This document shows, one piece after another, positions 1-64,000 of a stretch of 64,000 bases of DNA. The DNA is from Heliocidaris erythrogramma. Its lineage: Eukaryota > Echinodermata > Echinoidea > Camarodonta > Echinometridae. Under the pieces are notes generated by a model. The model searched no databases. It saw only the letters and a program-made list of their open reading frames with translations, and was not told the DNA's origin. The stretch covers positions 20,154,615-20,218,614 of the forward strand of contig CM046868.1 of assembly GCA_025617745.1 (NCBI GenBank), read 5' to 3'. The position numbers and the translations under genes are program-made. How positions within the stretch are numbered: position 1 is the stretch's first letter; each line of letters opens with the position of its first letter.

Positions 1-844
1 TTTTTGCTTTAGTAGGTGTCATTCAGTTGCAATATTCTTATTCTTTGTGTTAATGATCTAAAGAGGCCGACATATCCAGCTCTGACTTTTTTTTTCTTGT
101 AAGATATGTAACATGTTACAGTACATGTCATCACTACCATGTAACAAAAGATCATAACAAGTCGACTTCATTTCAAATACAGCCAAATGACTGCAAGTAT
201 TTCTCCTAACAAGAACAAATTTAAAAACTGAAGAAAAAAACAAAGTTTGTGAAAAGAGTCAAAAGACAATTATTTCATAGAAAAATTATTATTTTGAATT
301 TTATACATTGATTTCTGTTCACATTACTGCATGCAGTATACATGTACATACTATGAAATATATGTGAAATTTTCTTATGCACCCTTTCTCCATTAAATGT
401 ATAGTATAGTATAAGTTTTTTTTTCTTGTAAGAATGGGCATGATAGTGATATACTAGTCTGAGTCTTCATATTCAGTTTCACTTTCACACATAAACAACA
501 AATTAAACAAAAATTTGATTATTTTTTCAAACAAACCTCATTGTGGATGTTTTCAATCTAACTCAGCCATTTTACAAGGTAAGAAATGTTGCCTGCATGC
601 ACAAGAGTTAAATGTGTTATTTGTATTTAAGGTTGTGTCTACAGGTCTTTTTAAATTGTTATGTGGAACTGGGAAGGGGGATGGGGTGTTTGTATTTCAT
701 AGAGGTTACCAGTTTTTGTAAGATGGTGGGCAATGTTGGGGCAAATTGTTTTGTATGGGCATATTGCTGCAAAGATATGATATAAGGTTTGAAATATGAC
801 ATGTAAAAGTAGGTAATGTAGACAACATGTATGGGTATGAGAAT

Positions 845-900
845 CAAATGTTTTTTTGAGGTTTCAATGTAATCACATTGAAACCTCCAACAAACATTTG
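845..900. repeat. 56-bp hairpin in FGFR intron
   Basis: Two 26-bp arms (845-870 and 875-900) are inverted copies with three mismatches and only 4 bases between them (CAAATGTTT...AGGTTTCAATGT, then its complement). It lies about 400 bp before the cassette exon. It may be a miniature foldback element. The rest of 1-1298 shows no exon I can support. Confidence 0.7.
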
Positions 901-1298
901 AGTGGTGCTGGATAGAATGTATACAATGTTGAAGGATGATTCTTTGTTTAATGTTGATGTTGTGCAATGATGAATGATGGTAGAGAACAGAGAGCTGGAA
1001 TTTAAGATCGGTTACAAAGTTAATGAGCATGCTATTACATGTTGATGTCACTCTCCATCCCATAACAGATTGAGAGTATATAAATGATTTTAACCACTAA
1101 CACAATCTGATTTCCCATTCTCTCCCACTGTCCCTTATGCATGCCTGCCCGCCCATCCATTCCTCTCCACATACCAACCCCCATCATCCATTGGGGCTTT
1201 GATTGCTCCCACATGCAACCAATTCGTCTTTGGTTGCCATGGTGATTATGCTCCTACCTCCTCGCATGCAATGTTTTGGAATAATGTTGTGTGAGCAG

Positions 1299-1400
1299 CA
1301 AAGATGGGTTGAAAAGCCAATGCTGACTTGTGATGAGTTCCTGGATGTCTTCTACCAAAACCAATCTAAAAGGATGCTGGAATGTCTTCATCTGATTCAG
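1299..1400 (+). CDS. FGFR: Probable 34-codon cassette exon of FGFR Ig domain III
   Basis: This is an open stretch of exactly 102 nt (34 codons) bounded by GTGTGAGCAG on the left and a CAG/GTATTT donor on the right. It is in phase 0 on both sides, so it can be included or skipped before the 3523 exon without a frame change. The encoded peptide begins QRWVEKPM and ends CLHLIQ. It has two Cys (residues 11 and 29) and one N-glycosylation sequon, NQS, at residues 21-23. It has no Ig motif of its own, so it would be an insert in the middle of Ig III. As I recall, a 34-residue insertion in Ig III was described as a splice variant (Ig3L) of the sea urchin receptor SpFGFR; length and place agree. The polypyrimidine tract is weak, and GAG/CAG gives two possible acceptors 3 nt apart. 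Confidence 0.6.
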
Positions 1401-3522
1401 GTATTTTATCATCATCTCACCTCTCTCTCTCTCTCCTGCAGCTTCCTCGAGTCTCGCTGGTCTTTTGCTGGACATACAGCTTTCCTTTCTCTACTTAAAA
1501 TATAGATGTAACTCTGTATCTTTTATCAATATCTTCCCTTTCTCTTCTAAACAAAAATAGATGTAATTTGGTGTTTTGATTACTTTCTTTCCCTTTTCTT
1601 CTAAAAAATATATTATTTAGTGTTCTGATCAATCTTTCTTGCTTTCACCCTCTTTTTCATTATTTGGGGGATTAATTTGATATTTTTTCTCATAACATTC
1701 ATTTGGTCTTTTGGTATAACTTTTTTCATGTGTTGATTTCTTACAATTGCAATTCTCTCCTTTAATCATATTTTTATGTGGTCTCTGCCTAAACCAAAAG
1801 GGGAAGAATAGGAAAATCTTATTCAAGGTAGACTGAAATATGAAAATTTGTGCAAAAGGATTCCATTCATTTTTTTTCCCTAAAAAGTGCAATCTTGGAT
1901 ATGTGTATCTTCTTTAATTGGGGCTCTGAATCATACACTTAACCATATTGTTTAACTCAGTGACAGATGAATATTCTTATGGCCTTTAAATCCCATTCCT
2001 TTTCCTATGGTGGATACAACTCAGTTATAGGCCCTTTCTTACTCTATGAGTTGGTTGTAGATTGGTGGGGTCTTGGGTGAAATGCTTGTACTCATTCAGT
2101 GGTGTATTCTTTGTCATAATGCATTCAATATTGCTTTTCTTATCTTTTAGTGTTTATTTTGCTCTTCAAGTGTATTTCAAACTTTTTATTTCCATCAAAG
2201 TTTCTCTGCCATCTTCTTCTTGTCTTGTTTATTCCTTCTGTTTCTCTTTGCTGGTTTCTATCATTTATTTCATCTCTTATCTTTGAAAATCTTACATCCT
2301 CTGTTTTGCTTCTACATGTAGATGTTTTCTTGTAATGTTATCACCAGTATATTGAGCATTATTTCAGTCATATTTGTATTTTCTTGTAAATCATGTGTAT
2401 TTGTGGATATTGAAATCTACTCTCTTTCTCACTCTCCAGGAATCTCAGCTGAATCAACTCTTAAGCTTTATATTTCCTCTCTAGGAAAAGCAAGTTTTTT
2501 ATTTCTCTGCATGTCCATTATCTGCATGACAAATGATTTCTTGATTACTTGAGATTAACTCCTTAATTGCTTGTCGCATGTGTCTTGCCTTTCTAAAACA
2601 TAATACTCAAATTTCTAACATCAGATGAAATTGCATGAATTGACTTTCTAATTTCTTAATCAACAAAACTTTAAATATATACATTTCTTTTTATATATCT
2701 CTTTCCAATATGATATATTTTGGACATTGATCAATGTTTTTAAACTCCTTAGTGTTATTCTGCCCTTACTTCAATGGTGTTTTCTTATTTCATTGTGCAC
2801 TTTGCTTTATAAATTATGTACTCTGATTCTAAAAGTTTCTTTTCTTTTTCACAGCTCATATTTCTCTCTCTCTCTCTCTCTCTCTTGCCCACATCATTTA
2901 ATCTGCTTTTCACTTTCTTCATAAAACACTCTCATTTCTTATACAAAGTCTTGAAGATATGATATGAAGCTGTTGTCTTGCCTACAAAAAAAAATATCTG
3001 TGTGTTCCTTGCATTTCAATGATATACATGTATTATGTAATGCAGATGTTGTCATTACAAATAAGAATAGAGTTTTTAACAGTAGGTTTTGAAGTTAGTT
3101 TAGATATTTATCTCATTTTTTTTTCTTCTTCCATTGTTGATATGAATTAAGAATTGTTGAAGCTAAAAATATTTTCATTCAGAAACTATTTCAATATTTA
3201 TAGTTACTCCTTGTGGAATAAAGATAAAGACTTTAGGAATTTCAAGAGAAAACATTTAGCCAGTTATACCTGTAAACATGGAAATTATACATCGCTCAGG
3301 GCCTTCTCTGATGGTAGTAAGCTTAATTTGAAATATTATTTGAAGATATGAATTTAAAAATCAGACTTGAAAACATAAAACATTGTAGGTGCATCGTTAC
3401 TGATATTGTTCTTAGATTTGATAAATACAGATATGGAACACTAGAAACTTTAAAGGTAGATGAAGCATCGGAAAGAGCTCAGTGACTGATTTTGTATCTT
3501 CAATCTTTGCCTTTCTCGATAG
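1401..3522 (+). other. FGFR intron after the cassette exon
   Basis: A pyrimidine-rich intron on the plus strand with a (CT)n microsatellite at about 2867-2886 and a shorter one near 1421-1434. I saw no second Ig III half-exon here. The reading frame at 3154-3351 contains a chance SYTCK string but lacks a donor and the rest of the fold. Confidence 0.5.
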
Positions 3523-12315
<8,793 letters not shown>

Positions 12316-15300
12316 AGGGCTCCTCCTGCACCCTTTCCTTCCTTCCTTCCCCTACAACCACCATCACCACACCCTACACCACTCTGCCATCCTAAACCCC
12401 TACCCCACCCACCACCCTTTGCACTACGCACTTCCCCTCCCCTTCCTTACTACAAATTTATCCCCGTCTTGTAAAGATAGACATCATTAACCACTCACTG
12501 TGGTAATGGACCATCCTAGAACTGACAAATAAAGAAAAAAGGATAGTCTAGACCTGAAAAGAAAAAAAAGAAATATGCATTTTGACTTTGAGGTGACTGA
12601 CATATTTATCTGTGATAAGTGTTGATATTCTATGGGACCAAACGATGCAGTATATTGGGAGAGAAAGAGAAGAAAATGTTTTTTGATGGAAGGTGTCTTC
12701 TTCAGTGAATGTTATATTCTAATGTGGACTGAGCTGGACTAAGGCTGTAACTAAAGTGAACTCTATCTTGTATTCTCTCTAGCGAATGGCTTTTATGGGA
12801 TTCAGGGCACCGGTCTCGCCGCAGGTTTATTACAAAGTACCACAAAGTCGGGACTGTTACCCTTATGCAAACTGATGAAGGAAGTCCAATTACGTGCAGA
12901 AGGACAATTCACTCCGGTACGCAATGAATTTTGCGTTTTCATTTGCCGCTTCGGACACGTTCAGTTTGTTTCATTCCTTTGTGGATTTTTTTTTCTTGGT
13001 GCTATTGAGTGTCTCATGGATCTGAGAAAATGGAACTCTGATTTGGTATAGCATGGAGTCCAATACAAGAAGGATAGAGAAAAACCAGTGGAAAGTATTA
13101 CAGGCGATCATGGATGAAATGACGAATGCCTGCATTCAGGAAAGCGCCAACATCTACTGCAATTTGTTGTCGACCCTCACATATACATGTACGTGTACAT
13201 AGAAGATGGATAATCAAAGAGAAGTCTATCATGGAAAAGTGTCCTAAATGAAGAGATACCAAAACTGGAAATCCATTTTGATTTAAGCATCCCAAGACAA
13301 GACTTGAAACCTTTACTGCCTTTGTTTTATTTGTGCTTTATTGGACATTTATGTGTTGGAATAGTTTGCCCTTGGTGATTTGAAGTATGCCAAGACACCA
13401 GCGAGAAACAGTAAACTGTCTTGGCTAGTTTCATATGGAGTTTATGCCGTCTAGCACAGGACACTGGGTAACTTAAGTAAGCTGCATATACGGCGAAGAG
13501 AAGGATACCCGAATGTATGCTGCTTGAACAAATTATTCTGTTGATGTTGAATTGTGACCTCATTACTAACTTTGAAAGAATTGAAAAAAAGTGGAACATA
13601 TATATAGAATATATAAACTATATTGTGTATTTGGTGGATATATATATATGTTCTCTCGGTGTAAAAGGAGGGCCTGTACTATTAAACTTGCCATATGTTC
13701 ACTGCCAGCTCTCTTTAATACTATTATTTGGTCTCTTTCCCCTCTGATATAGTTAGCTTAGTTAGAATTTAGTCTATTCCTGTGTAAAGAATAAAAGTAC
13801 TGATTCATGCGAGTTTTAGTAACCAAGTAGTAGAAATATCTATGTACTTTGATTCATGGGTAAAAGAAGTACAATCAAATAGACTTCTTTCTCTTTGCTC
13901 TAGATGAGATATTTTACTTGTAGAACTTAAAATGACTGGCATTATGTGAACGTGTCCTCTAATTTTGGAAAATGACTAGTATCCTACAACTTGAATGAAA
14001 TGTTAGATGCACAATAGTTGCTTCAAACAAGCATCTTTGTATCGTTTCTTAAGCCCTTGAAATTTATAGGTCAACGAGGAACATTTCAAAGTTAAAATGG
14101 ATTGATATTACAATGAATTCTGAAAATTGTCATTTCATAATGAATTTAGACCAAATTAATTCATCCCAAAGATGGGATGTAAAAGCTTTATGTGATATAT
14201 GGATATCTTACATGTAATTGGAATAAACAATTTTGTCTTTTTTATTATTTAACTGTTTTAGTATCAATTGAGGCTTGAAATTTATGCCTTTCAAATTCTT
14301 GCATGCACATGCAAAGAAAGAACCCTTTTTTTCATCTTTCATATTGTATCTTTCACTTTTTATAAATGGAAAGCTTTTAATTTATTTTTTTTAAATCAGG
14401 AATTTAAATTCAATGCTTGAAATTCAGAGCGATGTTAAAATTTCTAGCTCTATGCAAAGTTCAAGCCAGCCAAATGTGTTTTGATTAGGATGTGACATTG
14501 CGATTTATTTTTGTACAAGATGTAAGTACAAATATATTGCCAACTGATTCACAAATCTTTGTTTTGAAACCATTGTTGGTCTTTCACTTTCTAAGTTGAT
14601 TGTTTGTAAAGAGCTGAATATAGTCTGAATACTTTTGTCTTTGAAATCTGCCTCTCAGTATTTGGAAAAAAATGAAAGTTCTAAGAAAATGAAATTATTA
14701 ATCTGAGAGAGAAATATTTTTCATTCTGGAAAATGGCATATTTCCTATCATTTTTGTATCAATATGAATTGGATCTGTATATGATTTTGTTTTTAAATCT
14801 GTTTCATATTTTACCTTGAGTCCGTTATTCAGAATCCACCAACATTTCATTTGTTATATTATAGGCTTGACATGATTATACATACCTTGATAACCGTAAT
14901 GGTGTATAATGGCAATATCCAGAAGTGGGTTCCAGCAACAAACATTGAATTAACTGCTGAAAATAACCATTTATTTTTTAATAACAGATTTGGTATCCAA
15001 GTCTTCTTCAAGTGATGTAGCTATGGTTTCTTACTAACTGGTCTAATGACCACTTTTAAACTCTTATTTTAAACCTTATTTAATTTTTAAATCATTTTAC
15101 ATACACATAAAGTCATATTAGTTGGTTGTATGAAATCATAACACAGTATCCCAGGCCATGCGACAACAATGACTAAACAGCAAAATGTCCGTGAAATATC
15201 TTCTTTGCTTGTTCCCACTTCTGGATATTTCTTGCCTTCACAGTGTGTTGTAGAAGATTTCATACCCTCTGACAATGTATTTATAACATTATAACATTAA

Positions 15301-16400
15301 TTATAACATGAAAGTGGTATGATGTGTTAACTAAAGTCCCACAGGAGTGAAATGCCAAAATGCCTTGAAATAAATACATGTAGTATTCAAAGAAGAGGAT
15401 CAATAGAGCATACATGTGTTGGATGTTAAGAGTGGGAATGAGTCCTCCTTGTGTGTTATATTCTATGCGTAGGCTTGCAGGGTTATCCACCCATCTATTA
15501 ATGGGCTATCCAGCATGACGTATTCACTTTTACTTTGTAATAAAAGATGACAGTCTTATCTTTAAGGTTTATTTTTTCCTGTTTCTGTCTATTTAAAAGA
15601 TATCGATTGATAAAAGGCAACCAGAAAAATTTCCTGGTTATTTTTTAAATGAATAAGCTAAACTATGCTGCCTACAAAGGGTGTCACACAATTATCATTC
15701 AAGATACGTAAATGTTTGTAGAATAAAATTAACATTTCATTTTACACTTTTCCTAGAGAAAAACATCATTATTAATCCATGCTTTGGCTTTTAGAACAAA
15801 TTTGAGTAATTTCTTCTTTCGAAGTTCCTGTAAAAGGGGTATCGCTTTTTATCTCCATTAAAAAGTACTTTGGCATTTAGCACCATAAAGCGTTGTGTAT
15901 TCAGGATGTTTAATGTTGTTTCGCAGGTGCTGTTGAATGATAGCACCATATATTTTTCGTGAATATGCTCATAAATGTATATGAAAAATGTCTCTTCAAA
16001 GATTATTATTTAATTATGTTACTGTATTATGAAAGTATGTGCAAGGTGCTGACTTTGTTTTAAGAAAGCAGAATTTAGACGTACTCTGTACATATGCCGA
16101 AAAATCTTTTTATGTTCGTTCTCATCAATTTTACATCATTTTGGGTTTTTCTTTTTCAGAATTGATGATAAACCAAGTTGTAAGCTTGTGTGTTCCTTAT
16201 TCAAGAAATATCTAACCAAGTTTCAGATAAATTACCCCACATTTTAAAAGCACCTTGGGTTTTTTTTTTTTTTTTTAAATCTTGCATATGCTGGGATGTT
16301 TGCATCTGATTATAAGCCTACATGAGAATATTTTTCATTTGTTGAATGTTCCTCTTGTAATTATTAATGAATAAATGTTTGGAACATGAACCTGCCATGT
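12316..16400 (+). other. FGFR 3' UTR and downstream flank
   Basis: No coding region is supported here. The first 170 bases are C/T-rich and hold only a chance reading frame. AATAAA polyadenylation signals on the plus strand occur at 12528-12533, 13790-13795, 14222-14227 and 16370-16375, so several 3' UTR lengths are possible; which is used cannot be told. A 17-20 bp inverted repeat near 14913 and 15216 (AATATCCAGAAGTGGG and its complement) is the only structured repeat I noticed. Confidence 0.4.
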
Positions 16401-16639
16401 GGTAATGTGATATTTGTTTGTGTGAATATGGACGAGTCATGAGTGTACATGTGTTCAAAGCCTTCTACCTCAATCATACCAAGGAGACTAACATTAAACT
16501 CATAATAACACCCAACAAAAAGTTACAAGATTTTGTCAGATTTACACTGGTTCAGTCAAAATGAATATACTTTAAGTTGCTTATCAGCCCAGGTTTTTAA
16601 GATATTTCAATTTTTCATGTGCACTATATATACTAGCAG

Positions 16640-17960
16640 AAGCAGCCCGTGGACATCCACGGGCGCTAGCCGTGTTTATGCTTAATCACCGTACCGTATA
16701 TTTGTCACAATAATCAAGTGAATAAATAAAAAAGTCGGGTAGAAGTAATTACAACATGTGCATTGGCAGATCCAGGGGGGGGGGGGGGGGGAACTTCCGC
16801 CCTTTTGTCGATTGTGCCCCCCCCCCCTTTTTAGAATGAAAACCTTTTTTTGCTTGTCAGAGAATTATGGAGGGACCCCCATAACCACCCCCTCCTGAGC
16901 GAATTTTGGAGGTCCGACGAAAAAAAAATTGTCGCCCCATGATCTTGCCATGTTTCTGTGGTTTAATACTCAGAGAAATTAAGGCCATGAAAACATATCA
17001 TCCATAATTAGCGGTACATTCCCTGTAAAGGATGCAAGAGAAAAAAATGAATTTTGTCATTTTATTTTCAGGGGGATTATAGCCCCCTTATATGGGTCTT
17101 GGGAGGACCGACGGATTGACTTTTCCCTACTACTCACCCCCCCACCCGCTCCCCCCCATTCCATTGTCATCCCATCACCCCCAGCGCGAGGGGAGAAGGG
17201 ATTAATATCATTATACGTATTCATATCGTAGTGGAAATATTTTCGACAGAATTTCTTGGGGGGGGGGGGGCTCCTACATCTCCCTTCCCCCGAATGATGT
17301 CTACATATCAGTTTAGTCCGTCATATAAGGGAATGAATTGAGGCGATCTACAATAACATCTTTCCAACGGTATGAAGGCCATTTTCCCCATTCATGTCAA
17401 TTCAGCTCTTGATAATAGGATGACTTATGCGACAACCACCCAAATGTGCGGTTAGGTAAACCCTAAACACTACCCTTACCCTAAACCTAAACTCCAAAGC
17501 CTACCCCCCCCCCCCCCTTTCAGTGGATCTTTTTCTTCTCTCTGAATTTGATATCCTTTTTCTTGATTTTTGCTTTTTTGGATACCATAAACGCATAACC
17601 CCCCCCCCCCCCAGCGACCGCCGTGAAATTTAGAGTTACATACACACAAAACTGTATGTGAAGCTACAAAGTAATGATGTAAATCTATATGCGTGAAACA
17701 TAGTACATGCAGTAGGCCTACCGGTACGTGTAGAAGTGCACTGTGCGAACGAATAACACGTGTGTTGTGCCGTGTACATTGAAGCCATACATGCATGCGG
17801 ATATGGCCACGCTGTTCTGTTTACTCCCTGCGGAAATTCCTTTTTTAAAAATGAATTTATGAAATATGGACGGCACGTCAGCCCTTAAGAAGTGCCTCCC
17901 ACCACTCTAATAGCCATTCCCCGCCCGTGGGTACCGAAAGGGCCAGGGGAGACGCCTATT
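16640..17960. repeat. Repeat cluster with long G and C runs
   Basis: Between the two genes lies a patchwork of repeats with G runs (near 16777 and 17260) and C runs (near 16817, 17505 and 17600). It also has a small perfect palindrome GCCCGTGGACATCCACGGGC (16648-16667). Frames in it are shadows of the homopolymers. Such runs resemble degraded dispersed repeats; the boundaries are uncertain. Confidence 0.45.
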
Positions 17961-18026
17961 CGAACCAAAGAAAAGGCCCCAAATCCTTAGCGTAATATAT
18001 ATATAGAATACACACATATATACACT

Positions 18027-18796
18027 ATATATGTGTCCCCATGCTGTACATACTGGGTGTAAGACGAAAAGATGCGATCCTTTTACTTGCTAATGACGCA
18101 AACGTCGAATCTCGTATCGGTTTAAATATGTCAAAATTTATTTCAAGTAAGTTTTATGACCTGCTTTCAAATATTATTCACACAATGACATTAAATGTAT
18201 TTTCACTTTTTTTGACAAATCAAGTTAAAAAGTTTGTGTATACCTCATGGAAAAATCAACTAAGAAAATCTATCTCCCTGTAATTAATTCAGAACACAAT
18301 TGTCAATGTGCATTGCAGCTGAAATTCTAGGGCATCTCTTGTTACCCAGAGTAATGAATCGACTCTCGGGTTAATAGAGGTGTCTAATGGGGTGTTGCAA
18401 GAAAGTTGCGATTGATTGCAAGTTGCAACTGATCAGTACTGACCAATCAAAATCATTGTTGCAAGCGCATCTTCTTGAATGGGCAGACCCTGAACCATAC
18501 AGAATGGTTGTTCTAATTTGCTTTACAATTTGCAATTGATTGCAACTTTCTTGCAACACCCCACTAGAAATTCAGCTGCAATGCACAATAATCGTTGAGG
18601 TCTGAATTAATAACAGGTAGATACAGATTTTCTTAGTTGATTTTTCCAAAAGTCAAAACTATTAATTCATGCATTGAGAGAATAATATTTGAAGTCATAA
18701 AACTTTACAATGTGTAAATTTCACTCTGAGTTATTAACAAGCAAAATGTTTTTGATTTGCATCCAGTATGTACAGCATGGGGACCAATATATATAT
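18027..18796. mobile_element. Large foldback (770 bp) with an inner foldback
   Basis: The outer arms, about 18027-18330 and 18566-18796, are inverted copies: TGTGTCCCCATGCTGTACATA on the left against TATGTACAGCATGGGGAC on the right, and GAAAAATCAACTAAGAAAAT against ATTTTCTTAGTTGATTTTTC. Near the centre a second inverted pair starts GGGGTGTTGCAAGAAAGTTG (18389) and ends CAACTTTCTTGCAACACCCC (18544-18563). The left side has some 55 bp without partner, so the inner pair looks like a separate element nested in the first. Confidence 0.85.
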
Positions 18797-20113
18797 TAAG
18801 CATGAAATGTGAAAATTGAAATATTTTTTAAAAACTTGAGCCCCAATCAGTAATTTTCATTGGTTATATTCAAATTCCAGCATGTCAAAATCTATATACA
18901 AAGCATGATTTATTGACGAGGCAGAATTGTTAAGCAGTGTTACCGCTCAGTTTGGAGTCTGTTTCTTCTTGTGACTGGGGTATCAAGTTTAGCTGAACTT
19001 TATTAGTGGAGGAGTTGAGTATTAGAGATAGAAGGGTTGAAAAGAGAGAAAGAAAGTAATGTAGATTACCAATATTCTCAAAACAACAAATCAAGAGCAC
19101 ATTCCAGACTTATGATTAATTTTTTGACCTTTTTTAAAAGCTGAAAGGAAACCATTTTCCTCAGGTTTGTGTTTTTATTACAAACTTTCATACATACATT
19201 CTGTGACATGAGTATCTTTTCATAGTTTATCATTTGTACAAATCAAATCTGTACAATGTATCAAAAGAAACGATCCAAATCTATAATGCAAATATATAAA
19301 TCATACTTCAAGCAAGTGTAAAACTACATAAATAACACCTTACAACTTTACTGTTTGAATCACTAAATCACAAATGCCGAATTTTGAAGAGACAAGGTGA
19401 ACAATGTTTCTCTATGCTGATTATGTATTAAACTATACCAAGAATACTCCCCAATGTGTGCATAAATGAATCAAACAATGGAGTAATATCTGCAAAGCAC
19501 TCGTCTCACATAACTTTCAAAAATGACCAACTCTTTAAACGAATCAGCTCAGACAGATGGACTGGATTATTAAGGACATAAGCTTAACCTTTAAGTCACT
19601 GAGGATTACACGCTACTCACTGAACTCGGTCTCGGTAAACCATCTTGCGGCATAGACTCTCTGCTGTACGCAAAATCTTTCAACAGTAAAGCATCGCTTC
19701 AATACAGATTCTAAATGGCTTATGTGTAAGGATAGCACACACTAAATTTCTATGTATGATAATAGTGTTGTCATAAAAAAAAGGATTTCTCATGAAGTGC
19801 CCTTATATTAGAAATATGACACCAAATATTTCAAAACTTTGGAACCAAATCTTTATTTGACATGTGTGTAGGTTCCCAAGTACCCGTATCTGTGTGCGAG
19901 TTTTAGCAAGGATGACTTTTGATAATTCCAAAGCCTCATTTATTCTTGTAATTAACCTTTGTTTTACAATGCAATCACATGGCCACTACTCGAACTAATA
20001 AGTCTGCCAAAGTGCCATTATTGTCAGCCAAGTAAAGAAGTAAAGGCAGCAAAACATCTCAAATTACTCTTGTAATTTCTACTTTATCAATGTTTTAATT
20101 CTTAACATTTGAA

Positions 20114-20318
20114 TAGTTAAGAATTAGTGGCATCTAAAGTACTGTGGAAACTCAGTATAAAGAGGTCTGATATAACAATATTCCTGGTCCCAGGTCTTTA
20201 TATTTTTTTTAACCTGATATAACAAGATTCCTACTATAACAAGGTAATTTTGATGGTCCTAAGGAACTCGTTATACTGAGTTTCCACTGTATACAGATGC
20301 CACTAATTCTTATCTAAA
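20114..20318. mobile_element. Foldback element, GTGGAAACTCAGTATAA family, copy 1
   Basis: Inverted arms at about 20114-20160 and 20271-20318 (TTAAGAATTAGTGGCATCT...GTGGAAACTCAGTATAA and complement). The interior has repeated TATAACAA motifs and a short part (CCTGATATAACAAG... GGTAATTT...GGTCC) shared with the copy at 37230-37410. A MITE-like, non-coding element. Confidence 0.8.
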
Positions 20319-21556
20319 CTTTGAAGGAACTTATGAATCATTCTAAATGAAGAAAAAATATATGTCCTTAATTTGGTTTTCAAAAAGATTTGGAAAAGAA
20401 AGCAAATTGGACGATGGAACATGTAACCAGACATGTATTTGAGTTAGGGTCTGAAAACGAATATTAATTTTCAAAAATGAAAGGACAGGGACCTTATAAT
20501 CATTCTCATCTATTTTTTTTCCGCACAGGAATCTTGAAAGTAAGCAATCACTGCTGAATAGCAGAAGTCAGAAGAACAACTGATAATCCTCAGCATCAAA
20601 TACAATACCAGATTGAACAATCACACTCAATGAAGTTGTAATAAATTTCCTTCAAAATATTGTTCTAAAAAAAAACACTACCCATTTAGGTTATACATTT
20701 TATGTCAAACCTTACTAACTTTCGAACACTGGCCAACATTTAACTTTAAATCCTGCAGAAAGGGGTACCGTAATACATGTACAGTATAACAATTAGAAAT
20801 AAGATAATGATCATAATGTGAGATGTCATTCAAATAGAACCACCATAATATACTGATGGGTTAAACACGGAACAAATATGAACAGATGAGATAAATCTCA
20901 GTAACCAGAACTCACTGAAAACATAGCTGACATTAAATGTCACTGCTCTTAGGGTCTCTTCATAGGCCTAATAACAAAAGTTCGAAGAGTGCACCCAACA
21001 AGCACCCCATTTGAAAAGAGAGGGGGGGGGGAGTAAACAGTAATAATTTCCACTTCTTTATTTTTACAATTTTATAGTTGGCTCATTTCCAAACGTTATA
21101 ACTTTCTCATTTTCGAATTTAAAAAATATGCAATATTAAAAGATCATTAGGAGAAAAAAAATCTCTATTTATAAAATAATCTACTGCAACCAATTTCCAA
21201 ACTTTGAAGACTCCATCGTGAAAAACATGTATTCATGTTCCTTTTTAACTTAAAACAATAAAGCAAAGATACTTTCAACACATCCAGAATTATAATCATG
21301 ATAATGGGGGCAAATGATTAATGGAAGAATATTATTGGGAACAATCAACTTTTCTTCCTTCGTATGGTTTTTAAAATCTGACCTAATTACATTAATAATC
21401 ACTAACAATTTCAATTGAATACTCAATATATTCTAGATTCTAGGAGAGTTGAAAGGACTGTATGATAGTACAAATCGCCTTGAGCATTTGATTTCAAGTG
21501 GATTAGGGGCCTTACAAATCTTGTACATTATTATTAAATCAAGCAACAACAAAAAA

Positions 21557-21828
21557 CAAGCACTATGAACATGGCAAACAAAAAAGCGGACAAAATATAC
21601 AGCTCCTCATTGTACCTTCCACACTTGCTCTGGTAGACAAAAGAACATCCCTTCATTGCTATTATGTAAAAATATGTATAACAGGTGTCACATGCATATT
21701 CACCTGTTCTACTTATTTTACATAATAGCAATGATGGGATGTTCTTTTGTCTACCAGAGAAATTGTGGAGGGTACAATGAGAAGCTGTATATTTTGTCCG
21801 CTCTCTTTTGTCATCGTGTTCATAGTGA
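21557..21828. repeat. Inverted repeat with ~115-bp arms
   Basis: The left arm (about 21557-21670) and right arm (about 21715-21828) are near-perfect inverted copies. Shared pieces include CACTATGAACA, GCGGACAAAATATACAGCT, GGTAGACAAAAGAACATCCC and CATTGCTATTATGTAAAA. The loop of about 45 bp itself has ACAGGTG and CACCTGT. It lies downstream of the FGFRL1 stop, possibly within its 3' UTR, where the transcript would form long double-stranded RNA. Similar peptide-like frames on both strands are an effect of the palindrome. Confidence 0.85.
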
Positions 21829-22961
21829 AGATGAATGCGACTGCGTCTCCTATATGCCTCCGCCTAAATTCAGTTGATGGCTCAAACTGTTCTTGAAATA
21901 TTGTGATAACCACGATAGAAAGCTTCTAATTACATGTTAATTGACCTCTATGACATTTGACCTTAAACATTACAACCCAAATGTCTGATCACTTTATCTC
22001 CTCCTAGTCATGAATACAAAATAGTTTGTTTTTACTTTAAGTGATATAAGCAACAAGTAAGACTTCATACATGTATGTCCTTTTTATTGCACATACATGT
22101 AATAATGACTCACATTTTGGGGAACAATAACACCCATCAATGACTTATTTACTGAACCAAGTTACAAAAGTTACATCAAGAAGTTGCATTTTCAATGTTA
22201 CCTCAGAAGCTTTTATTCTTTATTTTTCTTTTTGAGAATTCTCTTTTGCACACTAGTTCCTGAACAAAAAACTGTTAGCAAATTAATACTCTTTCATGTC
22301 CCTGTTTCCTCTCTAGATTGACAAGTGACAGTACAGGTTAGAAACCCAACAAAATTTGGTGTCTACCCACCTCTACATGTATATCTAATTAAAAAGCTTT
22401 GGAATTTGAACATAGTGCTTCTAATGAACCTGAACGAATTACTTTTCTTTTTAGATTCCTCCATTAACTCTACCTTGACTTACAAAATTCAGTTGTCATT
22501 TATCCTCGCCAAACCCAAATACTTATGAAACTACACTACTCTCATAAGTTGTGAGTTATATTTCAAGAAATGCTAAAACTATAGCTGAACATTTCGTTCT
22601 CTTTTAATAATAATATAAATATCTGTACTTATTTATACTTTATACACAACAAGAGCCATAGGCACTGAGACACACACTTTCTGTACAAACATAACACATA
22701 ATACAAACAGGGTTGATTGTACATATAACTATGTACAGATATGAAATATAGACAAGACAAATACAGTGTTTCTAATAAATCTCTCTCTATACATAAATCT
22801 ATGGGCACACTGCACATGCCTGGCACAAATACTCTACAAGGGTCGTCCCAAGCAATCTGGAGAAATCAACATAAAAAAGGCATTTTTTTGGCTTTCTGCT
22901 ACTTTTTTTTCATATAAAAAAGGAAAGTGTAACTCTATGCTTTGGAATAGTTGAGTGGATG

Positions 22962-23482
22962 CTAGCAGTGGAGAATTGTATGCTGATGTAAATGATGATG
23001 CATATTGGCTCGACTGCTAGTCAAGCTTCCATTGCTGTTTAAAGTGTCTGTGAAACTGCTCGGCGAATGCACGTCGTATCGGTTGAGGACGTTTTCCCGG
23101 CTGGGTACCGGGTATATGTGAAGAGTCTGTTGGGAGGCGATGGGGGCGCATTGCGCGGCAGTGAGAGGCGCACATTGTTCAATGTCCATCATATGGGGGT
23201 TGGCGAGATTGGTTCTGTTCAGATAATCCCGATGGTTGTACTCCTTTTTAATAGATGAGTTTGGGAGTTGAGGAGCGGGTGGGGTGGATCGATGGCGACG
23301 TTGAGACCTGGCTTTGTTGCGACCGACGGTGCAGATGACAATAACTACAATGAAGAGAAGGGCTAGGCTGACTGGAATGCCAATAAGTAAACCATGTTCC
23401 TTGGCACCCCATCCATCTGGAGGAACTGGGTTGACCCTAGGTGTCTGCTGAAGAGCTGGGTCTATTATGTTCATTTTAGGAT
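22962..23482 (-). CDS. FGFRL1: FGFRL1 last coding exon: transmembrane helix and His-rich tail
   Basis: It enters in phase 1 (acceptor TTACTGCTTAG) and ends at TAG (22964-22962). It encodes a short Pro-rich stalk, a transmembrane helix ([20 protein letters not shown]), basic stop-transfer residues ([11 protein letters not shown]), and a cytoplasmic tail of about 120 residues with tyrosines in [12 protein letters not shown] and HIYPVP. It closes with [12 protein letters not shown]. Vertebrate FGFRL1 also ends in a His-rich stretch and Cys, thought to bind zinc and to affect trafficking. No kinase follows. Confidence 0.95.
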
Positions 23483-26400
23483 CTAAGCAGTAACAAACGA
23501 AACAGAAAAAGTACATTACTTAGACAGACCAGAACATATATGTCTCATAAATGAATATTTGTTTTACAAAATAAGATATTTCAATAATACGAATCAACCG
23601 AAAACAGAGAAAAGGATGAAAGATTAATATTAAAAGATTCCTTTTAAGATTAATAAAAAGAAGCAGAATTATGCAAATTTAGTATTTTACAGACTGATAA
23701 ACACTTTATTATAAGGAACTAACATCAAATTGGTTATGAATACACAAATACAGGACTTTGTGACCCAAGCAGTTCAAAATTTGGTAGGTATTTTTAGTTT
23801 TGAAACTCTATACCATGCAATATTATTAATTTTATATTTTGCTTAAGTCAAAATGATATCAAATGAATGGGGAAAAATGTCTTTTACAGTATTACAATTC
23901 TTGAAATGTACAATGAATAATGTAACGGGGCATGTCCAAGGTATGTGCCATATATTACCAAGTATTATGAAATTGTGAAGATAAATTGAAATAAAATACC
24001 ATTTTATTAGATATTATAACGGATCCAAATTCTACTAGGGCTATCAGACTGATACAGTCATCAGAAATACCCCAATCAGATGCACTCGTTACACATGGGA
24101 CACAAAATAGCTTGGACTTGTCCAATGATATCTTTATTCCTGTCTCACTCTGTCATAGTGAAGTTATCACAAAGACTGAGTAGAACAACTCACCTGGAAA
24201 TACTTCTAGGAATGCACTCTTGAAGCTGTAACCCATGGTGTTAGCCCCAAGACAGATATACATCCCGGCATCTTCTGCTGTAGCATACGAAATGATGAGT
24301 TTATTGAGGTACGACCCATCTGGTCTCTGAAGCACATCGCCGGCAGGAAGAACCACAAAGTACTGGCCATCCATCTCAATGGTAGCATTGGTGGGGGCAC
24401 TGAGCGTCTCCACCCTCTTCAGCCATTGGATGTGAGGTTTGATGTCGCTACGCACACGGCATTGGAAGGACGTTGTACCTCCGTACTCCACCGTTGTGTT
24501 GACAGGGTGCTCCCCCAATAACTCCGGCTTCTTTTTCACTTGATCTAGAAAGGAAAAATACAAAAATGAATAATCATTGTATATTATTTTTCCGGCTCTA
24601 GTATAAAACACTCAGAATGGCCCTTCTATGAAAACATTTACATGAGAGAAATAAAAAGTGCTTGTGAATTAATCTATCTGAAAAATCTGACTATAACATA
24701 TTGGAAAGTTGCAAGACAAAAAATGTCATTGCTCACTGCTCAGTGTAATTAACTTCGTCCCTTTTTAATTATCCCTGTCTGTTTTAATTATCCCTGTCTG
24801 TTTTTAATTATCCTTGTCTGTATATATTTGTTTAGTAAAAACACTTTCAAAACATAGCTGCAATTCATTTAACATTTCCCTTTTGTTTGTCCGTTTCTTT
24901 GTATTTTGGGCTAGGCTTGCTACCTGTAACACACTTTCAATAATTTCTAATGGCTCTTTTCTACACATCACTTTTTGATTTGAAGAAGTATTTTCTACAA
25001 GTTTAGAGGAAATCTGTCCTATAATTTTTATGAGTAACATTCACTGACAAGACTGAAGATTTCACAAACTAAAATCACATATTCCATATTCAGAAATACC
25101 GATACTCTTCGATACACAAGTAAGGCAGGGAGATAATATTTGCAAATTAATGCTTCATTTTGATGCAACTGTTACTATTCATGCAGGTTTTAAATGCAAA
25201 TACATACTAGTACATTCATATAATTATGCAAATGTAATTTTCAAAATTTTAAAAATTCTAATACATTTCCCAATATATAAATAACTACGGTATCACAATG
25301 CATAATGAGCCACCACTACCATACATATATAATATAGACACACCATGCAATAAACATAACTTGATCATGCCACATAAAACATAGTAGAACTCGAGACTCA
25401 TCATAACAAAAATAGAAAGGCAGTTTCTCGCATGTGAGAATTGTCGCTTTCCCAAAAGTAAAAAAATTATTTGAGAAAATTCTATTTCTTGTATGCTTTT
25501 ACTTGAACCATACTGCAGGATACTTGTTAATTAGTTAAAACTCCACCAAGTGTGAAATAACACTGATTAATATATCGATTGTTAAATTCAGTCAGAACAT
25601 GTACCGCTATATGGTAAAAAATATATTTCCAAATTGCTCGCCCAGTTCATCGATTCATTTGGCCTGTATTCACGGGTAAGGGATAATAAAAACTGCCTTC
25701 GCTTCTATTCTATTTTAAAACTAAGCATTGCATAAGAGTAGATGTTCCTATTTTTTTTTTCATTTGATTTGGCCGAGCACATGAAGCTAATGAAGCAAGA
25801 GACTAAAAGAAATGTCTGCTACCATCAGCCACTCACCTACTACATCTACTTCATAGGTGGCGTTTATACGGCCGTGCTTGTTAAAGACTATACACGTGTA
25901 GGTGCCGCTATCTCCCGCCTTTAAGTGGCTCAACTTGAGGGTGAACTGTCTTGTTTGCTTGCCCTCTGATATGACCATTCGTGTGCCGTCCTTTTCCCAT
26001 ACTATCTCTGGACGAGGGTGGCCGGAAGCCTTGCACTTTAACCGCACAGAACTGTTAAGGGGCATCATTATCTTTTGGGCCTTCATCATTTTGCTCAGCT
26101 CAGAAAATTGAGGCATAGCTATATAAACGAATAAACATAAAGACATGCACAAGAGACGCACAAAAAGAGAAAACAGAAAAAAAGGGAGAAAATGAAAAAC
26201 AGTGGAACAAGTCCCGGGATCCAATGGAACAAGATTTTAAGGATGATTTGCAATTTGGTGAAAATGAAATTGTTCAATACGGGAAGGGGCGGGGTGAGGG
26301 AGGAGGTGACAGATTAAGGTGAAGGGTGATACAGGCCTAGTATTGGGTCTACAACCAATGAATTTGGATTGGATGACATTCAGTATAACATTCATGGAAC

Positions 26401-29400
26401 AGGTACAAACTAATGAACACCACACATATGGTCCTCTATTCGAATGGAAGGCTATCCTAACCCATGATAGGATGAGAGTATTTACTGACAGACGAATGGT
26501 CAACATCCGAACAATCCAACTTTATTGCTCTTTGTCAGAGTCGCAATCCGGATAACAACTTTAAGGTACCTTTCATGCATCGAAAATGCAACTCCGTCTA
26601 CTTACCACAACATTCCAATTCATTACAGACATGACAAACTTTTGATAGACTCTAATTAAGTCCAAAGACATACTAGTATTCTTTCTCTATTTTGTTTTTC
26701 ATTTTCTCTATCACACAAAACTCCAAGAATATGAATCCTGGATGAATAACCAAATAGCACTTGGCATACAGACATTTCTACAACATTCTATCATTTGTAC
26801 CAACATTATCTAAAAGCTACAATTTTCTTCTACGTAAAAGCTACAATTCAAAACAACATATAAAGGAAGAAGAAATGCAATTTATCATACATGCAGCCAA
26901 ATGGAGATATCTAACTGAAGGTCACCGTGGTTCTAGGAAGATTTAGTGAAACTTTCACCACTTTCTCTATAGCAATATAAACACAGTATAATTTTTTTTT
27001 TTTAATGTCAAATAAGACAATTCTCCAAGAATTTTATATTTATTATCTGCTGCAAAAGCTGTTTCATATGTGAAACACATCCTTGAGCAAATGATTTTGA
27101 ATAAAATATTGGGTTATGAGTACAGGCTAATCCAAACTTTTCATCAATTTACAAACTTTTTTTTTCTGCTACAAACAAAGTACAACTATTTACCATGAAA
27201 AGTACAATACAAGCTAATGAGATGGACAAGGATATCTTTCCTCACACTCAAGAGGGCGCTTTACTTACTTCCAGATGTTGGTCTATCAGGTCTGTCCTCT
27301 AGTGTTGGTATGTCCACCCTTGGCTCCCGTTCAGGAGAACTTGAGCCATCTATGGTAAGCAAAACAACATAAGAAAGGCCAAATGTCATTATTTGCAGGA
27401 TTCATAATATATCTGTCCATTGGGAAGTTTATTGATGGAATATAAACAATTTTGACCGAAACACAATGCAATAAAAAGGTTACATTTCTGATTGGAAACA
27501 AACGTTTCCTTTTTTATTATAGTTTAAATGTGGAACAACAGTATTCCTCATATCTGAAGGAACATAACTGAAAATAATGACTACACTCCCACTTTAGAAT
27601 TCATTTGGGGGAAGGGGTTTGACAATCTTTGTCAACCAATATACAGTGAATGTGGCGTAGATTGTATAAGAATGAGGGTGGGAGGATGGGACTGACTCTC
27701 ACCTTTAGACCACCTAACAAGCTTGATTGCTGGAAACCTCCCTTTCACACAGGCTCTAATTGCTATCCTCTCTTCGTCTATTCTTGTCTCTTTTCACATT
27801 TTGATGTGAACCTCTCAAATCATTAATTCCCTCCATCAAACTTCTCTTCATTCGTCCCATCTATTCTTTATACCTACTCCACAAAACACACAGGTAAACA
27901 AATTCATCACAACTCAAAAGATAGCAGGAAAGAGACAGGTACAATGGAGGGTCCCCCTCCTCTCTTTGATTTATCAGTCTATTCTGTTTTCAATTCACCA
28001 ACAATTCAGAGCTATTACACAGCCAAAGTGGACTGAATGAAAGCAAAGATTTGCAGCTGATTCATATGTAAATGAGTGCCTCTTTTGTCCAGCTTTCTTA
28101 CACCAGTGCTGGCGCCTGAATCAAAGTGGTTTGAATTTCGGTCCCTTTTTGGAAGGCCTGTGTTTTTTCTTCTGAGTGTTTACTCTGTGCAAACTTTTCC
28201 AGCATACCATTCTTGAGTGATATGTGCACAGTCCCTTCTTCTTTCTTTCCCGCCTTCAAATGCTGGCCTTCTCTTTGCCATGATCTATTTGAGTTTTGTC
28301 TGAATTCCGCAGGAAAGAATCTTGTTTCTTTGAGGAATGTTAGCATGAATATGCATTGCACCATCTGCTGGAACTTCTACTACACAGTATATGATTCTGT
28401 TGCGGACAATATATTCTGATATCCACCTCAAGGCCAGTCATTATTATATAGATATTCATAGTACATTCCAACCTAGCCTCACTTTTCTATACAGAGAAAC
28501 AAAATGTCATATATCCTTTCAAAAATAAAAAGTGGTCTTAAAATATGATAGGTAGATGAATATGTTCTTATTGTGAGGGTGGGGTGGGTTGGGTTGGGTA
28601 AGATATCTTGGGTCGTGCAAGGTCAAGCTTGGAGGCTGCTAGTACAGGGGAGCGTTTCATCAACCATTTTGTCAGTGATTTTTACAGACAACTGTTATAA
28701 GCTACTGAAATCCTTGCATCTGATTGGCTGAGAGCAAATTTGTCAGTAAAAATCACTGACAAAACGCTTGATGAAACGCTCCCAGGGTGCCTGAACCAAC
28801 ACCTCAACCAATGTTTAAGGGCGGGTTGTTTGGGGATTTGAGAGTGCCATGGCTGGTGTTGAGAAACGAGTGTTAACACCACCACCAACACGCCTTTGTT
28901 GTGGGGAGGGGAGGGGGGGGGGCTTAGTCTCTGGCTTGCAGACATGCTTTAGAACAATATCTTGAGACACTTCACAGGTTCGCACATTTCTTTCTTCCCC
29001 TATGATGAAGATAGCAAGGGCGTTAGTGTACAGGAACCTAGACAACTATATTAAAATAGAAATCTGAATTAATATATTCAGGGGACTACATGAAGTTTCA
29101 TGATTATCAGAAGTGTACAGACTTGTTTTGACGAACTGCTCAATTAGGAATGGGATCAAAGATCATATATCTCATCTATAGAGAAACAGGACATAAAGAA
29201 CAGAAATGGCAAAATCAAAATGATGAACTTTTTTGTACAGCTAACTGCAAAGAACTCTCCAATAAAGCATGCATACATTTATATTCTTTTTAAACACCTT
29301 ACGATCTCAACACCATGATAGAGAAAATGAACACGTTGGTCAGCTTGATTAAGTACCCTTTCTTTGTCAAATGTTTACAGTGAACTAAAAATTAGTTGAC

Positions 29401-32400
29401 TAAATTCAAGTAGTGAAAAAAAGTTACTTCGCAAACCCCTACAAGACAAAAAAACATTTTCAAGACAGTTCCTATAATTTGTCACTTTGTCTTTAATTTG
29501 TATTGTTTTATACATAATTATATATGTCACTTTAATGTTTTGTGTATGTTTTTATGGAGAATGAAAAAAATAAAATTGAATTGAATTGAAATAACAAGGA
29601 CAAACTCTATTCCAAGACTACCTTAGACCCAAGTCCTTTTTTCCCCTCATTTTCACCATTTTCTCAGAGGAGTCTAGTGTTGGTGGTAATAAACCTAGCT
29701 CCCATTATGGATAATTGCATGGGTTGACAGCCCAGCTCTGAGGGGGCTACTCATGAGGTTAGCCCCGGGGCGATAGGGGTGCTTTCAGGCTGGTGACAAG
29801 CTGCCCCATTGGGGCCAATCACTCAGTTAGTGTCCACTGGTATGGGAGGGAGCAGTGTAACCCAGGACAAAAAGTAGAAGGAGCATAGGCAGTAGAAACC
29901 CCAGGCCCAGTTTCATAAAACTTGTCATCAATGACAAGTTGCAATAACTGTTGTAAGCTCCTAAAATCCCTGCATCTGATTGGCTGAAAGCAAATTTGTG
30001 GGTAAAAATCACTGACAAGACACTTGATGAAATTCCCCCAGATGAGGTCTAAGTTTACAGACTTCTTACTGGATTCTGCTCTATCAGATCAGTGCTTATT
30101 AGAAGTCCCATACTGTGTTACATTGTTTGTTTTTAAAGCATCTTCAAAAATATAGGCTTAAGGCTAATCTAAGGAACAAAATCATTATTAGGAAAAAGTT
30201 TGATAAATAATCAGTGATAAAATAGCTACACCTTGTAACAAGACTAAAATAGGAATTCACATGATCTCTACCAGAAGTTTAACCAAATGAAAGTACTTTC
30301 AGCAGTGAAAGGATCCCCTTTTGGCAGAATGTTTACTTTAGAGTTTAGCTCGCCAATAGGGTGTATGGGCAATAAATCTAACTAATTTGTATTCATGTGT
30401 CACAATTCATTCAATGATATGCTTCAAAGTAAAAAAAAAATGATTTGTTCAAAACCCACCAAACCCGTGGTACTTCTTGCATCAAACTGCAGATTTCTGC
30501 AAAATTCTTTAATAAAAATCATTCTGAACATAAATGAAAAAGAATTCAACACTCATTTCCTTTACTAGTAAGCACTTCTCGCAGTAATGGTGACAGTTGC
30601 AATAGCTTCTTATCTACCATACAAATGATCTAATTAGCAAATAGTAGGCCTCCATCAAATCATCATACTTGGAACTTTTGAATTCAACACTTTCTTGTGA
30701 TAAGCAGGGCACATGATACCAATAATCACAAAAGAGATGGGAGAGATGATATAACCTTTCAAATTTGATTCTGTACTGGCAAAATTGGACAAGCCTACAG
30801 TGGATAGGTTGGAGTGTAAAACTTACTTTTTTGTTTACAAGAACTGGGTCAGCTAGTGTAAAATATGAGACATTATTAGAGTGATTCCGTTATACAGGGC
30901 ATCTCTCAAAAAAAGGAAACTTAAAGGCCAAGTCCACCATAACAAAAAGTTGATTTGAATAAATAGAGAAAAATCCAACAAGCATAACACTGAAAATTTC
31001 ATCAAAATAGGATGTAAAATAAGTTATGGTATTTTAAAGTTTCGCTTAATTTCGCAAAACAGTTATATGTACATCCTGCTCAGTATGGAAATGAGAGAAC
31101 CAGTGACGTCACCCACTCACTATTTCTTTTGTATTTTATTATGTGAAATATAGAAAATTTTAATTTCTGCAGATTTCACAATTAGGAAGCTCGCATTGAA
31201 TTGTGTATAGGTTGCAACAATGGCAATTACACATGTTCAGTGAGGAATCAAACCTTGTTTCACATTATAACAAGGAAAAATTAAAATATTTTGTATTTCA
31301 TGTAATAAAATACAAAAGAAATAGTGAGTGGGTGACGTCACTGGTTCCCTCATTTGTATACTGAGCAGGATGTGCATACAACTGTTTTGCGAAATTAAGC
31401 AAAACTTTAAAATACCATAACTTTCTTATTTTACATCCTATTTTGATGAAATTTTCAGTGTTATGCTTGTTGGATTTTTCTCTATTTATTCAAATCAACT
31501 TTTTGTTAGGGTGGACTTGGCCTTTAAGTTTATTAGTAAAGTACTCAGGAATTCCAAATTACTCTTCCATTAAATGGCAATCTAACCTTGTTAATAAGAT
31601 GATTTGTGTGAAAGCAGAAAACTGAGATCACTAAATCAATGCGAATCTCAAATTGGCAAATGGGCGAGTGGATTGTGACATATTGGTGGACAACTCTCCC
31701 CTTTTCTTACACAAAAATATTAATTTGCGGTTTTCTCCTCAGCACCTATTCCCTCGGGCAGTACTCAAAATATGTTGTAGGTGGCATACTGTTACAGATC
31801 CTCATAAAAGAAAAAGATCCTACTGAGTAATACAATTGGGGAAAAAATACATTTTAGTCATTATGTGTGTTGGAGCAAATAGGGGAGTTATCTGCCACTA
31901 CATTACAGTGAAATTCTTGAAGCAGAAAATTAAACAAAAAGATTAATGAAAGTTTGAGAAAAATCTGATGAGAAATAAGAAAGATGATTTTTCAAAGTTG
32001 TAATCAATCAAACACAATGCCGTGACCGTATCTTACGAGTTCCTCCCCCATTTGCCCTGTACTAGTAAAAGATCATAAATTTTCATTTTCATTTTCTCTG
32101 TAGAAAATATTCAATCATATGTGCACCATTGATATGATCATTGCACATATGTTTTATACAAAACCTCTATGAAACAAATCTTTTACATCAACAACTAAGA
32201 AAATGAAAATTTATGTAATTTTCTGTATTGAGCAAATGTGAGAGGAGCTCGCAAGATATGTCACAGAGTTGCCAATTTGTGTCTGATTGTTAAATAACTT
32301 TTAAAAATTCATTACTTTCTCATTTCTTATATATCAAATTATATTCAAACTTTTACTAATTAGTTTTTTTTTAATATATCGTCCGTTGAGAGCAAGAAGG

Positions 32401-35400
32401 CCGTTAACTCTGTGTTAAAGCATATGAGGTAATGCCTTTCTGGCTCTCAACAGACAAATTATGAACTTGTGTAGGCATTAAGGGGGATGCGAGGCTTTCA
32501 GTGTAAAAATAGTGTTCATCAAATGAACACCTTTGGTTTGAAGGGGCAGTACAAGAAACTGGGAAGAGAAAATTTGCCAAATCGCATATTATGATCAGAA
32601 ATAATGTGTTTCAGTTTGTTACCAGAACAATTTGGTCTACAGCTGGCCTTTCTGTTCCAAGATTTGTTAGTTGATTCAATTCTTTAATTTTTTATATATG
32701 ATTTGTTGGATGAATTCAGGATGACTAGGGAACAATATGGGAAACAACACTGAATCTCCACAACACAGGGCGTAATAACACAGATTTGACACATTTTTTA
32801 AATATCAAGGTTCCAAAATTGTATTGGGACCTTCAAGCCCAAATGAGAGATGGACATGACAGCCATGTTTTCAAGTAAAGTGTTCAGCAAACTTCTGACT
32901 TTGAAGATGATTCAGGATGATATGATTAATAGCAGCTAGCTTCATTCACTATTCAGTTTCTTACACACCTTCAAGGATTACCCTAATATCTCTTTGTACT
33001 ATCTCTGAAGTATTCTCTCATCGGTGTTTGCTGATCGCTAAGATTTGTGCATGCTCGAGGTAAAAGCAGAAGTGACGAGAAAAAGTTATTAGGTTAAGAT
33101 CTTGCAACATTTACACTTTCTCGACCAGATGATGAGTCAGAAATCACACAAGAGATTATCTGTGAAATTTCATATTTTTGCCTTTTTAGCCCCCCCCCCC
33201 AAGTAAGTAACCCCCAAGCAATGTGATTGGCCAATGTGACAAATCCGCCTTTAAACAAGTGCAGAAATGGTTGATTCACCACCGTTTGCCCTTCGTCTTG
33301 ATGAAATGGAGCACAAAACCGGAGTACATTGTGTGGGAAATGTTTGCGATCGACTAGATGCCAAGAGGGGGTGGCGGCACCATCAAAGGGCTGATGGCCC
33401 TGGGGCAAGGGGAGAAAGGAGGAGGGTGCAAGGAAAAAGGAAGTTAAGAATGAAAGGGGAGGGTTAAAGAAAGTGGCACAGATAGAGAAAGATGATAAAG
33501 ACAGATAAAGAACAGAGATGGATGAAAATATAAGATGGGAGAGCAAGAAAGAGGACAGATGAAAGGAGGAAAATGGAGAGAGGTTCAACAGAAAAAAAAA
33601 AGTGAATGAGAAGAAGAGACAAACCTATACGCTGTAAGTAAATGAACAGAATTGTGGGAAAAGGACATAAGTTTTATTTGCAGAAAGAATGATGAAAATA
33701 ATTAATGAAACACTGCTATGGAGAGACGAAAGTGAAGAGGGATACATGTAAATAGGGCCAGTCACATTTCACCAATCACCAATAGTTCTGTAAAATAATC
33801 GTATAAAAATTGGCCTTCTGAATTAATGTAGAAATCATATTGAACACAGGTGTTGTGATGCCACAAGAAAAACTGGTGCTGAAGGACCATTCAGATAACT
33901 CAGTGAGATGAGAACTGCACCATCAATATCCAATAGTACCTTTTCAACAAATATTCAGGAGACCGATTAGTATTGATTCGCAGTAATAGTTATGGTTATC
34001 GGTCAAATGGAACCGGTCCTTTTATACATCCCCAGCAAGAGACAGCATTTGAGAGCACACTAGATTCCTCCATCCTGGTATCTTCTTGGAGATCAAAACT
34101 TCAAACTTCATGTCAAGAATAGAAGGCCTATTTTGTTTCAAGAAAGCTATGATACCTACAAACTTTTCCAAACTAAAAAACATGAAAGAAAAGCAACATC
34201 TAACTCTAATGACTTATGAATTGTGTGATTCTAATTTTACCATGTCTTACAACCACCTATTCACAGACACAGATCAAATGAGACAATCCTTTTCCTTGAA
34301 GTTAGCAGTCTGAAATGGTTAACGCACATTCCTATGAATAGAAACTGACAAAAGATACTTGTTAAATCCAGGCCTGGTTAAATCATCCAAGCATTGATAC
34401 CAGTCTATATGGTTACTATGCCAAGCATTCTTTTGCCATTTTCATGAAGGGCATCATTCTCACAAGGAAGCATAAATAAAATTTAGTTCAGATTATGTCA
34501 TAGAAACCATCAACTGTTTCTACCATGAGTATAAATGAAGAAGAAAAAAACAATCACTTTTTATCCATCTCTTTATTATTTCTGAGATGAAATATTCTGT
34601 TGGAGATAAGTTTGAGATTATTCATGCCCAAAATGCAATCAGCCTTAGCAGTAGGCTAATCTTTCCCCATCGCCATGCCGATATTTTGGAGTGTCTGGTG
34701 AAGAGGAAGGAATTTTTGATGATGTAATCCAATAGTTTGTGCAGGGGATTAGAACAAGATATCAAATATGGACTAGAGGAGAGAGATGGGTAAGATCAGG
34801 TTCCAACTCCAACGCTCAGATGTTGAGAGCATCTCCATTCTCCATTGAAAGGTGGAAAGAGAAAGTTAACCCCTTAAAGGTAATCTTGTTTTCTAGTAAT
34901 GAAACATCATTTGAAGAAAAATTGTGTATAAGTCATTCTGAATCAATGATTTGTACTATATGAAACTCTTATTACTATATATGTAGTGAAATATTAGTGA
35001 AACTAGTATTATCTTAACTAAACAATCATCAACAAGGGTTAGCTAGCATGCACAGGACTAGGTATCGAAATGCTGAACCTGAAGAATAAAATGTCTTCAC
35101 CTTTTGTATTTGATTACTACTCAACTAATTTACAGTTACATTATATACCATATCTGCATAGCAGATATTCATTTATGCAGGTGAAAGTAATGCAGTGAAA
35201 ATGTCCTTGGACTTTGTGTGAATTATATTTTGTCACTACAAGACTTGAATATGAATGTGAATAGTGGGGCAGGTTAACTCAAAGGAAGATAGTCTACTTT
35301 CAAAGCTTCTATCAACCCTCGATTAATAACAACTCTGAGCAAACTTTGAAATATACAGGTGACTGAATACTCCACTGAAGGATTGCAAGGTAATACTTTA

Positions 35401-37855
35401 TTTCATTTAGAGAGAATTTGATAAAGCTATATTTCTGTGTGGGGTTCAAATTAATTATGAACATCCTGATCAACAAATAACGATGGTCTACATCTACTTT
35501 TCTTTTGACAATACAGGCCTACTTATTTGGGCTCACTCATTCTCAACCAGTTGTAGTGTGTTATGTGTATTGTTTTGTACACAATCTTATCTTCTTGAGG
35601 AGTGCAAAGAAAGTAAAAGCTGAGAGTCTTGATTTATGCTCAAGAATTTTATAGCAGGTCATAGGACTCTTCACAAATTTCAAGAGGGTTGTAAATTGCG
35701 AGGGGTGGGGGCCTATTCCCATTATGTTAAATATCTGCACTACACATTTCATTTACCAGTAAAAGAAGAAAACCCAGGAAATTTGCAGCATTTAGGAAAT
35801 CTGCAAGAAGATATCATTTATTCAGATGAGAGAAGTTGTCCTTCCCACTGAAGGTCCACAGGTTGTACATGCTCCATCTTGCATCATCTTTAAAGGGATA
35901 CTCAACCGCAGATTGTGGACGTTTTTTATGCCGCAAGAGGGCACCGTGATCGGTACCTGATCATGCTGTTGCCCCACCAGGCACAAACTTCGGACAGACT
36001 GGTCGCCGTGCAAAATGCACGCTCCGCCCGAGCTCGAGCTCGAGCTCGAGCTCTCGTGCGAGATTGCAATTCAGTTTCACTTTTTCCAGTGTGTGTGGAT
36101 CGACCTAATGTGAACAGGCCCAGTGAAACTGTGGCTGGCATGACAGTTGAACTTTTGGGAGGACAAGATTGGCTTTCCTTAGCAGAATCTATGAGGCAAG
36201 TGGTTGGTGGACGGGGATAAACTCATAAACCTATCATTTGGAGTGATAATAAGTCCTAAATCATACACAGATATGGAATTTAGAACAAGAGTCAAAGGCA
36301 TACTTGTTTAAACTTTAAAAGGGAAATAGTTGTGTTCTGGGTAAAAAAAAACCCTCCTATATTTGGATAGAATTATGATGCTTTGGAAAAAGAGTGTAAG
36401 TTAAATTCTAAATGACCTAAGGAAAAACCAAAAACAAAGAGAATGAGTATACATACTATCTGGAACAATTCACTTTATCCATATTCATTGTCTTTATTTT
36501 TCATGGAGCATTAATTAACATATATATTTGCAGGTTTTTAATATTCTGTTGTAGAATAAGGCATAAGGCTATATCATATGCATACTATTCCATTTGGAAT
36601 ATCATGCAACCTGTTGTATAAATTACCAATACAGCCACTGTGGTAGTATTCCACATGTCTTTTATCACACCCATTTAATCTCAATTCTCTCACATTGAAT
36701 ATTTGAAATGACAGATGTCTTGGCCAAGAGAAACAAAAACCACATGTGCATTTATGGAAAATGATGTCTTCACACAAACAATTGCCAGTACGAAGTTATT
36801 TTCATCATCTTCAACTCCAACTTGGTAATGACATGACCAGCAGGTCATCAACAGGTTTTAGCCAATCTGGCTATCTCAAGTGACAGGGCATCTGGATGAT
36901 CAACAAAACAGGCACACCTTACATCTGTTTTCTGAATCAGAATTTAGTCATATCAAACAACAATCCTTCTTATATGATCATAGCAATTTTGAACCACAAA
37001 CTGTTATGAGCACATGGCTTAGGTGTAAGGTCAAGGGCCTTGTGACTTTTCAAGAAATATTAAACATCCTCTGTTTTCACCTTTTCTTTCCTAAACTTCC
37101 TTCTAGCTTTTTGGATAGTTTGTTCACAGAGGCTTTTCTTGGATTTTCCTCTGAAAAGATGGAGGCCTACTTGTCCTGGTCTTGTGGTTAAATCAACAGA
37201 ACTGCATGATATGAGGTGCAAATCTATGCTACAGTGGAACCTCATTATAAAGAACACTGTTATAACAAACTTTCATTATAACAAGGTAATTTACTTGTCT
37301 CAGTTTTTTGGATTCTTTTGTTTTTTAACCCTGATATAACAAGGTTTAGATATAACCAGGTAATTTCCATGGTCCCAAGGAGTTTGTTATAACAAGGATC
37401 TACTATACTGCACATATGTCCTTTGGCAAGACATTAATCTACATTTGCCACTTTCCATCCGGGTGAAGTAAACTGATACCTGATTAGATGAAGTTACTTG
37501 ATGCTCGCTATATTTTCACCATCTTAAATGGACATTGACCATAACAGAAATAAAGAGGGGCCCAATGTTAATTTAAACTCACCTGTAATTGTTAATGTAA
37601 AATTCACACTGACACTCCCAAATCCATTAGTGGCCCTACAGATGTACGATCCGCTATCTTCGACCACCACATCATTGACCTTTAGGCCCTCTGACCTGAC
37701 CCGGAAGCGTTCCCAGCCGCTGTGAATGGTAACACCGTCCTTGGTCCACATGATGAGGGGTGGGGGGTTCCCCGAAACCGGGCATGGAAGCTTGATGGAT
37801 CGCCCCTGGACCGCTTTCCGGAAACCATTTACCTGCTCAGAAATCTTTGGTGGTC
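22962..37855 (-). CDS. FGFRL1: FGF receptor-like 1 (kinase-less FGFR), all but the signal-peptide exon
   Basis: A single-pass membrane protein with three Ig domains and no kinase; family members bind FGFs and heparin, act in cell adhesion and can modulate FGF signalling. Exons, 5' to 3' on the minus strand: 37855-37583, 27349-27269, 26118-25837, 24544-24194 and 23482-22962. All introns are GT/AG and all are phase 1, so each Ig or linker exon is a symmetric module. The exons encode about 501 residues, close to human FGFRL1 at 504. Diagnostic strings: [13 protein letters not shown] (Ig I), [15 protein letters not shown] (Ig II), IQWLKRVE and [17 protein letters not shown] (Ig III). The tail is short and ends in His-rich residues and Cys. 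No kinase sequence follows. The signal-peptide exon was not found before the window edge. Confidence 0.95.
24194..24544 (-). CDS. FGFRL1: FGFRL1 exon: Ig domain III, unsplit
   Basis: A phase 1 to phase 1 exon of 351 nt. Acceptor TTTCTAG, donor TTTCCAG/GTGAGT. The whole third Ig domain is in one exon: [66 protein letters not shown]. In the neighbouring FGFR this domain is split by an intron with a cassette exon. Many of these strings are nearly identical to vertebrate FGFRL1, making this the best conserved part of the gene. Confidence 0.96.
24762..24820. repeat. Three tandem 19-20 bp units with TAATTA
   Basis: The unit TTTTTAATTATCCCTGTCTG occurs three times in a row with one or two changes. 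Each unit carries a TAATTA homeodomain core overlapping a GATAA-type site on the other strand. It lies in the FGFRL1 intron upstream of the Ig III exon. The rest of the introns 23483-24193, 24545-25836 and 26119-27268 shows nothing I can support. Confidence 0.7.
25837..26118 (-). CDS. FGFRL1: FGFRL1 exon: Ig domain II
   Basis: A phase 1 to phase 1 exon of 282 nt. Acceptor TTATATAG, donor GTAGTAG/GTGAGT. It encodes [20 protein letters not shown] and [21 protein letters not shown], then [20 protein letters not shown]. The basic stretch at the N-terminus (KMMKAQK) is where the heparin-binding site lies in FGFR family Ig II. The sequon NATY is conserved with the human protein. Confidence 0.95.
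27269..27349 (-). CDS. FGFRL1: FGFRL1 exon: linker between Ig I and Ig II
   Basis: A phase 1 to phase 1 mini-exon of 81 nt (27 codons). Acceptor GCTTACCATAG, donor GGAA/GTAAGT. It encodes [20 protein letters not shown], a hydrophilic, partly acidic linker standing where FGFRs carry the acid box; in human FGFRL1 this linker is also Ser/Gly-rich. Being symmetric, it could be skipped without a frame change. Too short for routine ORF detection; it was found from the splice phases. Confidence 0.85.
28648..28783. mobile_element. MITE-like foldback, GGGAGCGTTTCATCAA family, copy 1
   Basis: Ends GGGAGCGTTTCATCAA (28648-28663) and its complement (28768-28783) with subterminal GTCAGTGATTTTTAC and GTAAAAATCACTGAC also inverted. 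The interior CTTGCATCTGATTGGCTGA is shared with the copy 1.25 kb further on. It lies in the 10.2-kb FGFRL1 intron between Ig I and the linker exon. Confidence 0.85.
29906..30039. mobile_element. MITE-like foldback, same family, copy 2
   Basis: A more decayed copy: CCCAGTTTCATAAAACTTGT at the left, the shared interior CTGCATCTGATTGGCTGAAA, and ACTGACAAGACACTTGATGA at the right. Same orientation as copy 1. Confidence 0.75.
30921..31527. mobile_element. TTAA-ended foldback element, 607 bp
   Basis: The two ends are TTAAAGGCCAAGTCCACC (30921-30938) and its exact complement (31510-31527). The arms extend about 225 bp each with few mismatches, for example CCAGTGACGTCACCCACTCA against its complement near 31325-31345. 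The middle of about 160 bp is unique. TTAA at both ends could be the duplicated target of a piggyBac-like transposase; this is inference. I know this end sequence as very common in sea urchin DNA, by recollection only. No coding frame. Confidence 0.88.
32381..32455. repeat. 75-bp foldback
   Basis: GTCCGTTGAGAGCAAGAAGGC (32381-32401) pairs with GCCTTTCTGGCTCTCAACAGAC (32434-32455) in inverted orientation. Short MITE-like element in the FGFRL1 intron. Confidence 0.65.
36029..36053. repeat. Self-complementary (AGCTCG)n microsatellite
   Basis: About four copies of the 6-mer CGAGCT make a perfect palindrome of some 25 bp. It lies inside a more GC-rich patch (about 35900-36200) of the FGFRL1 intron that has no recognisable exon. 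Confidence 0.85.
37230..37410. mobile_element. Foldback element, ACAGTGGAACCTCATTATAA family, copy 2
   Basis: Begins ACAGTGGAACCTCATTATAA and ends GTTATAACAAGGATCTACTA, its rough complement, with TATAACAA repeats inside. The part CCTGATATAACAAGG...GGTAATTTCCATGGTCC matches the copy at 20114-20318. Confidence 0.75.
37422..37485 (+). repeat. Truncated SINE core, related to the 47.3-kb SINE
   Basis: GGCAAGACATTAATCTACAT, TTGCCACTTTCCATCC and GGGTGAAGTAA align with GGCAAGATATTAATCTACAA, TTGCCACTCTCTACCC and AGGTGAAGTAA at 47341-47388. The tRNA-like head is missing. It lies 100 bp downstream of the FGFRL1 Ig I exon (intron side), next to the foldback at 37230-37410. Confidence 0.7.
37583..37855 (-). 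CDS. FGFRL1: FGFRL1 exon: Ig domain I
   Basis: A phase 1 to phase 1 exon of 273 nt. Acceptor TTGTCATTGCAG, donor ATTACAG/GTGAGT. It encodes [39 protein letters not shown], then [20 protein letters not shown]: a full I-set Ig fold with both Cys and the Trp. The N-terminal Gly is split by the intron, as expected just after a signal peptide. Confidence 0.95.
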
Positions 37856-38367
37856 CTGCAATGACAATCAAATATGATATGACTAATTAATTTGAATATT
37901 CACAGAAACAAATGTATGTTATTAGGTAGCTTAGCGAAACGTCATGGAGCGTAAAAACACTGGAAAGACGCATATGAAAAAATTATTCAAAATCAAAATT
38001 TTGTTCTATAGAGGCAAAACCACAATATTAGGATGTAGAATAAGGATTTAAATCTTTGAACATTTTCAAACAAAATAATATGAAAACTTTTATTCAGATG
38101 TCTGAATCAAATTTTATGGGCACATACAAAACTGGCAAGTTTCCTCTTTGCATCTTTCCCACGTCTTTATGCATCATTACGTTTTCGCGAAGCTACCTTC
38201 ATTAAGATCATTTCATCCAAGATTTAATTTCAATAAATATATACTGGCAACAAAAACCCCACCAAGCAAAGTACTACATGTACATTATTAGACTCATGTT
38301 TCAAAAAAATTTCTGTCAATTCAATATCAACAAATACTACTTTGGTTGTTACTTGTTCTGTACTTAG

Positions 38368-38441
38368 ACCACCGTCACACCAAGAAGACCAACGACCGAC
38401 CACACAAAAAGTTACATTGCCACCATTGGTGTGACTGTGGT
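38368..38441. repeat. 74-bp foldback, ACCACCGTCACACCAA ends
   Basis: ACCACCGTCACACCAA (38368-38383) pairs with TTGGTGTGACTGTGGT (38426-38441), one mismatch. Small MITE-like element upstream of the FGFRL1 Ig I exon. Confidence 0.75.
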
Positions 38442-40595
38442 ATTAATACAAAAGGTGAATGTACGTTAAAGTACAATGTACAGAGGGGGAAATTCTAATC
38501 TTCAGACGTAGCTGGCGTGCCTTGGGTGCCATTGGACTAATGGTCATACACACATCGCATCCCTCCTTCAAGCCATATCACATGGAATTACCTAATGGTC
38601 ACCAGCAGAGAGAATTTATGGTCATATGGTCATATTCAGCTCAATAACTATAATTCTCGTCCAAAATCGAGCATCGCCACAGGCTGCCAGAAGTACATGT
38701 TACCTTCCCACAGTTATTGTTTGCCTCTTCTCACTTCAAGTTGAGCTTCTTCTCACCTCCGGATATGAGGGAAAAGCAAAAAATAAAAGGGCATACTTTC
38801 AAGGAAAGCTTTTAGCTTCGGAATGAATTAGGATGAACAGATCCTTTCATGCTTGAACATACATGCAAATACAAGGAAATCTGCTGGAAAATTGACAGTG
38901 ACAGCCACAGGTTTTCATTCGCACAAATTGGTTTCAACCATGAAATGATGAATGGCAGAAGGAAACCCACCTGGGTTTTATTGCCTTGACTGCTTCACAT
39001 ACCTATATGGACAAAGCTGTCAATTTACAGCAAGTTTATCAAGTTGAACTTGTAGCACTTGACTTTCTGAAATGTGTATATCTGTGAGAACTTCCCCCTT
39101 GGCCGGCCGCAAAGAGCATGTTTGTTATAAGCGGACAGTCTGATTCAGAACCACATGGATAGTCATGTACCACAAAGTACCAGAAAATTGTCTTGTCTGC
39201 TGAACAATCATAGCCTAAATATTCTTTTGTACAGTGTATCCATATATGACAAGACAGTATAGGTTTCAGCCTTTTTTTTCAGTCTATAGCCCCTGCTCAA
39301 GAAAATAACCATGTACAAGCATCTTCAACCATCTCTCTGCACTAGTTCTCACCACTGGTCTCATTTACATGTTGAGATATCATAGCCAACAAGGCTTGTA
39401 ACCAAAGTTTGTGATTTGAGAGCCTCAGATGACAAGATGACAAATAGAAAAAGACATGGGAGGTGCTACGTCAACTGCAGGGTTTTAAACTTGTCAATCC
39501 TCATTTGAGAATTTGAACCTGATATCAGTCAAGGCAAGTTTGTCTCTCTCTCCAAATATGCCACCATGTTTGGTCAGAAAGTTTCAGAAATGTCTCCCCA
39601 CAAATATTTTTGTAGTTTTATCTGTAATGAACAGGATTCATGGTACTATGAATTGATGTTGCTTATTGATATGCCCTGACGGGAAATGCATATAACATTT
39701 AGCTCAATTGAAGATACATTTTAGATCCATCAGTTATTCAGTAATATGAATGATAAAGGAAAAGATGGAAGATTAAACTGAGACAAAAGTCTCTCTGAGA
39801 AACAAAGTAGTAGTCTGACCCAACCAAGTCAGAATGAGAACAACACACATTGTATGTCCTGTAAGGTTTACAATAAAGAAAACAATACAATTCGCTGGGT
39901 TATCAGATTATTTGAAACATATCTGATCAGCAATACCGGTTCTAATTCTGCTCCAAGTAACAGAAGCTAGAGTGCAAGTCTAGGGGTCTGGCTGGCTGGC
40001 CTGCATTCCTTGCCGTCACTGCCATCTTGATACCCGACTTAGCACTGTCGTGATGAGTCACGTCATGTCTTCTACCCGGTCTTCTCGTCTATACGATGTC
40101 ACAGAGCAGTAAGGATGAGAAGGAACATGGTAGGGTTTAGATGGGCTTTATAGCTAAGTACTCCAGACATGGGGGTGACATTGGATAGCACTCTTGAGCA
40201 CCTAGGATAGGGGTGGTAGGCCTTGGGTTGACAGTACCCACCCGCTAAATAAAGATTACTCCTAGAACAAGGAATCTCATTCAAGGGATGGTATTCTATA
40301 TCAATTCAGGGAAACAAACATGTGTATCAACTATAAACAGGCATGAGAGAAAAGGAGGAAGTGGGAAAAGGACAAATATATATCATGGCTAGCCATGTCA
40401 TGGAAATGGAAAGATGAACAACCCCAGGACACAGGGAGAGAAAGAGAGATTGAAAGGACAGAAAATAACAAGATAAATGACAGTGACTAAATCAATAAAC
40501 AAAGAAAAAGACTGAGATATTTAACATAAAAACAAAATCAAAGAAATCAAGGCCAAATATTGATAATGATTAACAGTCTTATCAACTTCATACCA

Positions 40596-40810
40596 TTAAA
40601 GGGAAATCCAACCTTAAAAGGGAAAGTCCACCCTTACATCAAATTGGTTTTAAAAGAAGCAGAAAAATGAAAGAAACAGATCAATGTTTTTCAAACATCC
40701 ATAACTTTCTTTTTCCTTGTCCGATTTCTTTCGAACTTTCACCATCCTGTTTTACTTATTTTTCTGTTTTCACAAAATCTGTTTATTACCAAGGTTAGAT
40801 TGCCCTTTAA
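40596..40810. mobile_element. TTAA-ended MITE, 215 bp
   Basis: TTAAAGGGAAATCCAACCTT at 40596-40615 and its complement with two changes at 40791-40810. The ends start TTAAAGG like those of the 607-bp foldback at 30921, but the interiors differ. Non-coding. Confidence 0.85.
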
Positions 40811-41348
40811 AAGATTCATATATATCAAGCAATTACTCCAACTGGAAGGACAAGTATTAAATTATGAGAGAGAGAGTCATATGAATGAACACCAGAATGA
40901 TAGAAAAGAAGAGTCCAAGATGAATGATAAGGCATATCACCTGACTACAAGTTTACAAGCACTTTGTGATAAGGAAGAGAACAAAGCAAACAAGTGACAG
41001 GAACAAAAAAAAAGATAAAAATAAAATATTTAGAGAGAGGGGGATGGGTGAAGAATATAGGGAACAGCTCCAGCCTGGAATCCCTTAGAATCTTGTGAGA
41101 TTTGTTGGCTGGATTATGTTGTATTCCATTGATAGATCCAGCTCTGTTTCTATGTGACAGCATGGACTTGGGGCAACCCGATCCAGGCTCATCTCTTAGG
41201 GTAGGTTAATCCACAATGCACACTAGATATGCAGGGAAAGTGCACTGTGAATTGCCATCAACTACTACCATATAATAAATAGATAGTCCCAGATATGATA
41301 GAGTAAAGGGAAATTGTGGCGTGAAAAAGTGCGCAAAAAGGCGGAAAG

Positions 41349-41392
41349 GAACTCTGCAGCCTGCACTGTAGAACTCTGCAGCCTGCACTGTA
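41349..41392. repeat. Perfect 22-bp tandem duplication
   Basis: The 22-bp unit beginning GAACTCTGCAGCC and ending CACTGTA occurs twice head to tail without a change, a recent slippage event. Confidence 0.9.
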
Positions 41393-44300
41393 GAATAGGA
41401 TACAACCAAATGGCCACTTCATGAAAACATTCATTATCAACAAGAATGAAACATCCTGGCAGATTGAATTTATCATCTAATAAATCAGACTATATAATAA
41501 GGTGTTTAAGCTAAGGGGGAATAATCTAACCATCAATTCAAAGTGAAATATATCTTATGTTGCTTCTATGTATCAGTAAATCCATTTCCTGCTTCATTGC
41601 TATGCATACACATCACACACGCTGTGATAGCGAAAGTGTAATGCAACGAATCTTCATCATTATTCCTGCATGTACAATTCCTTCCATGCACTGCCTGAAG
41701 TGACGGTGCGCTAAATAATCGATTTCGTAAGCTTGTTACCCATGCACATTTCTCCCCAACATTCTCCCCTCTGCCCTTATTAGACCCACCGGCTAAATGG
41801 AACAAATTAAGCATGTAAAGCCCCCATGCTGGCTGAAAATTGTAGTGTCTTTAAAGCATTTCCTTTATTTTTTTCAGTCTGCTTCACTCTCTCTCATTAT
41901 CAGAACCTCAAGCTGGACACCCATAGGCAAATCAATGAAATATTATTCAGGACTCTGGAGCACAAATCAGTAGAAGTTATCAGGGACATATTTGGAGAGT
42001 CTTGAGACCCTTGAGCACAGAGCATGTATTGATCGGCAAAGCATGTTTCTCTGGGGTCGCAAGTGTGCCTCACTGCTGCGCAATGCAACTTGCAGTTTGC
42101 CAACAAGGTCTCGACGACTTCGTGTCTTTTTCTTGGGGAGGGGGTGTTTTTCCAAGGGGCACGCATGTACCAGCATTGTGGGTAAATGAATTTGGACAGG
42201 GAGGGGAAATGGGATGTCTGTAAATTGAGCCGCAGGGGGTCTAATTGGATGATGTGTTGCGCAGCAATTATTTCCTGTCAATTGGGTTAGGTGCGTGAAA
42301 ATCAATGGCGGAGCAGGCTGCCCTCGCCTGGCTAACAATGAGCAGCATCACCTGTCACAGAGAAAGGAGATAAAGGAGTGAACCAGGCTCAACACCATGG
42401 CCCTTCATTACGTCAGACTTCGAGGGTGTCTCTCAGACATGTTCAAGGAAAAGGGCAGGAGGCAGGATGAACAAATGATGTTATACAACAATACATGTAG
42501 TCCCATATAGAGACTTCCATGTATGGCTACAGTGAAGGATCCTATTGGATCTCTGTACTGAAAAACCAAGCTCAATGCATGTCTTATTCATGAATTGTGC
42601 CTTTAAAATTTCCAAAAACAAAAAGGTACATGTATCATGAGGCATCTCCGCTGCTCAAAAAAATTTCCATTACACTGAAACAAAAAAAAAAGAAGATATT
42701 TGAATGAATAATAATAGATACTTATATAGCGCAAAATACTTTTTAGAAGTGAAGAGAAAATACATGTATTATATTGAATAATTAATACACAACATAATGT
42801 ATTCAACTAAATTTATAATCTTATCACTGTCAATAGATAAGAAAGGTTGGCTCACGACCAACTTTTCCTCCTTTTTTAATGTTTTCCTTGAGAGCCTTCA
42901 AGAGCTCTTTCTAAACTTTCTACATTTGCATAATTTTCATCACCAATGTATTCTTTTCATCATTAGAATTAGAAGCTGAGGTTATCAAGATGTTTGTATA
43001 GGAGAACAAGATGGCAGTTGACCTTGACTGAAAACATTTACAACTCCAGGTTTAGTAGTTTTCAATTTGATATCAAGGATCTCATCATAATAACAAGGAG
43101 CCCCAGCAAAGAAGTAGAATCTAGATTGAAAGAGAAAACTTCAAACTGTGATATGAATCTGCTTTCATCAACACCATCTAATTTCCTCTCCTTTCTTTTA
43201 ATCAAAAGGCATTTCTTTCTGATCAGGGCTAAAATCTTAGAGCGAGCTTTCTGAAGCGGGATGGGTAGCTAGCGATGCAGCCTTCTCACCAAGAGGGTCT
43301 CTATCCAATTACAGATTCTTTTTGACAGCTTTCCCATCATGCCGAGCAAATATTGGCAATTGGAGGGACACACGGACATTTGATCGCTCCGATTTTGAGA
43401 AGAGTCTTGAAGAAGAGGGTGGTATCTTGAGCTTCAGCGGTTTGGATGGTGTTTCATTAGTATTCAAGAGTTCCACTGATAGCTCTATTCAATCTTAAGT
43501 ATGTGACTGGTACCGTACATATATTTACAAGCCTAATGACAGCGTGTTTGTGTGCGAGGGAGTCTGCTACGGCGGAGCATCTTGTCGTGCCAAGCCCCCC
43601 TCCAGAAATTTGCAGGGTTCGATGTCTCTCCGCAGTGCTGCAGCGAACAAACTGGCGATGGCGGCGGTGGCCTCAGCCAGCAAATTAGCGCGGTGAAATG
43701 GAAGAGGGGCATTAAGACTTTCACTCTTTCCTTCTTGTTCCTATAAACTGGTGGGACATCTGTACCTCAAGGGCTAGAGGATGAATCACTTTTTTGTGGG
43801 ATCCATGGGATACCATTTGTTCCCCTTCTTCTCTCCCTTCCCTTTTGACATCCCTCCACTAACTACCTATCAACAGTTTTAATAGGGTGGAGTGGCTTCA
43901 AATCGTTTGGAAAATTCCCCCCCCCCCCCATTTCCCTTGTCATGTTGCTAGGCGATACACTGCACCCCCTTTTGTGAGAGAGGTTTTGAAGGCTCTCTTT
44001 GGTGGCTCTGGGGCTCCAGGGTTGTAATTCTAGATCAGAAACTATAGATGGTTTACCTTCATACCTCTCTTTCTCTTTCCTATGTCTGAGCTTCAAGTGT
44101 GGCATGGGAGAGCCATTTCTCCACACTGTAACGCTCTTGTGTTGGCTTTCTTTTCCGAGTGGGGCCTATTGTCGTGTGTATAGGGGGACTGCTATACATT
44201 GCAGTGTCATTTGGGGGTTCCTGCAACTTGAATTTCGTATTTTGCTTCATTTAGAAAACAATTTTCAGGTGTCCCATGCACTGCATTGTTGTTATGTGCT

Positions 44301-44614
44301 TTTATATTAGCAGTTACAGACAGGGTGGACACAAATCTTGACACTATAACATTGCATTTTCATACTGGCAATCATATTGGACAGCACTGCATTGTAGCAG
44401 GCCTGCCTACCATCATCACTAATTTTCCCCAAGAATCAATCAATGTAAAAGTGATGTTTTCAGATCTGTCTCTGAATTCAATCCCAACCTCCTCCATACA
44501 TATTAAGTACCTTTTGACACTCTTCCACAAAAAGCTGCTGCCTGCTAGGATTGTGAAATGAAATTAAGGAATTGCCTTTGTTTTATATACATGTGTATTT
44601 AAAAGTAATGTAGA

Positions 44615-45070
44615 GTTTTGTTAAGTCCTCAAAAGCTTTTGGTCGGATGTCTTGATACTGTGAAGATTTCGCCTTCTAAACTATGTTTAGTATTAAACAA
44701 ATGACAGGCAAAAAAAAAATTTATATACTGGGCCAGGGACTAAACTCCAAACTATGGCCGCATGCACTATACACTATTCACACATGTGTTAAACCACTGA
44801 GTATACTACACACAGTGACACACAAGCTATATCTGTGCAAAGCCCCAAGCTTGTTGCGCGGGAGGCAGTCGGGGTGGAAAGGTCCTCGTGTGTATGGCAG
44901 TGGCAGTGATCTGGAGTTCCTTACAGATATTTACACTGAAATTCACCAGAAGTCATAGATGGAATACCAAATGGACTCTTACAAACATCTTTTGATAGAA
45001 GGAGAACAACATGAGACTACATTATATATTTAACATGTTTCTTTCAAATTTCCTTTTTTCCACCAATACT
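44615..45070 (+). repeat. Diverged duplicate of 46.94-47.66 kb (copy without SINE)
   Basis: Collinear matches to the second copy: TAAGxCCTCAAAA, ATTAAACAAATGACAGGC, AACTCCAAACTA, GATCTGGAGTTCCTTACAGAT, ATCTTTTGATA and ACATGAGACTACA. The match is patchy, so this may be an old dispersed repeat rather than a segmental duplication. Confidence 0.5.
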
Positions 45071-46937
45071 GTACATCAGCTTTGAAAATGGTTATAATGC
45101 ATAAGACAACAATATTGAAAATGTATAAATCATTTATGATAAATCATTCAATGCACGAAACAGCCAGGAATGAAAGAACAAAGTTCATATCAGTGATAAT
45201 TGAAATCTCGGTTTCAACTATAAGTATAAGCCTCCTACATTTAGTAGGAATTTGGTCCATCAAACTATGGAGATTAGGACAACTTTCCAGTTTAAGTTCA
45301 TACTTGATACTTACTACATTCTTTATCATTTGTTTATTACGATATTACTTATGTTTGTTTCTGTCATTCTTTGAAAAATATCAGAGTATCACTTTTTAGA
45401 ACCATTTAAGTTTACTTTTTCAAACCATTTGTTTTAATAGACCTACACAATGTACATTATGTCTACCAATGATGTATAGAAAGCCAAGAAGATTTCTCAC
45501 TATCCCATCCATATGCCTTCACCCCTTCCCATCTGTATTTATTCTAAGCCATTATTTTACAAGCCCTGAATCAATTTTCTCACGTTTTCATCACCCCACA
45601 TCCCTCTCCGCATCGATTGCTTGCCGAGATTCATACATATTTTGCAAAGACTTGCAGAGCATATCAGCCAAAGAGGACATCACTATCACGCCAGACTTGT
45701 TACCAATGCACCAAGAGCGAGAATCTAATGAAGTGTTTTAGTTGGTGGGGTCGAGATTACACCCGATCAGGTTTCCCTGCACGTTTCATTAAATTTGGGT
45801 GTAATCAACTTAAAACGGGCCCCTCCTTAACTCCTCTCCCGAGTTAGCATACAGGGGTTGATCAAACGGAGGACAAAAAAAGCATGGAGGGATGACGGAG
45901 CATTGATTTTTTCCCCAGTCTTTTTCCCCTAAAATTTGGATTCTACTGTATTTTTCTTTCCTTGACATACGGTGGACATGTCGTTTGCGGGGCTGTTTGA
46001 ATTCAGGCTAAGTCAATTGTGAAATTAAAACAACAGAATACTCATTTCTCAGTTCAGAGGTGTGCTTTCACAGTCAAGAAGGCCCCTCAATTACAGACGA
46101 CAAAAAGGAAGCTTTAATAAGACTGAAAGCAGTTGGCTACAAAAACACTTGGTGGAATTAATTCTACAAAGATTTTCTTATTCCTGCTTTCTTGGCTAAT
46201 TATTTTAAACAACAGAGATGCAGACAGAGATGCAGATAGAAAAGAAATTATATACTTTGTTTTTGCTTACTGCTTTCTTCAATTGTTTTTAGAATATTTC
46301 CAAAGTATTACATGAATAAAGAATAGAATCATGGGGTACAGCAAAGAACAATAAGATAATACTAAACTTGATATATAGCTCAATAAAAATAAAATTAATG
46401 TGATTAAACATTAATTGGCCCTAACCCAGACAGTGTAAATTAATGATAGAAATGTAATTACCCATAATCAAGTAATCAATTAATTTTTAAAGCCAAATGG
46501 GAAGGATGTACACCCACATTCATGTTGGACAAGGCCAATTGTTCCAAGACAAAAGATTTGAGGTCTTTCAGCATGGCCACCGTACATAAACCACTCAAAT
46601 GTTCAAATATGAATTTCATGGTCTATCAATGAAGTAAAAAACGTCAATCATTTGTATCGGGGAAATGCAGGTTAGCTGAAATATGATTGTTTTGTTTACT
46701 TTAGGGTTTTGCTCAGATTAACAATGAACAAAGAATTAAAACAACTTGATTTTTACTATTCAAGGCTGGATTATGGGCATATCTCCTTCAAATATCATTA
46801 CAATGACTAACACTGAGTGTTTATACAAACATGACCTTTTTGATGGGAAGGAAATATTTGAATATAATAATATTTCAACACAAAAAAGTATTATGAACTT
46901 TTATTGGTACATTCAAAATACAAAATTACCCATCTAT

Positions 46938-47665
46938 AGTTTTGGTAAGCCCTCAAAAACTCTGAACATCAGATTTCTTAAAATTTTTGCTGATAAATAT
47001 CAAAATACTTTAACTGTTGGGATGTTGTTTTTTTTCTCAGGTGAAATATCAAACAAATGAAAGGTAAAAAATAATGGCCCGAAACTCAACTTCAAACTAC
47101 GACGACAAAATGCAACAGACATAGGCAAAACCAATCATCGGCTGCACTGCATGTCAATAATTATAGCCCTTACCATGCAGGGAGACTGTTAGCGAAGGAG
47201 GATCCTGGCATAGCACTCTATAGTATATATAGCTGTGATCTAGCATTCCTTTCAGATGTAGGTGTTGTGTCATAGTGGATTAGTCACCGGACTGAAGATC
47301 ACAAGGTACGGGGTTCGAATCCCAGCCCGGCACAAACATTGGCAAGATATTAATCTACAATTGCCACTCTCTACCCAGGTGAAGTAATGGGTATCGGTAG
47401 GAATTTATTCCTTGAAGCTTCAGCACCTTCAGTTAGGGCAGCTAGGCTAGGCCAGTTAATAATGCAAAGCTCTTTGGAAGCACATCGAGACATCTATAAA
47501 AATTGTATTACGCGCTATACAAGAATCGAGTATTATTATTTTTTACACTAACAATCATCAGAAATTGACGGATCGACAGAACATCAAAATATCTTGCACA
47601 TGTATCTCTTGATACAAAGAGAAAAATATGAGACTACAACACATTACATTCTAATTTTCTTTTCA
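46938..47665 (+). repeat. Diverged duplicate of 44.6-45.07 kb, interrupted by a SINE
   Basis: Collinear with the copy above (GTAAGCCCTCAAAA, AAACAAATGAAAGGT, AACTTCAAACTA, GATCTAGCATTCCTTTCAGAT, ATCTCTTGATA, ATATGAGACTACA). A tRNA-derived SINE of about 280 bp sits between the fourth and fifth match. Confidence 0.5.
47262..47545 (+). mobile_element. tRNA-derived SINE
   Basis: The head (about 47262-47334) has an exact A-box fit, TAGTGGATTAG (47273-47283), and B box GGTTCGAATCC (47312-47322). A tRNA-unrelated body follows with the core GGCAAGATATTAATCTACAA shared with 37422-37485, then GCGCTATACAAGAATCG and a short ATT-repeat tail with a T run. RNA polymerase III would start near the head. The head is not a functional tRNA because there is no closed acceptor stem. 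The insertion splits the older repeat at 46938-47665. Confidence 0.85.
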
Positions 47666-48289
47666 CAATTATGTTCATTACCTTTAACAAAAAAAGAGGA
47701 ACCCTGACAGCACGTATATGATTACAACATGTTTGTTATTCACACTTGGACATTCTAGCAGGTCCATTGCATGTAAACATTTTCTCTTCAAGTTGACACA
47801 TTACATGCCAATCAGTACTGGATTGCTTTTATAAGCACAGCCACAACAAGTCATCAAATTATCACCTTGCTATGAAAGGTGAAAGGTTTTGATTTACTAC
47901 CACAGCACTGACAGCAGTACTAACACTATACATCAACCAGTGCATCAACCCACTATTTAAATGTCTCTTTTTTCCCCCTCTGTAAATAGTACACCTCTTC
48001 AAAAGCAAAGTCGTTTTCATCACAGAAGTATGGCAACTTGGGTGGAAGTATTTGGGCTACATGCAGAAACTTGTGACGATTTTCATTTTCAAACATACTA
48101 TAATTTACCGGCAGGTGCTTGTCAAGCTACATTAAAGAGAATGTTGAGTTCTGGGAAAGGTGAAAAAATAATTTGTAAGCTTTCTCATTCCTTTTATGTC
48201 AGTTTGGAAGAACATCATAGTAAAAATGTCCCCTGAAATGGATTGCTCTTCAAATGCTTTCATATTTGAAATATGACGAGAAACAGCTG

Positions 48290-48560
48290 ATGTGTTCCGG
48301 CCGAACATTCATCCTATGTGTGTGTGCAGTCCCATATACATGTGTAATATCTGTGGTGCGGTGCCCACGCTTTTCAGTGATACTGGGTCAATTTCTTATC
48401 AATTTGACCAAGGATTCCTTGATCTGACAAGTCCAAAACCTCACAGTATACACCAATTCTTATTTAGACATGATCAACCTTTCCCAATTGCTTTCCCAAT
48501 TGCTTTGAGACAGTTTCTTTTACAATGTAATTGCATGATCAGAACTCAACTTTATTTTTA
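48290..48560 (+). repeat. Dispersed repeat, copy 2 of 3
   Basis: Forward copy of the family also at 6575-6790 and 57095-57165. It contains a direct 13-bp duplication (TTCCCAATTGCTT twice, about 48481-48506). No supported open frame. Confidence 0.7.
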
Positions 48561-51500
48561 AGGATGAAGTAGACATAACCTGACTAATACCATTTGATTT
48601 ACATTTACTTGCTGTCAAAATATAGACAGATGTACTTTTTTTCATTAGGAAAGAAAAGGATCTCCACTTCTGTGTCTAAACAGAATTCTCAAATTCAAGA
48701 TGGCATGACCCAGCGGTACTCCAGATGTACTGATCACTTAAAGATCAAAAGAAATAGAGAAAAATATCTTAACCCCACAAGCAGGAAATTGGCCAATAAT
48801 TTTCCCCCTCTAATATTATTGCCCACTTGGGTGCCTACGGCAGGGGACTGACAAATCGTCCGGTTGACTTCTCGCTGAGCCGGGGACATGTCCTACAAAC
48901 GACGTACCACGCTATGAAATATGAAATGTCAATAACGCCTGCCGAGCAGAACGGTCTCTTGAATGCAAATCGCCTGGTGGCAATATGGTAGGATACCGAC
49001 TGGGGCAAAGAGATTGGGTGAAACAAGCGATTTGAAACCAATCATGAGCACGTACTGTTTCTCAGGGACTCTTCTGGCATGTCCCGTGCTGGGTTAGTGG
49101 GATGCGGTGAAGGTCTGGAGGAAGGTTCTTGGACAAACCCTAGCGAGATGGAGCGGAAGAAAATGTGGAGGCCAGATTTCCAAATCTCTTGTTTAATCAT
49201 AAACTAGATGTAAGCTATTACTTTTTTCTTTACAAATTCTAACTTTTGATTCAAGCACTTTTCAAACAAGGATCTGCTTCTAAATTTGTTAACCATGCTG
49301 TTCCCTTCTCTTTAAAACATTATGTCCTGCCCAATACTTATTGAAAATAGGTTTAAATCAATGAAACAGAAAATATTTAAACATCTAAAGAACATTAAAT
49401 ACCTTGAACTTTGAGGATGCTTTGAATTAATCTGCCAATGAATAATAAACCAGCACAAAGATTTAGAGTAATAGACAAAGACAAAAGAGAAACCATTTCT
49501 TCAATTCTGATTAAATTTTTGCCCCGTTTTATTAAGAACATCCGACCTTGGTAAAGGCATCAGATCACAACAAATGTATACTTGTTGAAAGAGTCAAATT
49601 CTTCCTGCCATGTCTCACTGTCATAACTATCCTACCAACATGATCAAGTTAACAACCTCAACCTCCATACAGAATATTGGAGAAGGGGGTGGGGTAAGAG
49701 AGTGATGGGGGTATACCAAGATATTGAATTCATTTCTGGATCAATTGTCTTGGGTATATTTCTCCCAAAGCGGAGATGCATGCCAATCTGGGCTTTCATC
49801 TTTGATAACCGTCTTCTTCATCACAAATTGTTGACATGCTGCTTGCTTAGGTTTCACACCAGCCATGTCATGAGAGAAACTTGCCCAACACGTGTCCCAC
49901 CATCTCATAGTCTCAGCCGACAGACCCCTTCCTCACAAAGGTGATGTTGAAATGGGCAGCTGTATTACCTTTGCATAGCTTTGATAAGACTCAAAAACCA
50001 ATTAATCAGAACATTCTAGTAGTGACAGTACACTTGGCTCTTCCATGAGCATGAAACTTTTTAAGAATTTCACAAGTGGTCAAGATTCATGAAAGTTTCA
50101 TGCTGTGAAATATTAAAAGTAGAATTAGATGTATTTACAACAAGAAACATTTTCCATTTGCAAACATTCTTGCTGCGAAAATGGTCGTTATAAACAATTT
50201 GCGAAAGTTTGGGGTTTTACAGAAGTTCAATTTATCCTTTAAGATTTTAATGACTTACTAGTACTTAGGCTCATATGAACAAAAACTCTGTAGGGGGCTT
50301 TAGAAGCCTATTTTCATCAACATAGATACACAGAGCCTCAGGGTGAATTTCCCCCCCCCCCCCTACTAACTCTCTCTGGCTCTGGGACTACATGGTAACA
50401 GTAGCCCCCAAATTTCCTTCTAGATACTATTTGTTGCCCCAAGAGAAATTAACAAAAGGGGACTTAGACCTACATCCAGTCATCCACATAAATATATTCA
50501 GGAGTTAGTTTGGAGACAGTGTAATTTATACATTTCACATTCATCAAGAATGTTACATAATTCCTTCATGAACAAAATGCAATCATACACAAACTCATAA
50601 ACTTGGACTTGGAACTGAAATGAAAGACTATTGAATAAAAGAGTGTGCAACCCCTTCTAATAGGAAAATTGGAATCTATCTGCTTTTCATCCTTATATAT
50701 TAGGCCCAGTGGGGTCATATTTCACCCCCTCTGAATAGTTCCCTCTATAGCCGAGGTTCCCTGGGGGCTGCAACTCATCTTGACCCCAGTAGCCCTCAGA
50801 CTCATTCCTCCACCAAATGTTTAGTTAAGATTTGCCGAGGGTCGGAGGTCAGTGAGATCATGTGACACCCTGGGTTTTCCTTTCCTTCAATCAATGGATC
50901 CACGTTTTTTGACTCGCTTATTCTTCCAGTTCACTATTCACTCCGAGAAAGCTGGCTTATTCTCGGTACACTCAACCAGCCCCCTTGTGCTATGTTATGC
51001 CACACAGGGGCTATTCCAAACATTTTCTTTAGGGTTAATGTTGAAAGCCTGGATATATATATATAGTTGATTTCACAGCTATAGGTCTTTGCCAATATAC
51101 GCATGTGATACAAAGTTGTCAGCCGTCATAGATTCGGGTAGAATGCGAGTCGTCTGTGGATAGTTTGAAGTGTACAAATCACCTCAAAAATAATTTGTGT
51201 ATCGCTCAAAAGTGTAAAATCAACCTTTATCTGGCATTCTACAGGTCAACAATTTAGGAGTATGAAGGAAATAAAGAATAACATGGACTTGGAGTTCGGT
51301 TCCGCATGAGCCCTTATCTTGACTTTCCCCACGCCGTGTCCCTTTAATGTTGCAATTGATTTTCTCATATTTTTCATACCATCCAGTTCAGAAACCATAA
51401 AGGAATAAGTTGTAGCACCTACAAATTGCTGATAACATGTAATTATGCATTTAATGACTTACAGCCCGTAGACACATGCCTTTAAATTAGGCCTATATTC

Positions 51501-53845
51501 TGTTCATGATAATCCAAATGGTTGCTGCTTTTTAATGTTTTGTACCAAATAAATTCACTTTGATATCTTTGAAGCTCATCTCTGAAATGCAGAGTATTTT
51601 ATGTCAGAATCTATATGTCTCTATTCTCAATATATTATCCCTCTAAATATAAGCTACATATACCTCTTACTTTATTTTTATGCCCACACCTCTTCCCCCT
51701 CCCCCTGAACAGTCAAAATCTGACCTACTTAAAACAAACTGCATACCACTCATAATTGAGAGTAATGTTTCTACCCTTGACAATGAATTAGAAATTAACA
51801 TCATATTGCATGATGAAAAGCCATAAATATGCTGCTTCAAAGTCTACGAGATGGCCTAGCTACCTACCACGTACGATAACTGACATCAACAGGTATATAG
51901 CTTGAATGTGAAAAAAATAGCCTGCAGAAAAGAAAATCCACCATTATTAGTCAGAGAAGTAATGATGATGAACAGTGTTGGTTGAATTATTCTTTGCCTT
52001 GCTTTGTGCTTGGAAGTCATCAATCAAGACCGTGTTGTGGGCTGTCACAAAAGAGTCGAAGAAAGCCTTTTCTGAGCAGCTATAAGAACGCACCCAGCGT
52101 GAAAATGCCAATGAATTGCCAGATACGACTGGGCTGAATAATCGCTTTTTATCAGGGAACGACATATTTTGAGAGAGTTCATCAAATCTCTTGCTTGAGT
52201 GGGTTGGTATACCTTGGTATGACGGAGGACCGTGGTCTTGGGGTGAAATCAGACAGGGCCCCGCAGGGTCTGTGCACTAGCGAGGCGTTTGTTTAGCGCT
52301 CATCTCCATTCGTCCTTTGAAGTCGCGCAGCACGTCGGCTTTGCTAAGAGGAGGGGCATCTGTAGCATTTTGAGGATTCAGCATTATATCAAAAGATTAA
52401 AAAATCACTTTGATGTTGCCTCCCCAAGTTTTTAAACAACTGTTCATTTCTCTATCTGTTCTTCAGATCGATAAGATTAAAAAGATCTTATTGAATATAT
52501 CCTTTGTTATAAATCTGAACCACGTCTTCTGTTTGCTATAAGTAATCGATATACAATGCCCCAAAGTTTTTAATTCAAATGCTTACAGATAGATGCATCA
52601 ACAGATGATTAAAAATTGCCCCATAATTATCAGCTCAATCAAATTATTTACATTCAACACTTCAAGTCGGTATTAATACTTCTGTAATACCTCAAAGCTG
52701 AGCTGACAATCACATGCTTCAAGCTCATTCATCTTTACCCTATTATCTCTTTTCAAGTCTTTTGTAAAGCATTAGAAAGTCAGAATACTAGGACTTTTAA
52801 TGATATCAGCGCAATCAAATGCGACTCTTCAGGTCTGTGTAATAACCTCTGAAGTTTTTTAGATGTGCCGACAAACGATTGCTTTTAAACACTGAATTAT
52901 CTTTCTCATTTCTCCTCTCATAGTTTTTATTCTTTCATCTTTTTATGAGGCAGATTAAATCTAATTTCTTTAACAAATGATCTCCCAAAATAACCCAAAA
53001 TTCAAGCTGAAATATGGTTTGACCATGAATTCCACACATATTCCACACATTTCCCACACAAGTATCTAGTCAATTTGAAAGGTAAGAATTTCAATTAAAA
53101 TTGGGTGTGTTCTGGGCTGCAATATTGTTGTTTTATTTTATAGGGCACTGGGTAAAAGGTCAATGACCAAAGGTGAAAGGTCACTGACACATGACTGCAG
53201 AAATATATTGACTATTAAAATATCATAATTATTCTCTTAATCCAGACCCCTACTTCTGATGAGCGTACCAGGCATAAATTTTCTTAATTTTCTCAGAGAT
53301 TTAGTTCACTTCTAGTCTCCATAACAGTGCAGGAAAAAAATCTCTGGAGCTTTTTTGTGTTCTGTTGTAGAAGGGAGATTTCTTTTGCAAATAAAATTTT
53401 CTTCAAATGCTCTGACAATGTTTTCCAGGTTTTTTTCAAGCTTTCAAAGTTTCAAGAGCTACATTGCTCCAACTCCACAATGCCACTGTAGTTAAATTTT
53501 AATACCTTCAATTGATTTTTGTCTAGATGTAAAGCTGATTCAAATTCGAGCCATTTGTCATTTCCATGAAATTGTGAAATAGATTATGCCTGAAGCTCCC
53601 ATAATGAGAATAAGTTGATGATGAATCTTGAATAATCAATCATATCGGCTGCTGAGAACTAGAAGGGCATTAACTCACTTACTGTAATGTGGAGTTACTA
53701 CCATCTTGGCTCACAACAGATCATATCTCATTTGAGCCAAGAAATGCTGAGAGCCACAAGTGAGAATTAAGGTAACTTGCAGTTATTAAAATATGAAGAA
53801 GAATCAATAGAAATACATACAACTGGACTGTGTCATGTAATGCTA

Positions 53846-54370
53846 TGGTCACAACTGATCGCGCATGTTTTTGCATGTGCGTGCCCGCAGCTGCGATCGG
53901 CTGTGGGCCAACTCCTGCGATTTGTACGTCCTTCTTTTGTCATGGTCACAACCAGTCATGCACCTCTCTGCACCTCCTATTGGGCGTCTTGCACCCTCCT
54001 CATTAACATACTCCCTCTTACCTGCAAAAACGTACGTACAGCCCTGTACAGTTGCAACCGACGTGCAACCAACGCGCGACATGTCACGGCTCCGTATGGA
54101 GCCATGGGCTTTATGAGACCTCTGCAAGGAGCCCATGCGATCGTCGCAAGAAGCATGTGCAGAAGTACGATGGCTGCACGTGTCACATGCGTTCATCAGA
54201 ACACGGAGCCACACGCAGAAATTGTTGGACATGTCCAACAGCCTCCTTGCATGTCTTGCATGCTCCTAGGTGCTTGGAAAAACCTTGCAGACCTGTGCGT
54301 ACGACGCAAGGATTTTCTGCGAAATCCGTCGGAGGCCACACGCACGGAGGTGCACGACCGGTTGTGACCA
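53846..54370. mobile_element. GC-rich non-autonomous transposon with GGTCACAAC ends
   Basis: Terminal inverted repeats: TATGGTCACAACTGATCGCG at 53845 and, more closely, TGGTCACAACCAGTCATGCA at 53943, against GTGCACGACCGGTTGTGACC ending near 54368. The block is rich in CpG, CATG and CGTACG and contrasts sharply with the AT-rich flanks. Overlapping frames on both strands (for example 53777-54367) are products of the high GC content and show no transposase motif. It is unclear whether the first or second left GGTCACAAC is the true end. Confidence 0.7.
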
Positions 54371-54839
54371 ACCTTTAAAGAGACAAGAAGGCATCTTCCC
54401 ATCGGAAGTGGACAAGATTTAGAACCAGCACATAACAAGTTTTCTGTGCATAAAAATGATAATCATACAATATTTTGTGACATGTACTTGTATTATGTTA
54501 AAGTAGAAGAAGCATAAAATTAACCCCAGTGCATGTGAAATGAAGAATCATGAATGATCAAATGATTAAAGGACAGGAGTTCAGATAGAGTGGGCAAAGT
54601 AGGCCTACACATTAGTTACTTTACACCACACAGATAACCATACAAGAGAATTTACAGCAATTCCTTTATAGACTGGAATATTCTTACTTACTCAAACAAA
54701 GAGACAAAAGAACCGCAACTGTTTTTTAATGCTGCCTTGAATTCTGGGCTGTTTGATTTTCAATGAAGTGCGAAATATCCCTTTTGTGATTAAATTGCGG
54801 TATGATCCACCAGATCGACACTGTCTGAAAGAGTCTGGT

Positions 54840-54861
54840 ATCTCTCTCTCTCTCTCTCTCT
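54840..54861. repeat. (TC)n microsatellite
   Basis: Eleven TC units in a row. Other simple repeats in the window are (CT)n at 2867, (CA)n at 11229 and (GA)n at 40866 and 57179. Confidence 0.9.
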
Positions 54862-55608
54862 TTCTTCATATTGAAAAGCTTAATCACTATGCACATGATT
54901 TCCACATCTGTACAATCTGCTGAGGCAGAAGAAAAACCCATTTGGAAATCACCACATACAGTATATTAGAATTTTACTTGAATAACTTCTTAGGCAGTTA
55001 CAATGTCATTTGTTCCGTGCTTTGAAGGCTTGATCAAGACTCTACATCTACTGTTTGTTTGATATTCCTGTCCACACTTAACATACATTTTTAAGTCTAT
55101 TGCTGCCCCTTCCAGATTTGCAGTTCAAGAAATTCATAATGGGTATTCAAACCTTAAAACTTTGTGATCAATGTACAGTAGATCATGAAATTGTATTTTT
55201 CGGGCTTCTTACAGGCAAACTGGTCTTAGCTTTGGTTGTCTGAGACAATTTTATTTTATATATCATTTACAACCCACGGACACAAATAGATTTTCACTTT
55301 CAGGAGCACATCACCTTCAGCCTTTCATGCAAGATATAATATGTTCATATTAAAACAATCCTAATTGGAAACATTACAGAATAAACAATAACATCGCAAT
55401 AGATGATCTTTTCTTTTATTTGCACATCACGATTAGTATAGATTTTTGCTTCATAGCATTTAATTTGTACATACAACCAGGTAGCTGTGACCTTGTGGGC
55501 TATGGAGTTGAACAAAATTTGTCTCAAACATAAACGCTACATATTATGCTGTGTAGGCCTAGACGATGTAGGTTATTGATCACAAACAACCATGGATGTT
55601 CCTTACAC

Positions 55609-55636
55609 CATGGACCTACTACTAGGTAGGTCCATG
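55609..55636. repeat. CATGGACCTACTAC hairpin, copy 1
   Basis: CATGGACCTACTAC is followed directly by its near complement (GTAGGTCCATG), giving a tight 28-bp hairpin. The same stem recurs at 56690-56731. Confidence 0.7.
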
Positions 55637-56436
55637 CTTACACACAATCCTCTTGATCACTAATCCATGCAACCCCCTTTATCCATATCTGAGTAGTCTA
55701 AGTTCCATGCCAATGAAGCGGGAAATCTTTCTTTTCTAATCTCCCATGCCACTCTGGATCCAAGTCCAATTGAAGCCATTGTCGAGGACAAGGGGTTACA
55801 GAACCATGTGTTTTCATCATACTACGCTTATTTGGTATGTAACAGAGATGGGGACTTCTCTGACGGAAAATAATATACACAAATTTGCATCTACAAATAT
55901 TCTAATTCATCTTCATGAAACGACTAACTAGTGGATAAATAAGTTTTAAAACTGGTAAGCAAAGAAACTAAAAAGGAATGCAGCTTCATTACACTTGTCA
56001 GAACGGATTAGGATTAATTAGCAAGTCAAGCAAAATCTAGCTGATTGAGTAGTTTGTGAATATCATATAAATATTAAGGCCTACCAGTAATTTCTGATTA
56101 CAGATTCTTCTTCTTCAACATTTCCTATTCAGACTGTTTTGAAAATTACACTGTCCATTAACAAAGTGAATTTAAAGACCAGAATGAGTGAATGGACTGG
56201 GCAACAGAGAAGCAGTTTTGGTACTTGAATATACTATAAAACAGAAAGGTATTCACTTTCTTTCTGTAAAATAAATAATCAGGCTTCGGGATTCACAATG
56301 GTAAAATTCCAGTTCAACATTTCAAACATATTCATCTTTCCAAAATAATAAATAAAATACCCCAAAATATGAATATTAATGTATGTATTGCTGCAGTGAA
56401 TGTAGGAAAGTTGTAGACATTACTTCATTACATATT

Positions 56437-56628
56437 CAGACTTGCCAACCCGAAACCCAAGAAATAGGACAAATGACAAGCCAGAGGCTGGAAATAGGGA
56501 CATCTCTGAGTTTCCTATACATTACTACAGACCGATTTTTCCAAAAATAGGGACATAGGGTAGAAGTGGCTCTTTCTTTTACCCAAAATTGGACTGTCCC
56601 TATTAAATAGGGACAGTTGGCACGTATG
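56437..56628. repeat. MITE-like repeat with TTGCCAAC ends
   Basis: Starts AGACTTGCCAACCCGAAA and ends GGGACAGTTGGCACGTATG, an imperfect inverted pair, with AATAGGGACA repeated four times inside. Non-coding. Confidence 0.55.
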
Positions 56629-56689
56629 CATATTTCTGCAATTTGAAGGTTACTGCAATGGTCAGAAAATCTATAAACTGATGGTCTGG

Positions 56690-56731
56690 TGCACCATGGA
56701 CCTACTACTCTCCAGTAGGTCCATGAGTGCA
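56690..56731. repeat. CATGGACCTACTAC hairpin, copy 2
   Basis: TGCACCATGGACCTAC and GTAGGTCCATGAGTGCA form the arms around a 9-base loop. The stem is the same as at 55609-55636, so this is a small repeat family. Confidence 0.7.
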
Positions 56732-57094
56732 CAGACTGTCTGTGGTAAGTCCACTTCAAGGCTATTGAGCTTGGATTGCTCTATCTTCTGTCATCCTACT
56801 CATCAATAAGCGTCAATCAATGTTCCATTCAGCTGAGTACAGTGTTCTCATGTCAATCAATCCCACAAGTTAAGAAGCTAAGACTCACAAGCTAAGACTC
56901 ACTGCGAAGATTAGCTGACATTAGTTTACCCTACAAGAACTCACAGTAGTGTCCCCCCCCCCTGTTCAGACAAAAAGTTTATACCTAAACTCGAAGAAAC
57001 GTCGTGTAAAAATTTCATCGTATAGCCTACAGACCGTTCAGACATATCTCGACCGATTAGTAAAAACACTGTATAGATGCGTAGTTTTCCAGTG

Positions 57095-57165
57095 CACATG
57101 TTGTTATTGCTTTGGGACAGTTTCTTTCACAATGTTATCGCATGACCAGAACTCAACTTTATATT
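57095..57165 (+). repeat. Dispersed repeat, copy 3 of 3 (fragment)
   Basis: TTGCTTTGGGACAGTTTCTTT, ATGACCAGAACTCAACTTTA: the 3' end of the family also at 6575-6790 and 48290-48560. Confidence 0.65.
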
Positions 57166-58428
57166 TAACCAAAATAAAAAGAGAGAGAGAGAAAAAGGGA
57201 AAGAACAACATTAACTTAATTGTTCCTGTTTGGCTAGCAATCAAATAGAAATAACAAAGGCTGTATGAGTAAAGCAGAACATAATTCTGCACAAGATCAG
57301 GAGAAAAAAGAAGTGTAAGAGGAGTAGAGGAGTCTGGAGACAAAAATGAACATGACATGAAAGCAGAAATGATTTTTGTCCTCATATTACACCAATAGTA
57401 AGCAATTTTCCCCCCAATACCATGAAGAGTTAGGTCAATGCTCCAAGCAACCTTGGGGAAACAATGTCATATGGGGCCCTCTACACTTCAAAACTACCCC
57501 AAAATCTCCACCCAGAATACTCGGCCCAACCAAGAGAAAGAAAGAGCGGGGCTAAAGGGGAAATCACTCTTTACACCTCCCCACGTTAAGGACTTCCGGC
57601 ATTGAATGTTCTGCTTGAGGGTCTTCTCTTTTCTTACTTTTGTAGTTTCGTCCCCCTTTACCATGACTCATGTGGTGCCATGCCAATACTCAAGCGTCCA
57701 ATCAAAAGATTTTTCCAGCACCGGATGAGACCATCTTATATTCATTCCCCATCATCACCTTACACATGCCTCACATGAACATCATCCATGCCAGCTTTAG
57801 GGCAAGAAATGAAAGATGGAAGAAGAATATTCAATAAGCTGAATGAAGGCCTATATGTTGAATGTGATTTTAAAGCATTTTTTTCCTTGTAATATACAAT
57901 AACTTGTTCATGAAGTAATGTACAACCAGAAACGATCGCGAATTGTTAATGACAGCCAATTTTGCAGCAAGAAACTTTTGCGAATTGCAATAATTTTATG
58001 TTGTTTCAGTAGACCTGTTTACTAATTTTATGCATACTTCTTAATTAAACAAAAGTTTCTCTTGGCGACTCAAAACCTTGCCAGAGGCTTGCCCGACAAA
58101 GCAACAACTTACGTGCAAAATGGATTCCATCCATACAGATGTCATTGTGCATACGACCAAGTAAAATTGATTCCTAGTTTCTCGTCCGAATTTTTCGAAA
58201 ATGAGGAGGGGTACCATGTTATTTGATATTTTTCCAAGATGGCCACCGCACATACAAATGCTATTAGGCATGGCTTCCTGTTATATTTATATTTATATCC
58301 TAATCACAAAACTTCTTATTTTGTTATTGGTCAAAACACGGTCACATGACCTAATATATTTCTACCATCAAAATGATGGTAGGGAAATACTAGTTAATTT
58401 GCATACAAAGTGCCTGAAACTCCTCCTA

Positions 58429-58478
58429 ATTTGCATAAAATGTGCCCAAAAAAATTTTTGGGCACATTTTATGCAAAT
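58429..58478. repeat. 50-bp near-perfect palindrome
   Basis: ATTTGCATAAAATGTGCCCA and its complement meet at an A/T centre without a loop; only the centre is unmatched. It lies 200 bp before the recombinase-like ATG within the composite element. Confidence 0.9.
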
Positions 58479-58679
58479 GAGGTTACTCAGCTGCTTTCTA
58501 ACAGTGGCACACGCGAAGCCTCCCGATGGTTCGGCTACCCCCGGCTATGTAACACTGCAGTGTCCGCTCGTTCAGCTGAAAAGTCGTATTGAAGAATTTG
58601 GCGCACAAACGGAAGCAACTTTTTTTGTGTGTACGTGTGTGTGAGGTAGAGAGGTAAGATTTGTTTACAAACAGACAAG

Positions 58680-58985
58680 ATGGCTGCGTCCAGTGCACTC
58701 GGAAATGCATCGAGATTTAAACTTATTGAAAATGAGGACATTGAAGAATTCATCAACTCTGTGGATAGTACGAATACGAGAAAAACTGTAAGGTATGGTT
58801 TAGCAATATTCAGGGAGTTCTGTGACACGATTGGTGTGAATTTTGATGATCTAGACAGTGTAGAAATTGCCGAACTCGATTCAATCCTTTCTCGATTCTA
58901 TGCCGGGGCACGTAATAAGTCGGGACAAGATTAGAGTGTAAAATCAATGCACACGTTGAAATTTGCTCTACAAAAGCATTTCACG
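58680..58985 (+). pseudogene. Crypton-type tyrosine recombinase, N-terminal fragment, broken
   Basis: From ATG (58680) an open frame of 84 codons reads to TAG at 58932-58934. It contains NTRKTVRYGLAIFREFCDTI and LDSILSRFYAGARNKSGQD. This pattern (NT+K+ ... F..+C ... LD..L..F+ ... R...G..Y) is that of the N-terminal domain of Crypton transposon recombinases and their domesticated relatives (KCTD1, ZMYM, QRICH1 families). The same frame continues past the stop with SVKSMHTLKFALQKHF, the next part of that domain, and the stop stands where the family has Tyr. A second stop follows at 59003. No catalytic R-H-R-Y domain is present. It is therefore a truncated, nonsense-bearing transposon relic. Recognition is from pattern memory. 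Confidence 0.65.
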
Positions 58986-59015
58986 TCAATTGAGTTTTGT
59001 GATTAGGATATAAAT

Positions 59016-59191
59016 CAAATATCCCATACATTTTGTTCGACACTCTAGTTAAAATTATACATTCTCGGAGGCGGTGGTATAGTACATTTTTCTTTCGGGG
59101 CTACGCCCCTCAAGAAAAATGTACTATACCACCGCCTCCTCGAATGTATAATTTTAACCAGAGTCTCTCACTGCATGGGATATTTGTATAG
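59016..59191. repeat. Hairpin element with nested GGGGC loop stem
   Basis: Arms AAATATCCCAT...TTAAAATTATACATTC...GGAGGCGGTGGTATAGTACA and complement (59109-59191) enclose a loop that forms its own stem, GGGGC TAC GCCCC. Long, nearly perfect hairpin directly downstream of the recombinase relic. Confidence 0.85.
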
Positions 59192-62068
59192 TATATTCTT
59201 CTGGCATCCCTTTAAACACCGAAAAGGTTTAAAGTTATAATTCTAGGTGTCTGCAGCAAAATTTTTGGTTTTTGTTTTTTTAACAAAAATATCAAATAAC
59301 AAAAAAAAAAAGGAGGCGGGCACAAAAAAGGATGGGCGGGGACGAGAAACTAGAAATAATTTTTTTTATTTGGCCTAACAGGTGCATTAAATAGTTAGTA
59401 ACTAGGGGTTCTGGAGAGAAACATAAAATAAATTGAAATATATTAGTAAACAAGTCTATTGTGATGTGATTTGATTATTTCGCAGCATTAAACATTAAAC
59501 TGCGAATCTCGACCACAAGTGAAATTTGCTAAAGTTTCATGCACGCGAACATTTCTGGTTTTACAGCATTAAATATAGTCATACATGTAAGTTTCATGAA
59601 ATCAGGTCCTATACAGCTGCTCATACGAGGTCCAATTACACCTTTTTCATAAAAAAAAACTAATGCATTATAGCGACACCATGAAGTATCTAATTATTTT
59701 CATCCTTATTCAGCATTCTAAAAATGATGTACACGCATTATTAACATACAGATAATTATAATCAAAGGAAAGGGCACTACATGTACAAGCAGCTTGTGAC
59801 TCTGTAACTGCATTGGAGCCCAAATCCCCAGCACGTTTTGGGACAGCAAACACCAAATGTGAAGGACAGACAAACAGATTCACAGTTACATCTAATGAGC
59901 ACACACCACTCACTGACTGACCAGATTGATGCAGAGGAAGATGTGAGTCTGCATGCTAATGTGTGAAGAGCAGATGACATGAAAATCATTAGCTGGGACT
60001 AATCAATGGCTTATCAGGGTGATTAATCAGCTCAGTTGTTTGCTCATTGCATTCATGTAGGGATGAACTCTTAAGCTGTCAGTCTAAAGTCTAATTAATG
60101 ACTGGATATATTAGCAACAAGGCCCTTATGTCCTAACATACAACCATAAATCATCAAACTTCAGTTAAAAGGCGTAATCTTTGCAACTCAGATTCTAATG
60201 GTATAACTGACATGCTATATTTCTGCTCACAGTAAAACAATAACTTTGCTATTCATTCTTTTGACCTTTGATCATGAAATGATAAATGTTTTGTAACAAT
60301 GATTACATATCAAGAAAACCGATGATAGATGCAATGGACATCGTTATGAAGACCCTGAGAATAACTGCTACCATAAGAGTTATAATGATAATCATACCTG
60401 GCTTTTAAGCAAGAACACCAAAGAAATTTAAGAATTTCAGATTGTAAAATGAAATAATCTAAAGTCCTGAAATGACTATATCAACAACAACTTGTTTTTT
60501 TGCAGTATAAAGAAAGAGGCTACATGTATGTATTTATAGAGACTAAACGTAAAACATACTGTTAGTGGTACATAAACAAATAAAATCTGAATATATGAAT
60601 ACCAGCACATTATTTCAAACATTCAATATCAATATTTTTATTGCACCATGGTATCATTCAGAAGCAACTGTTCTGGAGCCATTGGCCCAATCAATTCTCT
60701 GGACTTTGTTAAATGCAATGAAAGCACTTGTCTGTTTATTCTTTGTGAATACTCAGCAAGCAATTACAATCACTGGTGATGATTTCAAAGTTCAAGTGCT
60801 GTCTGTCCACATTAAGAGATTTAGAGATTGATTTACAGAGCACTATCACCTCTATAGACACTGGTACAACTGGTGCAACGACCCCAAGTGTGGCTCCCTA
60901 ACTGTCAAGCTTTCACAGGCAGGTTGTTTAGTTGCTTAATAATATTTAACAGACTTATCAGAAAACTGATATCATTCTGAAATCAGAAATGTATGTCCCA
61001 GTCTCCAAGATCACAGAAAACAGAATATCAGTATTTAAAGTCCATTCAATTTAGCAGACTTTACACAAAGTCTCAATAAAAGATACCAATGAGTTTCTAT
61101 TCATTTTAAAAATGTTTTCTCTAATTCATTTACTGTAATAAGTAATTTCTTGTATATTTTACTCTTCAATTTCAACATTTCACTCATGTCATTCGTAAGA
61201 ACAGGTGGGGTTTATAATCCATATTATATTGTTACTAGGGATTGCAAATCATTTTATTCGGTAGTATTCACCAGTTACTATAGTGATACTCACTGTCAAG
61301 ATAATTGTGTAAAATTAAAGATCATTAAAACAATCAAACATTGGTGGGTATTTTTGGATTCATTCAATTAAGCTCACTGTACCACATCCTACTTTCAGTT
61401 TCCCCTTGGATGGAAAATCCAATAAGATCATAATTACAAATGTCATTGATCATTAAGGACATCAGCGCAATGCCAATAATAAATCAGCAATGCAAGAAAA
61501 ATTTCATCGACATAATCGAATTGTCCGTTCATTTACTTTGGGGGAAGCTGTGATGGCCAAATTTAATAAGTATTGTGCCCCAATTGGTTTATTCCCAATG
61601 GACAAGTCAAAGCCGTCTACATAGACAAAACAACGGCTTATGATATTATCAATGAAATGTTCATGGCCCTAGTATCAACATTTAGCTTTGATACCATATT
61701 AAATGAAAGGAATAATTTGTTTCCATCTGTTGTTACCATATTAGTAATGCATTTTATTTTCATTAGACTGTGAACTGATAAATTTTCATAAGGATGATAA
61801 TCAGTACTGAAAAATGAAGGTGTAAAACAATATTCTACATAGAATGGAATAAATATGATGACTTAACTCTTACCACATGTAAAAAATAAATGAACTAAAT
61901 TCTAATCCACATACATGTACTGTAATACTAGTACTTTTAAAAGAAATTATAATCCATCAAAAAATATTTTCAAGAAATAATTAATCTTTGAAACATATTA
62001 GTCCTTTTTCTTCATTACATCGGATTATGATCTACCACATCCACATTCCACAGAGAATCTTATTCAGC

Positions 62069-62155
62069 ATATCTTTGTGCTAAGAGCCACAGGGACATTA
62101 ATATAGGATATACATGTATGAAGTTAACACCTTTTAGCTCTTAGCAAAGGATATA
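62069..62155. repeat. Foldback with TTTGTGCTAAGAGC ends
   Basis: TATCTTTGTGCTAAGAGCC pairs with AGCTCTTAGCAAAGGATATA in inverted orientation, about 87 bp overall. MITE-like; no coding. Confidence 0.65.
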
Positions 62156-64000
62156 CCCCTTTAATGCTCTTAACACTATCTTGCCACTTTATCGATCCCT
62201 ATATAGCAAATGACTACGAACTCATTTCATCTAATGCAAGGATCATCTCTAAAATGTGGAAGAGGACAAGGAATCTCCATGGCAACCTAACCATACAAGG
62301 TCCAATACATTTTTCGACAAGAATACACTGGACATTAGTAATAATCTTCACAGTACATGTACTGGGTATATCTTGAAGCACAGTACATGTATGTCTTGCT
62401 AATGGACTAAGTGATATTGGTGATAATTGGTCTACATTAATTCAAGACTAGTACAATAAAATATGGCCTTCCCAAGAAAAACAGGTTGGGTTACACAAAA
62501 TGTGAACATCCATGGCTCTTTTACCTGAAAACCACTAATGACAACTGAGCTTACGTGGGCTAAAGAAAGGAAGTTTACAATAATAAGAATACTTCTTCAG
62601 AAAACTACATGTTGGGATTGATATAGCAAATGTACGTCACTCCTACATGTTTTTGTTTTTTTCCAAAAAATTTAAGCACAAAATAAACATTTTTCATGTA
62701 GCAATGTTTCTGATACAAAATCCTGCACCTAATTATGAATGTACATTACCACACTGCTAAATAAATTTTCAAGTTAATGAAGTCCATATGCCAGACATTG
62801 TACAACATGTGGCCTCAAGATCACTGGTTATCCCACTGGGAATGCCAGGTGGGACTAATTAGTCATTTATTTGCACCATACCAAGGACAAACCAGTAATT
62901 AAAGTTAACCACTTGCCCACTCTCTCAGCCTTTGGTTGTTGTCTTTTCTGTTTTTCTTCTTCCATTTTTTTTTCTTCAAGTTTTACCATTGCTTACATTT
63001 CGTCTAATTCTCTGTATATCTGTTACTTAAATTCTCTAGACTGAAGATCATGGAATCTGGACCAAAACATGTGTTCTATACAAAAAAGACTTATTTCACA
63101 GTATTCTTATCCCAAAGTGTGAGAAAATTCAAACAAGACATGTGCCAGTTTTTAAGATAAAAAAATCAAATAGTTGCCTTCAGAAATCTACACTGGTCAT
63201 ACTTGTGCCCTATCGCAGCGTGAACAAAGTCAATGACATACAAGTAGGCATATAGGTTCGTTCTTATCCCCAAAATACATTTAATGTTGACTGTATAAGC
63301 CAAGTAATAAACATAAGGTAAGAAATATGTGCTTTTGTGAATTGTGTGACTGTGACAACGAACCGCTTCTGATTATAAGCAAACCAATTATAACCTCTCC
63401 GTTACCTCACAAAATCTATAGAAACAACACATCTCCAAAATATTATAGCAGGAGCACAGCTGAAATTTAATTTTTTTCATTCTCAACCTGGATGTTCTAA
63501 TCCGAGATGTATTTTTCACAATTCAGACAATAGCTAAGAAGCCTCAAGGCTCCTTCACACAGAAATGTGTGATAAGTGGGGTTTTTCTCACTTCTCGTCT
63601 TATGTTGCTATAATGTGAATGAACCCCCACATCATCATCTGGCATGAAAACACTGACAGCTAATGAAGTAAGAAGCGAGTTCCATTTTCTGAACTGTGCA
63701 TCTCCTGGGTAAAGGACCACCTCATTCAAAAGGAGTCTCCTTTCTAAAAAAAAAATCCCCTATCTTCTATTGCATTCTGCATTGTCAATAACTTTATTCA
63801 AAACCTTAAAAAGAAATAAAAGTCCCTCTGAGTGGTCTATTCATTCACTTCTATTAAAACCCTTTCTCAAAAAGATTTGGGGGCACAGTCTATCTCCTCT
63901 ATCAGGAAGAAAAGAATAATAGGACTGGGGGTAGGCTAGCCATCCTCTGGCCAACAATAGACAACTCATCATTTCAACAATGGGGTAATGATGAGGGGCG

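Follow-up and report, generated by a model that had tools for sequence, protein, structure and literature searches.

The 102-nt segment at 1299-1400 is very probably a real, optional cassette exon of sea-urchin FGFR1 of the ambulacrarian type, as judged from its sequence and surroundings. As such, it is probably a feature already described in print, met here in a further species. With a probability of roughly 55%, the FGFR cassette of ambulacrarians depends on a distant branch point. Its inclusion would then be controlled from a branch site lying about 200 nt upstream and through factors binding an AG-free zone, a route unrelated to the chordate Esrp switch. The distant branch point is possibly a new detail of a known exon; the literature searched, which misses most subscription journals, yielded no mention of one for this exon. 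If true, it would provide a concrete cis-element at about 1095-1293 and a handle on how the choice of FGF-receptor isoform evolves without Esrp.

The window, that is, the whole 64-kb stretch of sea-urchin chromosome analyzed (20154615-20218614), carries in its first 12.3 kb the 3′ part of the FGF-receptor gene FGFR1 on the + strand, ending at the stop codon (Table 1). Exon names were given by homology and exon boundaries were assigned in the present analysis. The IIIa exon lies outside the window, 1.4 kb upstream, and was located by tblastn with Ig III of the neighboring FGFRL1 as the query. The interval between IIIa and the IIIc-like exon is 4.9 kb, with introns of about 2.7 kb upstream and 2.1 kb downstream of the cassette. 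In a PDB alignment, the join ISILQ/LETQ of IIIa to IIIc pairs with QILK/TAGV of human FGFR1, which we take to be the IIIa/IIIc boundary of that receptor. Moreover, published SpFGFR1 primers (PMC4549668) match the gene: the reverse primer at its juxtamembrane site with 1/20 mismatches, and the forward primer, at the start codon, near base 2575 of L006 with 2/20 mismatches.

Table 1. Features of FGFR1 and the neighboring FGFRL1. Negative window coordinates count from 0, the last base preceding the window; a slash marks a splice junction.
Feature	Position	Strand	Remarks
IIIa exon	L002:8396-8583 = window -1604 to -1417		ends ...DDHISILQ/gtaagc, phase 0
AG exclusion zone of cassette acceptor	1077..1293	+	219-nt AG gap from 1075 to 1294
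Branch-site-like CACTAAC	1095..1101	+	putative use; A at 1100 as presumed branch point, 198 nt from last intron base
Polypyrimidine tract directly after presumed branch site	1111..1136	+	22/25 pyrimidines, richest window
Tandem acceptor GAGCAG	1293..1298	+	34 codons with CAG; one extra Gln codon if GAG were used
Probable cassette exon of FGFR1, Ambulacraria-type	1299..1400	+	34 codons, phase 0/0; single protein match in own genome at E<=10, one candidate scored
Donor gtattt	1401..1406	+	score 7.7, among the scores of 13 true donors
Exon homologous to vertebrate IIIb/IIIc (second half of Ig III)	3523..3664	+	phase 0 to 1
FGFR1 transmembrane exon	5306..5526	+
Juxtamembrane exon	6266..6396	+	contains SpFGFR1 primer site 6376-6395
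Seven tyrosine-kinase exons	7427-7542, 8950-9060, 9565-9752, 10171-10293, 10737-10945, 11439-11544, 12199-12315	+	last with stop
FGFRL1, Ig I	37855-37583	-
FGFRL1, linker	27349-27269	-
FGFRL1, Ig II	26118-25837	-
FGFRL1, Ig III	within 24153-24611	-
FGFRL1, transmembrane + His-rich tail	to ~22962	-

The segment reads gagcag/CAAAGA...ATTCAG/gtattt and is frame-neutral and open. It encodes QRWVEKPMLTCDEFLDVFYQNQSKRMLECLHLIQ, 34 residues with Cys at 11 and 29 and an N-Q-S sequon at 21-23. Phase 0 is shared by the end of IIIa and the start of the IIIc-like exon, so the cassette fits the phase at both junctions. Counted from IIIa with the stop included, the frame has 584 codons with the cassette and 550 codons without it, and both joins are open to the normal stop. 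The initial annotation had proposed a frame-neutral 102-nt exon with two Cys and an N-glycan site, upstream of the Ig IIIc-like exon at the vertebrate IIIb/IIIc splice position, and it was correct in coordinates, contents and position. The place expected of an ambulacrarian Fgfr cassette, between the IIIa and IIIb/IIIc exons, is the place where the segment was found. Its length would equal that of the SpFGFR Ig3L insert, which we take to be 34 residues.

By ordinary signals the exon is inconspicuous. Weight matrices for the splice sites in FGFR1 and FGFRL1 were built from 13 donors and 14 acceptors, with true acceptors scored leave-one-out. The cassette acceptor scored -2.7, below all 14 true acceptors (1.1-12.6), and 40% of the 4165 + strand AGs score at least as high. 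The donor score is average relative to the true donors (5.4-11.9) and is reached by 1.8% of the 3773 + strand GTs. A search of 74 kb for stretches that are frame-neutral, open in phase 0 and 60-250 nt long, and that match the cassette at both ends, returned 18 on the + strand and 4 on the - strand, any qualifying true exons included. The codon score was 0.009 per codon compared with -0.049 to 0.319 in 11 held-out FGFR1 exons, lower than in 10 of the 11, and 14% of 2513 overlapping open intronic windows reach it. In another comparison the cassette fell below all 516 true coding windows, but these overlapped and were the training set itself, and the held-out comparison is therefore fairer. Splice scores and codon bias were rejected as proof of an exon. 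The cassette is not exceptional by ordinary splice signals, and a gene finder might well miss it. What does exceed chance expectation is the AG exclusion zone, together with a phase that suits both ends and an exon published for the same place.

In PMC1431707, AG zones are defined without regard to any AG within 12 nt of the intron end. With the GAG 3 nt before the acceptor set aside in this way, the cassette has a zone of 219 nt, beyond the 100 nt taken as the lower bound for distant branch points. This gap ranks first among the 4167 on the + strand of 74 kb and first among the 7232 on the + strand of 124 kb. The gaps at 11 other acceptors of FGFR1 span 28-70 nt. Within the 218-nt AG-free segment GA occurs 6 times and AG never; AG was absent in 4/20000 mononucleotide shuffles. 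In first-order Markov sequence of 74 kb the longest gap averaged 145 nt and exceeded 219 nt in 1/60 runs (221 nt). The length of the gap alone is thus within chance, and the evidence is its place at this acceptor.

The layout of the zone is consistent with a branch site at its far end. With T4 and A6 fixed, no heptamer in the zone other than CACTAAC comes within one mismatch of TACTAAC, a match that occurs 51 times in 64 kb. Closer than 198 nt to the acceptor, the zone has no heptamer with up to two mismatches to TACTAAC, again with T4 and A6 fixed. The last 25 nt of the upstream intron include 11/25 pyrimidines compared with 14-19 at ten other window acceptors. By simple consensus matching, a branch-like site and a pyrimidine tract are therefore found at the far end and none near the acceptor. 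A TGCATG element is located at 1138 inside the AG-free zone; 29 such elements are present in 64 kb.

Long AG gaps are also present elsewhere. In the vicinity, a gap of 180 nt (1619-1799) has no known exon, and gaps of 128 and 121 nt also occur in 1-3522. On the - strand, a 218-nt AG-free stretch (26120-26338) ends at the acceptor of FGFRL1 exon 4 (Ig II), where the proximal pyrimidine tract is normal and a scan of 230 nt gave no branch-like match. A further stretch on the - strand, 33401-33626, is AG-free over 225 nt and pyrimidine-rich, with no exon assigned. A gap that accompanies a normal tract and a gap that accompanies no exon mean that a long AG zone does not prove a distant branch point.

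In the proposed mechanism, the poor local pyrimidine tract at the acceptor would lead to reliance on the distant branch point at about 1100, from which scanning would proceed across the AG-free zone to the tandem GAGCAG. An exon defined in this way would be weak by default and open to regulators binding the 200-nt zone, and a distant branch point would help to explain why the cassette is optional. In human exons with zones of at least 100 nt, alternative splicing is more frequent, and one-fifth to one-half of such zones are estimated to reflect a distant branch point, according to the available text of PMC1431707.

The AG-free zone could instead be a by-product of base composition or of regulatory elements, with a real exon that uses a conventional, or non-consensus, branch point close to the acceptor. 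We regard this as possible, although not as the favored explanation. The AG-poor places in the neighboring introns speak for it, as does FGFRL1 exon 4, which combines a gap of similar size with a proximal pyrimidine tract. It is harder to reconcile with the lack of a branch-like heptamer within 198 nt at up to two mismatches, with the pyrimidine-poor end of the intron, and with the excess of GA over AG in the zone.

Two further explanations would deny the exon its function, and both draw on its weak acceptor and weak codon bias. It is improbable that the open frame at 1299-1400 arose by chance between cryptic sites, with the true cassette elsewhere in the IIIa-IIIc interval. The 18 + strand stretches equal to it at both ends would allow this, but the top-ranked AG gap falls at precisely this acceptor, the phase is correct at both ends, and the position upstream of IIIc is the published one (PMC5703972). 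Still more doubtful is a lost exon, or pseudo-exon, the inclusion of which has ended in this species: all 34 codons are open, both splice dinucleotides and the phase are kept, and the AG-free zone is intact. The preferred reading is an optional cassette exon, with a distant branch point as the most likely mechanism.

The insert resembles no known domain. Searched against Pfam, it gave nothing above cut-off, with an EF-hand model as the best match (E 0.071), and the best PDB match had an E of 2. An Ig-like or other Pfam identity was rejected, as the EF-hand model and the DUF match of a longer frame at 1203-1505 are all below cut-off. On local alignment of the insert with IIIa and IIIc, 1354/2000 and 1077/2000 shuffles, respectively, scored as well; the test is a weak one, since an alignment of IIIa with IIIc itself gives no better score. 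The earlier statement that the insert lacks Ig homology is borne out by these Pfam, PDB and shuffle comparisons. A search of the genome with the insert protein returned only its own copy at E<=10, with one candidate scored. A single-sequence model of the 34 residues, which is weak evidence, places helices at 11-20 and 24-33 (pLDDT 78.8, pTM 0.37), and the insert may form a helical hairpin that carries the two Cys and a glycan site.

Skipping of the cassette would join IIIa directly to the IIIc-like exon and yield an ordinary Ig III. Inclusion would add 34 residues at the IIIa/IIIc junction, a point that we take to be at about the start of the βC′-βE loop. The Pfam I-set match is continuous when the insert is absent and falls into two stretches when it is present. 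According to the available text of PMC6379346, the βC′-βE loop of D3 is a main FGF-specificity contact in vertebrate receptors. Insertion at about the start of this FGF-contacting loop makes an effect on FGF binding likely, and the insert would be expected to alter or block such binding.

Searches with the kinase exons returned 16 matches at E <= 1 and 31 at E <= 1e-6, from which five regions (16 stretches of 10 kb) were inspected. No clear second FGFR with its own cassette was found in these regions, where the best match to the insert had an E of 0.069. S. purpuratus has two annotated FGFRs (PMC4549668, available text), and a second gene may therefore have been missed here.

FGFRL1 occupies 22959-37865 on the - strand, tail to tail with FGFR1. 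Proximity of sea-urchin FGFRL1 to FGFR1 has been published (PMC2754479, available text). Eleven S. purpuratus FGFRL1 junction strings given in the available part of PMC2806250 were compared with the gene: one matched exactly, three had one mismatch, three were in place with 2-4 mismatches (2 at the end of exon 6, 3 at the start of exon 3 and 4 at the start of exon 4) and the remaining four were not located in place. The sizes of exons 2 and 4 agree with the published ones (273 and 282), and exon 3 has 81 compared with 84. Judged by these FGFRL1 comparisons and the FGFR1 primers, the DNA seems to belong to a sea urchin closely related to S. purpuratus and probably not to that species itself, or else to a rather divergent allele. 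The printed FGFRL1 table of that report, in its available part, seems to have the rows for exons 4 and 5 mixed.

The introns also carry repeats. A young SINE-like repeat is located at 4950-5156, in the intron after the IIIc exon; 39 other copies, 97-99% identical, were scored out of 1024 genome candidates. An Rfam tRNA match (5080-5152, - strand) lies inside it, and a tRNA search with ARAGORN in bacterial mode found none. At 7758-8669, an intron insert has inverted repeats of 28 nt at its ends (79% complementary) and more inverted repeats nested inside, and from its sequence it looks like a non-autonomous DNA transposon. Several pairs of loci about 0.16-0.6 Mb apart on one contig (L015/L016, L028/L029, L010/L011, L022/L023 and L026/L027) gave identical scores, which suggests segmental duplication or unpurged haplotypes in the assembly.

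Among exons with distant branch points, α-tropomyosin exon 3 and PTB exon 11 (PMC1431707, available text) resemble the cassette in their long AG-free zone, far branch-like site with a pyrimidine tract and, presumably, alternative splicing, whereas the branch point of the cassette is presumed from sequence. Some 2.5 kb separate the upstream donor from this putative branch, so that steric mutual exclusion is not expected at the cassette.

The closest counterpart is the ambulacrarian Fgfr exon of S. purpuratus and S. kowalevskii (section 12 and Fig. 7 legend of PMC5703972). An alternative exon upstream of IIIb/IIIc and unlike its neighbors is described there for S. purpuratus and across Ambulacraria, with earlier reports credited to McCoon 1998 and Mistry 2003 (refs 40 and 41). 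The match, made by place and description, covers the gene, the position, the cassette type and the lack of likeness to neighboring exons. The present gene differs slightly from the published S. purpuratus sequence, and the term "branch point" has 0 occurrences in the available text of PMC5703972.

In vertebrate FGFRs, the same junction and the same half of Ig III are varied, but there two homologous exons, IIIb and IIIc, are swapped under Esrp control, whereas the cassette is non-homologous and added. No homologous IIIb/IIIc pair of the vertebrate type was found here: neither Pfam nor PDB gave an Ig match for the cassette, and of the 6 matches of the IIIc-like exon in its own genome at E<=10, the best one other than itself has an E of 0.19. 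In the available text of PMC5703972, Esrp dependence of the ambulacrarian exon was not detected, and the initial view of the cassette as a solution independent of the vertebrate exon swap agrees with section 12 of that report. Amphioxus Fgfr exon IIIx (PMC5703972, available text) is likewise an additional exon of this region and is spliced to IIIc in one isoform; it is described as cephalochordate-specific and is set beside the cassette by description only. In FGF receptors, the evolution of splicing has thus acted repeatedly on the IIIa/IIIc junction.
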